Shown piece after piece: positions 1-64,000 of a stretch of 64,000 nucleotides of DNA. The stretch's first letter is position 1. The number at the start of each line of letters is the position of its first letter. Source of the DNA: Patescibacteria group bacterium (lineage in GTDB: Bacteria; Patescibacteriota; Patescibacteriia; 2-12-FULL-60-25); the NCBI GenBank assembly GCA_031082005.1, contig JAVHLR010000001.1, positions 1,059,251 through 1,123,250 of the forward strand, given 5' to 3'. The notes under the pieces were generated by a model. It was not told where the DNA came from. It was given only the letters and a program-made list of their open reading frames with translations, and searched no databases. Both the position numbers and the translations under genes were made by a program.

Positions 1-634
1 CCGCAGAAAAACTCTCTGGGTCAGGCGCGCGATATGCATTCACCGCCTGACCTAACAATGTAATCTCTAGTACCCCACCATCCACGGCCTCCTGCGCTTC
101 CTGCAGGATGTCCCTCACCGGACGGTTGCTCTCCAACCCTCTTGCATACGGCACGACGCAATAAGTGCAAAAATTATTGCACCCGGTCTGGATCGTCACG
201 TAGGCCTGTGCCGAGGGCAAACGAAGCGGCCTGATCTTGAGATAATCGACTTCTGCCCCATTTCCGTTCGCCAACTCCGGCCGCAACTCCGCGATCCAAC
301 GCGGCAGATTGACCATATCCCTTGTCGGAAAAAACAAATCGACATATTGCAGACGTTTCTTCAACGCTCCATCATGGTCGCGCCCTGCCATGCACCCCGT
401 CACAGCCACGATGAGTTTCGAATTTTTCTCCTTAAGCTCCTTATAATCCTTCATCTTGCCGAAGATCCTCTCTTCAGCGCTCTGTCTTACGGAGCAGGTA
501 TTCATCAGTATCAAGTCAGCTTCAGATTCGACATCGGTCGCGCTGAAACCAATGCCCGACAACAGACCCGCGATCCTCTCGGAATCATTTTTGTTCATCT
601 GACAACCGAACGTGACGATATGATATTTTGGCAT
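1..634 (-). CDS. miaB: MiaB, tRNA methylthiotransferase (5' part)
   Basis: Radical-SAM enzyme that adds the 2-methylthio group to isopentenyl-adenosine 37 of tRNAs. The gene runs off the left edge, so about 211 N-terminal residues are visible. Seen: start MPKYHIVTFGCQMN, the N-terminal MTTase domain cysteines (FGCQMN, NTCSVR, VTGCMAG) that hold the auxiliary Fe-S cluster, and the radical-SAM motif CNNFCTYCVVPYARG at about residues 150-164, followed by GQAVNAY where most MiaB have GQNVNSY. The ATG at 634 is chosen because the protein begins directly with the conserved first strand. The only close relatives with this layout are RimO and MtaB; the motif wording fits MiaB best. Confidence 0.93.
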   Translation of the reverse strand, partial: MPKYHIVTFGCQMNKNDSERIAGLLSGIGFSATDVESEADLILMNTCSVRQSAEERIFGKMKDYKELKEKNSKLIVAVTGCMAGRDHDGALKKRLQYVDLFFPTRDMVNLPRWIAELRPELANGNGAEVDYLKIRPLRLPSAQAYVTIQTGCNNFCTYCVVPYARGLESNRPVRDILQEAQEAVDGGVLEITLLGQAVNAYRAPDPESFSA

Positions 635-730
635 GTCTTTGATTGATGGAACCTATCACAAAAATTTTCCCGTGGCCAGTCAAGGCGCAATCTGTATATA
701 ATGATATACGGCACGAACAAAAGGATAATC

Positions 731-1177
731 ATGGGAACTTTCGCGCAGTGCCCCCGATGCCATGGATTTCTCTTGCCGGTTTCACATGTCTGCGTGAATC
801 CAGTCTGCAGCACCAATCGACCGACGGCAAGACCCAACACGAGCAAGCCCGCCGTCGACGCCGAAAAGACTGCCGGAGAAGGAAAACCGAAGAATCCGTG
901 CAGTTTCTGTCGCAAAGACATGCCGGACAAGGCTCGTTACTGTCCGCATTGCCGCGCGCCGACTCGACCCTCGGCTACGGCAGCCTACCACGTCTGGGAG
1001 CACTCCCATCTCGTGCCGCCGCCATTGCCGCGAATAGACGAAGATGACGACGGGATGGAGACTGCTCCCCCGACGCACCCGGATGCGGGACACAGCGGTT
1101 TCCGCAGAAAAGTCGCGCAGAGCGATGACGATCTTGAGCCGAAAGAGGCTTCCTGCGGCGGCAAGAAACCCCGCTGA
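731..1177 (+). CDS. Double zinc-ribbon protein, unknown function
   Basis: A 148-residue protein with two zinc-ribbon-like units. The first has CPRC at about residues 7-10 and CVNPVC about 15 residues on. The second has CSFC at about residue 57 and CPHC about 15 residues later. The rest is low-complexity, proline-rich and acidic (PPPLPRIDEDDD). The ATG at 731 is preferred over an in-frame ATG at 701 because an AAGGA ribosome site sits just before it. There is no signal peptide or membrane segment. Such ribbons usually bind nucleic acid or partner proteins, but no function can be read from the sequence. Confidence 0.7.
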   Translation: MGTFAQCPRCHGFLLPVSHVCVNPVCSTNRPTARPNTSKPAVDAEKTAGEGKPKNPCSFCRKDMPDKARYCPHCRAPTRPSATAAYHVWEHSHLVPPPLPRIDEDDDGMETAPPTHPDAGHSGFRRKVAQSDDDLEPKEASCGGKKPR

Positions 1178-1197
1178 CCAGGCTCCGTGCCCTCCTT

Positions 1198-1230
1198 GAC
1201 CCGCCCGACTCCTGGCGGGTCTGACTTTAA
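1198..1230 (+). terminator. Intrinsic terminator-like hairpin after the zinc-ribbon gene
   Basis: An 8-bp stem GACCCGCC/GGCGGGTC with an 8-base loop lies 20 bases after the stop codon. The following T-stretch (TGACTTTAAG) is weak, so termination may be partial. Confidence 0.55.
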
Positions 1231-1232
1231 GC

Positions 1233-1238
1233 TATAAT
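1233..1238 (+). promoter_or_regulatory. -10 box giving a leaderless mRNA
   Basis: A perfect TATAAT hexamer ends 6 bases before the ATG at 1245. A transcript starting the usual 6-8 bases after the hexamer would begin at the start codon. No convincing -35 box is seen at 17 bases. Confidence 0.6.
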
Positions 1239-1244
1239 GCCTTC

Positions 1245-1412
1245 ATGCCAATCACCGCCGAACAAAAAAACGTAATCAAGAAAATCCTCGTCGATTACCA
1301 TCAACGCACGAGGCAGATCGTACACGGCTTCAGGCACAAAGCCGTCAAAGCCGTAGAGGAAGTCGATCGACGCAAGGTCCAAGGGATCAAAGAAAAAATC
1401 CAATCAGTCTGA
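1245..1412 (+). CDS. Small basic protein, unknown function
   Basis: A 55-residue protein rich in Lys, Arg and Val (for example VKAVEEVDRRKVQGIK), predicted to be one or two helices. It has no signal peptide, cysteines or membrane segment. Support for it being real is the perfect TATAAT placed for a leaderless start and a clean stop before the convergent enolase gene. There is no Shine-Dalgarno sequence. It is too short to assign to a family by eye; nucleic-acid binding is possible from its charge but is only a guess. Confidence 0.55.
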   Translation: MPITAEQKNVIKKILVDYHQRTRQIVHGFRHKAVKAVEEVDRRKVQGIKEKIQSV

Positions 1413-1461
1413 TCTTATCGCCGATCAAATCAGAAAAACGATAATCCCAAAATCGAAATTT

Positions 1462-2730
1462 TTACTTTTTCTTCAGCTCTTCCTCTATCGCCAACAACCG
1501 GTTATATTTCTCTACCCTCTCCGACCGCGATAAGGATCCCGTCTTGATGTGTTCCGCCCCGCTGGCCACGCAAAGGTCCGCGATGAACGTGTCGTCCGTC
1601 TCTCCCGAGCGGTGCGAGATGACGACCGCGAACTTAGCCGCTTGAGCCATCCGTATCGCCTCCACCGTCTCGGTCAACGAACCGATCTGGTTCAGCTTGA
1701 TCAAGATCGCGTTAGCGGCCTTCTCTTTGATGCCCCGTGCCAATCGTTCGATGTTCGTGACGAAAAAATCATCTCCGACGATCAAAGATTTTTTGCCCAA
1801 CGAGGGTAAGGATTTTTTCCACGCATCCCAATCGTCCTCCGCGAACGTATCCTCGATGGAAAGCAACGGAAATCTCTTCTGCCAAGACACATAACGAGCG
1901 GTCAGCTCATCCGAAGTATATTCTTTCCCGCCTTCAGCCTTAAAGACATAGACCCTGCGCTTCGCGTCATAAAATTCGCTCGACGCGACATCCGTCGCCA
2001 ACGCGATGTCTGTGCCGGGCCTATAGCCCGCTTTCTTGATTGCCCTTACCAGCAGCTCGAACGCATTCTCGACCGTCTGTAGCTTAGGGGCAAAACCTCC
2101 TTCATCTCCCACCGTCGTGGCGAATCCGTTCTCTTTAAGCAGCTTAGCCAAGACATGGAAGGTCTCAGCGCCGGCGCGCAGCCTCTCCGAAAACTTCTTT
2201 TGGAGCGGCATGAGCATGCACTCCTGTACATCCAGGGACCAATCGGCATGCGCTCCGCCATTCAACACATTCATCATCGGAATCGGCAGACTGGCTTTTT
2301 TCTTGAACTCGAATGTCTCGCGCAAAGACCTCCACAACGGCATCTTACGTTGCACTGCCATGGCTTCGGCCAAAGCCAATGAGACCGACAAGATGGCGTT
2401 CGCGCCCAAACGCGATTTGTTCTTCGTACCGTCCAATTCGAGCATCACGTGATCGATATCCTGTTGCCGTGCAGCGTCTATACCTACCAGAACCGGTGCG
2501 ATGTTCTGGTTGACGTTTATGACGGCTTTCAAGACTCCTTTTCCGCCATAACGCGTACCGCCGTCACGCAGCTCCAGCGCTTCGTGAACTCCAGTCGAAG
2601 CCCCGGAAGGCACTTTGGCTTCAGCCGACGCGCCTGACTGTAAAGTGACACGGCAAGCGACCGTAGGATTACCGCGCGAATCGAGGATTTCCCGCGCCTG
2701 AATCGATGCTATCTTTGATGATTTCGGCAT
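1462..2730 (-). CDS. eno: Enolase
   Basis: Converts 2-phosphoglycerate to phosphoenolpyruvate in the cytoplasm. The 422 residues match the usual enolase length. Visible signatures are ARE-LDSRGNPTV at the N-terminus, SGASTGVHEALELRDGG (the substrate-loop region), GDEGGFAP, KLNQIGSLTETVEAI, SHRSGETDDTFIADL and IKTGSLSRSERVEKYN. The start is placed at 2730 (MPKSSKIASIQARE); an upstream extension of the open frame has no enolase character. It lies 4 bases after the DUF5654 gene and downstream of pgk, so the three are probably one transcript. No Shine-Dalgarno is present. Confidence 0.97.
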   Translation of the reverse strand: MPKSSKIASIQAREILDSRGNPTVACRVTLQSGASAEAKVPSGASTGVHEALELRDGGTRYGGKGVLKAVINVNQNIAPVLVGIDAARQQDIDHVMLELDGTKNKSRLGANAILSVSLALAEAMAVQRKMPLWRSLRETFEFKKKASLPIPMMNVLNGGAHADWSLDVQECMLMPLQKKFSERLRAGAETFHVLAKLLKENGFATTVGDEGGFAPKLQTVENAFELLVRAIKKAGYRPGTDIALATDVASSEFYDAKRRVYVFKAEGGKEYTSDELTARYVSWQKRFPLLSIEDTFAEDDWDAWKKSLPSLGKKSLIVGDDFFVTNIERLARGIKEKAANAILIKLNQIGSLTETVEAIRMAQAAKFAVVISHRSGETDDTFIADLCVASGAEHIKTGSLSRSERVEKYNRLLAIEEELKKK

Positions 2731-2734
2731 AATT

Positions 2735-3016
2735 TCATTTATTTTCTTTTTTATCCAGGACTTTCTGCAGTTTTGACAACTTATACCCGATCCAAACCAC
2801 GATGCCCGTGATGGCGAAAGCGTAAAAATACTTCGCCCATAATCCGCTCTGTGCACCGAAGAGTTTTACGAACGTGGTCTGTATCGCATCGTTCCAAGCC
2901 AAGGCCGCGACCAAAGCGAAGGCACTCGTCATCAATTCCAAGGTTTTCTTGAAGATGGAGACGCGCAGGTTGAACTGTTCTTGTGTTTCATTCGGTTTCT
3001 TGTCTTCTGCAGGCAT
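2735..3016 (-). CDS. DUF5654-type small membrane protein
   Basis: A 93-residue protein with a charged N-terminus and two hydrophobic segments (about residues 30-48 and 62-80). The stretch TLELMTSAFALVAALAWNDA is the hallmark of the DUF5654 family found in Patescibacteria and some archaea. The function is unknown. It sits between pgk and eno with gaps of 9 and 4 bases, so it is co-transcribed with glycolytic genes. A role in glycolysis is not implied by the sequence. Confidence 0.8.
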   Translation of the reverse strand: MPAEDKKPNETQEQFNLRVSIFKKTLELMTSAFALVAALAWNDAIQTTFVKLFGAQSGLWAKYFYAFAITGIVVWIGYKLSKLQKVLDKKENK

Positions 3017-3025
3017 AGATAAAAA

Positions 3026-4222
3026 TTATTTTTTGTTCAATACTGCTAATCCTGGCAGTTTTCCTTTCTTGGCGATGAACTCCAGCATCGCACCACCGCC
3101 GGTCGAGATATGATCGAACCACTCGTCCATCCCTGATTCCATGACGACAGGCAGCGTATCTCCACCGCCCACTACGCCGTATGCTTCACCCTTGCTGCGG
3201 ATCGCCATGGCACGTGCGATGACCAGCGAGCCGTGGGAAAAAGCCGGAATATCGGCGACACCCAGAGGCCCATTCCACACGATCGTCTTTGCCTTCTTGA
3301 TTTCAGCCGACCACGCCTGCATAGTTTGAGGTCCGATATCGCCGATCGCCTCGGTCTTATTCACTTTTCCGACAAGACATGCCGACGCTTTTGCGCCTGG
3401 CGCCACTTTACGCGCCACGACGACATCCAGAGGCAGAATAATTTTCGGATTCTTGATCATCTTACGCGCCGCCGCCAAACCTTCTTTTTCCGTATACGAT
3501 TTGCCGATTTCGATTTTCTTGACCGCGAAAAAAGGATGCGCCATGGCGCCACCGATCATCACCTTATCCGCGACCTTGAGCAAAGCGTCGATTACCGGAA
3601 GCTTGGTGGTCAATTTCGCGCCGCCGATCAATGCGACATACGGTCGCTTCGGTTTACCCAGCAGTTTTTCCATCGCCGATACTTCCTGCACCAGCGTAGG
3701 TCCGGCATATGAAGGCAACAATTTAGCGACCGCCACAATCGACGCATGCGCCCGATGGCTCGAAGCGAATGCGTCATTCATATAAAAATCAGACAACGCG
3801 ACATACGCCTTGGCCAACTTCAAATCGTTCTTCTCCTCACCGGTATAAAATCGGACGTTCTCCAACAAAAACACATCACCTGGTGTCGCTTTCACGATCT
3901 TCTTCGCCGCATTCTCCAAACCTGTCTTTTCGTCCAAAGCGTCACCCAAAAAAACCGGCTTCAACCCTATCTCTGCAGGCAAACGCTTCAACAGATTCTC
4001 CGTGCTGTATTCAGCCTCGCGTTTCTTTGGACGCCCTAAATGTGTCGCCACCAACACGATCGCCCCACGTGAAGACAAATCCTTGATTGTCTGTGCCGAC
4101 CTCAAAATCTTAAGCGACTCATCCGCAGCAAAAGCGCCTTTCAACGGTACATTCCAATCGACGCGCAAAAAAATCTTTTTGCCTTTCAGGCTCTTACTTG
4201 GCGGTAAAAGTGGTAATTTCAT
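3026..4222 (-). CDS. pgk: Phosphoglycerate kinase
   Basis: Makes ATP and 3-phosphoglycerate from 1,3-bisphosphoglycerate and ADP. The protein has 398 residues, the normal size. Motifs in order are RVDWNVP (substrate-binding loop), ATHLGRPK, NDAFASSHRAHAS, GGAKLTTKLPVIDALL, WNGPLGV, GVVGGGDT and HISTGGGAMLEF (C-terminal nucleotide-binding domain). The ATG at 4222 is used because the protein then starts just before the conserved N-terminal helix and the -10 box lies 6 bases upstream. It heads the pgk-DUF5654-eno run. Confidence 0.97.
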   Translation of the reverse strand: MKLPLLPPSKSLKGKKIFLRVDWNVPLKGAFAADESLKILRSAQTIKDLSSRGAIVLVATHLGRPKKREAEYSTENLLKRLPAEIGLKPVFLGDALDEKTGLENAAKKIVKATPGDVFLLENVRFYTGEEKNDLKLAKAYVALSDFYMNDAFASSHRAHASIVAVAKLLPSYAGPTLVQEVSAMEKLLGKPKRPYVALIGGAKLTTKLPVIDALLKVADKVMIGGAMAHPFFAVKKIEIGKSYTEKEGLAAARKMIKNPKIILPLDVVVARKVAPGAKASACLVGKVNKTEAIGDIGPQTMQAWSAEIKKAKTIVWNGPLGVADIPAFSHGSLVIARAMAIRSKGEAYGVVGGGDTLPVVMESGMDEWFDHISTGGGAMLEFIAKKGKLPGLAVLNKK

Positions 4223-4228
4223 GGTTGT

Positions 4229-4234
4229 AGAATA
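4229..4234 (-). promoter_or_regulatory. Extended -10 box, leaderless pgk
   Basis: On the minus strand TGTGC-TATTCT is followed by 6 bases and then the pgk ATG. The TGC just before the hexamer is an extended -10 element. No Shine-Dalgarno is present, so translation probably starts at the mRNA 5' end. Confidence 0.55.
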
Positions 4235-4268
4235 GCACAAGCTACCGACTAATCGCTACCGACCGTCA

Positions 4269-5177
4269 TTATATTCCGACCTCAACGAGCACGATCTGCG
4301 GACGAGCCAAAAGACGCGGTCGCGCGTCACACTCGCCTAACCCGTTCCCTACGATGCACGACACGCCGTTAATGCGCACCTCACCATGCTCAACCTTGCG
4401 GCCAAGCTTAGCAGGGATCGGACGCAACGAACCGATAAAAGGGAATCTCACTTGGCCGCTATGTGTATGTCCGACCAAAACCAAATCTGTTTCCCCTTCC
4501 TTGAAGTCAAGTAGCATATCCGGCTCATGAGCCAAGGTTAGATGCGGCATCTCCTTTGAAGACCTCTTAACCGTCATCGGACTTCCATACCAAGGATCAT
4601 CCAACCCCTGGAGTTCCAATTTTTTTCCGCCGCGCTTGATGACGGCAGTTTTATTGGTCAGATCGACGTAACCCAGGCTGTTCACGTATGCAGAGATTTT
4701 TTCCGGCGCCTCAAAATAATCATGATTTCCCATCACAAAATACTTACCCAATGGGGCCGACAAGTCCTTCAGCGGCTCTATCTCAACGACGGTTTTCGCC
4801 TCATAACACACATAGTCTCCGCCTAAAAGCACCAGATCCGGCTTCAACGCCTGGACCTCGCGGGCAATCCTCGCGAACCAATCACGAAACCTGAAATCCC
4901 CGGCATGAAAGTCGGATAAAAACACTATTTTAATCCATTCACTCGGCTCTTTAACCGATGCCAAGCGATATCTTTTGACCTCCAGCCGCTTTGGTTCGAT
5001 GAATACCCCATACGCCAGGATTCCCTCACACACCAACATCGCCCAACCCAAAACCCTCCATGCTCCGCCTGCCAAAAAACCGTAATACGCCAACCCGAAA
5101 CCCAGCACCGCAATCAGCACCAGCAATGCATCAAACGATTTCTTCAGACTCCGCGGCCTTTGCAGGTCTAGACTCAT
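4269..5177 (-). CDS. Membrane-anchored metallophosphoesterase (YkuE-like)
   Basis: A 302-residue calcineurin-like phosphoesterase. Two hydrophobic segments lie within residues 15-62, and the catalytic domain follows. Metal-binding motifs are DFHAG (D-x-H), GGDY, GNHDY and the C-terminal VLVGHTHSGQ, all intact. Membrane-anchored relatives of this arrangement include YkuE-type enzymes and UDP-diacylglucosamine hydrolase-like proteins; the substrate here cannot be told. The start codon overlaps the gapA stop (ATGA), so translation is probably coupled to gapA. Why it sits in a glycolytic cluster is not clear from sequence. Confidence 0.88.
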   Translation of the reverse strand: MSLDLQRPRSLKKSFDALLVLIAVLGFGLAYYGFLAGGAWRVLGWAMLVCEGILAYGVFIEPKRLEVKRYRLASVKEPSEWIKIVFLSDFHAGDFRFRDWFARIAREVQALKPDLVLLGGDYVCYEAKTVVEIEPLKDLSAPLGKYFVMGNHDYFEAPEKISAYVNSLGYVDLTNKTAVIKRGGKKLELQGLDDPWYGSPMTVKRSSKEMPHLTLAHEPDMLLDFKEGETDLVLVGHTHSGQVRFPFIGSLRPIPAKLGRKVEHGEVRINGVSCIVGNGLGECDARPRLLARPQIVLVEVGI

Positions 5178-6187
5178 TTCTTACCCAAATTTTTCACTGC
5201 CAGAAGAGCTATTTCGGCCAATCGATGCGAATATCCCCACTCATTATCATACCAAGCCAGGACCTTCACCATGTCGCCACCAACCACCTGAGTGAACGGC
5301 AAATCTACGATTGACGACGCTGGGTTTCCCACAAAATCCGATGAAACAAGCGGTTCTTCAGACACCTCCAAAATACCCTTGTATATCGCGCTCTTAGAAG
5401 CCTTCTTGAGTGCGGCGTTGACTTCGTCTTTTGTCGTCTTACGTTTGAGCAGAAACGTAAAATCAGCCAACGAAACACACGGTGTCGGGACGCGGATAGA
5501 AATCCCATCGAACAACCCTTTGAGTTCCGGAATGACTTCGGTCGTCGCGATGGCGGCCCCTGTCGTCGTCGGAATCATGTTCTGCCCCGCAGAACGGGCG
5601 CGTCGCAAATCCTTATGCGGTCCATCCTGCAATACCTGATCAGCGGTGTAGGAATGCACCGTGGTCATCATAGCCTTTTTGACTCCGAAAACCTCATGCA
5701 TGACGGCCGCCACCGGAGCGATGCAATTGGTGGTGCAGCTTGCATTATTGATGATCCTCGCCGTCTTCCCCGCGTCTTTAGCGTTCACCCCGATGACATG
5801 CGTCGGGACATTGCCGCCCTTGGCCGGTGCGGAGAGGATGACGAGTTTTGTGCCCGCTGTGATGTGCTGTCCTGCGCCCTCTTCGGAGGTAAAACGGCCG
5901 GTACACTCCAAGACCACGTCTACTTTCATGGCGCCCCAGGGCAACATCTTTGGGTCTTTCTCGGCGAACACCGGTATTTTCTTACCGTCGACGATGATAT
6001 TTTTTTCATCGAATCCGATCTGTTTATCCCAGGCATGGTATGTCGAGTCATGTTTCAGCAGATGAGCCAAGGTCTTGGCGTCCGTCAAATCATTCACAGC
6101 CACCACATTGAATCCCGGTTTATCGAAGCCGGCTTTGAACACGTTGCGACCGATGCGGCCGAAACCATTTATCGCGATGTTTGGCAT
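5174..6187 (-). CDS. gapA: Glyceraldehyde-3-phosphate dehydrogenase
   Basis: Oxidises glyceraldehyde-3-phosphate to 1,3-bisphosphoglycerate with NAD+. The 337 residues are full length. The Rossmann start INGFGRIGRN, the acidic residue in VNDLTD that favours NAD over NADP, the active-site ASCTTNC, and the C-terminal WYDNEWGYSHR are all present. It is followed by an overlapping phosphoesterase gene and then pgk and eno, giving the lower-glycolysis block on one strand. The region just upstream is AT-rich (GGATAATAT) with no Shine-Dalgarno. Confidence 0.97.
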   Translation of the reverse strand: MPNIAINGFGRIGRNVFKAGFDKPGFNVVAVNDLTDAKTLAHLLKHDSTYHAWDKQIGFDEKNIIVDGKKIPVFAEKDPKMLPWGAMKVDVVLECTGRFTSEEGAGQHITAGTKLVILSAPAKGGNVPTHVIGVNAKDAGKTARIINNASCTTNCIAPVAAVMHEVFGVKKAMMTTVHSYTADQVLQDGPHKDLRRARSAGQNMIPTTTGAAIATTEVIPELKGLFDGISIRVPTPCVSLADFTFLLKRKTTKDEVNAALKKASKSAIYKGILEVSEEPLVSSDFVGNPASSIVDLPFTQVVGGDMVKVLAWYDNEWGYSHRLAEIALLAVKNLGKK

Positions 6188-6251
6188 ATATTATCCGTTT
6201 GAGCGCTTGTCGTTAGTTGTTAGAGATTCCCCCCATGATACTTCCGGCGCA

Positions 6252-6285
6252 CAAAAACCAAAAGCCCCGTCATTCCGGGGCTTAA
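6252..6285 (-). terminator. Intrinsic terminator after the 6315-6992 gene
   Basis: A stem AAGCCCCG/CGGGGCTT with a short loop, followed on the minus strand by TTTTGGTTTTTG. It separates the upstream membrane-protein gene from gapA. Confidence 0.75.
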
Positions 6286-6314
6286 TCTCTCTAAGAGGAT
6301 TTTGGCTTATCGAT

Positions 6315-6992
6315 CTAGAAGAAAATATTGATTTCTCGTGTTTCCTTTGTGGCGCTCCCATCAGCCTTTTTCACCATTACGTCATACTGGATCGTATCGT
6401 TATCTATCCAACGCACGGAAAGCATCGACTCATCCGGCGTACCGACAGCGCTTGACTCCGAATAACGATTAAACAATATGACGTGCCTCAATTTATTTTC
6501 CGCGAACGACTCCACGCCCAACCCGATTTTCCCTTGCGTCACGTCATCATAACCCGCATATTTTTTTCCGTCGGGAGAATAGGAGCCTCTGGTCAAGATA
6601 CCGGTATAACCCGAAAGGTCAGCTTGGCCAGACGTCGTAGATGGCGGTTGGGTCGTAGCATCAAAAGTCGGAATCTCACCCATCATCGGCGGCTCTGACG
6701 GCGGAAGCGACATATTATCCGTAGAGAAATTCTTCAAGCTGCGCTGCATCCACTGCAACCGCATCTCGGAATCGAATAATTCACGGTTCAAGGTGTCAAC
6801 GTTACGTTGCTGCGCATCGAGCCGCATGTAGCTGATGAGCATGACCCATGCGAAACCCAAAGATAGGACCGTGATCAGCACCCATATCAATGTCATCGAC
6901 TGGTTGCAACAAACGGCCTCTTGTCGGGGTGGTTGGCTATTTCTTTTGCTTGCAGCGGCTGCGCTGCGCGTGCGTAATGTACGGGAAGGCAT
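6315..6992 (-). CDS. Single-pass membrane protein with coiled coil, unknown
   Basis: A 225-residue protein. After a basic N-terminus there is one transmembrane helix (about residues 33-53, MTLIWVLITVLSLGFAWVML), then a short coiled coil (about 55-85, MRLDAQQRNVDTLNRELFDS), a proline-rich linker, and a C-terminal beta-rich domain from about residue 125 (YSPDGKKYAGYDD, VILFNRYSES, VRWIDNDTIQYDV). The wording of the last part resembles WD40/PD40-like repeats or lipoprotein domains that read as extracytoplasmic. It is monocistronic, with its own terminator. No function is assigned. Confidence 0.65.
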   Translation of the reverse strand: MPSRTLRTRSAAAASKRNSQPPRQEAVCCNQSMTLIWVLITVLSLGFAWVMLISYMRLDAQQRNVDTLNRELFDSEMRLQWMQRSLKNFSTDNMSLPPSEPPMMGEIPTFDATTQPPSTTSGQADLSGYTGILTRGSYSPDGKKYAGYDDVTQGKIGLGVESFAENKLRHVILFNRYSESSAVGTPDESMLSVRWIDNDTIQYDVMVKKADGSATKETREINIFF

Positions 6993-7106
6993 AAGGTTCG
7001 GGATTAAAAAATTACTTTCTTCATCATTTTACACTAAATACCTGAAACTGTGAACGACAGCACCTTCCGAATGCCGAAAACCGATACGCGTATGGCCGCA
7101 GCGTGC

Positions 7107-7112
7107 TAAAAT
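7107..7112 (+). promoter_or_regulatory. -10 box, leaderless antiporter mRNA
   Basis: TAAAAT ends 6 bases before the ATG at 7119, in the same geometry as at 1233 and 13715. An in-frame GTG directly follows the hexamer and is therefore unlikely to be the start. Confidence 0.55.
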
Positions 7113-7118
7113 GTGGAC

Positions 7119-8069
7119 ATGTTGGAAGTAATCCTGCTCTTATTGGGTTTCGCGCTGCTGACGAAGTCGGCCGATTGGCTGATACGCGGGGCTGAAACGC
7201 TTGCCGAGCGCTACAACCTTTCCCAGAATTTCATCGGCCTGACCATCGTCGCTATCGGGACGTCGGCTCCTGAACTGGCAGTCAGTCTTTTCTCCATCGA
7301 AAAAGGCTCTGAAGCGTTATCGGTCGGAAATATCTTGGGCAGCAATCTTGCCAACCTTCTGCTCATCCTGGGGATCGTCGTCCTCGCCAAGCGAATCCAC
7401 GTAAAAAAGCCCACCTTCAACATCGGCCTGCCGCTCAACCTTTTGGTCAGCCTACTCGTCGCCCTATTGGTAGGAGGTACTTATTCCATAACGCGCACCC
7501 CTCACGCGCTGACCCGACTCGACGGCATATTGTTGCTTTGTACCCTTCCTCTCTATTTATATTTTGCGTTTTCCGTTTACCGAGGCGAAAACCCCGAGCA
7601 TCAGGTGACGCGACGAAAGCTCCTGATGTCCTACGGCTCTATCGCGATCGGCATCATCGGTTTAGCCATCAGCGGCGACTGGATCGTCATCAGCGCGAAA
7701 AGCATCGCCAGCACGTTCAATATTTCAGAGCACCTGATCGGTCTGACCATAGTCGCGCTTGGGACGAACCTTCCGGAACTCGCTACGACCATCACAGGCC
7801 TGGTGAGGAAAAAACACGATCTCGTCGTCGGCAACCTGATCGGCTCCTCGCTCTTCAACATGATCTTCATCCTCGGTTTCACGGCTCTGTTGCATGATTT
7901 GCCGTTTGACGAACATCAATTCATCGACCTCGTCGCAGTCGGATTATCCTCTGTCTTGATCTTCATCATAGTACTTTTCAGCCGCGACAAGATCCTCCAG
8001 AGGATACACGGCTTCATTCTGGTAGGCGTCTATGCCGCCTACCAGGCTTTCCGCATTTCTCAAGGCTAA
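7119..8069 (+). CDS. Na+/Ca2+ antiporter, YrbG/CaxA type (CaCA family)
   Basis: An inner-membrane exchanger of 316 residues with about ten hydrophobic segments. The two alpha repeats that form the ion pathway are clear: GTSAPELAVS followed by VGNILGSNLAN near the N-terminus, and GTNLPELATT followed by VGNLIGSSLFN after the middle. These are the signature of the CaCA superfamily. The start at ATG 7119 is preferred over GTG 7113 because of the -10 box position. The next gene, a Ca2+-type P-ATPase, begins 4 bases after the stop, so the two probably work together in calcium export. Confidence 0.93.
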   Translation: MLEVILLLLGFALLTKSADWLIRGAETLAERYNLSQNFIGLTIVAIGTSAPELAVSLFSIEKGSEALSVGNILGSNLANLLLILGIVVLAKRIHVKKPTFNIGLPLNLLVSLLVALLVGGTYSITRTPHALTRLDGILLLCTLPLYLYFAFSVYRGENPEHQVTRRKLLMSYGSIAIGIIGLAISGDWIVISAKSIASTFNISEHLIGLTIVALGTNLPELATTITGLVRKKHDLVVGNLIGSSLFNMIFILGFTALLHDLPFDEHQFIDLVAVGLSSVLIFIIVLFSRDKILQRIHGFILVGVYAAYQAFRISQG

Positions 8070-8073
8070 ACAT

Positions 8074-10713
8074 ATGGACGAAAGAACCCAAACAGACCTG
8101 ATCACCCCCTCTCCGCACTGGTCCAACGCGACAGACGATGTCATCGGGAGACTGCATACGAGACCCGGCGGCCTGACGCAGGACGAAGCCGAACAACGAC
8201 TGAAGCTTTTCGGCAAGAACGAAATCGCCTTACGCGAATACCTGTCCAAAACCAAGATCCTGTTGAATCAATTCAAAAGCCCGCTTATCGCCATATTGCT
8301 CTTCGCCGGCTTGTTGACGATCGCATTAGGCGAATGGATCGACGCCAGTGTCATCCTCGCGGCGGTCGGTATCAACGCGGCACTCGGTTTCTGGCAGGAA
8401 CACAAAGCCGGCAGCGTCCTCCAAAGCCTCATGAAATATGTTCGCGTCATGGCTCGCGTACGACGCGATGGCCGTGACCTGGAGCTTGATGCAGCGCGTC
8501 TCGTACCAGGCGACGTCATCCGTATCTCGCAAGGCGACCGCATACCGGCCGACTGTCGCCTGATCTACGTCAACGGTCTCGAGATAGATGAATCGATCAT
8601 CACCGGAGAATCTTTGCCCGTAAAAAAAACGATCAGCACACTTCTGGCCGGCACGCCTTTAGCCGAACGGACCAACATGGCCATGAGCGGCAGTTTGGCG
8701 GTCCAAGGTTTCGGTGACGCTATCGTCACGGCGACCGGACATGGGACGGAATTCAGCCGGATAGCAGCACTCGCGTCCGGGACGCAGGATGCCAAAACAC
8801 CGTTACAGAAAGCCGTTTCCGATTTCGCGCTCCGCGCGAGCATGATCCTGGCCGGCTTGACCTCGCTGTTGTTCATCATCGGTCTGGCACAAGGCCATCC
8901 TTGGCTCGACATGCTGCTCATCTCCGTAGCCATCGCCATCTCCGCCGTGCCGGAAGGGCTGCCCGTCGCCTTGACCGTCATCCTTGCCGTAGGAGTCGAA
9001 CGTCTGGCGAAACGCGGCGGCATAGTACGGAAATTATTGGCTGCCGAGACGCTTGGTTCCACCAATCTTATCCTTACCGACAAAACCGGCACGCTGACCC
9101 AGGCCAGCATGAGCATATCGGCAGTCCTGCCGTTCAAAGATCAAGGGAAGGAAGCCGAAAATCGATTACTACGGGATGCGTTGCTCGACACCGACGTCGT
9201 CATCGAAAACCCGGAAAATAAACCCACGGATTGGCGCATGGCCGGAAAACCCCTCGAAACATCGCTGGTCAGGGACGCGGCGCTGCGCGGCATTTCGCTG
9301 CCCGAGATCTTAAGGACGACGACAGAAGTCGATCGCGTACCTTTCAATTCGAGCCAAAAATTTTCCGCCGTCGCCGTGCGTCGAGGCACAGGATTCGAGA
9401 CCATAGTCCTTGGCGCTCCTGACATCATCTTGGAATATACGGACCTGCCGTCAGATACACGTGCCACCATACTGAAGATCATCGATGAACATGCCCGTAG
9501 CGGCGAAAGGATATTAGGCGTCGCCAGCCGGCAACAGGAAAAACAACCGCGTCTGCATGACATGCGCTTTTCCCAACTCACTTTCCGCGGGCTGATCGCC
9601 CTACGCGACCCTCTCCGTCCCGACGTCAAAGAAGAAATCTCGAAAATCGAAAAAGCCGGAGTCCGTACGGTCATCGTCACCGGCGATCATGCAGGGACAG
9701 CGATCGCAGTCGCCCAAGAACTAGACATCCTGGACGCGGACGATCTCGTACTGACCGGTTCTGAATTGGGTAGGCTAGCGGCGACCGAGATCGAAACCAT
9801 CCTGCCCAAAGTCAGGGTCTTCGCCCGCGTCACGCCCGAACAAAAACTACAGATCGTCCGTGCCTACCAAAAGATCGGTTATCGTACAGCCGTGACCGGA
9901 GATGGCGTTAACGACGCTCCAGCGCTACAGGCAGCGGATATCGGAGTCGCAGTCGGAGCAGGCACGGAAGTAGCGAAAAGCGCCGCCGATCTGATTATCC
10001 TGAACAACGATTTCGCGACCATAGTGGCAGCCATCGAAGAAGGCCGCCGTCTAGCGGGAAATATCAACAAAGCCATAATCTACCTGCTTTCTAACGCCTC
10101 GAACGAATTGGTGTTGATCACCGGAACCATGCTGCTGAATCTACCCATCCCCCTGACTGCACTCCAGATACTCTACATAAATATGTTCTCCGACAGCCTC
10201 CCGGCCGTGGCCTTCGCCTTCGAAAAAAACCGTGACGGCATCCTCTCCCCCCGGAACGCCGATGACCCCGTCCTGAATCGCGAAATGAAGTTCTTCATCC
10301 TCATCATCGGCACACTGACCAGCATACTGCTCTTCGTGCTCTATCTGCTGCTGCGTCACCTGGGAGCTCCGCACGCGTTCATCAGCACGTTCATCTATGC
10401 GACATTCGGGACATACACGCTATTCGCCGCATTCAGCTTGCGCAGCCTGAAATCAAGCATCTTCACCTATAACCCATTCAGCAATATTCACTTGACCGCC
10501 GGCGTAGCCGTAGGTCTAGCCCTGACAGTGGCCGGAATCTATCTTCCGTTCATGCAGAAAATCCTCGGCACGGTTCCGCTGCCGCTCGAATGGTTCCTTG
10601 CTGTTCTGGCTGTCGGCGCCGGCAACGTAGCCATGCTTGAACTAGGCAAATATTTCTTACGCCCCAAACACCCAACAAAAAAACTTTCAGCCTCAAAAAT
10701 GCTGAATGCATAA
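8074..10713 (+). CDS. P-type cation ATPase, Ca2+ (P2A) type
   Basis: ATP-driven cation pump of 879 residues. Order: N-terminal cation-ATPase domain (LTQDEAEQRL), M1-M2, actuator domain with TGES (ESIITGESLPV), M4 with VPEGLP, phosphorylation site DKTGTLT, nucleotide-binding domain, hinge TGDGVNDAPAL, then M5-M10. M4 PEGL and M6 NMFSDSLPA agree with the Ca2+/Mn2+ pumps of the P2A group rather than heavy-metal or K+ pumps; no CPC motif is present. The start is at 8074 with AAGG 8 bases upstream. It is coupled to the antiporter gene. The exact ion is inferred. Confidence 0.92.
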   Translation: MDERTQTDLITPSPHWSNATDDVIGRLHTRPGGLTQDEAEQRLKLFGKNEIALREYLSKTKILLNQFKSPLIAILLFAGLLTIALGEWIDASVILAAVGINAALGFWQEHKAGSVLQSLMKYVRVMARVRRDGRDLELDAARLVPGDVIRISQGDRIPADCRLIYVNGLEIDESIITGESLPVKKTISTLLAGTPLAERTNMAMSGSLAVQGFGDAIVTATGHGTEFSRIAALASGTQDAKTPLQKAVSDFALRASMILAGLTSLLFIIGLAQGHPWLDMLLISVAIAISAVPEGLPVALTVILAVGVERLAKRGGIVRKLLAAETLGSTNLILTDKTGTLTQASMSISAVLPFKDQGKEAENRLLRDALLDTDVVIENPENKPTDWRMAGKPLETSLVRDAALRGISLPEILRTTTEVDRVPFNSSQKFSAVAVRRGTGFETIVLGAPDIILEYTDLPSDTRATILKIIDEHARSGERILGVASRQQEKQPRLHDMRFSQLTFRGLIALRDPLRPDVKEEISKIEKAGVRTVIVTGDHAGTAIAVAQELDILDADDLVLTGSELGRLAATEIETILPKVRVFARVTPEQKLQIVRAYQKIGYRTAVTGDGVNDAPALQAADIGVAVGAGTEVAKSAADLIILNNDFATIVAAIEEGRRLAGNINKAIIYLLSNASNELVLITGTMLLNLPIPLTALQILYINMFSDSLPAVAFAFEKNRDGILSPRNADDPVLNREMKFFILIIGTLTSILLFVLYLLLRHLGAPHAFISTFIYATFGTYTLFAAFSLRSLKSSIFTYNPFSNIHLTAGVAVGLALTVAGIYLPFMQKILGTVPLPLEWFLAVLAVGAGNVAMLELGKYFLRPKHPTKKLSASKMLNA

Positions 10714-10730
10714 ATACTGGATACTCGATA

Positions 10731-11429
10731 CTAAGCCGACTCGTTGCCCGCCTGCCCCTTCCTCCATTCCTCGATTTTCTTGTGATCCCCTGATATAAGC
10801 ACCTCCGGCACTCTCCATCCGTGATAGTCTTCCGGCCTCGTATATTGCGGATACTCTCGGCTTTCACCGTCGTTCCACGACTCCTGATCCAACGAGGCTT
10901 CCTGCCCCAAAACACCCGGTCGCAATCTTATAACTGCATCAAGCATGACGAGCGCCGGCAATTCCCCACCGGTCAAGACATATTTCCCGATCGACAACTC
11001 TTCATCCGCCAATTTCTTGGCCACGCGTTCATCCACACCCTCATAACGTCCGCACAAAAAAACCAACCTGTCGTACTTAGATAATCGTTTCGCGTCTGCC
11101 TGCGTAAAGACCCTCCCTTTAGCCGACGTCAAAATTATCCGCGTCTTTTTCGCCGTCTTAGTCTTGATACCTGTTTTATTCCGCAACTTGAGGCTGACCA
11201 AAGCACGATGGAAAGGTTCGACCTTCATCACCATTCCCGGACCTCCGCCGAAAGGCTTATCGTCCACGGTCTTTCGTTTATCGTCCGTCCAATCCCTCAA
11301 CTGATGGGCGCGCGCATCCAACAGCTTAGCTTTTTTCGCTCGGCCCAAAATCGAATAATCCAAATAGCCCGGAAACATCTCCGGAAAGATTGTGAGGATA
11401 TCCGCGCGCAAAGACTTCAACTTTTTCAT
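10731..11429 (-). CDS. trmD: tRNA (guanine-37-N1)-methyltransferase
   Basis: SpoU-TrmD (SPOUT) enzyme that methylates G37 using SAM. The 232 residues are near the normal length. Seen are the start ILTIFPEMFPGYL, DKPFGGGPGMVMK, the SAM-knot region CGRYEGVDER and IGKYVLTGGELPA, and the C-terminal YTRP-Y-G--VPEVLISGDHKKIEEWR. The ATG at 11429 gives the expected N-terminus. In most bacteria rimM precedes trmD in this operon; here it is absent and a hairpin repeat element lies upstream instead. It is convergent with the P-ATPase, 17 bases away. Confidence 0.96.
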   Translation of the reverse strand: MKKLKSLRADILTIFPEMFPGYLDYSILGRAKKAKLLDARAHQLRDWTDDKRKTVDDKPFGGGPGMVMKVEPFHRALVSLKLRNKTGIKTKTAKKTRIILTSAKGRVFTQADAKRLSKYDRLVFLCGRYEGVDERVAKKLADEELSIGKYVLTGGELPALVMLDAVIRLRPGVLGQEASLDQESWNDGESREYPQYTRPEDYHGWRVPEVLISGDHKKIEEWRKGQAGNESA

Positions 11430-11493
11430 ACCCACACTTGATAACACACCTTAAAGGTTCCGGATAGACCCAAGCACCCCATCTCTCCCTTTA

Positions 11494-11593
11494 GTCCGCA
11501 GGGTGAGCCATATTGTTAGCCGAGGATGTGTTCGAGATAGACTAAAACGAGCCCCACAGGCGACAATATGGCTCACCCTGCGGACACCCCCCC
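11494..11593. repeat. Two-copy inverted-repeat element with conserved loop, copy 1
   Basis: Perfect 23-bp arms (11494-11516 and 11563-11585) enclose a 46-base loop, followed by a run of 7 C. The loop contains the core GATAGACTAAAACGAGCCCC, shared base for base with the second copy upstream of metK. An inner stem TGT/ACA is possible (29-31 with 56-58 of this hundred). The arms share only TGAGCCAT with the other copy, so the stem is kept while its sequence changes. The element lies between a terminator and trmD, with its core reading opposite to trmD. It matches no known family that I recognise. Confidence 0.85.
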
Positions 11594-11606
11594 TCTGGTT
11601 ACGATA

Positions 11607-11634
11607 CAAAAAATCCGCCGAAGCGGATTTTTTG
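11607..11634 (-). terminator. Intrinsic terminator after khpA
   Basis: A stem of AAAAATCCGC/GCGGATTTTT with a CGAA loop, flanked by A- and T-runs, so it can act in both directions. It closes the khpA transcript and separates it from the repeat element and trmD. Confidence 0.85.
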
Positions 11635-11650
11635 TTGCTTGAATTCTAAT

Positions 11651-12019
11651 TTATATTCCCAAGTCTTCCAAGTCTTCGTCGGTCACCAGACCCGCTTCTC
11701 CGCGACCTGCAGCTGGAGCCTGACCCTGGCTTTGTTCGCGCTTCTCTTGATGTTCGCGACGCATGCCCTCTGGTTCATAGATGACGAGGCCGACGCGAGC
11801 ATCTTCCTTGGCGCCAACTGTGCGCAAGAGGATGCGTAAAGCCTTTGCCGTCTTTCCGGCGCGGCCGATGACATAGCCCATGTCTTCTGGGTTGACATAC
11901 AGGGTGATTTTCACTCCCTTACTGTCAATCTCGCGCTCCGTCCGAACGTCGTCGGGGTGGTTAACGATTGACTTAACTACGTATTCAATGAACGCCTGAT
12001 CCTTGTGCGTTTCTGCCAT
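11651..12019 (-). CDS. khpA: KhpA-type KH-domain RNA-binding protein
   Basis: A 122-residue protein with a single KH domain: VKSIVNHPDDV at the N-terminus and the GxxG loop in YVIGRAGKTAKALR at about residues 49-62. KhpA binds small RNAs in many bacteria. It is longer than usual because of a C-terminal tail rich in Gln, Glu and Gly (QGQAPAAGRGEAG) ending in an acidic DEDLEDL motif. It follows rpsP, the standard position (rpsP-khpA-rimM-trmD), but rimM is missing. A structured leader separates it from rpsP. Confidence 0.9.
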   Translation of the reverse strand: MAETHKDQAFIEYVVKSIVNHPDDVRTEREIDSKGVKITLYVNPEDMGYVIGRAGKTAKALRILLRTVGAKEDARVGLVIYEPEGMRREHQEKREQSQGQAPAAGRGEAGLVTDEDLEDLGI

Positions 12020-12031
12020 AGCAGTATTTCC

Positions 12032-12107
12032 CGGGTACGTACCCGATGATTAGGAATTTATTGCGGCCTTTCGGCCATGTGTTAAGGAATACGGTCAGAA
12101 CCGTATT
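12032..12107 (-). promoter_or_regulatory. Structured leader between rpsP and khpA
   Basis: Three short palindromes lie in the 150-base gap: CGGGTACGTACCCG at 12032-12045, GGCC-TTTC-GGCC at 12064-12075, and AATACGGT/ACCGTATT at 12088-12107. None has a T-run, so they look like folding elements in the khpA 5' region rather than terminators. Function unknown. Confidence 0.5.
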
Positions 12108-12155
12108 TGACTTATAAGATAGCACTTGGCGCCCAATAAATCAACACCGGATATC

Positions 12156-12184
12156 AAAAAAACAGGCAATTAAGCCTGTTTTTT
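12156..12184 (-). terminator. Intrinsic terminator at the rpsP 3' end
   Basis: The stem AAAAACAGGC/GCCTGTTTTT overlaps the last rpsP codons, and the rpsP stop codon is in the 6-base loop. On the minus strand a run of 7 T follows. Transcription into khpA would need read-through or a separate promoter. Confidence 0.8.
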
Positions 12185-12481
12185 CTTCTCCAGCTTCTCT
12201 TTGCGTTTCTTGGAGATGCTGATTTTCTTGCGCTTTTCTCCAGTGACGATTTTCTGATCAACGAACAGATTCCAGACTGTATCCGAGGCCTGCGCGCCCT
12301 TATCTAACCAATATTTGATGCGCTCCGTCTTGAAATCTATGACAGAGGGGTTAGCAATCGGGTTGTAGATGCCCAGATTCTCTAGATATTTACCCCACGG
12401 ATCCTTGGTTTTTTCAGAAACAATCAGCCTATAGCTGGGCTGTTTCTTCTTGCCGACCCGGGAAAGACGGATAGTAATCAT
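12170..12481 (-). CDS. rpsP: 30S ribosomal protein S16
   Basis: A 103-residue S16 protein. The N-terminus MITIRLSRVGKKKQPSYRL is the family signature, followed by LG-YNP and the helix ER--YWL--GAQ-SDTV. It has a lysine-rich C-terminal tail (KKRKEKLEKKKQ) longer than in E. coli. No Shine-Dalgarno is seen. It is the first gene of the rpsP-khpA(-trmD) group, and its stop codon lies inside its own terminator loop. Confidence 0.96.
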   Translation of the reverse strand: MITIRLSRVGKKKQPSYRLIVSEKTKDPWGKYLENLGIYNPIANPSVIDFKTERIKYWLDKGAQASDTVWNLFVDQKIVTGEKRKKISISKKRKEKLEKKKQA

Positions 12482-12585
12482 GAATTTTGCTTAAAACTAA
12501 ATGTTTTTACGGCGCAAAATGCGCTATTGAGCTTGACGGTGCGCATAACATACGCCTTTTCCGGCCAACCGTCAAGTCATCCACC

Positions 12586-12614
12586 TTGACAAAAAGCCTT
12601 ATTTTATATAGGTT
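12586..12614 (+). promoter_or_regulatory. Sigma-70 type promoter of the PAS-GGDEF gene
   Basis: TTGACA at 12586-12591 with a TATATAGGTT -10 region at about 12605-12614. The exact -10 register is uncertain. A strong GGAGG follows before the gene. Confidence 0.6.
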
Positions 12615-12645
12615 CTCAAATCGCACCTTTAACCGCTGGAGGACT

Positions 12646-13635
12646 ATGGGCAAGCGAAAAGTTGCTGACCGATTCCCCGACAAACAGCCTAACAGCAGAG
12701 GTTCCCGGTACCGCGTCTGGCAGGCAAGCCAGATCCAGCTGTTCCAGGCAATACTCCAAGGCATGGCCGAAGGCGTCATCGTGATGACCCCGGACTACCG
12801 CATTACCTTCGCCAACTCCGCCGCCGAGAATCTCGTCTTCATCGACCAGACTGACCCGCCGAGCCTCATGATCAACAGCCTTTTCTGCGATGAGCAAGAC
12901 TGCCCTTGCGGTCTCAAACTGCTCCTCGAGGCTGAATCCGAACCCATCAATTCGAAGCTTGTTCGTCTTCGCCAACGCGGCAACAGCTTCATCTCGGCGG
13001 AAATCAGCATCTCCTCGTTGAAGATGGACGGCGAGACGGTCCGCATCATCGTCACTTTACGCGACGTCAGCCTCGAGTTGGCGCAGAAAAAGAAACTGGA
13101 GGTCCAAGCTTTGACCGACCGGCTCACCGGCTGCTTCAACCGCTGGTGGTTTGAGGAAGAATACCTCTTATCGCTCGAGGCAGCACAGGCGACACCAGGC
13201 TGGCTCGGCATCATCTTCATCGACCTGGACAACTTCAAGAAGTTCAACGATGAGTCCTTCCTCTGGGGAGACCGCCTGATAAAGGCCGCAGCTGACATCA
13301 TCCGTTCCGTTCTGCGGCCAAGGGACAAGCTCGTGCGCCTTGGCGGAGATGAATTCCTCTTGCTCTACTCCGACATCAGCCCTCAAGGCATCCTGGATAT
13401 CGCAGAACGCATCCAGACCGCCCTGAAAAGCCGCGACCTGCGTATGCCACGCAATCCCGACATGAAATTCCTCTTGACCGCCTCAATCGGCGCCTCTGTC
13501 CTGCACGGTACGGATGCGCGCATCATCGATCTGTTGGACCTGGCGGAAGAAGCCAAACGCACCGCTAAACGTCTCGGCAAGGATCGCATCGTCTTTTTGC
13601 CCGAAGAAAATGCATCCGTTACCGTGATCCACTAA
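12646..13635 (+). CDS. PAS-GGDEF protein, predicted diguanylate cyclase
   Basis: Cytoplasmic 329-residue protein. A PAS-like sensor domain spans about residues 25-145 (LFQAILQGMAEGVIVMTPDYRITFANSAA at its start) and a GGDEF domain spans about 150-320. The active-site motif is intact (RLGGDEFLLL) and the RxxD inhibitory site (RPRD) lies 5 residues before it, so product feedback is likely. The usual ND-x-x-GH segment is altered: NDESFLWGD lacks the GH pair and is one residue shorter. It has GGAGG 3 bases before the ATG at 12646, its own promoter and its own terminator. Cyclic-di-GMP genes are rare in Patescibacteria. Confidence 0.88.
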   Translation: MGKRKVADRFPDKQPNSRGSRYRVWQASQIQLFQAILQGMAEGVIVMTPDYRITFANSAAENLVFIDQTDPPSLMINSLFCDEQDCPCGLKLLLEAESEPINSKLVRLRQRGNSFISAEISISSLKMDGETVRIIVTLRDVSLELAQKKKLEVQALTDRLTGCFNRWWFEEEYLLSLEAAQATPGWLGIIFIDLDNFKKFNDESFLWGDRLIKAAADIIRSVLRPRDKLVRLGGDEFLLLYSDISPQGILDIAERIQTALKSRDLRMPRNPDMKFLLTASIGASVLHGTDARIIDLLDLAEEAKRTAKRLGKDRIVFLPEENASVTVIH

Positions 13636-13647
13636 CCCCACCTTTTT

Positions 13648-13685
13648 CGCCCTCCGGAATTCATCTCGGAGGGCGTTGCTTTTTA
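13648..13685 (+). terminator. Intrinsic terminator of the PAS-GGDEF gene
   Basis: A 9-bp stem CGCCCTCCG/CGGAGGGCG with a 10-base loop, followed by TTGCTTTTT. Confidence 0.88.
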
Positions 13686-13714
13686 TGCGGATTTACCGCT
13701 TAACGACTGCGGGT

Positions 13715-13720
13715 TAAGAT
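13715..13720 (+). promoter_or_regulatory. -10 box, leaderless mRNA
   Basis: TAAGAT ends 6 bases before the ATG at 13727, the same spacing as at 1233, 4229 and 7107. Confidence 0.5.
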
Positions 13721-13726
13721 GGGCAC

Positions 13727-14185
13727 ATGAAAGATCGAAAACAAGAAAAGAAAAAAGCCGTCAAGGCCGACAAAGCGACCAGGTTCAGATTCGCCGCCAA
13801 ACAACTCGAGACGGAACGGCAAAGGCACCTTGAACTGGCCAAGCAGCAGCTCGAAGCGCACCGCCGTGGCATCAGATCTTTCGCCTTTGCGGCCAGCATC
13901 AAAAAAAATCTCGCATGGGCGAACGCGACACCTGACTCTCTCGGCATCAGTTCCGATGAACTCGACGATCTGGAACTCGAATTGATCATGCAGGCAGAAG
14001 AAGAGATGGAGCATCTGCGCCGCAATCCAGATTCCACCCGATTACTGGTATTAACCACGGACATGAAAAACGCCGGATACTCCCCCGAACTGCTTGGGAC
14101 TACCCAGGAAGAACTGAAAGAACTCAATAGGCAAGCGCAGCAGGCGGAAAACTCCAAAGAAGCAAGGACAGAAAAATTCATCTAA
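13727..14185 (+). CDS. Charged coiled-coil protein, unknown
   Basis: A 152-residue hydrophilic protein. Residues 1-50 are strongly basic and helical (KDRKQEKKKAVKADK, then a Gln/Glu/Leu heptad-like stretch), and residues 75-100 are acidic (ELDDLELELIMQAEEEMEHL). It has no cysteines, signal peptide or membrane segment. It begins in leaderless geometry and ends 7 bases before the next gene, a lipoprotein, so the pair may be one transcript. I recognise no family. Confidence 0.6.
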   Translation: MKDRKQEKKKAVKADKATRFRFAAKQLETERQRHLELAKQQLEAHRRGIRSFAFAASIKKNLAWANATPDSLGISSDELDDLELELIMQAEEEMEHLRRNPDSTRLLVLTTDMKNAGYSPELLGTTQEELKELNRQAQQAENSKEARTEKFI

Positions 14186-14192
14186 CAATGAT

Positions 14193-15107
14193 ATGCGCCA
14201 TAACTTTCTCTACATCGTGATCATTTCGCTCATCTCTTTCGGAGCTGGTTGCGCTGGACAAAACTCCTCTACGCGTCAAATCCCACCGACCGACAACTCA
14301 CGATATTCGGCCACCACGACAAGTCTTGAAGATGCTCCCCAACAGCTGCTCGGTGGAGATCGCGACATCCACGGTTGCATCGGTTCTGCGGGTTATTCCT
14401 GGTGCGAATCGACAAGCAAATGCCAACGGCCATGGGAAGAGAAATGCCCGGAGCCAACCACGCCACCGCAAGCCACAGAACAATCCGACGCCCCAATCCT
14501 ATCCAACATCTACGATTTTTGGGACAGCGATTCACAAGACTGTTATTTCTTCGAAAATGCCAGTTATTCAGGCTATGATCTGCTACAAGTATTGCAGGAA
14601 AAAGGCCCAGGCCAATCCGTGCGCTCACAACCCGTTTTCTATACCCCGGACAACGTAAAAAAACTAAACCAAACCATCACAACCGGCCTGATGGATGACG
14701 ACCTGAAATTCCGCGCTGTCTCCACGTGCCACTTAGCTTCCGGTTTAGACGTCGTGTCTGGCGTCGTCTGGCCCATCGACCAAAACTGGGACGAACCTGA
14801 CTACAAATCCGAAGAAGCCACTTACCGTGCCTACCTGAATCAGCTACAAAACGCCAATCGCGTCCTCATCGTGAACCAAGATAAAGTCACCATCATCGAA
14901 GGCTTGCCGCTGCACGGTCCGACCGTCACCGGCGGCGATGTCGAATCCTGTCGCGCCAAAATATCCGACTCGAACATCACCTGGAGATGTTTCACCGGGA
15001 TGGATATGGATGAAGCCACAGGCCAACTCGGCGCTGCACATTACACGACTTGGACGCTATCCAGAGAGGGAGAGGTGTTGAAGAGGGTCGATACGGTGGG
15101 ACGATAA
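14193..15107 (+). CDS. Lipoprotein with Cys-rich CIGSAGYSWC motif
   Basis: A 304-residue secreted lipoprotein. The signal peptide is followed by a lipobox ending in Cys (SFGAGC, about residue 20). Next come a Ser/Thr/Gln-rich linker and the four-cysteine motif HGCIGSAGYSWCESTSKC (about residues 63-80) followed by RPWEEKC, a small module often seen in exported Patescibacteria proteins. The C-terminal 190 residues form an unrecognised domain with paired cysteines. It probably sits on the outer face of the membrane. It ends at a strong bidirectional terminator shared with tRNA-Glu. Confidence 0.75.
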   Translation: MRHNFLYIVIISLISFGAGCAGQNSSTRQIPPTDNSRYSATTTSLEDAPQQLLGGDRDIHGCIGSAGYSWCESTSKCQRPWEEKCPEPTTPPQATEQSDAPILSNIYDFWDSDSQDCYFFENASYSGYDLLQVLQEKGPGQSVRSQPVFYTPDNVKKLNQTITTGLMDDDLKFRAVSTCHLASGLDVVSGVVWPIDQNWDEPDYKSEEATYRAYLNQLQNANRVLIVNQDKVTIIEGLPLHGPTVTGGDVESCRAKISDSNITWRCFTGMDMDEATGQLGAAHYTTWTLSREGEVLKRVDTVGR

Positions 15108-15123
15108 AGATATCTATCAGCAT

Positions 15124-15159
15124 AAAAAACAACACTTCGCTCACGCGAAGTGTTGTTTT
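15124..15159. terminator. Bidirectional terminator between lipoprotein and tRNA-Glu
   Basis: A 13-bp perfect stem AACAACACTTCGC/GCGAAGTGTTGTT with a TCAC loop, A-run on the left and T-run on the right. It serves the convergent lipoprotein and tRNA genes. Confidence 0.9.
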
Positions 15160-15234
15160 TGGTAGCCCCTAGGGGAGTCGAACCCCTCTTAACGGCTTGA
15201 AAAGCCGCTGTCCTAACCGATAGACGAAGGGGCC
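15160..15234 (-). tRNA. tRNA-Glu (UUC)
   Basis: A 75-base cloverleaf with encoded CCA. The acceptor stem is GGCCCCT/AGGGGCT with a G-U first pair. The anticodon loop CTTTTCA carries TTC, and the T-loop is GGTTCGACTC. The 3' end abuts the bidirectional terminator. Confidence 0.95.
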
Positions 15235-15257
15235 ATATTATGGCCAATTGTGCGCAA

Positions 15258-15286
15258 ATGATAGGCGAAAAAATCCTTTTCGTCAA
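15258..15286 (-). promoter_or_regulatory. tRNA-Glu promoter
   Basis: TTGACG, a 17-base spacer and TATCAT on the minus strand, 23 bases before the mature tRNA 5' end. Confidence 0.75.
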
Positions 15287-15324
15287 GACACGGCGACTTA
15301 TACTGCATCTCCGCACCAAGGCGT

Positions 15325-16491
15325 CTATTTCGCCAAGGAATTCTTCAATTTAGAGATCTGCTCGATGAGCAAAGTATTCGCCGCCAAAATTATCACGAAT
15401 ATCAAGATCAAAGAGTTGCTACCTAAGAAGATACCACCCATGATGGCCACGATAGCTGCGCCCAGGGTCGTGACGATATTATCCATCGCGACACCGACGA
15501 TGGCGTCGCCCACTCTACCCTTGGGATTCACGGAAAAATTATGCACCACAATCATCTCGCCCATACACCCGATCAGACCCGCCAGGATACCGGTGATCAC
15601 GAACGGGATATGCGTAAGGTGAGAGAACGTCTCCATGGACATGACCATACTCTCGGCAGCGAATAATATCGCGACTCCGGACAGCACCAAATCGAACCAG
15701 ATGCGCAGTGTCGCGCGCGACGCATAATATCTTTCCTCGTATTGAATTTCCCCTATGGGCGATTCCGGCTTTTCGCTGCCACGGAAAATGTACAAAGTAG
15801 CGACGCACAGGACGAACAGCACAATCCCGACCGGCAGGATCAACTGGTACAGATCACCGCCATAGAGCTCTACGGAATTCTTCACTCTGCCAAAAAGGAC
15901 CATGCTGACTGCCACGAAAGCCGTCAACAACGTCAAGGCCGTCAATACTCTTATGGCGCTATCCATCTCCCTGATAGTGGGCTTGACTTGATGATCTTTA
16001 AGCGGCCTAAGCGATCCGCCGGCTTTGATGTACGGGAACATCAACACCATCTTTTTCTTTGCGTTAGCCAGGTTCTGTCGATAGATGCACCAAACGGCGT
16101 GCATTATGTTGTAGATATTCGAACCGAACGTCGTGGAGGCAGCGATGATGGCAAGATTCACTGCGCGGACATAATCCGTGTCCCTCAACTGCAAAGAGAT
16201 GACGGCAGCCATGACGCCGATCACCATGTCCGGAAAAGCCGTGCCGAATGCCTGCAGGAACCCGCCTGCTAATTTGGTCCTATCCTTCAAGACGTCTGTC
16301 GTCTCTTCGATGACCTTGGCCGTCCCCCGAAAAACATAACCGATACCCACGACGAAGATGATAAGTATCGCCAAGACCTGAAGCCACCACTGGCTCTGCC
16401 CTTCGAGCAGATGATCGACGACCAAGAAACGCAAGACTAAGGCTAAACCGACGAAAGTCGCTATCTTAAAGAGCTGGTGTTTCAAAAACAT
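15325..16491 (-). CDS. Divergent CaCA-family (Na+/Ca2+ exchanger-like) membrane protein
   Basis: A 388-residue integral membrane protein with about ten hydrophobic segments. Two internal repeats resemble CaCA alpha repeats: AFGTAFPDMVIGV with TTFGSNIYNIM in the first half, and GCMGEMIVVH with VGVAMDNIVTTLGA in the second. The usual GTS-PE and GN-IGSN motifs are changed (F-PD, C-GE; MDN), so ion specificity is uncertain. It is distinct from the clear antiporter at 7119. The promoter region has TGTGCTAAAAT 17 bases before the start. It is probably monocistronic. Confidence 0.72.
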   Translation of the reverse strand: MFLKHQLFKIATFVGLALVLRFLVVDHLLEGQSQWWLQVLAILIIFVVGIGYVFRGTAKVIEETTDVLKDRTKLAGGFLQAFGTAFPDMVIGVMAAVISLQLRDTDYVRAVNLAIIAASTTFGSNIYNIMHAVWCIYRQNLANAKKKMVLMFPYIKAGGSLRPLKDHQVKPTIREMDSAIRVLTALTLLTAFVAVSMVLFGRVKNSVELYGGDLYQLILPVGIVLFVLCVATLYIFRGSEKPESPIGEIQYEERYYASRATLRIWFDLVLSGVAILFAAESMVMSMETFSHLTHIPFVITGILAGLIGCMGEMIVVHNFSVNPKGRVGDAIVGVAMDNIVTTLGAAIVAIMGGIFLGSNSLILIFVIILAANTLLIEQISKLKNSLAK

Positions 16492-16563
16492 AAAAATGAT
16501 TAGCGCTATTTTAGCACAAATCCCATCCGAAATCTCTCTTTTGGTCGCGCCCCCCTGATTTCC

Positions 16564-17364
16564 TCAATCCAACCGCAAAGTCAGACACTTAATGCTTCCG
16601 CCGGACTTAAGATACTCCGACATATCCAATGTCACTATCTGATAGCCCATCTTTTCCAACGCAGCTTGCGCCTTCGGACAATTTTTATTCATGACGATCG
16701 TCGTGCCCACATTGATACAATTGCATACATACCTTTCTGCCTCGTCGATGTCAGCTTCGATTACACGCGGAAATTCTTTCTTTATCTTTTCCCGCGACTC
16801 TTCATCAAACGCTCCCGGGTAGTACAAGACCGTATCCCCTTCTTCGAAATACGCCAGACAAGTATCCAAATGATAAAATTTAGGATTGACCAGTCTGATG
16901 CGCAGGATATCGACTCCAAGCATCCGGCCTACCTCATAGGCCACGACTGGATCAGACCTGAACCCGTTAGCCACCAAAATCTTCCCGTGACGCAAAATCC
17001 TGTCGGCCTCTCCCTCAAAAGACATGCCCTCGGGCAAATCCAGGACTTCGTAACCGCGGTCAGCGAACCATCGCCTGAAAGCCGGCTCTTCGCCTTTCCT
17101 CTCATCGAACTTGAAACGCGATGGGATAAATTTCTTCCCCAAGACCAGACCGGCGTTCGCCGTAAAAACCATATCCGGCTGATCTGGCACCGGCTCGACC
17201 AACTCGACTTCCGCACCCAAATCAAGATACGTCTGACGCAACCGTTCCCATTGTTCCAACGCCAACTGCTTATCCGGACGGTTGTCCACATCCATCCACG
17301 GATTTATCTCATACACGACATCAAAATACGTCGGACGGCACATCAGAAGGTTCTCTTTTTTCAT
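16564..17364 (-). CDS. Dimethylargininase-like amidinohydrolase
   Basis: A 266-residue protein of the amidinotransferase/DDAH fold, which hydrolyses N-methylated arginines or related guanidines. Seen are the N-terminal MCRPTYFDV, the loop MVFTANAGLV, the catalytic His region FYHLDTCLAYF, and the C-terminal GGSIKCLTL holding the nucleophilic cysteine. The start at 17364 (MKKENLLMCRP) is preferred over an upstream extension because it begins at the conserved N-terminus. It could instead act on arginine or agmatine-like substrates. It is divergent from the metK leader, with which it shares a 60-base promoter gap. Confidence 0.85.
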   Translation of the reverse strand: MKKENLLMCRPTYFDVVYEINPWMDVDNRPDKQLALEQWERLRQTYLDLGAEVELVEPVPDQPDMVFTANAGLVLGKKFIPSRFKFDERKGEEPAFRRWFADRGYEVLDLPEGMSFEGEADRILRHGKILVANGFRSDPVVAYEVGRMLGVDILRIRLVNPKFYHLDTCLAYFEEGDTVLYYPGAFDEESREKIKKEFPRVIEADIDEAERYVCNCINVGTTIVMNKNCPKAQAALEKMGYQIVTLDMSEYLKSGGSIKCLTLRLD

Positions 17365-17425
17365 ATTGATAAAAAACTTTATAGCATACCGTGCACGATT
17401 CCCCAAAACTCTATCTATTTTTTCC

Positions 17426-17454
17426 TTGTCCGTAAAAATAATCCATGCTATCGT
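17426..17454 (+). promoter_or_regulatory. Promoter of the SAM riboswitch-metK transcript
   Basis: TTGTCC, a 17-base spacer and TATCGT. The predicted start near 17461 lies about 12 bases before the aptamer P1 stem. Confidence 0.6.
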
Positions 17455-17472
17455 TGTTTTTACAACTTAAGA

Positions 17473-17637
17473 GTTATCAAGAGTGCAGGAATCTCCGAAA
17501 TGTTCGGGGTGCGGGATCTGGCCCGCCACGACCTGCCGACAACCTAGTCCCCTTCGCATGAAGCTACGGGAATCAAGGTGCCACCTCCAGCCCAAATCCA
17601 ATCGAGTCCAACTCGACGGGTCGTTGGGAAAGATAAC
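17473..17637 (+). ncRNA. SAM riboswitch aptamer (SAM-I/SAM-IV clan)
   Basis: P1 is GTTATC (17473-17478) with GATAAC (17632-17637). The conserved TCAAGAG follows P1. P2 is GCAGG/CCTGC (17485-17489/17532-17536), with an inner GCGGG/CCCGC hairpin holding CTGGCCCG. GACAACC closes P2, then comes a P3 hairpin, the core AAGGTGCCACCTCC and a P4 region CCCAA/TTGGG ending in GGGAAAGATAAC. These invariant segments match the SAM-I/IV clan; the GAGTGCAGG...CCTGCCGACAACC wording leans to the SAM-IV-like variant. The position before metK and the terminator just downstream support a SAM-off switch. Confidence 0.85.
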
Positions 17638-17652
17638 CGATTAACAACGGCG

Positions 17653-17682
17653 CCTTTCACCAACGTGAGAGGTATTTTTATT
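17653..17682 (+). terminator. Riboswitch expression-platform terminator
   Basis: An 8-bp stem CCTTTCAC/GTGAGAGG with a 4-base loop, followed by TATTTTTATT. It is placed 15 bases after aptamer P1, as expected for attenuation when SAM is bound. Confidence 0.8.
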
Positions 17683-17709
17683 CATTTACTAATTCAATCA
17701 TTCAATCTT

Positions 17710-17806
17710 TGTGGCCGCTGAGCCATTTCGTGCAACGAGGACCTGTCCGAGATAGACTAAAACGAGCCCCGCAGCGCACGAAATGGCTCAGCGGCCACAC
17801 CCCCCC
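17710..17806. repeat. Two-copy inverted-repeat element with conserved loop, copy 2
   Basis: Perfect 24-bp arms (17710-17733 and 17776-17799) enclose a 42-base loop with the same core GATAGACTAAAACGAGCCCC as copy 1 at 11494. CGAGGA precedes the core and CAG follows it in both. The inner stem is TGT/GCA here and TGT/ACA in copy 1, a change that keeps pairing. Both copies are followed by ACA plus 7 C. This copy lies between the riboswitch terminator and the metK start, and its core reads with metK, the opposite of copy 1 and trmD. Confidence 0.85.
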
Positions 17807-17812
17807 ACTTCT

Positions 17813-18865
17813 ATGATCCTCCCCTCCAAGACCTACACGGTCGAAAGCGTAACCTCCGGTCATCCGGACAAAGTCTGCGACCAAATCTCTGATGCGATTC
17901 TGGATGCTTACCTGCACCAAGATCCAAAAAGCCGCGTAGCCGTCGAATCATTCGGCAGTCACGGCCTGCTCGTCCTCGGCGGAGAAGTCACAAGCGCGGG
18001 TCAAGTCGATGCCCAAGCAATCGCACGCCAAGTCTATTCCGAAATCGGCTATCCGGAAGACATAAAGATCATCACCCACATCGCCGCGCAATCGCCCGAC
18101 ATCGCTCAAGGCGTGGACACGGGCGGCGCCGGCGACCAAGGTATCATGTACGGTTATGCTACCGACGAAACGATCGAACTCCTGCCTCGCGCAATCGTCC
18201 AAGTCCACGCCTTAGCGCAAGGCCTCGAAACGTTACGGCGCAACAATACCCTCCATTGGCTCCGTCCTGACGGCAAAACCCAAGTGACGATCCACGACGG
18301 AAAATTGGAATCGGTTTTGGTCAGTTGCCAACACGCGCCTGAAATCACACAAGACGAAATCCATTCTTCCCTCATCGAAAAACTCATCGCGCCCATAATC
18401 GGAGATATCCAAGACATCGAAATCCTCACCAACCCAACAGGCTCATTCATCCCCGGTGGATTTGAAGCGGACGCCGGACTTACCGGAAGAAAGATCATGG
18501 TCGATACCTACTGCGGACTAGCACCGCACGGCGGCGGCGCCTTCTCCGGCAAGGATCCGACTAAAGTCGATCGTTCAGCCGCTTACATGGCACGTTTCGC
18601 GGCAAAAAACATCGTCGCCAATGGACTAGCTAAATCATGTCTCGTGTCCGTCGCATATGCCATCGGCCGCTCTGAACCATTGATGGTACAAGCCGTTGAT
18701 CAAGACGGAAAAGAAATCAGCCGAGATGTCTTGGCGCATTTCGATTTCCGTCCGGCTGCCATAATCGAAAGGTTGGACTTACGCCGGCCCATCTACCGCC
18801 AAACCGCAGCTTACGGCCATTTCGGCAAAGCGAACTTGCCTTGGGAACAAGTCGTGGCGCTATAA
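17813..18865 (+). CDS. metK: S-adenosylmethionine synthetase
   Basis: Makes SAM from methionine and ATP. It has 350 residues, somewhat short for the family (380-400) but with all key motifs: [12 protein letters not shown] near the N-terminus, [13 protein letters not shown] (methionine/ATP loop), [16 protein letters not shown] (phosphate loop) and [12 protein letters not shown]. The ATG at 17813 follows the C-run of the repeat element and has no Shine-Dalgarno. It is controlled by the SAM riboswitch upstream. Its 3' end overlaps convergent tdk by 6 bases. Confidence 0.97.
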
Positions 18866-19402
18866 AGCCTCGTGGCAATCGCGACAACGCGCTTCATACT
18901 CTTTATCGCCTCCGACCAGGACACGCTCGCCGCTCTGCACCAGACGTTGTGACCGCGTCGCTACACCTCCGCAACGCATACATACGGCAGTCAACTTCGT
19001 GACCTTATCGGCAAGTGCCATCAGCCTTGCAATCGTCTCGAAAGGAACACCGCGAAAATCCGTATCCAACCCCGCCACCAACACACGCGCCCCGCGATCG
19101 ACCAAAGTATTCACGATTCGGATCAAGTCTTCGGAAAAAAACTGCCCTTCATCGAAAGCTACAACTTGTATACTGTCGTTCCAGCAACTCAAGATTTCTT
19201 CGATATCAGAGATGGCAATCGCGGTATAGCTCTTTCCGTCGCGTGATGCGATGACGGCAGCATCCGTCCGCTTATCGACAGCTGGTTTGAACACCATGAC
19301 TTCACGCTTAGCGATGACCTCGCGCTTGATGCGCCTGATCAATTCCTCGCTTTTTCCGCACGACATGCATCCCGCGATGACTTCTAGGCTTCCTTTCGGC
19401 AT
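18860..19402 (-). CDS. tdk: Thymidine kinase
   Basis: Salvage enzyme phosphorylating thymidine. The 180 residues carry the P-loop GCMSCGKS (about 11-18), the DEGQFF catalytic motif (about 85), a lasso region, and two zinc-binding CxxC pairs (CMRC, CRDC). Nucleotide salvage fits a host-dependent lifestyle. A -10 box lies 8 bases before the ATG, so the mRNA is probably leaderless. It overlaps the metK 3' end tail to tail. Confidence 0.96.
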
Positions 19403-19410
19403 ATTGAAGG

Positions 19411-19439
19411 ATGATAAAATCCGGGATTGATTTGCGCAA
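19411..19439 (-). promoter_or_regulatory. tdk promoter, leaderless
   Basis: TTGCGC, a 17-base spacer and TATCAT, then 8 bases to the ATG. No ribosome site is present. Confidence 0.6.
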
Positions 19440-19440
19440 A

Positions 19441-19478
19441 CTTAAAGCCGTCCCAGTACCTGCCCGGAACGGCTTAAG
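19441..19478. terminator. Hairpin after the 19493-20581 gene
   Basis: CTTAAAGCCGT pairs with ACGGCTTAAG around a loop of about 18 bases. T-runs on both sides are short, so it is a weaker terminator candidate, lying in the gap between the unknown gene and tdk. Confidence 0.55.
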
Positions 19479-19492
19479 AAAAGCACATCGTT

Positions 19493-20581
19493 TCATGTGT
19501 AAGAAAGAACTGCCTTGTTGGCCCTGAAAGCTATCGCAATCGTACTGATCCGCCCCTCGCGCAGCGCTCTCCTCCAAGGCGCCCAGCTGGATCCGTCGGC
19601 GATTTCCAAAATCGCCTTGGCCGTCATCGGGGTGACGAGCGTCAGCAGCTTCCCGGCCGCTTCGCCTGCCTTGAGCATTTCGCTCCACCAACGTCGCGCG
19701 GAGGTTGGAATATCATCCTCAACTCTGCGCCACTCAATCTGCGGCACCGGTGGCAAATCACGAACTCTGACCCCTTTTCGTTCGCGTGTCGAAGCCGGCG
19801 CATCATCATCCGTAGAATCTTCTTCGAGCGCTGGATCCGAAATCGGCGCCTGCGACAGCCTCAATAGCAACTTCCGGCTGAAAGCATCCGACGTCTCGAC
19901 GAAGACCTGCGAACCCTCCTCGGCCAGTTTCCTGACCTCGGATGCGACCTTTCGCAGCTCTTCTCGCTCCGCCTTTTCTGGCAGGATGAACACCGTCCAG
20001 ACGGCTCCATCTTTGCCTTGCCAACGCGGCAACGGCGGCGCCTCTCGCCGGAAGTTCTCCTTGCGCGGCACACGGTGGACGCCGCTGTCTCGGTTGAGAC
20101 TACGTCTGCTTCCGCGGCAGTGTCCCAACAAGCTGGGAGCCTGCCGCTCCGTCTTCGTGACTTCAGGCATGAGTTCACGAAGCGTTTCGAGCTGGTTGGA
20201 ATCCGGCAGCACGACCGTCATAAGCACGTTATGCTCGATGACGAACGCGGCATATCCAGTCCAGAAGTACTGGCTGTCACGCCGCTTGGAGCGGCTAAAG
20301 CGATTACTTCCTTCGCCTTCTCGGTCAACCGCAGGACCACGCCGCGTTCCGATTCTCCCCTCCCTGTCGGGATGGATGAAGATCCGTCGCGCAAGCGTGC
20401 TCATCGGTACTGCCCGCTCCAGTTCATTGCCCAAAAACTCGGTCGCCTCCTGCCTGGAACAGTCCAGGACTTGTTTGATTTCGTCTGGCGAAGCCCCCTC
20501 GCATCTTACGAGGTACCTCGCGATGGCATGATCGACCACCACCAAGCGGTCAACCACTCGTGCCAAACTCATCGCCTTCAT
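19493..20581 (-). CDS. Large unknown protein, possible N-terminal winged helix
   Basis: A 362-residue soluble protein I do not recognise. Residues 1-80 look like a helix-turn-helix or winged-helix fold (LARVVDRLVVVDHAIARYL, then PDEIKQVLDCSRQEATEFLGNEL). A middle region carries VLMTVVLPDSNQLETLRELMPE, and the C-terminal part reads VWTVFILPEKAEREELRK. The ATG at 20581 has AGGAG 7 bases upstream and lies 52 bases after a near-perfect promoter. Upstream in-frame codons fall inside the promoter and are excluded. It may be a regulator or defence-type protein, but nothing in the sequence proves this. Confidence 0.65.
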   Translation of the reverse strand: MKAMSLARVVDRLVVVDHAIARYLVRCEGASPDEIKQVLDCSRQEATEFLGNELERAVPMSTLARRIFIHPDREGRIGTRRGPAVDREGEGSNRFSRSKRRDSQYFWTGYAAFVIEHNVLMTVVLPDSNQLETLRELMPEVTKTERQAPSLLGHCRGSRRSLNRDSGVHRVPRKENFRREAPPLPRWQGKDGAVWTVFILPEKAEREELRKVASEVRKLAEEGSQVFVETSDAFSRKLLLRLSQAPISDPALEEDSTDDDAPASTRERKGVRVRDLPPVPQIEWRRVEDDIPTSARRWWSEMLKAGEAAGKLLTLVTPMTAKAILEIADGSSWAPWRRALREGRISTIAIAFRANKAVLSYT

Positions 20582-20633
20582 GGGATTACTCCTGTGAAAG
20601 GGCATGCCAAGCCCCGTTGCTTGACGATGAGGT

Positions 20634-20662
20634 AACATACTGCATTTTACCTCTTTTGTCAA
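20634..20662 (-). promoter_or_regulatory. Strong sigma-70 promoter
   Basis: TTGACA, a 17-base spacer and TATGTT. It also fixes the start of the downstream gene at 20581 or later. Confidence 0.85.
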
Positions 20663-20775
20663 GACTAGGAGGCTTAAAATACGTAAAAAAACGCCAAATA
20701 AGAGAAAGGCGCACCCCTTGGTACGCCTCGAAGAAAGAACGTCACGAATCCGCGCGGCGAATTGTGGCAATTGGG

Positions 20776-21732
20776 CTAGAGAAGCATGGGAGCTATGCCC
20801 AGATACGGCGCTCTCATGTCATCCGCATATAGGGTGAATTCCAGGCCCGTCTGGTTGAAATCGATACACGCATGACCTTCGGAGCCGACTGCGGTATACG
20901 TCCTGACCGCTTGGTCGTGTGTGTCATGCACATCACCCGCATAGACAGCCGACGCAAGCGCGAACATCAGGTCTGTCGCGTCTCCAATGGCGAAGAACGT
21001 CGGTTCGATCTCCAGATATTCGGCCAGCTGCCGCATCACCACAAGCTGCTCGGGCTCGGACTTCTTGAGGCTCGGAAAGAATGCTCGCGGCATGTGCAGG
21101 CACCAATAGCCATCAAGCACACCCAAATCGTCATCGAATGGCGCATTCGTGGGCAGCTGCGGATAAAACTCATGCTGCCGCAGCATCAAATCCGGGAAAC
21201 GGATGTCCACCGGAAGCTTCTTCAGGTCACGCCACGAGATATCGTTTGGTATCCAGCGCAGCAATCCTTTGCCGTGGTAACCAACGCGCCTCGCCATCTC
21301 CTGATAGACCAAAATCTCCATCTCGGAAAACGGCACGGGGCAGACATTCACGCAAACCTCACGCCCCAAGGAAGAACACAGGCGCGCCGTCAGTTCGAGC
21401 GCCTCCTGCGCCATATCTTTGATGAGCTGGCTCTTGGCTTCAACGTGGCCGATGGCCAAGCGCTCTTTGACGAGCTTGTAGTGCGCCAACAGAGCGCCCT
21501 TGATGCTGTGAGCGTTCAGCTCGGACTTCACGCCATTCAAAGGCTGCGGGCTAAAACCGGATTCAGGTTCCTGGATACTTCCGTTGTTTTTTGACCACAG
21601 GAGCCTCGAATCGTTCACGACAATCGACCGCGCACCATTCGCTTCCGACGTGCCAGCAAACGGGGCCGGCGCAGTTTCGCTCACCAAGACGTCAGACGGA
21701 CCGAGAGCCTCGGCGTCTTTCTGATCAGCCAC
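20776..21732 (-). CDS. Unknown protein, 318 residues
   Basis: A soluble protein without a recognised family. The first 60 residues are Ala/Ser/Glu-rich and look disordered; residues 75-120 are helical (LLAHYKLVKERLAIGHVEAK). A region with CVNVCPVPFSEMEILVYQEMARRVGYHG and later FDDDLGVLDGYWCLHMPRAFFPSL follows. The start is GTG at 21732 with GGAGG 6 bases before it. It has its own strong promoter, whose -35 box lies in the T-tract of the tsf terminator. Expression style matches the neighbouring unknown gene at 19493. Confidence 0.68.
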   Translation of the reverse strand: MADQKDAEALGPSDVLVSETAPAPFAGTSEANGARSIVVNDSRLLWSKNNGSIQEPESGFSPQPLNGVKSELNAHSIKGALLAHYKLVKERLAIGHVEAKSQLIKDMAQEALELTARLCSSLGREVCVNVCPVPFSEMEILVYQEMARRVGYHGKGLLRWIPNDISWRDLKKLPVDIRFPDLMLRQHEFYPQLPTNAPFDDDLGVLDGYWCLHMPRAFFPSLKKSEPEQLVVMRQLAEYLEIEPTFFAIGDATDLMFALASAVYAGDVHDTHDQAVRTYTAVGSEGHACIDFNQTGLEFTLYADDMRAPYLGIAPMLL

Positions 21733-21767
21733 GGTTCACCTCCTCAAACTGCAAAGAACATCAAAAA

Positions 21768-21796
21768 ACGTTAAGCTTTATCCTCGTCTCTGTCAA
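21768..21796 (-). promoter_or_regulatory. Promoter next to the tsf terminator
   Basis: TTGACA, a 17-base spacer and TAACGT. The hexamer begins within the bases following the tsf terminator stem. Confidence 0.7.
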
Positions 21797-21827
21797 GACA
21801 AAACCACCCCGGTCGGTACCGGGGCGG
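21797..21827 (-). terminator. Intrinsic terminator of tsf
   Basis: CCCCGGT/ACCGGGG with a 4-base loop, extended by flanking GC pairs, then GGTTTTGTC on the minus strand. Confidence 0.75.
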
Positions 21828-21848
21828 TCATCATTTATCTGCAATTTT

Positions 21849-22457
21849 TCAGCAAGTCTTCGGTCCCTGCGTCATCTCATAACGCACGAAACGCGATATG
21901 ACTACCTTCTCGCCGGTCTTGGCGATAAGCTCGGTCAACATCTGCTCGATGGTTTTCTCTTCAGCTTTGAAGAAGGCTTGCTTCGTGAGACACACATCGG
22001 CGAACCACTTATTGATCTTACCTTCGACGATCTTAGCTTTGATATCATCCGGTTTATTCTCGCTCGCCATCTGTTCCGTGAAGAAAGTACGTTGCTTCTC
22101 CACCTCTTCCGCCGGCACCGTCTCTGGCGAAACGTATTCCGGGTTCATCGCCGCAACTTGCATCGCCATATCATTGGCGAAATTCACGAAATCTTCGTTG
22201 CGCGCGACGAAATCAGTCTCGCACTGGATCTCTACGATGGTTGCCAAGCGGCGGTTGTGGTGCAGATACGTGGCAAGGATACCTTCCGAAGCCGTACGCT
22301 CCGCCGATTTCTTGGCGGCCTTAGCCGCACCTTTCTTACGCAGGATCTCGATCGCTTTTTCCATGTCGCCGTTAGCTTCCTCCAAAGCGACCTTACAATC
22401 AACCATTCCGGCCCCTGTTCGGCCTCGCAACTCCATGACTTGTTTTGCGTCTGCCAT
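21849..22457 (-). CDS. tsf: Elongation factor Ts
   Basis: Guanine-nucleotide exchange factor for EF-Tu. The protein has 202 residues, the short form lacking most of the dimerisation module found in E. coli (283). Seen are the N-terminal UBA-like domain (VMELRGRTGAGMVDCKVALEEANGDMEKAIEILR, in pieces) and the core ETDFVARNEDF motif that contacts EF-Tu. The start is the ATG at 22457, not an upstream extension of the frame. It follows rpsB, the classic order, after a hairpin-bearing gap. Confidence 0.97.
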   Translation of the reverse strand: MADAKQVMELRGRTGAGMVDCKVALEEANGDMEKAIEILRKKGAAKAAKKSAERTASEGILATYLHHNRRLATIVEIQCETDFVARNEDFVNFANDMAMQVAAMNPEYVSPETVPAEEVEKQRTFFTEQMASENKPDDIKAKIVEGKINKWFADVCLTKQAFFKAEEKTIEQMLTELIAKTGEKVVISRFVRYEMTQGPKTC

Positions 22458-22507
22458 ATTGTTCTTTGTGTTTGTCCTGACGAACCGACTGATCGATTGT
22501 CGTCGGG

Positions 22508-22529
22508 ATGCCGACAAAAGTGTCGGCAT
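22508..22529 (-). promoter_or_regulatory. Hairpin in the rpsB-tsf gap
   Basis: ATGCCGACA/TGTCGGCAT, 9 bp with an AAAG loop, and no T-run. It may set the rpsB:tsf ratio by partial attenuation or mRNA processing; this is inference. Confidence 0.55.
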
Positions 22530-22570
22530 AGGCTGTAGGCAGTTGCCCACGCCAAAAGTACGTTAAATTC

Positions 22571-23329
22571 TTAGAAACTTGATTTTGTAGATTCGCTCTT
22601 CGGCTGGACCAAAGCCCCGCCCAAACGAGCACGACCCTTCTCCCATTCGTCGTGACCTTCCTTGCAAGCCGCAGCCACCATCTTGGTGATGAGCTCGATG
22701 GACTTCACGGCATCATCGTTAGCCGGAATCGGATAATCCAGGTTAAGCGGATTGACGTTCGAATCGCACATGGCGACAATCTTGACGCCGCGACGCTTGG
22801 CTTCGTCCAGTGCTGTCTTGTCTTTGCGCACATCTTGGATAAAGACAGCCTCCGGGATGCGAGCCATGTCCTGCATGCCGCCCAAGCTCTCTTCGAGCTT
22901 CTCGATCTTCTCGCCGAATTTGACCTGCTCGAACTTGGTGTACTTCACCAATTCGCCCTTCTCCTGTTTGCGTTTCAGATCTTTGAACATGCGGATACGC
23001 TGGGCAATGACCGAAAAATTGGTCAAAGTCCCGCCCAACCAACGCTTGTCGACGAAAGGCATACCGCAAGACGTCGCCGCATCACGGACAATGCCCGCAG
23101 CTTGGCGCTTCGTACCGACGAACAGCACGATACCGCCACGTTGTGTGACTGATTTTACGAACGCCAGGGCCTTTTCCAGCTCTTTGCGTGTTTCTTCCAG
23201 GTTGATCACATGGATCCCCTGGCGGCTCCCGAAGAGGAATTTCTTCATCTTAGGATGCCACTTGGATGTTTGGTGCCCGAAATGGACACCGGCTTGAAGA
23301 AGCTCTTCAAGTTCAGGAAGTTTGGACAT
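22571..23329 (-). CDS. rpsB: 30S ribosomal protein S2
   Basis: Full-length S2, 252 residues. Seen are LLQAGVHFGHQTSKWHPKM at the N-terminus, FVGTKRQA, FVDKRWLGGTLTNF, the coiled-coil region (EKGELVKYTKFEQVKFGEKIEKLEESLGGM, in pieces), PEAVFIQDV and the SNVNPLNLDYPIPANDDA motif. The ATG at 23329 has no Shine-Dalgarno. The leader contains a long conserved-looking hairpin that could be an S2-responsive site. Confidence 0.97.
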   Translation of the reverse strand: MSKLPELEELLQAGVHFGHQTSKWHPKMKKFLFGSRQGIHVINLEETRKELEKALAFVKSVTQRGGIVLFVGTKRQAAGIVRDAATSCGMPFVDKRWLGGTLTNFSVIAQRIRMFKDLKRKQEKGELVKYTKFEQVKFGEKIEKLEESLGGMQDMARIPEAVFIQDVRKDKTALDEAKRRGVKIVAMCDSNVNPLNLDYPIPANDDAVKSIELITKMVAAACKEGHDEWEKGRARLGGALVQPKSESTKSSF

Positions 23330-23354
23330 AATTGTCTATTTGCCTTAAGCCTCT

Positions 23355-23418
23355 CCGCAAATTTTCGGAATCCACCGAACGGTACCGATGGACAGGCCTC
23401 CGAAAATCTTGGCTGCGG
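23355..23418 (-). promoter_or_regulatory. rpsB leader hairpin
   Basis: Nested stems in the 130-base leader: outer CCGCA/TGCGG (23355-23359/23414-23418) and inner ATTTTCGGA/TCCGAAAAT (23361-23369/23399-23407), capped by TCCACCGAACGG/CCGATGGA-like pairing. S2 autoregulation through an rpsB leader is known in other bacteria; here it is inferred from structure and position only. Confidence 0.55.
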
Positions 23419-23460
23419 ATGAGAGATGAATAAGTTATGAAACCCGTTTAGGGTGGGCTA

Positions 23461-23489
23461 AATTTAGCAGAAAGCCTTTAAAATGGCAA
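23461..23489 (-). promoter_or_regulatory. rpsB promoter
   Basis: TTGCCA, a 17-base spacer and TAAATT. The -10 box is part of the 10-base palindrome CTAAATTTAG. Confidence 0.65.
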
Positions 23490-23516
23490 GACCCCGTACC
23501 AGAATGGCACAGGGTC
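23490..23516 (-). terminator. Terminator-like hairpin after the 23540 lipoprotein
   Basis: GACCC-GT-CCA pairs with TGG-AC-GGGTC with two mismatches and a short loop. On the minus strand it is followed by TTGCCATTTTAA, which is also the rpsB -35 region. Confidence 0.6.
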
Positions 23517-23539
23517 CTGAAGGAAGGTGTCCAGCCCGG

Positions 23540-24460
23540 CTACTGGACGTCGAAATAGAGGTTCAACCGGTTGGGAGGCGTGAAGTTGGGGATGAAGTCG
23601 AGCACACCATCCGGCGTGCTGTTCAGCATCTTCCCAACCACCACGCCGTTGTGGTAGATGTAGGCCTCGCCGCTGCAGGCCACGGTGTCGCAGCCCTGCG
23701 TGCCAGCCATCAACCCGTCGTTAGGATTGGGGTGCAGAGCGGCGATGAACTGCACCCGCGTATCGGAATCGAGAGCGCCAAGCGGACACAGCACGTAATC
23801 GAGCAGATTGCTCGGCGAGATGCACTTGGTGTTCGCCTCGCCGTTCATCGGGTCGTTCCAGTAGCTCTCGATGCTCTGCCCCGGCGGAACGATTCCACCG
23901 GACAGCCCGACGAACCCTTGCGGAGTTCCCGAATGCTCGAGCACGTAGCAGACCCACCACCCCGTCGGCGGGATGATGTCGCAAGGCGGAAGCGGACCCG
24001 TGTCGAGCGGCGCGTCAGTCGCGTCCTGTCCTGCCTCGTGGACGTCAGTAACGACATCTGCTTCGGCTTCGCCGTCGTCCGCAGCGTCCAATCCGACATC
24101 TGCCTCTTCAGGCGAATCGACCGCGACATCCTCTGCCGCATCAGCCTCTGGCTCTTCAGCCGCATCCACCGGTGCATCGACGCTCGCCTCTTCGGCCGCA
24201 TCAACCTCCGCTTCATCGGCGGAATCTTCTGCAGCCTCGAGCAACGCATCGTTCGCCGCGTCGACATCTTCACCGGATTCAGAGGAAGCCTCGACCTTCT
24301 GTTCGTCTCCAGTCTCAACCGCAGCCTCTCCGCTGTCCGGTGAACTGTCGAGTCCGGGCTGCGCGTCGGCCTGCTCAGATGAGCCGACCGTGAATTCCTC
24401 ACCGAAACATGCTGCCAGCGACAAGCTGGCAACCACCGCCAGCAATAGCTTCTTCATCAT
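23540..24460 (-). CDS. Acidic lipoprotein A
   Basis: A 306-residue lipoprotein. The signal peptide ends in the lipobox SLAAC. It is followed by about 130 residues almost entirely Ala, Glu, Asp, Ser and Val (for example DAAEEASVDAPVDAAEE), a flexible acidic stalk. The C-terminal 150 residues are a folded cysteine-containing domain (CDIIPPTGWWVCYVLEH, CDTVACSGEAYIYHNG). The start at 24460 has GGAGG and the same ATTGCG spacer as lipoprotein B upstream. It is probably co-transcribed with lipoprotein B. Such DA-rich stalks recall myxobacterial lipoproteins, which may hint at transfer. Confidence 0.78.
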   Translation of the reverse strand: MMKKLLLAVVASLSLAACFGEEFTVGSSEQADAQPGLDSSPDSGEAAVETGDEQKVEASSESGEDVDAANDALLEAAEDSADEAEVDAAEEASVDAPVDAAEEPEADAAEDVAVDSPEEADVGLDAADDGEAEADVVTDVHEAGQDATDAPLDTGPLPPCDIIPPTGWWVCYVLEHSGTPQGFVGLSGGIVPPGQSIESYWNDPMNGEANTKCISPSNLLDYVLCPLGALDSDTRVQFIAALHPNPNDGLMAGTQGCDTVACSGEAYIYHNGVVVGKMLNSTPDGVLDFIPNFTPPNRLNLYFDVQ

Positions 24461-24482
24461 CGCAATCCTCCCAGATGCTATG

Positions 24483-24518
24483 GCGCCCCCGGCCGTGTTT
24501 CCACGACGCGGGGGCGCA
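24483..24518 (-). promoter_or_regulatory. GC-rich hairpin between lipoproteins B and A
   Basis: GCGCCCCCG pairs with CGGGGGCGC, with an inner CGTG/CACG. There is no T-run. It lies in the 68-base gap of a probable operon and may protect or tune the downstream mRNA. Confidence 0.5.
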
Positions 24519-24528
24519 AGTTGAACGA

Positions 24529-25197
24529 TCACGGAACCACGAACTGCATGTTGGCGCTCTGCGGATCGTCGTCCGCCTTGAGCACGCCTTCGTAGACGCC
24601 GTCCTTCATCGTGCCGACGACGGTCTTGCCCTTGCAGGCATAGACCTCGCCGACCGTGATGACGCTTCCGTCGACCCAGCTGAAGTAGTTGTCGTCGAAG
24701 ATGGGTCCGGTCGGAGACCCGTCGTTGAGGCCAAAGATCGCACCGATCTTCATCCCCTGGAACGCCGGCCCGAAATCGCAAACCAACGTCTGCTCGCTCG
24801 AGAACTTGGCGACGCACCCCGGATAGGGATTCGTCCACTCGACGTCCGGCCGATTGGCGTACGGCGGGTAAGCAACCCATGCCGCTGCCGCCAAGAAGCC
24901 GTCGCCTCGCGGCTGTGGGGCGATGAAGTAAAGGGCAGCCATACCCTCCTCTACATCGTCGCAGAATCCCTTCTCGGGCGCGTCGCTTGCCGCCTCGACC
25001 GCTGCGTCTTCGACCGCCGCGTCCTTCTCGGGCGCCGCGTCAGCCTCTGCCTCTGCCGCCGCGTCCTTCTCGGGCGCGTCGCTTGCCGCCTCAACCGCTG
25101 CGTCTTCGACCGGCGCCTGAACTGGCGCGCCGTCGGAATTGTCGCCGCAAGCCGCGACCAGCACGGACAAACATACAAACATGACATGCTTCCGCAT
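24529..25197 (-). CDS. Acidic lipoprotein B
   Basis: A 222-residue lipoprotein with signal peptide and lipobox VLVAAC. The stalk (about residues 25-75) is built of repeated DAAVEAASDAPEK blocks, caused by a duplicated 48-base DNA segment. The C-terminal domain (from about residue 80) contains GFCDDVEEGMAALYF, PGCVAKFSSEQTLVCDFG and VYACKGKTVVGTMKDGVYEG, and resembles the last domain of lipoprotein A in style. The ATG at 25197 has GGAGG 6 bases upstream. A TTGACA lies at 25272-25277, but its -10 partner is unclear. Confidence 0.76.
   Translation of the reverse strand: MRKHVMFVCLSVLVAACGDNSDGAPVQAPVEDAAVEAASDAPEKDAAAEAEADAAPEKDAAVEDAAVEAASDAPEKGFCDDVEEGMAALYFIAPQPRGDGFLAAAAWVAYPPYANRPDVEWTNPYPGCVAKFSSEQTLVCDFGPAFQGMKIGAIFGLNDGSPTGPIFDDNYFSWVDGSVITVGEVYACKGKTVVGTMKDGVYEGVLKADDDPQSANMQFVVP
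24969..25112. repeat. 48-base direct repeat in lipoprotein B stalk
   Basis: Copies at 24969-25016 and 25065-25112 differ at one base. They encode the duplicated EDAAVEAASDAPEK block, so stalk length can change by recombination or slippage. Confidence 0.85.
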
Positions 25198-25358
25198 CGC
25201 AATCCTCCTCTGTGGAAAGAACCCGTCCCCCAAGTTGGTGAACGATACAGCTCACCATAAATTACAACAAATGTCAACCCCTGGGCTAAATTTAGATAAA
25301 AAGCAAGAGAGCCATCGCTGACTCTCTGATAAGTTAGTCTTCCCGTGGTTTTCACGCT

Positions 25359-25598
25359 TCAGCCTCCGCGTTTTATGTCGTCTAACCCTTTTACGAACGA
25401 AATGTTACGCCTTCTGGCTTCTTGCCTCACGCGCCGTTCCAGTTCGCGCCGATTGAGGTTCTCTGCAATACCCGAACCCAGTTCAGTGCTCATGACGAAC
25501 ACTTCACCACTGAAGTGCATGCTTGGACGTGTACCCAAGATGTTCGCAGCGATGTGCACGCCATCCTTGAAATACACCACAATCGTCAACTGCGCCAT
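25359..25598 (-). CDS. Small unknown protein
   Basis: A 79-residue protein. The first half is beta-rich (MAQLTIVVYFKDGVHIAAN, SGEVFVMSTELGSG) and the second half is a basic helix (ENLNRRELERRVRQEARRRN). The ATG at 25598 is chosen because GGAGG lies 5 bases before it; an earlier in-frame ATG overlaps that ribosome site. Its TTGACA promoter overlaps the last bases of the antiporter gene. I recognise no family; the basic helix could bind nucleic acid. Confidence 0.6.
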   Translation of the reverse strand: MAQLTIVVYFKDGVHIAANILGTRPSMHFSGEVFVMSTELGSGIAENLNRRELERRVRQEARRRNISFVKGLDDIKRGG

Positions 25599-25627
25599 CC
25601 TGGCCTCCATGGAAAGTGCTGACTCAG

Positions 25628-25656
25628 ATTTAGCTAATTATGTAGCCAAGTGTCAA
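25628..25656 (-). promoter_or_regulatory. Promoter overlapping the antiporter stop
   Basis: TTGACA, a 17-base spacer and CTAAAT. The -35 box covers the last bases of the upstream coding sequence. Confidence 0.65.
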
Positions 25657-27047
25657 GTAGCTGAAATGGCGACAGCCTTCTTCACAAACCGGGGCAGCAC
25701 CACCGGCGTAAAAATCGTAGTAATGATGATCATAATCACAATTGCAGCGAAAGTCTTGTCATCCACGACACCAAGAGTTTTACCTACATTGGCAAAAATC
25801 AAACCGACCTCGCCACGCGGCGCCATACCGATACCTACCAGCTTCCAATCAGCCCCCTTGCCTGCCACAAGTCCTGCCGCGAGTTTACCGACTATCGCGA
25901 CTACGGCGATACCCAAAGCGACCATAATAACTTTTACATCACCTAAGACAGCTAAATTAACCTGTAGCCCCGTGATCACAAAAAACAATGGCACGAACCA
26001 TTGCCCCATGCCTTCGACCAAGTCCTCGACATGCCGATGGCGATGCTCATCGACTGCTTTAACTACGCTGGAACGGACGTCATTCTGCCTACAATCACGC
26101 ATTGCGTCTTCTATGTCAGACACTAATCTGGGACTTTGAAAACGCTTAAAGTGCACGGGATCAAGCAAGAGACCGGCGGCAAAAGCGCCCACAATTGGAG
26201 CCAACCCCACCAAGGTACTAAGATATGCATATCCTAGGCAAAAAAATAATGCCATCGCCATCTTCATGCCTACACCTTCGTGGACCCTTGAGAGCCAACT
26301 GCCGATATGCGGCGCAAAAAATCTTCCAACAACAATACTGCCGGCTAAAAAAACCAATGCCTTTCCTGCGATGATTACAATCTCCCCTGCTCCGACATGG
26401 CCCGCAGAAATTATCGCCGCCACTACAGCCAAAATCAAAAGACCTAAAACATCGTCAATGACTGCCGCACCTAAAACTATTTGCGCACTCCGCGTCTGCG
26501 TAATCTTCAAATCTTTAAAAACTCGTGCCGTAATACCCACAGAAGTCGCCGTCAAAGTTGCGCCCAAGAAGAGATACGCATTGCTGGTCAGACCCGGCAA
26601 AAGCCAAGGACCGACGAAATAAGTGCCGAGCAAGAACGGACAAACGACACCGACAATAGCGACAAAAAATGCCGACAAACCGACCTTCGCCATGCGTTGC
26701 AGGTCTGATTCCAAACCGGTCTGAAAAAGCAACAAAATAACAGCGAACTCGGCAAATATGGCAACGTATGGATCAGCCTTCAAGGCTTCAAAAACATTAA
26801 GACCAAAAAGCGTCAAAGCGCCCAAAGCCATGCCAAGAACAAGCTCGCCCAACACCGAAACCTGACCAATTTTTTCAGCTAACGCGCCGGCGGCTTTAGC
26901 TAGCACGACCAATAAAGCCAACATGGCCAAAATAAAAATGGCATCACCGCCGTGCCCTTGGCCGCCCTCTGCGGCAGTGACAAACGAAGGGATAAAGACC
27001 ACCAGCATGACTACAAGCAGGACTTTTCTGAAGTGTTTTGTAAACAT
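25653..27047 (-). CDS. CPA2-family Na+(K+)/H+ antiporter
   Basis: A 464-residue cation/proton antiporter of the KefB/NapA type. It has an N-terminal signal-like segment (VVFIPSFVTAAEG), then about 12 membrane helices. The ion-binding motif AAVIDDVLGLL (paired aspartates) and the C-terminal GMAPRGEVGLIFA motif are intact. A cytoplasmic His/Arg-rich loop (AVDEHRHRHVEDLVE) at about residues 340-355 interrupts the helices, unusual for the family. There is no TrkA-N domain. It could exchange Na+ or K+ for H+; the ion is not determined. Confidence 0.9.
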   Translation of the reverse strand: MFTKHFRKVLLVVMLVVFIPSFVTAAEGGQGHGGDAIFILAMLALLVVLAKAAGALAEKIGQVSVLGELVLGMALGALTLFGLNVFEALKADPYVAIFAEFAVILLLFQTGLESDLQRMAKVGLSAFFVAIVGVVCPFLLGTYFVGPWLLPGLTSNAYLFLGATLTATSVGITARVFKDLKITQTRSAQIVLGAAVIDDVLGLLILAVVAAIISAGHVGAGEIVIIAGKALVFLAGSIVVGRFFAPHIGSWLSRVHEGVGMKMAMALFFCLGYAYLSTLVGLAPIVGAFAAGLLLDPVHFKRFQSPRLVSDIEDAMRDCRQNDVRSSVVKAVDEHRHRHVEDLVEGMGQWFVPLFFVITGLQVNLAVLGDVKVIMVALGIAVVAIVGKLAAGLVAGKGADWKLVGIGMAPRGEVGLIFANVGKTLGVVDDKTFAAIVIMIIITTIFTPVVLPRFVKKAVAISAT

Positions 27048-27108
27048 AAAATGCGGACTAAGTTTACCGCATTTTATGAATTTGTTAAGCCCTGACTAAA
27101 AAAATCCT

Positions 27109-28176
27109 TCAATCCTCCGCTTCGTCGCCCTGCTTACCGGTTTTCAGCGCCAAAATCATGTCATCCATATCTCCTTCCAAAATATTCGGGATGCTGTGCC
27201 AAGAGTGCTTGATGCGATGATCGGTGATCCTATCCTGCGGATAGTTGTAGGTCCTGATTTTTTCCGAACGGTCTCCGTGCCCGATCTGTGAACGCCGTTC
27301 CGAATCCAACTCATTACGCTTCCTTTCTTCTTCCGCTTCCCACAAACGGGCGCGCAAGATAGTCATCGCACGTTCCCGATTCTGCAGCTGAGAACGCTCA
27401 TCCTGGCAGCTGACCACGATGCCCGATGGCATGTGCGTGATGCGCACAGCCGAATATGTCGTATTCACCGACTGACCGCCCTTACCGCCAGCGCAAAAAG
27501 TATCGATACGCAAATCTTTTGTGTTGACCACAACCTCGGTCTCCTCGATTTCAGGCAAAACCGCGACCGTCGCTGTCGATGTATGTATACGCCCCGCTTT
27601 TTCCGTCGTCGGGATGCGTTGCACGCGATGCACACCCGATTCGTACTTGAATTGACCGTATGCGCCTTTACCCTTGATGCCGAATACGACCTCCTTGAAA
27701 CCACCTTGCTCTGCCTGCGATTCGGATATCAACGCGGCCTTCCAACCCTTGCGTTCAGCATAACGCGTGTACATACGGAAAAGATCCGACGCGAACAGGG
27801 CCGCCTCTTCCCCGCCAGTACCGGCGCGGATTTCCACGATCACATCATTCTCGTCATGCGGATCAGGCGGGACCAGCGCCATTTCAAAAGCTGCACCGGC
27901 TTCTGCCAAGCGTTTTTCCGCGAGCGGCATCTCTGCCTGCGCCAGTTCTTTCAGATCAGCCTCGTCTGACGCGAGTGCGGCACGCAAATCCTGCATCGCT
28001 CTCTCGGCCGCCGCATACTCGTCAGCGATAGCCGCGACGCGCTGGATCTGGTCATAAGCACGCGAAAAATCACGAAACTTTTTCTGGTCCGCGATGACCT
28101 CGGGTCGCCCCAAGTCGTCCTCCAAACTCTTCATTTTTTCGCGCACTTCTTGTGCGGCTTTATTCAGGTCAGGCAT
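27109..28176 (-). CDS. prfA: Peptide chain release factor 1
   Basis: Terminates translation at UAA and UAG. The 355 residues are full length. The GGQ loop ([18 protein letters not shown]) and the stop-recognition region ([16 protein letters not shown]) are present. The tripeptide reads PTT, within the RF1 PxT pattern. It lies downstream of rpmE, a common bacterial pairing, with a terminator-like hairpin in between. Together with prfB at 58417 it shows that UGA is an ordinary stop here. Confidence 0.96.
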
Positions 28177-28219
28177 ATTTTTTCACGTACATCGTACCAC
28201 GTACTTATCGCTTCCAGTA

Positions 28220-28250
28220 TTACAAAACCGCCATCATGCAACGGCGGTTC
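28220..28250 (-). terminator. Hairpin between rpmE and prfA
   Basis: AACCGCC/GGCGGTT with a 10-base loop, followed on the minus strand by TTTTGTAATA. Confidence 0.65.
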
Positions 28251-28262
28251 TGTATTCGATAT

Positions 28263-28574
28263 CTAAGCTTCTGAAAGTTGTGTCGGATTCTTCTGCGCTT
28301 TCTTGGCTTCCTTGATGGCAGCGCGTTTGACTGTCTTGGCTTTGCGGCCCGTAGCCTTGGACGATTTTACGTCCGAGACCTGCTGGCGCTCGGCGAACTT
28401 CTCGACGCGGCGTGCCGTGTCGATCAATTTCTGTTTTCCGGTATAGAAAGGATGGCACTTAGAGCACAGCTCCACGTGGATCTCTTCGATCGTCGAACCG
28501 ACAATCATTTCGTTGCCGCAAGCGCAGACTATTTTCGCTTTCGGGAAGTATTTTGGATGGATTGCTGCCTTCAT
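28263..28574 (-). CDS. rpmE: 50S ribosomal protein L31
   Basis: A 103-residue L31 of the zinc-binding type: Cys17 and Cys19 (VCACGN) and Cys37 and Cys40 ([14 protein letters not shown]). This is about 30 residues longer than usual because of a basic C-terminal extension ([20 protein letters not shown]). The start is the ATG at 28574. It is divergent from queA with a palindrome in the shared promoter gap. Confidence 0.95.
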
Positions 28575-28589
28575 ATTAGTGGCGAGAAT

Positions 28590-28607
28590 ATATCAAATGC
28601 TTGATAT
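28590..28607. promoter_or_regulatory. Palindrome in the rpmE/queA divergent promoter region
   Basis: ATATCAA-ATGC-TTGATAT, 7-bp arms. It overlaps the probable rpmE -10 region (TATATT), so it could be an operator. A zinc-responsive control of a zinc-type L31 is possible but unproven. Confidence 0.45.
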
Positions 28608-28677
28608 TTTGGCAAGTCTTGTCGCTCATGGCGACGAATTATTGCCCATAAACGCGCGTCATGGCAATCTACGCAGC

Positions 28678-29694
28678 ATGAAAACCTCTGATTTCGACTA
28701 TATCCTGCCGCCGGATAGCATTGCCCAAGAACCCGTCCGTCCCCGCGACAGCTCAAAACTGCTCATCTTAGATAGGCAGTCAGGCGCACTGGAACACAAG
28801 CATTTCTACGACACTATCGACTATTTACGCCCAGGGGACCTCCTCGTGGTTAATCGCAGTAAAGTCTTCAAAGCACGCCTCCTCGCCCGGCTTCCGACGG
28901 ATGTAGAGGTCTTCCTGCTTCATCCAGAAGGCGACAAATGGATCGCCCTCGCCAAACCGGGACGCAAACTGAAAATCGGTTCGATCGTCGAATTCGCTGA
29001 TGGCTCGACCTGCAACGTAGTAGGAAAAAAAGACGATGGTACGGTGATTTTGGATTTCCAAAAACCACCCGAAGAAGTCCTGACCCTAACCGACAAGATC
29101 GGCCAAGTACCGACCCCACCTTACGTCGAGAAAAAAGTTTCCGATGCCAGCGATTACCAGACGATTTATGCCAAAGAAATCGGTTCCGTCGCTGCACCGA
29201 CTGCCGGATTCCATTTTACTCCGGAGCTGATGGAAAAACTCAAATCACAAGGCGTAAAATTCGCTGAAGTAATCCTGCATGTCGGTCTTGGTACATTCCG
29301 CCCCATGAAGACTGACACACTGGAAGAGCATGTGATGCACGAAGAATGGTTGGATATCCCGGTTGAGACCAGCGAGGCGATAAAAGCGACGAAACAAAAC
29401 AACGGACGCGTCATCGCCGTCGGCACCACAACCGTACGCGCACTCGAATCTGGCATAACCCACGGCTTCACGAAACTCTTCATCACACCGGGTTACAGAT
29501 TCAAAACTATCGACGGTCTTATCACGAACTTTCACCTTCCAAAATCGACCCTGATAGTGCTCGTCTCATCCTTCGTCGGTGAACATAAAAATGATCCAGA
29601 CTGGGGGCGTCAGACGGTTCTGCGTGCCTATTCCGAAGCCATTTCCAAAGGCTACCGTTTCTACTCATTCGGCGACGCGATGCTGATTAAATAA
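28678..29694 (+). CDS. queA: S-adenosylmethionine:tRNA ribosyltransferase-isomerase
   Basis: Adds the epoxycyclopentane-precursor ring from SAM to preQ1 in tRNA wobble position 34. The 338 residues are standard. Seen are FDYILPPDSIAQEP--PRDSSKLL, DLLVVNRSKVFKARL, TAGFHFTPELM, ILHVGLGTFRP, RVIAVGTTTVRALES and TNFHLPKSTLIVLVSSF. The ATG at 28678 is preferred: it starts the conserved domain, and an extended -10 (TGG-CAATCT) lies 7 bases upstream, fitting a leaderless mRNA. The rest of queuosine synthesis is not in the window. Confidence 0.96.
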   Translation: MKTSDFDYILPPDSIAQEPVRPRDSSKLLILDRQSGALEHKHFYDTIDYLRPGDLLVVNRSKVFKARLLARLPTDVEVFLLHPEGDKWIALAKPGRKLKIGSIVEFADGSTCNVVGKKDDGTVILDFQKPPEEVLTLTDKIGQVPTPPYVEKKVSDASDYQTIYAKEIGSVAAPTAGFHFTPELMEKLKSQGVKFAEVILHVGLGTFRPMKTDTLEEHVMHEEWLDIPVETSEAIKATKQNNGRVIAVGTTTVRALESGITHGFTKLFITPGYRFKTIDGLITNFHLPKSTLIVLVSSFVGEHKNDPDWGRQTVLRAYSEAISKGYRFYSFGDAMLIK

Positions 29695-29700
29695 AATTGG

Positions 29701-29735
29701 AAAGCCCCGGCGTACAGCTTGTACCCGGGGCTTCT
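29701..29735 (+). terminator. Intrinsic terminator of queA
   Basis: AAGCCCCGG-GTACA pairs with TGTAC-CCGGGGCTT, followed by CTTCTTGG. The stem is strong; the T-tract is modest. Confidence 0.75.
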
Positions 29736-29849
29736 TGGTCCGAGACTTGGACCGATGTGGAGGCGCGCGGCGCGGTGTCGTCACGTTGGTGCGTCGCGCA
29801 AGTAGCAGATGTTCGGAGGGGGTCGGCACGTTGCGTTGGTCGAAGACAA

Positions 29850-30084
29850 CTACCCGTAGTCGATCTTCTTGGCCATGTCGGCCTCCGTGAAGTCAGCTCA
29901 GCCCTCGAGCTCGTCGATGCCCGTGAACTGGCCCTCGCGCAGCGCGTAGTCGCCGGCGCCGGTGAGGATCATGGTTGTCGTTGTACAGCTGTTGATGCCG
30001 GGCCGCGTCGTCGTCCTTCTCGTCGGATAACTTATGATCGTCGAGAAGCTGACGCTACCCATAGTCGCTCTTCTCCTTCGACAT
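29850..30084 (-). pseudogene. Decayed gene or cluster of three mini-ORFs
   Basis: On the minus strand MSKEKSDYG is followed by TAG (30055-30057), then the same frame continues with protein-like sequence (RQLLDDHKLSDEKDDD). A second frame gives MILTGAGDYALREGQFTGID ending in TGA at 29898-29900, then MAKKIDYG ending in TAG at 29850. The first and third have good ribosome sites (AAGGAG, GGAGG), and a TTGACA lies upstream. This is either one gene broken by stops and a frameshift, sequencing errors, or three real short peptides ending alike in DYG. The opposite-strand frame has no protein character. The rest of 29736-30190 holds nothing else I can identify. Confidence 0.45.
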
Positions 30085-30172
30085 GACGTTTCTCTCCTTG
30101 TTCTCTGCGTTTTTTCGTTCCCGCCACACGTGTGACGGTGCCCTCTGCAGGGCGGCGCGCTTGATACTCGCT

Positions 30173-30201
30173 ATTCAAGCACGCTTCGCCGTTTTTGTCA
30201 A
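30173..30201 (-). promoter_or_regulatory. Promoter for the mini-ORF locus
   Basis: TTGACA with TTGAAT after 17 bases on the minus strand. The -35 box overlaps the 3' end of the small membrane-protein gene. Confidence 0.5.
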
Positions 30202-30314
30202 GGCTCGTTGGGGAACTTCGAGTCCCTCTTTCCCGACACTTTGGAGATCACAGCAACGAACCAGAAGATGAACAGGATCAGGACGGCTGAACCGAAACCG
30301 TAAAGCACGAACAT
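30198..30314 (-). CDS. 38-residue membrane peptide
   Basis: One transmembrane helix (MFVLYGFGSAVLILFIFWFV) and a basic tail (SKVSGKRDSKFPNEP). Its ATG lies one base after the HIT gene stop codon, so translation is probably coupled. No ribosome site of its own is seen. It may anchor or partner the HIT-like protein; this is inference from position only. Confidence 0.55.
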   Translation of the reverse strand: MFVLYGFGSAVLILFIFWFVAVISKVSGKRDSKFPNEP

Positions 30315-30315
30315 C

Positions 30316-30822
30316 TTAACGCCAACCCATGTGCGCGTAGAGCTCGTTGTTCCCTCGGGCGGCCACCAGCTGGTCAAGGAATCCCTTGATTTCACCCGAG
30401 GTCTTTGACGCCTCGTCATGAGAACAGACCCACGTTTTCAGCCGAAATAGGCCGTTCAACACATCGGCCTGGTTGGCCGGCATACCGACGTAACGCGGGA
30501 GCACATGCCAACAGACGTGTCCCATCACTTCGCCTGACAGAAACACGTAGACGTGTTCCGGACGGGTCGCCCGCGCCACGGCCTCTGCGACATCGTGCAA
30601 CAGCAGACCGAGGTTGAGCAACTCCTCGTCCGTCAACAGATAGAAATGCTCGACGTGCCTACGACACCTGACCGCCATATGGCCCTTCAGCGATACAAGC
30701 GCGACCGGCGCAGTGCTGACGACGCCATGCTCCACGACCCAGTGGTCATCGCTGTAGATTTCTCCGCCGGGGACAACCACTTCGCCTGCATCAATACGGC
30801 AGGCCAAACATTTTTCACCCAT
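30316..30822 (-). CDS. HIT-family protein with H-x-C-x-H in place of the triad
   Basis: A 168-residue protein of the histidine-triad fold. The N-terminal CLAC (residues 5-8) and DHWVVEHG match zinc-containing HIT proteins. The triad region reads GHVCWHVLPRY: His102, Cys104, His106. The middle histidine, the usual nucleophile of HIT hydrolases and transferases, is a cysteine. The ATG at 30822 has GGAGG 8 bases upstream. The downstream 38-residue membrane peptide starts one base after the stop. The activity is uncertain because of the substitution. Confidence 0.78.
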   Translation of the reverse strand: MGEKCLACRIDAGEVVVPGGEIYSDDHWVVEHGVVSTAPVALVSLKGHMAVRCRRHVEHFYLLTDEELLNLGLLLHDVAEAVARATRPEHVYVFLSGEVMGHVCWHVLPRYVGMPANQADVLNGLFRLKTWVCSHDEASKTSGEIKGFLDQLVAARGNNELYAHMGWR

Positions 30823-30877
30823 GGATCCAACCTCCGTAAAAGACCTAGAGGCAAATAACCACAAAATCCTCGGAGCG

Positions 30878-31234
30878 TCAAAGGATACCCTCAATGAATC
30901 TGAAGTTCGGCGGCTGATCGGGCTGCATCAGTATCGCCAAAGCATGCACCTGAAAATCAGCCCCTTCGATTCCTTTACTGCGCAAATACATCTCGATGGC
31001 GCGCGCCAGATGCTTGAGCTTCGTCGGCGTTATCGCCTCTTCAGGATAACCGAATTCCAAAGACCGTCGCGTCTTTATCTCGACGAAATGCAGCTTACCG
31101 TCCTTCTCGAGGATCAGATCGATTTCCCCTAAGCGGCAATTCCAATTACGCTCGACGACTTCATAACCTTGCAAGATAAAAAAGGACGCGGCTAAATCTT
31201 CGCCGCGATTCCCGAAAACTCTGCGTTTATCCAT
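30878..31234 (-). CDS. yraN: YraN/UPF0102 endonuclease-like protein
   Basis: A 118-residue protein with the restriction-endonuclease-like fold of UPF0102: GNRGEDLAASFF, then RNWNCRLGEIDLI and VEIKTRRS, which carry the catalytic D-ExK pattern. The family is thought to act in nucleic-acid processing; its real role is not settled. It lies 12 bases after an unknown membrane protein gene. Confidence 0.92.
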   Translation of the reverse strand: MDKRRVFGNRGEDLAASFFILQGYEVVERNWNCRLGEIDLILEKDGKLHFVEIKTRRSLEFGYPEEAITPTKLKHLARAIEMYLRSKGIEGADFQVHALAILMQPDQPPNFRFIEGIL

Positions 31235-31246
31235 GACACGGTCACC

Positions 31247-31657
31247 TCACTTTTTCTTCGGCAGCCACTTGTTGATGCTCTCGTCCGCCTGTCGTTTCTG
31301 CATGATCTTCGGTATCTCGACCGTCCAATAACGATAAATCGTCCAAGCCCAAAATGCAGTCCCGACCAACCAGACCAGATACAAAACCCTCATCGATAAG
31401 ATATTGATGCGCTCGTAACTGAAGAACTGCAGCGACAGCCCGACTAGAGACATGGTGATGAGCAAGTTACCCAAACGACCGATGGCCCGTTTCACTAGCT
31501 TATCTTGTTTGGACTTTGCTTTCACGAAAAAAGCCGCGACGCCAGAGACGAACAACAGACCGAAGACGACCCACAGGGCGATATCGACCCAAAACATGAA
31601 AGGCGTCGGGCTGATCGCGAACCAGTAACGTAACGAAAGCGGTGGAGGTAACTGCAT
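31247..31657 (-). CDS. Three-helix membrane protein, unknown
   Basis: A 136-residue membrane protein with helices at about residues 22-45, 65-82 and 90-110, and a basic C-terminus (MQKRQADESINKWLPKKK). It has no recognised domain. It precedes yraN closely (12 bases), so the two are probably co-transcribed. Confidence 0.65.
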   Translation of the reverse strand: MQLPPPLSLRYWFAISPTPFMFWVDIALWVVFGLLFVSGVAAFFVKAKSKQDKLVKRAIGRLGNLLITMSLVGLSLQFFSYERINILSMRVLYLVWLVGTAFWAWTIYRYWTVEIPKIMQKRQADESINKWLPKKK

Positions 31658-31748
31658 ATATTTGCACCAAATCCTGCCAGAAAATCAGATGAAAGGCAAG
31701 CCGTCCTCTTCCATTATCCCAGGCTTACCTCGGAATCAAATCCTGAAC

Positions 31749-32339
31749 CTATACCTCGGAGGACGGAACGGAATCTCCTAACTGTTTATTGGTACGATAG
31801 TAAATCAAGCCGTAATGGTAGGGTCCTGCCTCAAAACTATCGTGGTATTCGATCAATGGCGATTCAAGCACCTTCTTCGCCTCTTCGGCATCGATGCGCT
31901 GGTCGGGTGCGGGGCCGAGCGGACTTGATGTCGTCTTCCATTCCACTACCACGATGCGGCTACCCGGTCGCGCCAAACGCGCCATCTCACGCACAAGCTG
32001 TGGCTTGTTCTGGGAAAGATAAAGGTTATTCACGAGCAAGGTCAGATCCAACGATCCCTCATCGATCCGCGTCGCGCCATACACATCGATATCCGACCAG
32101 ACGGGAAAGACGTTCCAAAATTGCTGATCCTTGGCACGTCTCTCGATCTGGTCGAGTACGCTCCTTTGGATATCTACGGCGTACACCGCACCCGGTGCTC
32201 CGACCAACTGGGCGGCGGGAAAAACAAAATGCCCCAGTGAACCGCAACCCAAATCCGCCACACGGTCCCCTTGCCTGATCCCGACTCGTTCCAATAGCTT
32301 GAATGGATTTATCAGCTCCGTGCCGCTTTGGTACTTCAT
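31749..32339 (-). CDS. Class I SAM-dependent methyltransferase
   Basis: A 196-residue Rossmann-fold methyltransferase. Motif I is VADLGCGSLGHFVFPAA, the acidic end of beta-2 is VYAVDIQ, and motif III/IV region is LVNNLYLSQ. The substrate is unknown; the wording is close to UbiE/Methyltransf_25-type enzymes. It starts one base after the upstream small membrane-protein gene, so it belongs to an operon with the MBL-fold and alpha/beta-hydrolase genes. Confidence 0.82.
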   Translation of the reverse strand: MKYQSGTELINPFKLLERVGIRQGDRVADLGCGSLGHFVFPAAQLVGAPGAVYAVDIQRSVLDQIERRAKDQQFWNVFPVWSDIDVYGATRIDEGSLDLTLLVNNLYLSQNKPQLVREMARLARPGSRIVVVEWKTTSSPLGPAPDQRIDAEEAKKVLESPLIEYHDSFEAGPYHYGLIYYRTNKQLGDSVPSSEV

Positions 32340-32340
32340 A

Positions 32341-32595
32341 TTATTTCTGCTGCGGGAATAATGCCGCGCCGAGCGTCGCTTCCAAAAATGCAGTCCACAT
32401 GTTCGTCGCCCACAAGAAACCGACCAGGATCAAAATCAAGCCGATCGTCTTATACATGATGTTGGTACCCCCGCCCCCAAGCTTGGCGTCCGCCCAAGAG
32501 ATAGAACCGAATGTCTCGATGAATTTTCTCGTTTTCCAGACGAATACGAAACCGATAGCCACAAGGACCAAGCCGATGATGATACGGGTAATCAT
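32341..32595 (-). CDS. Two-helix small membrane protein, unknown
   Basis: An 84-residue protein with helices at residues 2-20 and 48-66 separated by a conserved-looking WADAKLGGGG segment. The layout is typical of small hypothetical membrane proteins in Patescibacteria. It lies 21 bases after the MBL-fold gene and 1 base before the methyltransferase gene. Confidence 0.65.
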   Translation of the reverse strand: MITRIIIGLVLVAIGFVFVWKTRKFIETFGSISWADAKLGGGGTNIMYKTIGLILILVGFLWATNMWTAFLEATLGAALFPQQK

Positions 32596-32616
32596 AATGC
32601 ACGCATTATAACAAAT

Positions 32617-33435
32617 TTACTTGAACTCCGCCCTCTCCCCGTCCTGCGCCACTGTGGTATCGCCGAAATAGCCGGAAGCCCTAACTTCCGACAGCATGAC
32701 CTGCGGTTCATCCAAGCCCATGTAGTGCACCAACCACAACTTTTTGGCGCCGCTCTTCAGTGCGATATCCCCGCACTGCCTCGGCCCCATGTGTCCGTAT
32801 CCGCCGGTATATTCCTGACCGACCCTGACCTGGCAATCTGCGATCAACAGATCCGCGCTCTGCGCCAAGATGCGCGCTCCTTCGCAGACGCCTGCATCGC
32901 CCGTATATGCGACGATGCCGTACGGTGTCTCCAGCCTGAATCCCATCGCAGGATGTTTTCCGTAGCCATGATAGACGTTAAATGCCTTAAACTTGATCCC
33001 CGGCCTCAATTCTTCCTCGAAACCGTTCTCCATCGGCACGAATTCCGGTGCGAATTCATTCCAGTAGCCTCCATCATTCTCTGGCTGATGCCAATTCCAG
33101 ACTTGAGGGAAATCTCGCGCCAAAGTCTTCTGCAGATAAATCTTGAGTTCCGATGTACGTGGATCATGCTGACCCCAAAGATGCCTACCTAGCTTCGCCT
33201 GGATGAATTGCGGCAGGCAGGCATGATCCGGATGTGCATGTGTCACCGCTACATGCGTAATCAAGCCGTAATCGATCCCGGCAGCCTGTAACCTGAACCG
33301 TATCCCCTCACTGCAATCGAAGAGCATATTGAGCCCATCAACTTCAATCAAATAAGCGGGAGGCTGACGATCCGGGACATGGCGCACCCCGTTCACGCAG
33401 ATGCCCGTGCCTAAAGCCAATACTCTCAATGACAT
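32617..33435 (-). CDS. MBL-fold hydrolase (RNase Z-like)
   Basis: A 272-residue metallo-beta-lactamase-fold protein. The metal motif reads THAHPDH (HxHxDH with A and P between), and later GYGHMGP and the terminal VHYMGL resemble RNase Z or phosphodiesterase branches. The family includes tRNA 3' processing enzymes; tRNAs here encode CCA, so RNase Z activity would be optional. The specific substrate is unknown. It is part of the 33463-31749 operon. Confidence 0.8.
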   Translation of the reverse strand: MSLRVLALGTGICVNGVRHVPDRQPPAYLIEVDGLNMLFDCSEGIRFRLQAAGIDYGLITHVAVTHAHPDHACLPQFIQAKLGRHLWGQHDPRTSELKIYLQKTLARDFPQVWNWHQPENDGGYWNEFAPEFVPMENGFEEELRPGIKFKAFNVYHGYGKHPAMGFRLETPYGIVAYTGDAGVCEGARILAQSADLLIADCQVRVGQEYTGGYGHMGPRQCGDIALKSGAKKLWLVHYMGLDEPQVMLSEVRASGYFGDTTVAQDGERAEFK

Positions 33436-33462
33436 ATACCTACATGATACGCGACGCGCTGC

Positions 33463-34005
33463 CTACGACCAAATTTCCTTCAGCACTTCCGGAACTTCGA
33501 TCTCGCCTTGTTCATCACCCAAATGTCTAAGATGCAAAATCTGTAACTGCGCACCCAATCGTTCAGCCAACCATTTCCCCTCTTCAAGCGGCACGATCTC
33601 GTCATCATCCGAATGGAACACACGCCACTCCGCCGCGCGACGTCTGACATCCTCAAACGGTATTTCAGCGTCGAACCACGCGACGAATTTATTTTTCAGA
33701 TGGTCGATGACTGGGCTCGAATACTCTCGCGCGAATCCTGCGACCAACAACACTTTCCGCATTTTCGCCCGTGATTCTCCAAGCACCTTCAGCAGCGCAT
33801 ATGCCCCGAGCGAATGCGCGACCACGACGTCCGGAGAAGCCCCCAACGCACCGCGTAAACCCTCTCTCCAAACTTCCCAAACAAATTCTTTTCCTGGCGC
33901 GACGACAGCGACTTCAGCGCCGCGCGCAATCAAATCATCGCGCAGCCTTTTTAGCCATCCCGCGTCAGCCTGGCTTTTATAACCATGGATCAATAAAACC
34001 CGCAT
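33463..34005 (-). CDS. RBBP9/YdeN-type serine hydrolase
   Basis: A 180-residue alpha/beta hydrolase. It starts with VLLIHGYKS, has the nucleophile motif AHSLGA (Ser at about residue 65), the acid in HSDDDEIVP, and a histidine near the C-terminus (HLRHLGD). This compact form is the RBBP9/YdeN family of serine hydrolases with unknown natural substrates. It heads the operon with the MBL-fold, membrane and methyltransferase genes. Confidence 0.85.
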   Translation of the reverse strand: MRVLLIHGYKSQADAGWLKRLRDDLIARGAEVAVVAPGKEFVWEVWREGLRGALGASPDVVVAHSLGAYALLKVLGESRAKMRKVLLVAGFAREYSSPVIDHLKNKFVAWFDAEIPFEDVRRRAAEWRVFHSDDDEIVPLEEGKWLAERLGAQLQILHLRHLGDEQGEIEVPEVLKEIWS

Positions 34006-34021
34006 ACGACATCAAGATACC

Positions 34022-34052
34022 ACAAACCCCGCGATTAAGCGGGGCTTGGTTT
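34022..34052. terminator. Terminator between 34134 gene and the hydrolase operon
   Basis: CCCCGC/GCGGGG with a 6-base loop. On the minus strand GGGGTTTGTGG follows. On the plus strand the T-rich side is stronger (TTGGTTTATTTTTATTTTT), although no plus-strand gene lies before it. Confidence 0.65.
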
Positions 34053-34133
34053 ATTTTTATTTTTCTCCTCTCATCCCATCTGAATAATTTCAGACAGGAA
34101 GTTAAGGGGAGGATCGAGAACCGATTCTCCTTA

Positions 34134-34421
34134 TCAGGCTGCGCTACGCATCGTAAGCGTGGCGAGCACAGCCTCGGCGACTTCCCGCGAAGCTGTCCAG
34201 AACTCCTGGATTCCTCCAAAGAGACTAAACCATCGCCCCGTCCGACCGAGCTGCACATCTCCAAAAACCGTGAAGACCCCATTGCCGCGAACGATTCGTT
34301 CGACGGCTCCGAGACCGACGTGGTTCTGGGTCTGTGCCTTGTAGTGGACGCCGTCGTCAGTCTTGAACGAAACGAGACGAGCACTGCCTGGCGACAACGT
34401 CACTGAATACATCGTCCTCAC
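34134..34421 (-). CDS. Unknown protein, paralogue 1
   Basis: A 95-residue beta-rich protein homologous to its neighbour at 34598. Shared features are a first strand block (SARLVSFKTDDGVHY versus SVSMVEFVSEDGTNY) and the C-terminal GRTGRWFSLFGGIQEFWTA versus GRVGEWLLCNGVHEFWTT, followed by an Ala/Val helix. A GTG start at 34421 is chosen because GGAGG lies 5 bases before it; an ATG three codons later is too far. I recognise no family. The pair looks like a tandem duplication. Confidence 0.62.
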   Translation of the reverse strand: MRTMYSVTLSPGSARLVSFKTDDGVHYKAQTQNHVGLGAVERIVRGNGVFTVFGDVQLGRTGRWFSLFGGIQEFWTASREVAEAVLATLTMRSAA

Positions 34422-34597
34422 GACGACCTCCAAGGTTCAAAGCTTCTTCCTTTCGCGCTTCCGGGATATTCCACCCGTCAGTCGCTTGAGGATCCATAGC
34501 CTTCGGCTGCGTCGTCAATAATATCAACAACGCGGCTGAAGGGAGGATAGAAGGACTCTATCCTCGACCTAATATTAGAAGGAGCAGGAGGTCGCGG

Positions 34598-34960
34598 CTA
34601 CATCATGTAGTAGTCACGATAATGGTGGGTCGCCGGCGAGAGCGTCTTTCCGAGCTTGACCGAGGCGACGACGGCATTAGCGATGCTCTCGTCGGTCGTC
34701 CAAAACTCATGGACGCCGTTGCAGAGCAACCACTCACCGACGCGACCTTGCCTTTCACCACTGACTGCACAGACGTCGCCACTCTTGAGGACACGACGAT
34801 GATCCCCTGCGCCAGACCAGTCCGCGTAGCCGACCTCATCCCCGTTCTCGTTCTTCATCGCCTTCATTGGAATCGCGTAATTCGTTCCGTCCTCGGACAC
34901 GAATTCGACCATGCTGACGGAACGGCTGTCGGCGACGACGCAATACGACTTGTACATCAT
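34598..34960 (-). CDS. Unknown protein, paralogue 2
   Basis: A 120-residue protein, related to the gene at 34134 as described there, with an extra C-terminal tail (HHYRDYYMM). The ATG at 34960 (MMYKSYC) has GGAG 6 bases upstream and lies about 140 bases after a TTGACA promoter. The upstream open frame has no protein character. Between the paralogues, 34434-34597 holds a hairpin GAGGATAGA/TCTATCCTC (34543-34565) without a T-run and no other feature. Confidence 0.65.
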   Translation of the reverse strand: MMYKSYCVVADSRSVSMVEFVSEDGTNYAIPMKAMKNENGDEVGYADWSGAGDHRRVLKSGDVCAVSGERQGRVGEWLLCNGVHEFWTTDESIANAVVASVKLGKTLSPATHHYRDYYMM

Positions 34961-35101
34961 GACGCACTCCTTCGAAGGTTCAAGACGCCAGACACAAGCA
35001 GCCGCGGGGATTCCTCCCGTTGTACTTACTTGAAATCCAGCTGTCCGAGCCAACCCCATGTAAACCAGGGAGCAGGCTCGGAAAGCCAGCTTTAACATGA
35101 C

Positions 35102-35130
35102 AAGTTAACATATTCTGATACTTTTGTCAA
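35102..35130 (-). promoter_or_regulatory. Promoter of paralogue 2
   Basis: TTGACA, a 17-base spacer and TAACTT. A CTAAATTTAG palindrome lies 25 bases upstream at 35155-35164. The rest of 35131-35276 is AT-rich with nothing else I can identify. Confidence 0.6.
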
Positions 35131-35276
35131 GTAAAATACTTACAGATTTTACAACTAAATTTAGACATGTCATTTTATCTTATTTAAGGCAAAAATTAAT
35201 ATAAAACCATACTAACTCAACAAGACACCAGGCTGGACAATCTAAACCAACTTCTATACCATTAGCCAACAATTAT

Positions 35277-35353
35277 GGACGCCTAGCTCAGTTGGTTAGA
35301 GCGTCTCGTTTACACCGAGAAGGTCAGGGGTTCAAATCCCTTGGCGTCCACCA
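35277..35353 (+). tRNA. tRNA-Val (UAC)
   Basis: A 77-base cloverleaf with encoded CCA. Acceptor stem GGACGCC/GGCGTCC, D-loop AGTTGGTTAGAG, anticodon loop TTTACAC, T-arm AGGGGTTCAAATCCCTT. Confidence 0.96.
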
Positions 35354-35356
35354 TAC

Positions 35357-35390
35357 AAAAAACCCGCCAAACGGGCTTTTTGTTTTTACT
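35357..35390. terminator. Terminator after tRNA-Val (UAC)
   Basis: AAACCCG/CGGGCTTT with a CCAAA loop followed by TTTTTGTTTTT. It also serves the convergent 35403 gene. Confidence 0.8.
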
Positions 35391-35402
35391 CAAAAATAAT
35401 CC

Positions 35403-35987
35403 CTATCTTTTCCTGGAAGCCATCTCCTTGTATTTCTCACACGTAGTTTTTACGTTCTCCAACTCTTCCAAAAACTTCGCCCGGAAAGAAACGTAATATC
35501 CAGCATCCAGTTTAGTCCAAATATCTTTCGATTCGAAAGGAATCAGCTTGGTTTCTGCTTCTTTTAGCTTCTTCCACAGCCTCTCCAGCACCGATTGGAC
35601 ATTCTTATCAGAGAATTCTTCGACCGTCTTTTCGACCTCTAGCATATCTTTTCTGCGTTGATCAACCAAAACGCCGAGCTCATCTCTTCCCTCCCCGATC
35701 ATCATCAGGACTTCGTACTCGGCATTGCCGCGCAAAAGCACTGCTTTCAAATCCTCTGGGGCTACCGCATTCCGTAATTCTTGAGTATCAGCCTTGCCCA
35801 CCAAACCGATGATGTATTCCGCCGCCCCGACCAAGCGCTGTTCTCTTTCTTTCTCCCAACCGGCGACTATCTTCGCGTCATTAGCGAAGGGTTTATCTTT
35901 TAATGACGCGAGCCGAGCGTTGGCCGCTGCCAACATACGTTGATAATGGTCACTCGGGCTTTGGACAGACATCTCTGGTTTAAACAT
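35403..35987 (-). CDS. Helical unknown protein
   Basis: A 194-residue soluble, almost wholly helical protein with heptad-like regions (residues 15-45 and 100-165, for example RLWKKLKEAETKL). It has a single cysteine and no signal peptide. The start is ATG at 35987; an ATG five codons later is also possible. TAAGAT lies just upstream, so the leader is very short. I recognise no family. Confidence 0.6.
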   Translation of the reverse strand: MFKPEMSVQSPSDHYQRMLAAANARLASLKDKPFANDAKIVAGWEKEREQRLVGAAEYIIGLVGKADTQELRNAVAPEDLKAVLLRGNAEYEVLMMIGEGRDELGVLVDQRRKDMLEVEKTVEEFSDKNVQSVLERLWKKLKEAETKLIPFESKDIWTKLDAGYYVSFRAKFLEELENVKTTCEKYKEMASRKR

Positions 35988-36020
35988 ATATTTGATACAT
36001 CTTATCTAACGCGCATAACC

Positions 36021-36049
36021 TTGACAAAAACGCTAAAAACATATATCTT
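36021..36049 (+). promoter_or_regulatory. Strong sigma-70 promoter
   Basis: TTGACA, a 17-base spacer and TATCTT, about 60 bases before the ATG at 36112. Confidence 0.85.
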
Positions 36050-36111
36050 GCATCGTCCTTCGCGCCAAGAAAACGGTCTTGGACGACGAGGGCTGAACAA
36101 GGAGAATATTC

Positions 36112-36432
36112 ATGAGCCGCAGAACATTCGAGCATGATGGACTCATTTGGACCGTAGGATGGGATTCGCCGCTACAGAGCTTCTACGCGCAAGTCGAGGG
36201 CAAGCTGCGCGATGTCGCGCAGCAAAAGAAGCTCCAACCCTTCAGGCAACTAGGCTACGGATCGTTGCCCGAAGAGCGTCTGGACACCGTCGAGGATCTC
36301 GTTGACCTTCTTCTCGACAAGGCCGACGTAGAAATCCCTGAAGACATCCAAATCGCCCTCTGCGACGATCAACGCGCTGCCAGTCCACCCACCCCGCTCC
36401 AGCTCGCCTTCCAGCGCATCTTCGCCTCCTGA
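36112..36432 (+). CDS. Unknown 106-residue protein
   Basis: A soluble protein starting MSRRTFEHDGLIWTVGWDSP, then FYAQVEGKL and the acidic helical middle DTVEDLVDLLLDKADVEIPE. AGGAG lies 8 bases before the ATG and a near-consensus promoter lies upstream, with a good terminator downstream, so it is an isolated expression unit. I do not recognise the family. Confidence 0.65.
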   Translation: MSRRTFEHDGLIWTVGWDSPLQSFYAQVEGKLRDVAQQKKLQPFRQLGYGSLPEERLDTVEDLVDLLLDKADVEIPEDIQIALCDDQRAASPPTPLQLAFQRIFAS

Positions 36433-36448
36433 CTCGACCCACCTCACC

Positions 36449-36478
36449 GACCACGTCTCTCGACGTGGTCTTCGTTTC
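36449..36478 (+). terminator. Intrinsic terminator, GACCACGT type
   Basis: GACCACGT/ACGTGGTC with the 6-base loop CTCTCG, then TTCGTTTCT. A nearly identical hairpin is at 38663. Confidence 0.75.
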
Positions 36479-36495
36479 TCTAAAAAAATGTCTTT

Positions 36496-38589
36496 CTATT
36501 TACCGCTCAATAACCGCCTGGTAGAAACGCCCAAATAACCGGTCCCTTTTAATAAGCCTAATGGCTTCAACACTTCTGTCGCATTAGCTTCTTGGAACCT
36601 CGCCAAAGCATCGCGGGTAGCCAAGCCAAAATACGTCGTTTCATGTCCCTTGCTGCCCGGGCCGGTCATGGCCACCAAAAAACCCTTAGCATTAAGAATC
36701 TTTTGCAATTTCAGGACATCTTCACCGCGGCTGCCTAGCTTCAAATCTCGCGAAAACGCATAAATCGCACCAGAAGAATCTTTTGGTTTTTCGAGACTGG
36801 CCAAGGCCGGAACATCACGATAATCGATCGAAGCTTTAATCACAGGAGATGGACGACCCCATTTAGTGTAAAACTTCACATACACCGCGTGTTCCCCTTT
36901 AGGGCAATCTATTGGTACGATCTCTCCTCCCGACTCCGCGCATAAATCCCACGCAAGACGCTGTCCAGTCAGCTCGTCCAGACTTATGATGGATGCTGTT
37001 TTGAAATCTGGATCGTTGGAAATCGAAAATTTTGTAGCACGCGGCTCGACAGACGCAACGGCCTTAAGTATGACCCCGATTTTTCGCTCCGTCGTTTTTC
37101 CATCTCCTCCGTTAAGGACAACCTTGAATCCATCCTGTGGCTCAGCGGGCGGCAGATATGCTTCCGCGGGGAGACCCGCACCCTTGTTGCGTGCACCCGA
37201 GCTAAGCACCGTAAAAGTCGCGCCAGCGGAAAGCTTGAGGGTGGTCGGGTTATACACTTTGAAAGTCTTGGTCGTCACGATTCTAGTCTCATATGTTGGC
37301 AAAAGCAAAGTCAATCGCGAAGAACTCACGAAAGAAGTCGTCCTGTCGTTATCGTCAATCCTGATCACGGAATTCGGAGAAAAACCGCTCCCGTCAACAG
37401 TCACTGTCAATCCGGTAGTATTTGCCGTGGTGCTAGTCGGACTTAACGCATCGATTTCCGGGGCGGAGCTTTCCAAAAAAATCCTTAAATCATCATCGCT
37501 GCCGTCAGCCACCGCTACATCCGCTTTGCCGTCTTGATTGAAGTCATAAGCAGATATCGACATAGGACTCACGCCTGTCGCCGTCGTCGAGGCGCTCCCG
37601 AAGGTGCCATCACCGACGCCCAAAAGATACGCAAAGGTATGACTGCCAGAATTTGCCACCACCAAATCCTTTATGCCGTCACCATCAAGATCAGCAACAG
37701 CTACGTCTGAAGGATTCGATCCCGTTGCGTAATCCACATTCGCCAACAAATCTCCCGTGCTGTCTGCTTTATTCATCAAAACCCCCGCGCTATTCCCATA
37801 GCGTCTTGCGATTGCGACATCCAGCCAACCGTCACTATCAAGATCTTTTAAGACGACCGCCACCGAACCCTTTGCCGTATAAGTAGTCCCGGCCGGAAAG
37901 GAACCATCGCCGACACCCAACATGACCCTGACGTTTCCGCCGTTATATGGGACAAAACAACCAGAGCAGGAATTGACGACAGCTAAGTCCAAGACCCCGT
38001 CGTGATCCAAGTCACCTGTCGCGACATCCGTCGGGTACAATCCCGAAGCGTAATCGACTGCCGCCGCGAAAGTGCCGTCACCACCACCAAGCAGTATCGA
38101 AACCGTCCCGTCATCCATGTTCGCTACGGCCAAATCAAGATTGGCATCACCATCAAAATCCCCATACGTCAGTCCACGCGGGCTATTGCCCACCGCATAA
38201 TCGACCGCAGCTTGAAAAGTGCCGTCACCATCGCCCTCGAGATAGCTGACTCTTCGCGCACCGCCATCAGAAACCGCCAAATCCAAATCCCCGTCCTCAT
38301 CGAAATCCGCAGCTACTAAAGCATATGGGTCGGTATTCACAGCATAACTAACAGCCGAAGAAAAAGTCCCATAACCGCTGCTCAAAAGAATCGAAACAGT
38401 AGCCGATCCGACATTTGTCGTGGCGATATCGACTCTCCCGTCTCCATTAAAATCAGCTACCTCGGTAGCTGCTGGCAACCTATCGACAGGATACGAGGCG
38501 CTTGAATCAAAAAAAGCGGCGTACGACAGATTCGGGACACACAAGATGAAGGCAACAATAACGAATAAATGATGGCTGATTTTTCTCAT
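36496..38589 (-). CDS. Secreted FG-GAP/IPT protein with peptidoglycan-binding-like C-terminus
   Basis: A 697-residue exported protein. The signal peptide (about residues 1-25, HHLFVIVAFILCVPNLSYA) is followed by seven FG-GAP/VCBS repeats, each with a calcium-site motif such as DFNGDGRVDIAT or DLDGDGIKDLVV (about residues 35-390). An IPT/TIG Ig-like domain follows (about 395-480), then a beta domain, and a C-terminal peptidoglycan-binding-like module (LKLGSRGEDVLKLQKILNAKG, YFGLATRDALARFQ). It is probably cell-surface and may bind ligands or host. Likely leaderless: TACAAT ends 8 bases before the ATG at 38589. Confidence 0.85.
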   Translation of the reverse strand: MRKISHHLFVIVAFILCVPNLSYAAFFDSSASYPVDRLPAATEVADFNGDGRVDIATTNVGSATVSILLSSGYGTFSSAVSYAVNTDPYALVAADFDEDGDLDLAVSDGGARRVSYLEGDGDGTFQAAVDYAVGNSPRGLTYGDFDGDANLDLAVANMDDGTVSILLGGGDGTFAAAVDYASGLYPTDVATGDLDHDGVLDLAVVNSCSGCFVPYNGGNVRVMLGVGDGSFPAGTTYTAKGSVAVVLKDLDSDGWLDVAIARRYGNSAGVLMNKADSTGDLLANVDYATGSNPSDVAVADLDGDGIKDLVVANSGSHTFAYLLGVGDGTFGSASTTATGVSPMSISAYDFNQDGKADVAVADGSDDDLRIFLESSAPEIDALSPTSTTANTTGLTVTVDGSGFSPNSVIRIDDNDRTTSFVSSSRLTLLLPTYETRIVTTKTFKVYNPTTLKLSAGATFTVLSSGARNKGAGLPAEAYLPPAEPQDGFKVVLNGGDGKTTERKIGVILKAVASVEPRATKFSISNDPDFKTASIISLDELTGQRLAWDLCAESGGEIVPIDCPKGEHAVYVKFYTKWGRPSPVIKASIDYRDVPALASLEKPKDSSGAIYAFSRDLKLGSRGEDVLKLQKILNAKGFLVAMTGPGSKGHETTYFGLATRDALARFQEANATEVLKPLGLLKGTGYLGVSTRRLLSGK

Positions 38590-38662
38590 ACGTCGAGATT
38601 GTATCACTTTTTCCGTCAGTTGTGAGCCAAAAGAAATCTCAGCACATCTTTGCCCCCGACCC

Positions 38663-38692
38663 GACCACGTCCTTCGACGTGGTCTTCGCTTA
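38663..38692 (+). terminator. Orphan hairpin like the 36449 terminator
   Basis: GACCACGT/ACGTGGTC with the loop CCTTCG, then TTCGCTTATAAA. No plus-strand gene precedes it, so it may be a displaced or duplicated terminator. Confidence 0.5.
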
Positions 38693-38707
38693 TAAATCAT
38701 AATCCTT

Positions 38708-38742
38708 CAAAAAAGGAGAAGCGCCGTGATTACCACGGCGCC
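38708..38742 (-). terminator. Intrinsic terminator of the 38761 lipoprotein
   Basis: GCGCCGTG/CACGGCGC with a 5-base loop, followed on the minus strand by TTCTCCTTTTTTG. Confidence 0.85.
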
Positions 38743-38760
38743 GAGAGTGGGACTCGAATA

Positions 38761-39273
38761 TCAACGCACCGTAACTTCAACGAGCAGGCCATCTTCAAAA
38801 AATGCTATCCCGCTCGGGTATACCAACAAGTTGGTGCTCCCGCTGTCCTCGTAACCAGGATAGGCCCGAATAAAATCCTCATAACTCGACCCTATGGCCA
38901 TGCCGGTACTCGTTTTTCCTGCCCACCCTTGTGAAAGGTGAACTGACCAGAACTCGTTGAACGCCCACTCAAGGACCACACCCTCATCGCACGAAACAAT
39001 CTCCAGGGTTGCACCAGTACCACCCCTGTGCCCTTCGTAGATACTCCAATCAGGGCACGTTTCGAGGATTTGCCAAGCGTAGGAGTCGTCCTTCCCGCTC
39101 TTCATGCTCAACTCGCCATAAGAGCTGCGTGCGCTTCCAGCAGTATCCCACGACATGACTTCGGCGCAGGTTGGACAATGAACGGGTTCGTCTTCAGGAA
39201 CACACGCGATACCGCCCCCAACAAGAGAGACGGTCACAAATCCGAGAAAAAAGAACGACGATTTTCGGTTCAT
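38761..39273 (-). CDS. Small lipoprotein, unknown
   Basis: A 170-residue lipoprotein. The signal peptide ends in the lipobox GGIAC (about residue 24). The mature part has CPTCAEV, SMKSGKDDSYAW, and two further cysteines that could pair (LETCPDW, VSCDEG). The C-terminal FNEFWSVHLSQGWAGKTSTGMAIG reads as a beta domain resembling SmpA/OmlA- or BLIP-like folds, uncertain. AGGAGG lies before the ATG at 39273, and a TTGACG promoter upstream makes it an isolated unit. Confidence 0.72.
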   Translation of the reverse strand: MNRKSSFFFLGFVTVSLVGGGIACVPEDEPVHCPTCAEVMSWDTAGSARSSYGELSMKSGKDDSYAWQILETCPDWSIYEGHRGGTGATLEIVSCDEGVVLEWAFNEFWSVHLSQGWAGKTSTGMAIGSSYEDFIRAYPGYEDSGSTNLLVYPSGIAFFEDGLLVEVTVR

Positions 39274-39303
39274 CTTCACGACCTCCTTCAACGAACTGAA
39301 CCA

Positions 39304-39332
39304 AACGTAGCAGAGGCCTGGTTGACCGTCAA
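39304..39332 (-). promoter_or_regulatory. Promoter of the 38761 lipoprotein
   Basis: TTGACG, a 17-base spacer and TACGTT. Confidence 0.7.
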
Positions 39333-39426
39333 ACCCGATCATTGTCCGCTTACAAAACAAAAAAACGACGTTTGACGTCGCCTTCTGCATGATCCCTCGA
39401 AGTTCCCGTCGGGGAACGAAATGGGA

Positions 39427-39513
39427 TGGTGCGCAGGAGAGGATTTGAACCTCCATGGGGTTGCCCCCGCTAGCCCCTCAAGCTAGTGCGTATACCAATT
39501 CCGCCACCTGCGC
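39427..39513 (-). tRNA. tRNA-Leu (GAG)
   Basis: An 87-base tRNA with long variable arm and encoded CCA. Acceptor stem GCGCAGG/CCTGCGC, anticodon loop CTTGAGG, variable arm GGGGGCAACCCC-like, T-arm GAGGTTCAAATCCTC. Its 5' end lies 8 bases after the lipid-kinase-like gene, so it may be processed from that transcript. Confidence 0.95.
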
Positions 39514-39521
39514 CTGCTTTT

Positions 39522-40346
39522 CTAGATGCCCGTCAGGTTAGCATCGTGCCGGACTTTTTGCAATCCCTCACCTTCGGGGCTGATACGCCTGTTCCGACCC
39601 GTCACGAAACGTAATTTTTTCGGCTCAACCCCGATCGAAAACTGCATTCCGTTGGCCGTATAGTAGTCTGCCTTGATTTCAACCGGCTGATCGCTGACGA
39701 TGCTGCCGGAACTCAAGAACAGCTTAGTCACAGGCGCTTCCGACTTACGGAATAACCCCACGCCACCTTTTTCCTCCACCGGCTTGATCAAGACCTCCAA
39801 CAACCCGTCTTTCGCGTTCGCCCATTCCGGTTTCGTTTCAGTCAGGCTCCCCAAATTACGGATGAATATGGATCCTCCTTTATACGGCGAAATCCTGTAC
39901 CTTCCCTCCACTTCAATCGCCGCATTAGTGTTCAAAAGAGAAATCTCGGATAAAAAATATCGGTCATCCAACCGACCGACATCCAGCCACTCGATCAATC
40001 TCGCGCTTAGCACGTCACACGCCCCGGCACCGATAGGGATACCTAAAAGGCTGGCGACATTCGTCGGTGGACCGACTGGGATATACGCCATTGTGACTTG
40101 CATGTCCGGTAAAAACCACAACACCTTATCCAACGTCCGATCGTTCCCCACCACGACGACAGTGGTATCGCCATCCTGGACAAGACTCTGCACGATATCC
40201 CTCGCGTTGCGGAACAAAGTCAATCGACCGACACGACCCGTCAGATCCAACGATGCCAGCTTTGCATCGACCTCTGACAGCACACGCTCAAACTTACGAT
40301 CGTTGAGAAAATCGTCGTAAATGAAGGCGTAATTGCCGTGGCGCAT
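39522..40346 (-). CDS. Diacylglycerol/lipid kinase-like protein, degenerate active site
   Basis: A 274-residue protein with the fold wording of the DAGK/YegS family. The glycine-rich nucleotide loop that should read GGDGT is GNDRT (residues 67-71), and the following P-GT-N segment reads IPVGPPTNVASLLGI. The C-terminal beta-domain (GRYRISPYKGGSIFIRN, LFLSSGSIVSD) is kept. With these changes, catalysis is doubtful or altered. AAAGGTG lies just upstream of the ATG. A bactofilin gene precedes it by 24 bases. Confidence 0.7.
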   Translation of the reverse strand: MRHGNYAFIYDDFLNDRKFERVLSEVDAKLASLDLTGRVGRLTLFRNARDIVQSLVQDGDTTVVVVGNDRTLDKVLWFLPDMQVTMAYIPVGPPTNVASLLGIPIGAGACDVLSARLIEWLDVGRLDDRYFLSEISLLNTNAAIEVEGRYRISPYKGGSIFIRNLGSLTETKPEWANAKDGLLEVLIKPVEEKGGVGLFRKSEAPVTKLFLSSGSIVSDQPVEIKADYYTANGMQFSIGVEPKKLRFVTGRNRRISPEGEGLQKVRHDANLTGI

Positions 40347-40370
40347 ATGCTTGCACCTTTGCGCTGGGCG

Positions 40371-40808
40371 CTAACTTTCTTTGGAAGCGTTCTTCGCTTC
40401 GTTCTGGCGCGTCGTTGAAGGCGTCTTCACCTGTCCGACCATGAACTTGCCGTTCAACGCCGCCCCCGCTTCTACTATTGCCGTCTCGCACGTCACGTCG
40501 CCCTGTATCTTAGCCGTTGATTTCAATTCCAACCTTCCCGACACATTCACCGTTCCCTCCAGATCACCGGCTATCACGGCGTTCGCTGCGCTGACGTCCG
40601 CTTTCAGACGCGCTTCATTGCCGACCGTCAACAGACCGTTAGTGCTGACGTGCCCGTTGACTTGACCTTCGATCATGACATCACCCTGGCTGTCGAAGTC
40701 GCCCTCGACCTTTACTCCTTTGGCTATGACGGTCATCCCGTTAGATACTCCGTTTTGCATAAAATTCTGATTTTCCGGCCTTTCTGGCCGTTTTGATGAT
40801 GAAAACAT
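40371..40808 (-). CDS. Bactofilin
   Basis: A 145-residue polymer-forming cytoskeletal protein. The central beta-helix repeats are clear (VIAKGVKVEGDFDSQGDVMI, then GQVNGHVSTNGLLTVGNEA, VIAGDLEGTVNVSGRLEL), flanked by short disordered tails. Bactofilins help shape cells and position envelope machinery. The ATG at 40808 gives the usual short N-terminal tail, and TACTTT 8 bases before it suggests a leaderless start. It lies between a membrane histidine kinase and the lipid-kinase-like gene. Confidence 0.92.
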   Translation of the reverse strand: MFSSSKRPERPENQNFMQNGVSNGMTVIAKGVKVEGDFDSQGDVMIEGQVNGHVSTNGLLTVGNEARLKADVSAANAVIAGDLEGTVNVSGRLELKSTAKIQGDVTCETAIVEAGAALNGKFMVGQVKTPSTTRQNEAKNASKES

Positions 40809-40867
40809 ACGTGCATAAAGTACCAAAAAACGCCTGAAACGCAAAATCAAATTGTCAAAGGTTCGGC

Positions 40868-42448
40868 TCACACCAAACCGCAAGGCAATTTGACCGTGAA
40901 TACGCTCCCGCCGCGCTGCTTGTCGCACACCACGCCTATCGATCCACCCACCGCTTCGATGAGCTGTTTTACGATATAAAGACCTAAACCGGTACCGTCT
41001 GTCTGATGGCTTCGACCGACCTTCCCACGATGGAATTTCTTGAACAGATCATTACACTCCGCATCCGTCAAACCCGGGCCGCTATCCGCTATCACCAGCT
41101 TCAGGTTCCGACCCTCCAAGGTAGCCGCTACCTTTATGCCTCCATGGTCAGTATATTTGACCGCGTTATCCAAAAGGTTGAACAATACATTCTCCAACAC
41201 TTCTTTATCCATGTCCAAAACCTGCGGTACGACGTCGCTGACCTCGACCTCAAGCTTCAGATCCTTGGCGGCGACCACAGTATCCATCTCTGTCGTGATG
41301 TTATGCAGCTCTTGCCTGACATCTGTCGGCACCCGTACGCTCTGATATTTACCCATCTCAAGGCGCGATGCGTTCAAGAAAGTCTCGGAAAGGGATAATA
41401 ACCTGGAGACCGTATCCTGCATCTGTCCCACCATTTTCCTTGCTTTTTCTGGCAGCTCGCCCAAATCACCGTTGGTGAGCATCGCTGATGCCGCCCGAAC
41501 ACCGCCGAGCGGTCCACGCAACTGATGGGCGACCATATCGATGAAGTCGGATTTAGCTTCTTCCAGCATCCTCAATTGACGATTCGAGTCCTCAAGAAGT
41601 CTCCTCTTTGTCTTCTCCCCTTTCACCGTTCGTATCGAGATCAAACCGAAGACGCCTACGATCAACGAGCCGAGCAAAGCGACAATCGCCTCTTCTCGTG
41701 TGTCGGAGCGCAACACGATAACCAGCGCATATGCCGCCAAAAAAAGAAAAAACGCCTCAAGGTTACCGAGCTCCACATCCAAAAATGACGTTCTGACGAA
41801 CGACATGAGGGAAAACACCAAAAACACTATGGCGATGAAAGGCATCATCAACCCCGTCGGGACTGGGCCGATTATCATCTGCAACACGCCCGCTATCATG
41901 AATACCGTAAGTATCACTAAACCGTAAATCGCACGACGTTTCTCTAATGTAGTCGCTATCTTGGATACAGCTTGCGGATATAGCTGGAATGCTACGTGAA
42001 AAGTAGCTAACGCATACAGGATGATCACCAAAAGCGCAGCCCCCTGCAAGCAGGCTTGTTGCGGCAACCAAGCAAACTTGATTTCCCGCGCTAAAATCGC
42101 TGAATACAACAGTAAGGTCGCGATGGATGAAGATAGATAGAACAGGCCTGCGCCATATTTACCTCCGCGCGACGCGAGACGGGAAGTCGCATGCATCACG
42201 ATAGCCGGGCCGAAACATACGGAAAAATAAAAATAGAACTTCCAACCCAGCACTTGCCAATGATCGAGCGGAGCCTCAAGACTCACGAACCAATCGGCTA
42301 AAGTCCACATGGCCAAAGAAAACGCCATCAGCGCATACAAGACGTTCCCCGTACCCCACTTATTCTTCCACCAGGCGATGAAACCCACAATCAAAGCAGC
42401 GGCACCGGCGCCGACAGTCAAAGATAATTCAAGCGGGACAAGATGCAT
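40868..42448 (-). CDS. Membrane histidine kinase with multi-helix sensor
   Basis: A 526-residue sensor kinase. About eight to nine membrane helices occupy residues 1-265, without a large external domain. HisKA follows with the phospho-acceptor His in FIDMVAHQLRGPLGG (about residue 318). The ATPase domain has the N-box NVLFNLLDNAVKYT, G1 DSGPGL and G2 GTGLGLYIVK, all intact. There is no response regulator next to it. The sensor type resembles the 7TM/HK group that sense membrane or small molecules. The ATG at 42448 is preferred over a TTG four codons earlier. Confidence 0.92.
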   Translation of the reverse strand: MHLVPLELSLTVGAGAAALIVGFIAWWKNKWGTGNVLYALMAFSLAMWTLADWFVSLEAPLDHWQVLGWKFYFYFSVCFGPAIVMHATSRLASRGGKYGAGLFYLSSSIATLLLYSAILAREIKFAWLPQQACLQGAALLVIILYALATFHVAFQLYPQAVSKIATTLEKRRAIYGLVILTVFMIAGVLQMIIGPVPTGLMMPFIAIVFLVFSLMSFVRTSFLDVELGNLEAFFLFLAAYALVIVLRSDTREEAIVALLGSLIVGVFGLISIRTVKGEKTKRRLLEDSNRQLRMLEEAKSDFIDMVAHQLRGPLGGVRAASAMLTNGDLGELPEKARKMVGQMQDTVSRLLSLSETFLNASRLEMGKYQSVRVPTDVRQELHNITTEMDTVVAAKDLKLEVEVSDVVPQVLDMDKEVLENVLFNLLDNAVKYTDHGGIKVAATLEGRNLKLVIADSGPGLTDAECNDLFKKFHRGKVGRSHQTDGTGLGLYIVKQLIEAVGGSIGVVCDKQRGGSVFTVKLPCGLV

Positions 42449-42517
42449 GTTGGAAAACAAGACGATTTTATCCTGTTTTCATCATTAAGACCACCTGACG
42501 TGGTTTTCCTCCGAAGC

Positions 42518-44368
42518 CTACATCTCCTCTGGCACCGGTATGCCCAAAAGGTCCAATCCTAATATCATCACCGATGCGACAGACGCCGCAAGACGCAGAC
42601 GGGCCTCTTTTATTTCGGCCTCGGCCGTCAAAACCGGCACATCGCGGTAAAAATCATTCACTGCTTGGGCGGTATCGAAACACCAACGCGCGATCGCAGT
42701 CGGTTTGAGATCAATCGCAGCGCGCCTGCACACTGCAGGGAAAGCAGCCATCTTAAGCGCCAAAATCTTCTCTTGCGGTTCTTTGAGTCTGCCCGTGTCT
42801 TCCGTCGCACCGTTTTTCCCTGGCTCCCAACCGGCCTTCTTGAGTATCGAATTGAGCCGCGTTACCGCATATTGGATGTACGGACCCGTATCTCCATCGA
42901 ACGCCAGCGACTTTTCGAGATCGAACACGATGACCTTGTCGCTGTCTTGCTTCAACATCCCGTATTTCAACCCTCCCATGGCGATACACCAAGCGACGTG
43001 TTCGATTTTCCCGTCCGGCCAGTCTTCGTGCCGTGCCGCGGTTTCTTTGCGTGCATATGCCAGCAGCTCATCGCGGAACGACTGGTACGTGACGATATTG
43101 CCCTCGCGGCTCGACATGGCGCCTGACTTCAAGGTCAAAAATTCATACCCCACGAACTCCAAGGTTTTTTTCATGCCCATCATCCCGAGCGCGCGTGAAA
43201 GCTGCTTGAAATACAAGCTCTGCCGGTTATCGATAAGATGTAGACTCCGTTCAAGTTTCGGATATTCCTCGAACTTCAGCTGTGCCAAGGCCAAATCCTT
43301 GGTCGAATATAAAGCCGTCCCGTCAGTCCGGCGTATGACGAACACACCCAGCTTCTCCGCTTCCAGATCCACGATTATCGCACCCTGACTTTCTTTGGCT
43401 ATACCCGCCTTAAGCAAGACGTCCACTTGCTTCTGTCCCTGATCCACGACCTCACTTTCGAAATACGGCCTGTCGATCAGCACCCCCAGCTCCTGAAAAA
43501 TCGTCTGCATCTCGATGACGGACCAACGCCGCGTCTCTTGCCACAATTTGTTCCAAGCTACATCTTTAGCCTCCAGCTTTTGCTGCACGAGCGACACCTG
43601 TTTTTTCCATTCTTCGTTCTCTTCCAGCAACTTGGTCGATTCGGAATATATCTGTCCCAAGTAATTCCCGGTGCGTTTGTCTTTTTCTATGCTATGGAGG
43701 ACCTGATCAGCCATCTCCACCGAAAAACCTTCTATCACATGATCCGCCCAAGCATCCGCAGGCATATCCGCGGGAGGTGTTTGGCCTTTTTTCAGTTTAG
43801 GCTTAGGTTGCACGATCTTATCCGAATGCTGACGCACCAAAAGCCACAAGCATTTCGAGACGTGTGCACCTACGTCCCCGTGATAGCTTGCGGAAATCAC
43901 CTTCCAACCATCCAACAGCAACAGCCTGGCTAAACTCGAACCAAGCACCAGATTGCGCAGATGACCCACGTGCATCTCTTTATGTGTGTTCGGCTGCGCA
44001 TATTCGAGCATCAGTTGTCTATCTCGGCCTTCTTCGGTAAAGCCATATTTTTTAGCCATACGCTCCACGTCTTGGATGACACGCAACGCCAAATCAGAGG
44101 TCTTAAGCACGATATTCACATACGGACCGGCCGCCTCGACCTTCTCGATCGAATGGTCGTTCACCTTCGACATCTTCGCCGCCAGCTCTTTTGCCGCTTC
44201 CGCCGGGTTCGTCGCCTTCGCCTTGGCTATCTTGAAACAACCGAAAGCTAAATCACCCATCTCCGACTTGGGCGGCAAGACCAACTCATCAGCCTTTACT
44301 TCGATCTCCGCCGCTTCGCCGACTCTCCTGGCTACGTGGCTCAATATCGCATCCCAGGAATAATTCAT
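42518..44368 (-). CDS. argS: Arginyl-tRNA synthetase
   Basis: Class I synthetase charging tRNA-Arg. The 616 residues include an N-terminal Add-1 domain, the HIGH motif variant HVGHLRN (about residue 135), and the KMSKS-equivalent region GAMSSREGN. The C-terminal DALR anticodon domain is present (AVNDFYRDVPVL, LRLAASVASVMILGLDLLGI). Its ATG overlaps the tyrS stop by 4 bases, so the two are co-translated. Confidence 0.96.
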   Translation of the reverse strand: MNYSWDAILSHVARRVGEAAEIEVKADELVLPPKSEMGDLAFGCFKIAKAKATNPAEAAKELAAKMSKVNDHSIEKVEAAGPYVNIVLKTSDLALRVIQDVERMAKKYGFTEEGRDRQLMLEYAQPNTHKEMHVGHLRNLVLGSSLARLLLLDGWKVISASYHGDVGAHVSKCLWLLVRQHSDKIVQPKPKLKKGQTPPADMPADAWADHVIEGFSVEMADQVLHSIEKDKRTGNYLGQIYSESTKLLEENEEWKKQVSLVQQKLEAKDVAWNKLWQETRRWSVIEMQTIFQELGVLIDRPYFESEVVDQGQKQVDVLLKAGIAKESQGAIIVDLEAEKLGVFVIRRTDGTALYSTKDLALAQLKFEEYPKLERSLHLIDNRQSLYFKQLSRALGMMGMKKTLEFVGYEFLTLKSGAMSSREGNIVTYQSFRDELLAYARKETAARHEDWPDGKIEHVAWCIAMGGLKYGMLKQDSDKVIVFDLEKSLAFDGDTGPYIQYAVTRLNSILKKAGWEPGKNGATEDTGRLKEPQEKILALKMAAFPAVCRRAAIDLKPTAIARWCFDTAQAVNDFYRDVPVLTAEAEIKEARLRLAASVASVMILGLDLLGIPVPEEM

Positions 44369-45747
44369 ACGAGTTTGACGAAGAATCTCTTACCTTTCTG
44401 GATGACCGAACCGGCTGTGACCTCGCCATTCACGTCCGTCGCGACCTGGTCATCGACCTTCACGGCACCTTGTTCGATCTGTCTTCGTGCTTCCGTCTTC
44501 GAAGCGACCAGCCCTGACTCGACCAACACGTCCACGAGTTTACTGTTCGGATTTTTCAATTTGAATTCCGGGATCTGCTCCGGCATCTCGTGTTTTTGAT
44601 GCACCGTCGTGAAATGCTCTTCAGCTTTCGCCGCTGCGTCATCCGAGATGAATGACCGCACGATCTCTTTCGCGAGACGACGCTTGTGCGTCATAGGATT
44701 TTCTCCCTCTTCCATGGAAGATTGGATCTCCTTGATTTCTGCGTCAGACAGATCAGTACACAACTCGAATCCCGGCACGATCATCCCGTCAGTCCAGCTC
44801 ATGACTTTGCCGTACATATCCTCCGGAGCATCGTTGAGCGTGATCATATTGCCTTCGCTCTTGCCCATCTTCTTGCCCGTCGGATCGGTCAGGAGCTTAC
44901 AGGTCAACACGTACTTCTCTTTGCCCTTCATCTCCCGCAGCAACGTCCGGCCTGCCAACATGTTGAAAGTCTGGTCATTCCCGCCGATCTCCAAATCCAC
45001 GTCCATCGCGACCGAGTCATAACCCTGCATCAACGGATACAGGAACTCGTGCAGATAGACCGGTCGCGGCGAATGCACCTCGCCAGCCGTTTCCGGCGCG
45101 TATTCCTTACGGCATTTCTTGCATTTCCATTTGCGGTTGTCGTCGTAAGTCGAGACTAGAATGTGATTGCCCTTATCGTCGACCGAAGTTTCCTGCGATT
45201 CCGAAGGCATGTAGTTTTCGTTACCGCAAAACGGACAATCGGAGCGCCAGCTCATGCGACGCCTGAACATATCGCGCTCCGCCATCTGTTGCACCGTAAA
45301 ATGCGAAGCTAATTCGACGACGTCAGAAAACGACATCTTGCCCAACCAGTCATTATTGAATTTCAGCTCGACCGGATTCTCTCCGCCGAAATCAAGTATC
45401 TTGGAAGCCTGTTCTTTGTAGCTCTTGCAGTTCTCTAAGACCTGCTCACGCGAAAGTTTCACGCGCGTCGCGCTTTTGTCCGTCGGATCTCCAATCATCG
45501 CCGTGAAATCCCCGATTAACAGGATGCAACGATGACCCATCTTCTGCAGCTCGGCCAGTTTGCGCATCGCTATGGCATGACCGATATGCAAAGACGGCCC
45601 CGAGGGATCCACCCCCAAATACACCGTCAGACGACGTCCGGATGCGAGTTCTTTGCCCAAAGCTTCTGGCGTCGGATACACATTCTCACGCGCTCTATCC
45701 AAAAAATGCTCGATTGCTGGCTTTTCGGTCGATACTTGTTGTGGCAT
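44365..45747 (-). CDS. tyrS: Tyrosyl-tRNA synthetase with zinc-ribbon-like insertion
   Basis: Class I synthetase, 460 residues. HIGH motif in SLHIGHAIAMRK, KMSKS in KKMGKSEGN, and a C-terminal S4 domain (LVDVLVESGLVASKTEARRQ). Between the catalytic halves there is an insertion of about 65 residues with two cysteine pairs, CPFC (after MSWRSD) and CKKC (after RKWK), which should bind zinc. Most bacterial TyrRS lack it. The start is ATG 45747, 8 bases after a -10 box. It leads the tyrS-argS operon. Confidence 0.95.
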   Translation of the reverse strand: MPQQVSTEKPAIEHFLDRARENVYPTPEALGKELASGRRLTVYLGVDPSGPSLHIGHAIAMRKLAELQKMGHRCILLIGDFTAMIGDPTDKSATRVKLSREQVLENCKSYKEQASKILDFGGENPVELKFNNDWLGKMSFSDVVELASHFTVQQMAERDMFRRRMSWRSDCPFCGNENYMPSESQETSVDDKGNHILVSTYDDNRKWKCKKCRKEYAPETAGEVHSPRPVYLHEFLYPLMQGYDSVAMDVDLEIGGNDQTFNMLAGRTLLREMKGKEKYVLTCKLLTDPTGKKMGKSEGNMITLNDAPEDMYGKVMSWTDGMIVPGFELCTDLSDAEIKEIQSSMEEGENPMTHKRRLAKEIVRSFISDDAAAKAEEHFTTVHQKHEMPEQIPEFKLKNPNSKLVDVLVESGLVASKTEARRQIEQGAVKVDDQVATDVNGEVTAGSVIQKGKRFFVKLV

Positions 45748-45755
45748 ACAGCGTA

Positions 45756-45784
45756 AGACTATCGAAAAAGGCGGAATATGGCAA
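45756..45784 (-). promoter_or_regulatory. tyrS-argS promoter, leaderless
   Basis: TTGCCA, a 17-base spacer and TAGTCT, 8 bases before the ATG. No ribosome site is present. Confidence 0.6.
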
Positions 45785-45845
45785 TAAAACTTCAATTTAC
45801 CAGAAACCGCCCGCGAGTCATGCGGACGGTCCTATAGCGGGCGGA

Positions 45846-46568
45846 TCAGATCCGACCCAAGACTTTCAGGTGCTGATAGAGGAGGTATGCCGTCCATGCC
45901 ATCATATTCGATGATTCGTGCGGCAGGTCGCCGATCGGCACGATGCGTACCTTCAGGTGCTCACCTTCATGCGCCAGTCCTGTCGCCTTGCCCTGTAAGG
46001 CTTCGAGTTCTTCGCGTTCGACTTCCCTGCGGAACAAAAAGAAACGCACCGCCTCATCGCACGCCCCAGGCGAAGGAAAAAGACCCGAGCGCTTGATCTT
46101 GGCCATACGTTCAGTCATATCGACCAGCTCTTCCGGCCTCACCTGGATGCCCAATTCTTCCTGCAGTTCACGCGCCGCGACGGTCGGATAATCCGAACCT
46201 TTGTCGCACATGCCACCCACGACTTCCTTGCACTCTACATCGCCTTCGGCTTCGCGCGGCTGCACAATCAAAGCGACAAATTCTCGGCCTTCGCAGATGA
46301 ACACAGCCAGGAGCGCGACAGAATTGCCGCGCAGGAACAGGAACCTGACCAGGTCACCGCCTTTCGGATCCAGAACGTTAAGGCGCAGATGGATGAAAGC
46401 GATGCGACCACCGAACGTGTCCGCCGCCTTCACATGCACGTGCCTGACGACCATGCCCGAATCCAGACGCTCCGCCCACTGCTTGAAACGCGGCGAAGAA
46501 ATGACTTCGACCAAATCGATCCCCCGTTCAGCGCTCGAGGAAACCATGCGACCATGGACTTCGATCAT
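45846..46568 (-). CDS. NUDIX hydrolase
   Basis: A 240-residue NUDIX protein. The Nudix box reads GGMCDKGSDY...AARELQEELGI, intact at the REL-EE-G end; the upstream glutamate of G-x5-E is replaced by other residues. The long N-terminal domain (about 1-100) resembles ADP-sugar pyrophosphatases of the NUDT14 type (VVGGMCD). The substrate is probably a nucleoside-diphosphate sugar. GGAGG lies 5 bases before the ATG. Its promoter is embedded in the valS terminator. Confidence 0.85.
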   Translation of the reverse strand: MIEVHGRMVSSSAERGIDLVEVISSPRFKQWAERLDSGMVVRHVHVKAADTFGGRIAFIHLRLNVLDPKGGDLVRFLFLRGNSVALLAVFICEGREFVALIVQPREAEGDVECKEVVGGMCDKGSDYPTVAARELQEELGIQVRPEELVDMTERMAKIKRSGLFPSPGACDEAVRFFLFRREVEREELEALQGKATGLAHEGEHLKVRIVPIGDLPHESSNMMAWTAYLLYQHLKVLGRI

Positions 46569-46598
46569 CCGGTCCTCCTTTCAAAGAACGCGGGATTA

Positions 46599-46627
46599 AC
46601 CGTAGCAATCCAAAACACCGGCGTCAA
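46599..46627 (-). promoter_or_regulatory. NUDIX promoter inside the valS terminator
   Basis: TTGACG, a 17-base spacer and TACGGT. The -35 box is formed by the loop and right arm of the terminator stem at 46612-46640. Confidence 0.65.
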
Positions 46628-46640
46628 TCGCCGGTGTTTT
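46612..46640 (-). terminator. Intrinsic terminator of valS
   Basis: A perfect 12-bp stem AAAACACCGGCG/CGCCGGTGTTTT with a 5-base loop. It ends the valS message. Confidence 0.88.
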
Positions 46641-46660
46641 ATCTAGATTCGTGTCCTTGT

Positions 46661-49345
46661 TTACTCTAGCGCCTTCAGTTTCGCCTCCGCTTCCGCCAGC
46701 TTATCCTTCATGCTCTGCACCACCTTCTCCGGCGCCTTGGAGATGAAATCCTGGTTAGCTAATTTGGCGCGCGTCGATTCTATATATGGCTTAAGCTCTG
46801 CAATCTCCTTTTCCGCTTTGGCTTTTTCTTTCTCCTTATCGACCGTGCCTGCTACATCGATGCCGAGCGTCATCGTACCTGAAACCGCCGTAGCCCAACC
46901 TTCGGGGACAGTCTCAACCGACTTCAAGTCTGATAAACGCGCCAACTGTTTGATGATCATTTCGCTCTCTCGCACAAGCGAATGATCATCCGCCCCTACC
47001 AGACACACATCCACGAACTTCGCCGGCTCGACACCCTGCTCCGCGCGCAACCGACGGACGTCGGTGATTAGCGTCCTGACGGTTTCGAACTCCGATGCGC
47101 TCTGGATTCCAGCCTCCACTGGAATGACAGCAGACGGCCATTCCGCCACAATCAAATCCTTATTCCCCATCAATCCCCAGATGTATTCAGTCACGAACGG
47201 CATAAACGGATGCCACAGTTTGATTATAGTCTCGAGAACATGACGCAGAATCGCCTCTTTGCCTTTTTCGACCTTTGCGATCTCTAAATACCAATCCGCC
47301 AAATCGCTCCAAGTGAAGTCACGCAACAACTCACCAGCTTGGGAGAATTGATAGTCCTGGATGAGTTTAGTAACGCGCCCCTGGACTTCAGCTAACCGTT
47401 CCAAAATCCACCGATCCGCCAGTGTAAGCGACTGCGATCCCTCCTCTCCTCCCCTTACTGTAAGGGGAGGTTGGGTGGGGTTATTTTCGATCTGCATCAG
47501 GATGAACCGCGAGATGTTCCACAACTTATTCGTGAAATTCCTAAAGTCTTTTATCTTCTCTTCGGATAATTTCTGGTCCATCCCAGGTGACGATCCCATG
47601 ACCAACGAAAGCCGCACCGCATCTGTTCCGTATTTGGGGATCATCTCTAAAGGTTCGATGGAATTACCCAACGACTTACTCATCTTGCGACCCTGTTCAT
47701 CCAAAATCAGGCCGTGCAGATACGTATCCTTAAACGGCACTTCGCCGAGCGCATACGTCGTCATCAGGATCATACGCGCCACCCACATGAAGATGATGTC
47801 GCGTCCCGTCTCCAATACCGAGGTCGGATGATATTCGCCCAACTCGCCCGATTTCACCACATTACCCGCAGCGTCAATCGAAGCAGCGTCAGGCCAACCC
47901 AAGGTCGAAAAAGTCCACATGCCAGACGAGAACCACGTGTCCAAAGTATCCGGATCGCGTTCCCAACCTTCACCCGGAAAATCATTCCCGATTTTCATGT
48001 CTTCTCCTTTATACCAAACCGGAACCTGATGCCCGAACCAAATCTGCCGCGAAATACACCAATCGCGCAGATTATCTATCCAGTGGAAATAAATCTTCTC
48101 GAAATTATCCGGCAACATCCGCGTCTGGCCGGAATCGACGGCGTGCCGCATCAATTCTTTCAGCGTGGCCTCCTCACCCTTCTTCCATTTCCCGAGCGTA
48201 TTCTGACGTAGTTTGAACTTCTTATTCACCCTGACCCACCACTGCAACATGGGTATGGATTCAACCGGCGCACCGCCGCGTTCGGCGATGGGCAGATTCT
48301 GTTTGATCTTTTCGGATTTGATCAGACAGCCGTTCTCGGTCAACAATTTCTCGATCTTTTCTCGCGCCTCCACTGTCGTCAAACCGGCGAAATCCGCACC
48401 AGCCTCGACCGTCATGTGCGCATCCTGATCTATTACCTGGACCAGCGGTAAATCATGGCGCAACGCCATCTCGAAGTCGATCATGGAATGCGCCGGGGTA
48501 ACACCTAGTGCGCCAGTACCGAATTCCGGGTCAACTTCATGGTCTGCAATCACCTTGATCTTGATTTCCTTGCCGCAGAAATTCGCCGTATAAGTCTTCC
48601 CGACGTACTGTCTGTAGCGTTCATCATCCGGGTGCACGGCCACCGCCGTGTCTCCGAACTTCGTCTCCGGACGCGTCGTGGAGATGGCAATCGGAAAATC
48701 CTTATCGTATGTGAAGGTGATGAAAGTCGCCTCGACCTCTTTATACAGCACCTCATCGTCGGACAGCGTCGTCTTGAATTGCGGATCCCAATTCACCACG
48801 CGATTCCCCCGTTCGATCAACCCATCCTCGTACATCAGCTTGAAAACCGTGTTCACCGCTTTGTTACGTTCCGTATCCAAGGTGTACTTCTCCCGTTTCC
48901 AGTCCATCGAACCGCCCATGGCTTTGCACTGGCTCACGATATTATCACGCGACCCTTGGGCGAACTCGCGCACTTTCTCCAAAAACTTCTCGCGACCCAA
49001 CTCGACCCGCGGATGTTTCATCCCCTGTTTGATCAGGATCTGCTCGACCTTCACTTGCGTCGATATGGCGGCATGATCAGTTCCCGGCACCCAATACGTC
49101 TTACGCCCAAGCATCCTATGGAAACGGATGAGGATATCTTCGATAGCTACGGTCTTAGCGTGACCAAGATGCATATTGCCTGTCCGGTTCGGCGGAGGAA
49201 AAACGATACAGTAAGGCTCGCCTTTCAGATTGCGCTCCGGCAATTTATCCGGGTCAAAGTAGCCATTATCTTCCCAGGCTTTAAAGATCCCCTCCTCAAC
49301 CGAGGATGGATCATAGGCTTTTGGCAATTTGTCTATTTCTTGCAT
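46661..49345 (-). CDS. valS: Valyl-tRNA synthetase
   Basis: Class I synthetase, 894 residues. HIGH variant in GNMHLGHAKT, the CP1 editing domain, KMSKS in GRKMSKSLGNS, an anticodon domain, and a C-terminal coiled coil (EKEKAKAEKEIAELK) typical of ValRS. Two odd segments, PTQPPLTVRGGEEGS (about residues 622-636) and VIPVEAGIQ (about 738-746), are encoded by palindromic repeat units inserted in frame. The start is ATG 49345. It stands alone, ending at a strong terminator. Confidence 0.97.
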   Translation of the reverse strand: MQEIDKLPKAYDPSSVEEGIFKAWEDNGYFDPDKLPERNLKGEPYCIVFPPPNRTGNMHLGHAKTVAIEDILIRFHRMLGRKTYWVPGTDHAAISTQVKVEQILIKQGMKHPRVELGREKFLEKVREFAQGSRDNIVSQCKAMGGSMDWKREKYTLDTERNKAVNTVFKLMYEDGLIERGNRVVNWDPQFKTTLSDDEVLYKEVEATFITFTYDKDFPIAISTTRPETKFGDTAVAVHPDDERYRQYVGKTYTANFCGKEIKIKVIADHEVDPEFGTGALGVTPAHSMIDFEMALRHDLPLVQVIDQDAHMTVEAGADFAGLTTVEAREKIEKLLTENGCLIKSEKIKQNLPIAERGGAPVESIPMLQWWVRVNKKFKLRQNTLGKWKKGEEATLKELMRHAVDSGQTRMLPDNFEKIYFHWIDNLRDWCISRQIWFGHQVPVWYKGEDMKIGNDFPGEGWERDPDTLDTWFSSGMWTFSTLGWPDAASIDAAGNVVKSGELGEYHPTSVLETGRDIIFMWVARMILMTTYALGEVPFKDTYLHGLILDEQGRKMSKSLGNSIEPLEMIPKYGTDAVRLSLVMGSSPGMDQKLSEEKIKDFRNFTNKLWNISRFILMQIENNPTQPPLTVRGGEEGSQSLTLADRWILERLAEVQGRVTKLIQDYQFSQAGELLRDFTWSDLADWYLEIAKVEKGKEAILRHVLETIIKLWHPFMPFVTEYIWGLMGNKDLIVAEWPSAVIPVEAGIQSASEFETVRTLITDVRRLRAEQGVEPAKFVDVCLVGADDHSLVRESEMIIKQLARLSDLKSVETVPEGWATAVSGTMTLGIDVAGTVDKEKEKAKAEKEIAELKPYIESTRAKLANQDFISKAPEKVVQSMKDKLAEAEAKLKALE
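47101..47129. repeat. REP-like palindrome inside valS (VIPVEAGIQ unit)
   Basis: ATTCCAG-CCTCCA-CTGGAAT with flanking GTCAT-type ends. The encoded VIPVEAGIQ is the usual translation of dispersed dRS3/REP-like palindromes in many genomes. It is in frame and keeps valS open. Confidence 0.65.
47448..47470. repeat. REP-like palindrome inside valS (PPLTVRGG unit)
   Basis: A perfect palindrome CCTCCCCTTAC-T-GTAAGGGGAGG. It encodes PPLTVRGG, a translation seen where dispersed palindromes have entered coding regions. It sits in frame in the linker before the anticodon-binding domain. Confidence 0.7.
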
Positions 49346-49521
49346 ATCAATTTATCGATATTACTGGCTAATTTAGAATATCGCAACCCGATTATTCACC
49401 GTATTGACCCAATAATTATGTAAAGTTAAATATTAACAAAAAACCCTTATTTTACGCCGAAAAACCCTTGACCTTATTCCGGACAAAATGTAAGCTAGCC
49501 AATCATCTAATCTATCTGAAC

Positions 49522-50667
49522 ATGGGTTTTGAAGTAAAAAGACAAGTGATTGAGGCGATTTCCCGCTCTAAACGGACCCTCATCATCACCCAAGAACCTT
49601 GGACGACAGACAGTCTGTCCGCAGCAGCCGCTTTAGGCCTATTTTTGACCAAACTCAACAAGCAAAACGAAACCGTAATCAAAGGCTTGAACACCGACAA
49701 TAAGCCGCATTTCTTGCCGGGACTGGAAAAAATCAAAGCAGCCATGGGTGCGGTACGAGCTTTCGAGATCTCATTAGATGTCTCACACAACCCGCTCGCA
49801 GAACTGCACTATGACGTGAAAGATGGCCAGCTCACTGTCACGTTGATTCCGCAGGCCGGAGAATGGTCGCCGCGCGACGTAAGTTTCCGCCATGGCGAAG
49901 ACCGCTTTGATCTGATCGTAGCGCTCGACTGCCCCGACATCCACTCGCTCGGTGACCTGTTCCGCGATCACGCCGATTTCGTCTATCGCTTGCCGATCGT
50001 CAATATCGACTGCAACCCTTCGAACGAACACTGGGGCCAAATCAACCTAATCGACCTGAACGCATCATCCAGTACGGAAATCCTTTTCGATCTCTTCAAG
50101 GAATGGAACAAGAACCTGCTTGACGAGGACATCGCCACGGCGCTTTTGAGCGGCATGATCTACCGCACCCAATCCTTCCGCTCGTCCAACGTCACTCCGC
50201 TGACTTTGAACAAGGCATCAGAACTTATGGCCATCGGAGCCCGTCGCGAAGAGATCGTGCATGGCATTTGGAGAACGCGAACGGTCCCCACCCTGAAACT
50301 CTGGGGCAAAGCTCTGTCGCGCATGGAACATGATCGCAACCTCGGTCTGGTCTGGAGCGTCTTGACCAACCAGGATGCCATCGAGTCAGGCACGGGACTC
50401 GACAACTTGAACGGCGTAGTCAAAGAACTCATCGCTTATGCTCCAGAAGCGAAAGTCATCGTCCTGATCTCCGAATCAGGCAAGGCCATGATCCACGCCA
50501 ACGGACTCCTTTCGGCCGCTGAACTAGCTCGGCCCTTCGGCGCCACCGGCACGCGCGAATATGCTGAACTCAACTTCTCTCCTGGCACAGATATCGTTGA
50601 ATCCAGCCGACAGATAATCGATAAATTGAAACAGACGATCACCTCACTCAAAAACTCCCGTGAATGA
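49522..50667 (+). CDS. DHH-family (NrnA-like) protein with degenerate metal motifs
   Basis: A 381-residue protein with the DHH/DHHA1 architecture. The fold markers remain (LDCPDIHSLGDLF, then SNEHWGQINLIDLNASSSTEILFDL, and a C-terminal region ending ATGTREYAELNFSPG like DHHA1). The metal ligands are mostly lost: the DHH motif itself reads DCN (about residue 163), and the N-terminal H--PDGDA motif reads QEPWTTDS. It therefore may be a non-catalytic or altered nuclease. ATG 49522 is chosen; TTGACC-17-TAAGCT lies about 25 bases upstream. Confidence 0.8.
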   Translation: MGFEVKRQVIEAISRSKRTLIITQEPWTTDSLSAAAALGLFLTKLNKQNETVIKGLNTDNKPHFLPGLEKIKAAMGAVRAFEISLDVSHNPLAELHYDVKDGQLTVTLIPQAGEWSPRDVSFRHGEDRFDLIVALDCPDIHSLGDLFRDHADFVYRLPIVNIDCNPSNEHWGQINLIDLNASSSTEILFDLFKEWNKNLLDEDIATALLSGMIYRTQSFRSSNVTPLTLNKASELMAIGARREEIVHGIWRTRTVPTLKLWGKALSRMEHDRNLGLVWSVLTNQDAIESGTGLDNLNGVVKELIAYAPEAKVIVLISESGKAMIHANGLLSAAELARPFGATGTREYAELNFSPGTDIVESSRQIIDKLKQTITSLKNSRE

Positions 50668-50670
50668 CCA

Positions 50671-50699
50671 AAAACTTCCCCAGACGGGGAAGTTTTTGA
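50671..50699 (+). terminator. Intrinsic terminator of the DHH gene
   Basis: AAAACTTCCCC/GGGGAAGTTTT with an AGAC loop and a T-run. Confidence 0.9.
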
Positions 50700-50719
50700 T
50701 TCATTGATTCGTCGAAATC

Positions 50720-51274
50720 CTATTTGCAGGAAGCGCGGCAGACCCTATCCGTAGTCAGACAGTCCTGTCTGGACGGGACGTCATCTCCTGCCGCATCGAA
50801 ACAGGCGAGGGTGGCATCGGAGCAGCTGACTAAGCACGACTCATCGACTACCGGTGCGGGTGCAGGGACATCTTCCTTGGCCATCAGCGTCTGCAAAGTT
50901 TCCTCCATGCGATCCAACCTTTGGTTCACGAGACGGAACTGACCATTCATATCAGTAATCGCCGGTTGGTTGTAATCGGCGCCGAGTGCCGTATATGCAA
51001 TGGCACCGGTCAGCACGACGGCCAAGCCGGCTACAATCGCAGCCGTCCAGACGTTTGATGCGCCCTTCGCAGCATGGACGATATGATGATCTCGGATATG
51101 GGTAGTCGGACCGACATACCGCACATTGCACGTGCCGCCGCCGCAACCAGAATGACCACACACGCTCGGTACATCTTCCATGGAGCCACCCGTCGGTCCG
51201 CAAGGGATTGGAGAACTCGTCTCCTTAGCTGCCTTTCTGACGGTGCGTTTTTGTTTTGATCTTTTGGCCTCCAT
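50720..51274 (-). CDS. Single-pass protein with cysteine-rich ends, unknown
   Basis: A 184-residue protein. The basic N-terminus (KRSKQKRTVRKAAK) is followed by a cysteine/glycine cluster (CGHSGCGGGTC), one transmembrane helix at about residues 76-98 (WTAAIVAGLAVVLTGAIAYTAL), a short coiled coil (NGQFRLVNQRLDRMEETLQTL) and a C-terminal domain with six cysteines (ESCLVSCSDATLACF, DCLTTDRVCRASC). The C-terminal part is probably outside and disulphide-bonded. No family recognised. Confidence 0.65.
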   Translation of the reverse strand: MEAKRSKQKRTVRKAAKETSSPIPCGPTGGSMEDVPSVCGHSGCGGGTCNVRYVGPTTHIRDHHIVHAAKGASNVWTAAIVAGLAVVLTGAIAYTALGADYNQPAITDMNGQFRLVNQRLDRMEETLQTLMAKEDVPAPAPVVDESCLVSCSDATLACFDAAGDDVPSRQDCLTTDRVCRASCK

Positions 51275-51372
51275 AAATGAGGATGATTAGGAAATAATTT
51301 AAGTCCGTTTGATTATATCACACGACAGCACAATTATCACACGCTGCCGTCTTGAGGCATTATGCGTTCCGT

Positions 51373-51401
51373 TTGACATCTTCCGTCTTTTCGGCTAAAT
51401 T
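51373..51401 (+). promoter_or_regulatory. tRNA-Val (GAC) promoter
   Basis: TTGACA, a 17-base spacer and TAAATT, 39 bases before the tRNA. Confidence 0.8.
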
Positions 51402-51440
51402 TGCACCGCATTTTACATCCTCAAAAAGGACGAAAAGAAC

Positions 51441-51517
51441 GGACGGCTAGCTCAGTTGGTTAGAGCGTCACATTGACATTGTGAAGGTCAGAGGTTCGAC
51501 TCCTCTGCCGTCCACCA
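51441..51517 (+). tRNA. tRNA-Val (GAC)
   Basis: A 77-base cloverleaf with encoded CCA. Acceptor stem GGACGGC/GCCGTCC, anticodon loop TTGACAT, T-arm AGAGGTTCGACTCCTCT. Closely similar in its D-arm to the tRNA-Val at 35277. Confidence 0.96.
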
Positions 51518-51520
51518 TAC

Positions 51521-51545
51521 AAAACAACCCCGACGGGGTTGTTTT
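51521..51545. terminator. Bidirectional terminator after tRNA-Val (GAC)
   Basis: AAAACAACCCC/GGGGTTGTTTT with a 3-base loop. It serves the tRNA and the convergent gene ending at 51547. Confidence 0.88.
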
Positions 51546-51546
51546 G

Positions 51547-52737
51547 TTACGCTTTATCTACGAAAATTTTCGCTATTTCTTGCCGCCAGGTTTCAGCCGG
51601 TACAGCCATCACGTCAGGCTCGACCATCCTTTCCGGGACTTCCGCGATCAACGCCAAAGCATTAATGAAACGCAAGGTATTCAGACCATTCATCGCCACG
51701 TATCTTTGTTGCAACGTCAAAGACCTCCCGGACTTTAATTTTGCCGTTATTCCCCTTAAGCTTTCCATGCTGACGCCCTTCATGGGCAAAGCATCGAACA
51801 GTTTGACTTGCCACCCCGCCTTCTCCTTCAGGAGAACCAAATTTTCAGCTCCAGCCAATTCCATCAGTTCACCTGTTTCTTGCGTATAAGCGATAAGTTT
51901 CTTGACGACTTGTTGTAATTCTTTCTTGAAGACCGGATCGCCTATCTTTGCCTGCCACAACGGAAGCAGCTCCGGATATTCCAACAATACCCACTTCTCC
52001 TGCGACGCTTGATCCAGCTCACTCAACGGACCGCCGAACAATACATCATGTGCCGCGTCATAAGTCTCGATATCCTCCCTACTCCATGACCTGCCAAACT
52101 TCACTTTGCTTTCCGGATAATATCCATTCAAAGAGTAGGTCTGTCCTTCAGGTTTTTTGATTTTACGTTGCACGCAGGTCCAAACCGGCAACTCTTTAGG
52201 TAAATCCATCCCTTGCACCAGACGCTCCGCTTTCAGAGCCATAATCAACGAATCCGTCACCGGCAATTTCTTGATCACAAAGCGCTGTGGCGGTACGGCG
52301 TTGAATCCGAAATAATCCCGCATCTGATTGAGCTTCGCTGTGCGCTGATCCATCTCCTCACGCATCAGATCCAATTTTCGCTCCATCGCATCCTCACCTT
52401 CATACCAGGCGGTCAGCAGCGGCAGGCTCTCGAAATAATTCACTTTATAGACGATACCCTGCAACCGCGGATCGTCGAACGAAAAAACCAGATGCTCCCC
52501 TCCTTTCGCCGCAAGATACGGCCAATGTTTCTGCCCCGCCAATACAGTGTCCACGGCAGCCGACATCGCAGGCTCAATCGGAGAAAAACCTCGCTTTGCC
52601 CGGTTGATGTTCGCTTTCGCTGTGACCACGAAATCTCTTTTCGCTTTTTCGAATCGACCTATCGCCATCCGATCCATGATATCCGACCGTCCGGAAAAAC
52701 AAAAACAGCCGCTTGCGCGGATGTCTTGTTTCGACAT
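51547..52737 (-). CDS. Unknown protein, possible kinase-like fold
   Basis: A 396-residue soluble protein. HLVFSFDDPRLQGIVYKVNYFE (about residue 85) resembles the beta strands around the catalytic lysine of kinase-like folds, and ENLVLLKEKAGWQVKLFDALP (about 320) resembles their catalytic-loop/metal region, but the usual HxD and DFG are not intact. This is a tentative reading. The start may be ATG 52737 or an ATG about 20 codons later. It lies directly downstream of the 16S gene on the same strand, where 23S would normally be. Confidence 0.6.
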   Translation of the reverse strand: MSKQDIRASGCFCFSGRSDIMDRMAIGRFEKAKRDFVVTAKANINRAKRGFSPIEPAMSAAVDTVLAGQKHWPYLAAKGGEHLVFSFDDPRLQGIVYKVNYFESLPLLTAWYEGEDAMERKLDLMREEMDQRTAKLNQMRDYFGFNAVPPQRFVIKKLPVTDSLIMALKAERLVQGMDLPKELPVWTCVQRKIKKPEGQTYSLNGYYPESKVKFGRSWSREDIETYDAAHDVLFGGPLSELDQASQEKWVLLEYPELLPLWQAKIGDPVFKKELQQVVKKLIAYTQETGELMELAGAENLVLLKEKAGWQVKLFDALPMKGVSMESLRGITAKLKSGRSLTLQQRYVAMNGLNTLRFINALALIAEVPERMVEPDVMAVPAETWRQEIAKIFVDKA

Positions 52738-52841
52738 TCAGAAAAGTGACTATGACCAAACCGGGGTGACTCTCCGATGAACATCGGAGTAATCGACCTG
52801 GGAATCTAATCCCGAATAAATTCGAGACAATTATTCTCCCT

Positions 52842-54350
<1,509 letters not shown>

Positions 54351-54567
54351 TCCACTCCAATCCTGGTAGGTTGGAGGGATCAATCATGTTTTCATCTACG
54401 AAGCCGAAGCTTCGTCTAATTACTTACGTAGAACCCGATATGGTCATTAGTCACTCTTCTGTTGTCGAAGATCATTTTACGTCCGGGAAGATATCGAAAC
54501 CACGCTTGTGGCGTGGGGTTATCTCCTTTTTGAAGCTCCCTCTTCAGGGACTGTAGGACGTGCGGGC

Positions 54568-54596
54568 AGATTACCCAATTCTGCGATACCTGTCAA
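54568..54596 (-). promoter_or_regulatory. rRNA promoter
   Basis: TTGACA, a 17-base spacer and TAATCT, the strongest promoter in the window by consensus. The leader of about 210 bases to the 16S contains hairpins such as ACGAAGC/GCTTCGT near 54400-54416 and CCACGC/GCGTGG near 54502-54518, likely used in processing. Nothing else is seen in 54351-54700. Confidence 0.85.
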
Positions 54597-54700
54597 GAGG
54601 CCAAAAATGAAGCAAGAACATCAAGCTTTTACCTGATTTTACGAGTAAAAAATAATTCCCGGACATAACATCATATCTTCCCGAAATCCCTCCCCATTGC

Positions 54701-54706
54701 TATGCT
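54701..54706 (+). promoter_or_regulatory. Extended -10 box, near-leaderless
   Basis: TTGC-TATGCT ends 8 bases before the ATG at 54715. Confidence 0.5.
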
Positions 54707-54714
54707 CCCGGCAT

Positions 54715-55533
54715 ATGAAAAAAGCCATACTCTTCGCCACATTGGCAGCTTCACTGTGTGTCACAGGCACAGCCTTAGCAGCCCCCACCCCCATCATTCC
54801 TTCAAAGACGGTGCCACAGGTCACGATTACTCCAGACCTTGCAGCTGACCCGATAATCAAACCCTATACCCCGCCTAAATACGTCATCGACCCAAGCTTA
54901 TTGCCTTCTTTGACGACATCATCCGACAGCGGAGTACAGACAATCGATCCTGATTTGCTAAAAAACCTTAAGCCGATTCCGTTGCCGTCCATCACTATCC
55001 CCCCGGAACTCATCAAGGGACCCCAGATATCGGATATCGAATTCGCGACCGACGGAACTTTACTTAAGATCAGCTGGACCACGGATAAGACTGCCACCAG
55101 CAAAGTCGAATATGGAACGACAGATTCCTACGGCAAGACACTCGAAGACAAGACCCTGACGACCGATCACCAGCTCATCATTCCGGTGACTCCAGGCGAT
55201 CTTCATCTCAAACTTTATTCAAGCAACGCCCTGAAACAGACGACTGCTTCCGAAGATATCGCCATCGCCATCCCAACAGTGGCAACCGAAGAAGCTAAAA
55301 CAGATGCAACCACAGACACGACAGAAGAAGAAAAGGCTACCGAACCAGAAGCTCCAGCCTTGACCCAACCAGTCAGCCCGCCTGCACCAGAAACCCAAAC
55401 ATCTACCCCGACGTCAAGCAGCATCACTCTCACCAACGCGCTCTTGGGAGGCGCTGTATTATTGCTTGTCGGCCTAATGGCTGGTTTTGCACTGCGCGGA
55501 AAAAAGAAAGCACACGACGATTCAGTCGCCTAA
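54715..55533 (+). CDS. Surface protein with FN3-like domain and C-terminal anchor
   Basis: A 272-residue exported protein. The signal peptide (AILFATLAASLCVTGTALAA) is followed by a proline-rich region, a fibronectin-III/purple-acid-phosphatase-N-like domain at about residues 95-185 (ISDIEFATDGTLLKISWTTD, SKVEYGTTDSYGKT), a Thr/Glu/Pro-rich stalk, and a C-terminal membrane helix with basic stop-transfer (LLLVGLMAGFALRGKKK). It is probably displayed on the cell surface. No partner gene is adjacent. Confidence 0.82.
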   Translation: MKKAILFATLAASLCVTGTALAAPTPIIPSKTVPQVTITPDLAADPIIKPYTPPKYVIDPSLLPSLTTSSDSGVQTIDPDLLKNLKPIPLPSITIPPELIKGPQISDIEFATDGTLLKISWTTDKTATSKVEYGTTDSYGKTLEDKTLTTDHQLIIPVTPGDLHLKLYSSNALKQTTASEDIAIAIPTVATEEAKTDATTDTTEEEKATEPEAPALTQPVSPPAPETQTSTPTSSSITLTNALLGGAVLLLVGLMAGFALRGKKKAHDDSVA

Positions 55534-55548
55534 ATCCACACATAAACA

Positions 55549-55580
55549 AAAAATGCCAGGTCTAATCCTGGTATTTTTTT
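55549..55580 (+). terminator. Intrinsic terminator of the surface-protein gene
   Basis: AAATGCCAGG/CCTGGTATTT with a 6-base loop and a T-run. Confidence 0.88.
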
Positions 55581-55641
55581 ATACTTAACAAAAAAATTTT
55601 CTTAAACCGCTACTTTCTAGAATTCTTTGTCAATCTAACGC

Positions 55642-55670
55642 TTGACAAAACACCATTTTTTTGGTATAAA
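55642..55670 (+). promoter_or_regulatory. Strong sigma-70 promoter
   Basis: TTGACA, a 17-base spacer and TATAAA. The leader to the ATG at 55781 is about 105 bases; no clear fold was noted. Confidence 0.88.
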
Positions 55671-55780
55671 AACTCGTTCCTTGATAAGGCGATATTTCGC
55701 CAGCATTGCCATTTTTGACAGCCCGATGGTTCGGTCTGTCGTCGTTCGACTACAGGGCTGCGGCCCAAAAGGAGTTTCTG

Positions 55781-56884
55781 ATGATCAAGTTCGATAGTTC
55801 CCAGCATCAGTGCGTCTTGGCCGCCGCCCAGGCGGTCAAGACAGCCCGCGAAGCGGGCAAGGTGACCAGCGACACGCTGGTTGCCGTCGGCGCGGCTGTC
55901 AGTCTCGGTATCGAGCCGCCTCACGCCTTCGCAGGCAAGCGCGCGCTCGTCATCGAGGGCGTGTGCGCCCCGGCGGGAAGCTGGCCTCACTACCTCGCCG
56001 CGCTCGTCCGAGCCGAAGAAAAATCGGTCGACTTCAAAGCGCTCGAGGAAATGGCCAAGACCGCGGCAAACCCGGCGAAGAAAGAGGCCGCGCGTCGCGC
56101 CGTCGGCTTCTACGCCCAGGTCTTCGGTGGCACCATCGCCGGTTTCATGAACGCGGCTCGCGCCATGGAGCGCATCCGCGATCGCGAGGTCGCCGAAGCC
56201 AAGTGTCGCGCCTCGCAGGCTGAAGAAGTCGCTCGTCGCGCCTCGCAGGTCGAGGCGAACAGGCAAGCCGAGGCAGCCCGCAAGGCGGCCGAAGCAGCCG
56301 AAGAGGAGCGCCGTGCCGCCGTTCGCCGCTCAACCCTCGAGGCCGCCGAATTCAACGCCCAGGCACCGCGCGTCATCGGCGCCAACGGCAAACCGACCGA
56401 CCGCCGCCCCGGGGATCACCCCCGCCTCTCCTCCGAACGCATCCGCGAGCTTCTCTCGAAGGAAACCACGAAGCGCGAGAAGGATGGCATGGAACCGGAG
56501 CAGGCGCGCCTCGCCGCAGCCCGTTTCGTCTTCCGCATCGTGTTCCTTGAGAGCACGGACGCCAATAACGACTACACCGATGACGAAATTGAGGTCTTCC
56601 GATCCGAAATCAAGTCAGCGGTGGTAGCAGTTCACGTCCGCGGCGGAGCCGACATCAGTGAGGCCGAGCGCGAAGCCGAAGCCTGGCTCAACCGAGCAAT
56701 CGCGTTCGAAAGACGCGCCCTAGCCGGCCAGCAAGCCGCCACCAGCAACTCACCTCAAGCAGCTCCCCGACGCGACAAGACACGCGGTCAGGGTCAACGG
56801 CAGAAGAAAGTCGGCAGCTTCGGCGAGCTACTCGTCGCCGCCGGCCACGTCGCCGACCCCAAGAAGGCGGCGAACGGCGACTGA
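55781..56884 (+). CDS. Ala/Arg/Glu-rich coiled-coil protein, unknown
   Basis: A 367-residue protein. An N-terminal helical domain (about 1-130, CVLAAAQAVKTAREAGKV) precedes a long coiled coil (about 135-195, with repeated EVARRASQVEANRQAEAARKA-type heptads). A C-terminal region carries FRIVFLESTDANNDYTDDE, HVRGGADISEAEREAE and a basic low-complexity tail. AGGAG lies 7 bases before the ATG. Codons are markedly GC-rich compared with the neighbouring genes, which may indicate foreign origin. It has its own promoter and terminator. No family recognised. Confidence 0.68.
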   Translation: MIKFDSSQHQCVLAAAQAVKTAREAGKVTSDTLVAVGAAVSLGIEPPHAFAGKRALVIEGVCAPAGSWPHYLAALVRAEEKSVDFKALEEMAKTAANPAKKEAARRAVGFYAQVFGGTIAGFMNAARAMERIRDREVAEAKCRASQAEEVARRASQVEANRQAEAARKAAEAAEEERRAAVRRSTLEAAEFNAQAPRVIGANGKPTDRRPGDHPRLSSERIRELLSKETTKREKDGMEPEQARLAAARFVFRIVFLESTDANNDYTDDEIEVFRSEIKSAVVAVHVRGGADISEAEREAEAWLNRAIAFERRALAGQQAATSNSPQAAPRRDKTRGQGQRQKKVGSFGELLVAAGHVADPKKAANGD

Positions 56885-56896
56885 CACCACTCAACA

Positions 56897-56946
56897 AGCG
56901 TCCAGATGCAAGACACGACTCGTGTCCTCTGCACCTGGCGCTTTTC
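56897..56946 (+). terminator. Intrinsic terminator of the coiled-coil gene
   Basis: A long interrupted stem AGCG-CCAG-TGCA with TGCA-CTGG-CGCT, capped by CAC/GTG pairing, then CTTTTC. Confidence 0.8.
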
Positions 56947-56949
56947 AAT

Positions 56950-57798
56950 TTACGAAAATAATTCTCGTGTCAATCTCGCCCAATCCTCTGGCGACAGATC
57001 TTCAGCGCGTGCTTTCTCATTTATCCCTAACTCGCATAAATACGATTCGACATCCACTCCTGCTTGAGCCAAATTCGATTTCAACAATTTGCGTGGATGG
57101 GCAAAACCTCTTTTCGCCGTTTCCATGATTTTTTCCGGGTTAATACCCCACTTCTTTTCACGCTCCGCCCACGGCATCGGCGTTACCTGTAAAATGACTG
57201 ATTCGACCTTCGGTGGAGGGAAAAAACATCCGGCAGATACACGTCTCACGATGCGAGAAGATTCCGCCGACAACGCGACCATCAAAGACAGAAGAGATGT
57301 CTTCTTTTTCTTATTTTTACTGTCCGCGACTTCCGTAGCCCTCTCCCCGACCTCACGCTGCACCAACACGACGAGATTCTCCGGCGGCTTCGGTGCCCAC
57401 AAAGCTTTACGCAAAGCGAACGAAGTAATCGAATATGGCAGATTGGATACGAACTTCCAATTCCCCTCGCCAATCAGCTCATGCCAGTGCACGTCCGCCG
57501 CATCACCCTGGACTATTCTGACAGAGGACTTCGGTCTTAGAACTTCGGACCCAGCGAGATATTCCGCAAACCTCCTGTCCCGCTCGATCGCTACGACTTC
57601 CGCGCCCTTATCCAAAAGCTCTCGCGTCAAAACACCTAAACCTGGACCAACTTCCAAAACTAAATCACCCGGTTTGATGGCAGCCGTCTCGACGATAATC
57701 TCTAACGTCTTCTGATCAATCAAAAAATTCTGCCCCAAACCCTTGTTCGGACGCGCGCCTAAACTCGCTAAAACCGCTTTTATCTCCGTTGGACTCAT
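56950..57798 (-). CDS. rsmA: 16S rRNA dimethyladenosine transferase
   Basis: Dimethylates two adjacent adenosines near the 16S 3' end. The 282 residues contain GLGQNFLID, motif I VLEVGPGLGVLTREL, the catalytic NLPYSIT (about residue 118) and the C-terminal helical domain with FFPPPKVES. A lysine-rich stretch (DSKNKKKK) in the middle is unusual. It overlaps the end of tsaC by 4 bases. Confidence 0.96.
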   Translation of the reverse strand: MSPTEIKAVLASLGARPNKGLGQNFLIDQKTLEIIVETAAIKPGDLVLEVGPGLGVLTRELLDKGAEVVAIERDRRFAEYLAGSEVLRPKSSVRIVQGDAADVHWHELIGEGNWKFVSNLPYSITSFALRKALWAPKPPENLVVLVQREVGERATEVADSKNKKKKTSLLSLMVALSAESSRIVRRVSAGCFFPPPKVESVILQVTPMPWAEREKKWGINPEKIMETAKRGFAHPRKLLKSNLAQAGVDVESYLCELGINEKARAEDLSPEDWARLTRELFS

Positions 57799-58415
57799 AT
57801 CCGAATCGCACCCTGCCTTACGATCTTCGCGTCATTACCCTCGAATTTCACGATAGTGGAAGGCTCCGACGGTTCGAGTTCCCCACCATCGACAATCAAA
57901 TCAGGTCTACCTTCAGACTCGCGATGCATGAATGAACCCATTACCTGCGCCGCCGAAAGGCAAGCCGGATCTCCACTTATATTCGCCGAGGTCGCGACTA
58001 TCGGAAAACCGAAAACGCAAGCCAGCTCGCTGGCGAACTGATTGGAAGAAACCCGTACCGCCGTCAAACCGTCCTTAAACACCGGCATGAACTTACGCAG
58101 CGACATATCAGCCGGTTCAAGCAGCAAAGTCAAAGGCCCAGGCCAATATTCTTCGGCCAGCTCTTTGGCTTTTGGCGTCAATTTAAATAACTTCTCGACT
58201 TGCTCCATCGAACAAGCGATGAGCGGTAATGCTTTCCCGTTGTCCCTTTCTTTAAGTCTATAGATCCTATCTAACGCCGCATGATTCCTCGGATCGCAAC
58301 CTAAACCATACGTCGTCTCCGTCGGATAGGCGATCACGCCGCCCGACTTCAAGACTTCAATCGCTTTTTCAAGTACCCGCTGATAATCAACGTTATTTAT
58401 TGAAACGACCTGCAT
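57795..58415 (-). CDS. tsaC: Threonylcarbamoyl-AMP synthase
   Basis: Sua5/YciO/YrdC-family enzyme making threonylcarbamoyl-AMP for t6A37 in tRNA. The 206 residues show GGVIAYPTETTYGLGCDP, KER--GKALPLI, PGPLTLLL, VRVSSN and FPIVATSANISGDP. The C-terminal Sua5 extension is absent. It sits 1 base after prfB and overlaps rsmA, an all-translation operon. Confidence 0.95.
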   Translation of the reverse strand: MQVVSINNVDYQRVLEKAIEVLKSGGVIAYPTETTYGLGCDPRNHAALDRIYRLKERDNGKALPLIACSMEQVEKLFKLTPKAKELAEEYWPGPLTLLLEPADMSLRKFMPVFKDGLTAVRVSSNQFASELACVFGFPIVATSANISGDPACLSAAQVMGSFMHRESEGRPDLIVDGGELEPSEPSTIVKFEGNDAKIVRQGAIRI

Positions 58416-58416
58416 T

Positions 58417-59547
58417 TTATTCCTTGTTCAATTCCTCCCTAAAATCACCCGGTTTGATACCTTGACGCAATTCAGCTTCGACGAAACCATCCAAATCCCC
58501 GTCCAAAACCGCATCCGTGTCTGCCGTCTCGAATCCCGTACGTAGATCTTTGACCATGTGATAAGGATGCAAGACATACGAACGGATCTGGCTCCCCCAC
58601 TCTGCACTATGGAATTCGCCGCGCAATTCCTTCTTCTCTTTCTGCAGTTCCTCCTCCTTAAGTTGCATCAACCGCGACTTCAAGATCTTCATCGCTGTTT
58701 CCTTGTTCTGCGTCTGCGAACGTTCGTTCTGGCACGACACGGTTATTTTCGTAGGCAGATGCACGATGCGCACCGCCGAATATGTCGTGTTCACCGACTG
58801 GCCACCTTTGCCGCCGGAAGTGAATGTATCGATACGCAGATCGTCCGGTTTGATGTCGACGCTCACGTCTTCGTTAATCTCCGGAATTACTTCAACTAAA
58901 GCGAAAGAAGTCTGTCGTAAGCTATCGGCATTGAACGGCGAAAGACGCACCAGACGGTGCACCCCTGCTTCACCCTTAAGATAACCGTAGGCGTAACGTC
59001 CTTCGACGAAAAAAGTGGCTGACTTTATGCCGGCTTCAGTCCCGCGGCTTTCATCCACCAAACGGACTTTCCATCCTTTGCGTTCGGCGTAACGGAAATA
59101 CATGCGCATCAGGATCTCCGCCCAGTCTTGCGCATCCGTTCCTCCGGCTCCGGCGTGTACCGAAAGCACGCAACTCGATTCATCATGCAGACCGCCCAAC
59201 AACATCTGGAATTCCTGCTTCTCATATCGCGTCTCAAGTTCGATGAGCTTCTTTTCGATTTCCGGTTCCAAAGAAATCTCTTTTTCCGTTTCCGCCAACG
59301 CCGCCATCTCGGCCAAATCCAACAGCTCTCCCCGCAAACGCGACCACTTGTCGAAATCCTTCCTCAAATCAGCCAGCTTCTGCGATTCCCGTTTGGCCCG
59401 TTCCGGCTCGCTCCAAAAATCCGGCGCGCTCGCCTCTGCCTCTAACGCCGCGACGGCTTCGCGCACCGCGTCCAAATCCAAAATCCTCCAAGCTTCATCC
59501 AGCTTGGTCCGCAATGTGGCTATGCGATCTGATAACTCTTGGATCAT
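58417..59547 (-). CDS. prfB: Peptide chain release factor 2
   Basis: Terminates at UAA and UGA. The 376 residues have the GGQ loop ([17 protein letters not shown]) and the RF2 stop-reading tripeptide SPF in VRLSPFNAD. The frame is continuous, so the programmed +1 frameshift that controls prfB in many bacteria is absent. The ATG at 59547 is the first. Its presence shows UGA is a stop codon in this organism. Confidence 0.96.
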   Translation of the reverse strand: MIQELSDRIATLRTKLDEAWRILDLDAVREAVAALEAEASAPDFWSEPERAKRESQKLADLRKDFDKWSRLRGELLDLAEMAALAETEKEISLEPEIEKKLIELETRYEKQEFQMLLGGLHDESSCVLSVHAGAGGTDAQDWAEILMRMYFRYAERKGWKVRLVDESRGTEAGIKSATFFVEGRYAYGYLKGEAGVHRLVRLSPFNADSLRQTSFALVEVIPEINEDVSVDIKPDDLRIDTFTSGGKGGQSVNTTYSAVRIVHLPTKITVSCQNERSQTQNKETAMKILKSRLMQLKEEELQKEKKELRGEFHSAEWGSQIRSYVLHPYHMVKDLRTGFETADTDAVLDGDLDGFVEAELRQGIKPGDFREELNKE

Positions 59548-59560
59548 TTCGGTTACAACA

Positions 59561-59585
59561 GCACCCCGATGTTACCTCGGGGTGC
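59561..59585 (-). terminator. Hairpin upstream of prfB
   Basis: GCACCCCGA/TCGGGGTGC with a 7-base loop, followed on the minus strand by TGTTGT. It may close the transcript from 60038. Confidence 0.55.
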
Positions 59586-59600
59586 CGCTTTATGGCAACG

Positions 59601-59678
59601 TCTCATGTCGTCCCAGGCATAGCCGCCTACCGGCAAGACAGGCCCGGGACTAGATACCGGCTCATAGGCCGGTATGAC
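59601..59678. repeat. REP-like palindrome cluster
   Basis: Two palindromes in tandem. GTCCCAGGC (59610-59618) pairs with GCCCGGGAC (59642-59650), and ATACCGGC (59654-59661) pairs with GCCGGTAT (59668-59675), with GTCAT-type ends. These are typical dispersed intergenic units and do not encode a protein. Confidence 0.75.
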
Positions 59679-59684
59679 AAAAAA

Positions 59685-60038
59685 CTAAAAGTTTACTTTG
59701 GAACGGAACTTGCCCAACAACGGCACTTCCCAGAACTCACCCTGCAAAGCTTTGACCAAGCCCACGATGGAAACGATGGTCAAAACGATGAAGCCCAATG
59801 GCCAGATAATGAACCAACCGATGACCGGTATCATGCCCAAAATCCAAATCGCGACCCAGGCCAAAAACAGGACAAAGCCCTGCTTGCCGTGTTCCTGCGC
59901 GAACTTAGATTCCTTCTTGGCCAAAAGAGGGATAAGGCACAAGATGCCAATGTAACCAACAGCGGCTAATGCTTTGTTATCTTCGATGTCTTTCTTGTCG
60001 AAAGTCGGGACGGCGGTCGCTTTTAAATCTTCTGACAT
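59685..60038 (-). CDS. DUF4870/Tic20-like membrane protein
   Basis: A 117-residue membrane protein with three to four helices. DNKALAAVGYIGILCLIPLL, FAQEHGKQGFVLFL and PVIGWFIIWPLGFIVLTI are the hallmark of the DUF4870/Tic20-like group, whose role is unknown. The ATG at 60038 starts a short acidic N-terminus. TATTAT upstream is a probable -10. Confidence 0.82.
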   Translation of the reverse strand: MSEDLKATAVPTFDKKDIEDNKALAAVGYIGILCLIPLLAKKESKFAQEHGKQGFVLFLAWVAIWILGMIPVIGWFIIWPLGFIVLTIVSIVGLVKALQGEFWEVPLLGKFRSKVNF

Positions 60039-60162
60039 ATGAATATTAGTTAATAATTCTGCCAAGATAATAGCATGTACCCACGTTTTTGTCACGCAAA
60101 AGGGCGAGCCTCTCGACCCACCCCTTTCACGTACGTTGTACGAAGTACGCAGTACGTTGACT

Positions 60163-61797
<1,635 letters not shown>

Positions 61798-62088
61798 TTA
61801 TTCGATCACCGCCATCACGTCGGATTCGGAGATGACGAGATATTCGATATCTTCGATCTTCACCTCATCCGGTGAATATTTCTTGAACACTATCTTGTCG
61901 CCGACTTTAAGCGACAATGCAGCGCGGGAACCGTTATCCAAAAGACGGCCCGGACCGACTGCGATGATTTCGCCCTGTTCCGGACGTTCCTTGCCCGCAG
62001 TATCAGGCAAGAGGATTCCCGCCTTGCTCATTTCTTCTTTCGCGGCCGGTTTTACGATGACCCGGTCGCCTAAGGGACGTAGCTGCAT
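61798..62088 (-). CDS. groS: Co-chaperonin GroES
   Basis: A 96-residue GroES: MQLRPLGDRVIVKPAAKEE, the mobile-loop region KAGILLPDTAGKE, and GDKIVFKKYSPDEVKI. It starts at 62088, 55 bases after the CIRCE element, and leads the groESL operon. Confidence 0.98.
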   Translation of the reverse strand: MQLRPLGDRVIVKPAAKEEMSKAGILLPDTAGKERPEQGEIIAVGPGRLLDNGSRAALSLKVGDKIVFKKYSPDEVKIEDIEYLVISESDVMAVIE

Positions 62089-62143
62089 AGAAATAATAAA
62101 TTATGATTTATTTGTTAGATTTATTATGTTTTTTGATGCCCAT

Positions 62144-62170
62144 TTAGCATTCTACATATGAGAGTGCTAA
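62144..62170. promoter_or_regulatory. CIRCE operator (HrcA binding site)
   Basis: TTAGCATTC, 9 bases, GAGTGCTAA. This differs from the CIRCE consensus TTAGCACTC-N9-GAGTGCTAA at one base. Position between the promoter and groS is standard. hrcA is not in this window. Confidence 0.92.
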
Positions 62171-62185
62171 ATGAGTTTGGCCTTA

Positions 62186-62214
62186 AATATGCAATCGTTG
62201 GCGAAACGTGTCAA
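62186..62214 (-). promoter_or_regulatory. groESL promoter
   Basis: TTGACA, a 17-base spacer and CATATT, just upstream of CIRCE on the minus strand. Confidence 0.72.
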
Positions 62215-62277
62215 GACTCTACCAATTTCTATGCAATTTTAAAACAGGCTTCCGTCAAACCTCTATATCAGCATTTT

Positions 62278-63624
62278 CTAAGCCGATTTTTTTCCCGCAC
62301 AAAGAAACACCCCCAACGCCATCAATGACAAACCTGACCAATACGAAATGCCATAATGATCAAACCACAAAACAACGACCAAGCAAGCCAAAAAGGGCAA
62401 ATCAGCCAATTCTATTTTTCGATAAAACAACAGAACCGACAATCCTGCAATGAGCAGACTCCCCACGATGCCGAAATCCACCAGCAACAACAGGAATGCA
62501 TTGTGGGGTGATTCAATGGGCTCACGCAATCGAAGCTCGGTGTATTTTTTGCCTTGTCCTGCAGCTAGCACTATTGCGACATCGATCTGTTCCGCATTCG
62601 CACCCGAACCGAACAGCAGATGGCGCTTCAAGACAGAAAAACCTTGTTCCAAGCTCTCCCCTCTTTGCGACAAGCTTTTTTCCTCCAAACGGCCTTGTTC
62701 TTGCGTTCGAGATAAAATCGCTTCGCGTTGAGAAAAACTTACGACGCCAGCGACCAGCACCGCCAGACACAAGGCCAGCATGCCGAATTGGAACGCCGTC
62801 GCATCAAATTTTCGTCGTGCGAAAAAAACACCCGCCATCAATCCAGTCCCGATTGCCGCAGACAAATAAGCCGCACGACTGAAGGTAAGGACCAAAACAC
62901 CTGCGATCAAGGCAGATGAAACTGCCCAAAATAAAGCCGCTTTTTTTCCGGCTGAAATGAAGGCTGAATACGCTGCGGCCAAAATCCCGAACGCCAACCA
63001 GCCCCCCCATATATTCGGATGCGGCATGCTCCCATAAATCCTCAACAACCGAAATTCTCCGAACTCGACCACGGATACCCCCAACTCACGCGGATCATGC
63101 AACGCGATGCCGAGCCACTTGGAACCAACGACTTTCTGCATCAAAAACTGGACGTACGATAACCCCACGACAGGCAACAAAGATATGACGAACCAACCCA
63201 AAACCTTCTCGCCCACCACCCTAACCCCCCAGAGCGTGAAGAAAAACCCCGACAAGATGATTGCCTCGAACCACCATTGCGTCGCGGCAATGGCCTTGAG
63301 ACGCACAGCACCATCATCCGCACCAGACGCAACGCCAAAAACGTTCACCACGAAAAGTAACACCAGCACGGCCATAAGCGCCCGCTTCTTCCTCCTGCTT
63401 ACCTTTCTTTCATGAAACCGCCGACCCAAAAATATCGCAGCTATCATCGGCAACCAGGCGAGATAAAAACTCCACCTCCCCTGCTCCCATGGCCACCCCG
63501 CCAAACCCTGTTCATGAAACCATCGCGTCTGCCAGGGCAAAACCAAAAAAGCAAACCGCCACGCCAATTCGAACCAAGTCCTTCTTTCGCGCAGTTTAGA
63601 CAGACTTACCTGCACGAAATTCAT
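62278..63624 (-). CDS. O-antigen ligase/Wzy-type membrane protein
   Basis: A 448-residue protein with about twelve hydrophobic segments. A large loop carries PHNAFLLLLVDFGIVG, the signature of the Wzy_C/O-antigen ligase family, and an earlier SMPHPNIWGGWLAF resembles the polymerase loop. Such proteins polymerise or attach surface polysaccharide. The ATG at 63624 overlaps the stop of the upstream gene (ATGA), so the two form an operon. The exact glycan cannot be told. Confidence 0.82.
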   Translation of the reverse strand: MNFVQVSLSKLRERRTWFELAWRFAFLVLPWQTRWFHEQGLAGWPWEQGRWSFYLAWLPMIAAIFLGRRFHERKVSRRKKRALMAVLVLLFVVNVFGVASGADDGAVRLKAIAATQWWFEAIILSGFFFTLWGVRVVGEKVLGWFVISLLPVVGLSYVQFLMQKVVGSKWLGIALHDPRELGVSVVEFGEFRLLRIYGSMPHPNIWGGWLAFGILAAAYSAFISAGKKAALFWAVSSALIAGVLVLTFSRAAYLSAAIGTGLMAGVFFARRKFDATAFQFGMLALCLAVLVAGVVSFSQREAILSRTQEQGRLEEKSLSQRGESLEQGFSVLKRHLLFGSGANAEQIDVAIVLAAGQGKKYTELRLREPIESPHNAFLLLLVDFGIVGSLLIAGLSVLLFYRKIELADLPFLACLVVVLWFDHYGISYWSGLSLMALGVFLCAGKKSA

Positions 63625-64000
63625 GGTGCTACCCCGTATTTGCGGCATAACGATTCATATTCAACGCGATATTTCTCACGCCTATCCGTAACATGCATTT
63701 TCAAGACATCCTCACCGACCATGACGCGTGTATCGCGATTCATCAGCTCCTTGAGTCTCGACGGAAACCATCTTATCTGGAACCTTCGCGCCACGCTTTC
63801 GGCGAATGTCGGCAAGGGCAGACGCACGGCAGGAGACAGGACGAAATCCGAAGGCGCAATCCATCGCTTTACCGCAGCGTGGCGCGCTAACAAAATCCTG
63901 TTGGCCGCCCATAAATGCTCGCCTATGCCGTCATCGAACAAAGGCAGCAGAGACATGAACCAGTATCTGAAGTACGGATCGTCTCCAGGCAGCATGTGAG
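63621..64000 (-). CDS. Unknown protein (3' part)
   Basis: The visible 125 C-terminal residues run off the right edge. They include HLWAANRILLARHAAVKRW, SPAVRLPLPTFAES and EDVLKMHVTDRREKYRVEYE. No catalytic motif is recognised. It overlaps the O-antigen ligase-like gene, so a role in surface glycan assembly (for example as a glycosyltransferase C-terminus) is a guess from context only. Confidence 0.6.
   Translation of the reverse strand, partial: HMLPGDDPYFRYWFMSLLPLFDDGIGEHLWAANRILLARHAAVKRWIAPSDFVLSPAVRLPLPTFAESVARRFQIRWFPSRLKELMNRDTRVMVGEDVLKMHVTDRREKYRVEYESLCRKYGVAP

Follow-up and report, generated by a model that had tools for sequence, protein, structure and literature searches.

The locus described here raises the question of what two very short open reading frames with the same ending may be doing in one intergenic region. 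A sequence-only reading had pointed to MSKEKSDYG and MAKKIDYG, both ending in a TAG stop codon and both preceded by a good ribosome site, and had left the choice between a recent pseudogene, a sequencing error and a genuine peptide operon. The window, i.e. the whole stretch of 64,000 nucleotides that was analysed, belongs to a genome of 1.31 Mb in 7 contigs (G000), and the mini-ORFs were compared in this genome and its relatives.

Location and distribution of the unit

The mini-ORFs sit on the minus strand in positions 30210-29690, and the unit that they form occupies about 0.5 kb (~480 nt) between a gene for a HIT-like protein and the convergent queA gene. Copies are present at the same site in two of the three other available genomes of the genus (G003 and G001), that is in three of the four members, and the unit is absent from the third (G002), where queA adjoins a different gene and its contig runs on into other genes. 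A DNA search of 96 genomes gave strong matches in G000 and G003 only, the G003 copy being 74% identical to that of G000, beyond short chance matches. Five of the short matches were inspected: three (L004, L005 and L008) lie within other coding frames or where such a frame begins, and two (L006 and L007) are in unrelated sequence. The G001 copy was too diverged for this search and was located by inspecting the neighbourhood of queA, to which it is likewise convergent.

Among 285 genomes of the class, the ORF1 pattern was found with at most two mismatches in G000, in G003 and in one further genome (G286), where the match has no start codon. The pattern of the junction between ORF1 and ORF2, AAGGAG-N(4-12)-TATGGGTAG, occurs in three out of 41 genomes from the order (the reversed control in 0 of 41), and in none of the 37 family genomes outside the genus. 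A pattern scan of genome contigs returned six records, two of which correspond to the loci of G003 and G001; in the remaining four nothing else of the unit is present, and a scan of viral contigs gave no matches. With the leader model R2, 41 genomes of the family yielded three strong matches (E <= 3.4e-23) followed by a weak tail of 34 rows (E 0.003-0.94), of which three were inspected and were all within long open frames. Outside the genus, 28 queA loci were covered by a two-motif scan downstream of queA, and three of the 28 were read through. The best reading of these sequences is that of a genus-restricted, self-contained transcription unit, and we found no description of it in the open-access literature.

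The surroundings of the unit have features of their own. The HIT-like protein (30316-30894, minus strand; Pfam HIT, E 0.0021, under the curated cut-off) is fast-evolving, with identities of 56% to G003 and 43% to G001, as compared to 84% and 78% for queA. At the stop of its gene begins a 38-codon ORF (30198-30314, minus strand) with one hydrophobic stretch (MFVLYGFGSAVLILFIFWFVAVISKVSGKRDSKFPNEP); a Pfam search of this ORF gave nothing above cut-off, and G003 has a counterpart (MAAIWCFGSSVLILFIFWVVAVIWRVLGDRDMKPPG). A response-regulator-like ORF (MLIIDDE..., L015, about 2159-2620) adjoins the unit in G001, where the protein has no Pfam match at E up to 1, and such an ORF adjoins queA in G002 (L020). 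In G003 the terminator is separated from queA by ~240 nt of additional sequence (L003, 2135-2376), which ends in a dispersed-repeat-like stretch (GGATCCCGGATCAAGTCCGGGATGACAG).

Promoter, leader hairpins and terminator

The TTGACA that had been noticed upstream of the mini-ORFs is indeed present on the minus strand (30201-30196), and TTGAAT follows after 17 nt (30178-30173), so the two can be read as the -35 and -10 hexamers of a putative promoter. The -35 hexamer is identical in G000, G003 and G001, the -10 hexamer is TTGAAT in G003 and TTAAAT in G001, and the three-way alignment retains cTTGACA, 17 nt, TT(g/a)AAT. A simple consensus scan for promoters and terminators listed neither signal of the unit; the promoter was missed because the scan rules require an A at the second position of the -10 hexamer. 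The -10 hexamer and the presumed start site are covered by an inverted repeat (30155-30184; GCGTGCTTGA, 10 nt, TCAAGCGCGC), a possible operator, which suggests that the promoter is regulated. Of 500 shuffles per genome, 19 reached the score of this dyad in G000, 6 in G003 and 3 in G001. Its arm sequences and loop lengths vary between the genomes, therefore we put the operator forward as no more than a suggestion.

The predicted leader contains two tandem hairpins on the minus strand. Hairpin A (GCCC...GGGC, 30140-30153) consists of four pairs that are invariant in the three genomes. Hairpin B (30121-30138) has 7 bp and a 4-nt loop, which is ACGU in the window, UUCG in G003 and AAUC in G001. 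Counted on an alignment that was fitted to the structure model, five of the seven pairs of hairpin B are changed on both sides in G001 versus the other two genomes and none is ever broken, 5 of the 11 pairs of the two hairpins together are compensatory, and 0 of 33 hairpin cells are unpaired, i.e. 100% are paired as compared to 36-48% when the partners are slid. MAFFT misaligned the G001 leader and a two-sequence model (R1) was therefore used for placing it; both hairpins are also predicted when each sequence is folded alone. The leader by itself folds no better than its shuffles (z -0.32, +0.53 and -1.66 across the three genomes). The whole transcript has a fold z of -2.9, none of 100 shuffles being as stable, and covariation elsewhere in it is thin, amounting to two-sided changes at 4 pairs in two sequences.

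At the 3' end, a stretch of 96 nt that lies outside ORF1-ORF3 and extends into the terminator is identical at 92 of 96 positions between G000 and G003; it includes a hairpin, GGTCC-AAGTCTC-GGACC (29737-29753, minus strand). Sequence and folding both indicate an intrinsic terminator, made up of a hairpin and a T-rich tail (29690-29733, minus strand), that also faces the end of queA. It takes a CCCCGG..CCGGGGTTTT form in G001, and a terminator ends the unit in all three genomes.

The mini-ORFs and the constraint on their sequence

ORF1 (MSKEKSDYG, minus strand, 30084-30055) was confirmed with its TAG end and with an AAGGAG (30094-30099) 9 nt upstream. This first Shine-Dalgarno sequence is present in the three genomes, and the ORF, 8-9 codons long, reads MPKEKSNYG in G003 and MQKESGYG in G001. 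ORF1 contains a second AAGGAG (30073-30078, minus strand), which precedes the ATG of ORF2 by 10 nt in G000 and G003 and by 7 nt in G001. ORF2 (29898-30062, minus strand) has 54 codons, as compared to 50 in G003 and 53 in G001, and its ATG overlaps the ORF1 stop (ATGGGTAG); in 3 of 3 loci it is TATGGGTAG that carries both the stop and the ATG. The three-way alignment retains AAGGAGAGnnACGTCATG, ORF1, TATGGGTAGCG and ORF3. The last codons of ORF1, TAT GGG TAG, contain ATG GGT AGC, the start of ORF2 in a frame shifted by one, and codons 3-4 (AAG GAG) are the Shine-Dalgarno sequence that lies 7-10 nt before this ATG. Because both elements lie within it, most of ORF1 is made up of the initiation signal for ORF2 (AAGGAG...TATGGGTAG), and its DYG-stop ending is due to this signal and not to a peptide motif.

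ORF2 is open in the same frame in the three genomes, and the distance from its stop to ORF3 is 21, 20 and 14 nt in G000, G003 and G001, respectively. The 24-residue ORF that had been noted between the mini-ORFs (29972-29898) does exist, but it is the tail of ORF2 read from an internal ATG rather than a separate ORF. The frame past the first TAG, which had looked protein-like, soon reaches other stops in both homologous loci.

ORF3 (MAKKIDYG, 8 codons, minus strand, 29876-29850) also proved to be as first described, with a TAG end and a GGAGG 5 nt upstream (29882-29886; CGAGG in G003, GGAGG in G001). It reads MATIDDFG in G003 and MAKIEDFL in G001; the start, the length and the TAG are common to the three genomes, and the alignment shows ATGGCCA.GA, then GAC, then GTAG. 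A possible but weak ORF4 (29781-29849, minus strand) adjoins the stop of ORF3 and would start with TTG (CTG in G003, ATG in G001), and its lengths of 22, 18 and 45 codons in G000, G003 and G001 are not conserved. CCTCC is present at the 3' end of the 16S sequence in the window, therefore the Shine-Dalgarno sequences of the unit suit the host.

The repetition of the DYG ending exceeds chance in G000, where a single one of 2000 shuffles attained the likeness of the ORF1 and ORF3 modules in local alignment, but it is not kept in the relatives: there the likeness is at chance (488 and 859 of 2000 shuffles) and the mini-ORFs end in NYG and DFG (G003) or GYG and DFL (G001). These endings rule out DYG as a conserved peptide motif, and we read the resemblance of the two modules in G000 as coincidence or recent drift. 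Since the relatives lack the repeated DYG, the conserved property is the position of the starts, the stops and the Shine-Dalgarno sequences.

A comparison of ORF2 between G000 and G003 gives 2 synonymous versus 23 nonsynonymous codon changes; of its 17 comparable four-fold sites, 15 are identical. In the neighbouring queA, HIT-like gene, prfA and yraN pooled, 180 of 372 four-fold sites are identical, which is near saturation; the pool refers to the comparison with G003 only and leaves out that of prfA with L015, where 89 codons were covered. The four-fold sites of ORF2 and the 3' stretch with its 92 of 96 identical positions thus argue that constraint acts on nucleotides. No sign of protein-level selection was seen in ORF2 between G000 and G003, and the ORF2 of G001 is barely alignable. 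As nucleotides both inside and outside the ORFs are kept beyond codon needs and no protein selection is apparent in ORF2, it is probable that the RNA is functional as such, a reading that draws on three copies of which two (G000 and G003) are closely alike.

As regards translation, the two indels by which ORF2 differs between G000 and G003 comprise whole codons (9 and 3 nt), those outside ORF2 being of 1, 42 and 9 nt. Depending on the genome, 21-31% of shuffles contain an open frame as long as ORF2, so that the open frame and the in-frame indels support translation of ORF2 weakly. The best evidence for translation comes from ORF1 and ORF3 with their initiation signals, and we infer that ORF2 is translated as well.

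Possible explanations and known systems

On the whole we lean towards a small independent structured RNA with coupled reinitiation from ORF1 to ORF2 and with an additional role at the RNA level. Ribosomes would load at the first Shine-Dalgarno sequence, translate the 8-9 codons of ORF1 and stop at its TAG; re-initiation at the overlapping ATG, aided by the embedded AAGGAG, would then lead into ORF2 (50-54 codons), and ORF3 would be loaded separately or by coupling. ORF1 would be a natural termination-reinitiation leader whose peptide is incidental, and the RNA would act besides being a message, as in a dual-function small RNA. A role of the RNA appears at least as likely as a role of the peptides.

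The main rival, which we find possible though somewhat unlikely, is a structured non-coding RNA with mini-ORFs that are either incidental or just sites of ribosome docking or unwinding. It agrees with the conservation at the nucleotide level in ORF2 and in the 3' stretch, with the leader covariation and with the fact that a synonymous-rich pattern is found in none of the ORFs. However, the starts and stops of ORF1-ORF3 and two Shine-Dalgarno sequences hold their position in G001 despite diverged intervening sequence, and the lengths of ORF1 and ORF2 vary by whole codons only. A described non-coding RNA finds no support in Rfam either, where a search of 29600-30400 with the covariance models of release 15 gave no hit up to an E of 5. 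The unit is not RNase P RNA, which lies elsewhere in three of the four genomes (over the family cut-off in two, below it in G003 with 85.8 bits, and not found in G002), nor is it tmRNA, which lies elsewhere in 4 of 4.

It may also be speculated that a structured RNA acts via ribosomes that pass serial mini-ORF modules, each consisting of a strong Shine-Dalgarno sequence, 8-9 codons and a stop. Such an RNA would read or buffer ribosome availability, would be specific to Patescibacteria and would make throwaway peptides; we regard this as unlikely.

A true peptide operon, with peptides of 8-9 residues and a protein of 50-54 residues being secreted or used in signalling, comes nearest among the three options first proposed, and is still quite improbable. 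In its favour, the initiation and stop signals of ORF1, ORF2 and ORF3 are conserved and the unit has its own predicted promoter and terminator. On the other hand, the DYG ending of ORF1 results from the start signal of ORF2, ORF1 is largely set by the embedded Shine-Dalgarno sequence and the overlap, and it is nucleotides rather than amino acids that are conserved: the peptides drift, with no synonymous changes in ORF1 and ORF3 and few in ORF2. Searches of Pfam and NCBIfam with the ORF2 products of the three genomes gave no hit up to an E of 1, and the unit contains no transporter or modifying enzyme.

It is very unlikely that we are dealing with a gene that was broken recently or with an error of the assembly. 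The frames do appear interrupted when read as one protein, but the same interruptions, i.e. the same layout of starts and stops, are found in two other genomes, and the promoter, the leader fold and the terminator are maintained. The DNA search of 96 genomes gave no intact homologue with the frames joined, and the homologous loci share the stops. Both the pseudogene and the sequencing error are disfavoured because the relatives keep these stops despite the near-saturation of four-fold sites in the neighbouring genes; as judged from the genomes compared, the mini-ORFs are real and conserved, and neither a broken gene nor a sequencing error. Finally, a gene on the plus strand (a TTG ORF at 29697-30086, 129 codons, whose frame is open in G000) is hardly credible, as it would start within the terminator hairpin without a Shine-Dalgarno sequence, the corresponding frame is interrupted in G003 and cannot be aligned in G001, and the conserved signals are those of the minus strand.

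Returning to the structured RNA with coupled reinitiation, parallels can be drawn with several known systems. In bicistronic designs the Shine-Dalgarno sequence is embedded in the leader cistron, and we know of no such cassette with a pair of leader hairpins like that of the unit. According to PMC5995908, these cassettes place a short leader cistron before the target cistron; the unit likewise has a short leader cistron before a longer one, and the cassettes are synthetic. In termination-reinitiation pairs as outlined in PMC6728339, the downstream start overlaps the upstream stop and the Shine-Dalgarno sequence lies within the upstream ORF. Both features, the overlap and the Shine-Dalgarno sequence inside ORF1, are found in 3 of 3 loci of the unit; unlike the pairs in that outline, its upstream ORF has 8-9 codons, the overlap is ATGGGTAG and not ATGA or TGATG, and the coupling is predicted. 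A synthetic translation booster engineered in E. coli (PMC13255528) uses a short non-functional upstream ORF that encodes a nonsense peptide and has an internal ribosome binding site beside its stop, in or out of the target frame. ORF1 is similarly a short ORF with an internal ribosome binding site near the stop, whereas in contrast to the engineered booster the unit is natural and the downstream ORF2 is an orphan. Dual-function or peptide-coding sRNAs, as sketched in PMC5521070 and PMC5331693, are small transcripts that may be both RNA and message. The unit may be of the same nature, but unlike the sRNAs of those sketches it has several mini-ORFs in a single predicted transcript. The observations that bear on such a reading are the conserved promoter and terminator signals of its own and the excess four-fold conservation together with the leader covariation.

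In more general terms, an overlap of a start and a stop can mimic a recurrent peptide ending. Patescibacteria are a largely uncultured lineage with streamlined genomes, and half a kilobase of non-protein sequence that is under selection for nothing would be unexpected in them. With its covarying leader and its natural mini-ORF reinitiation leader, the unit may thus be a concrete candidate for regulation at the level of RNA or translation in these bacteria.
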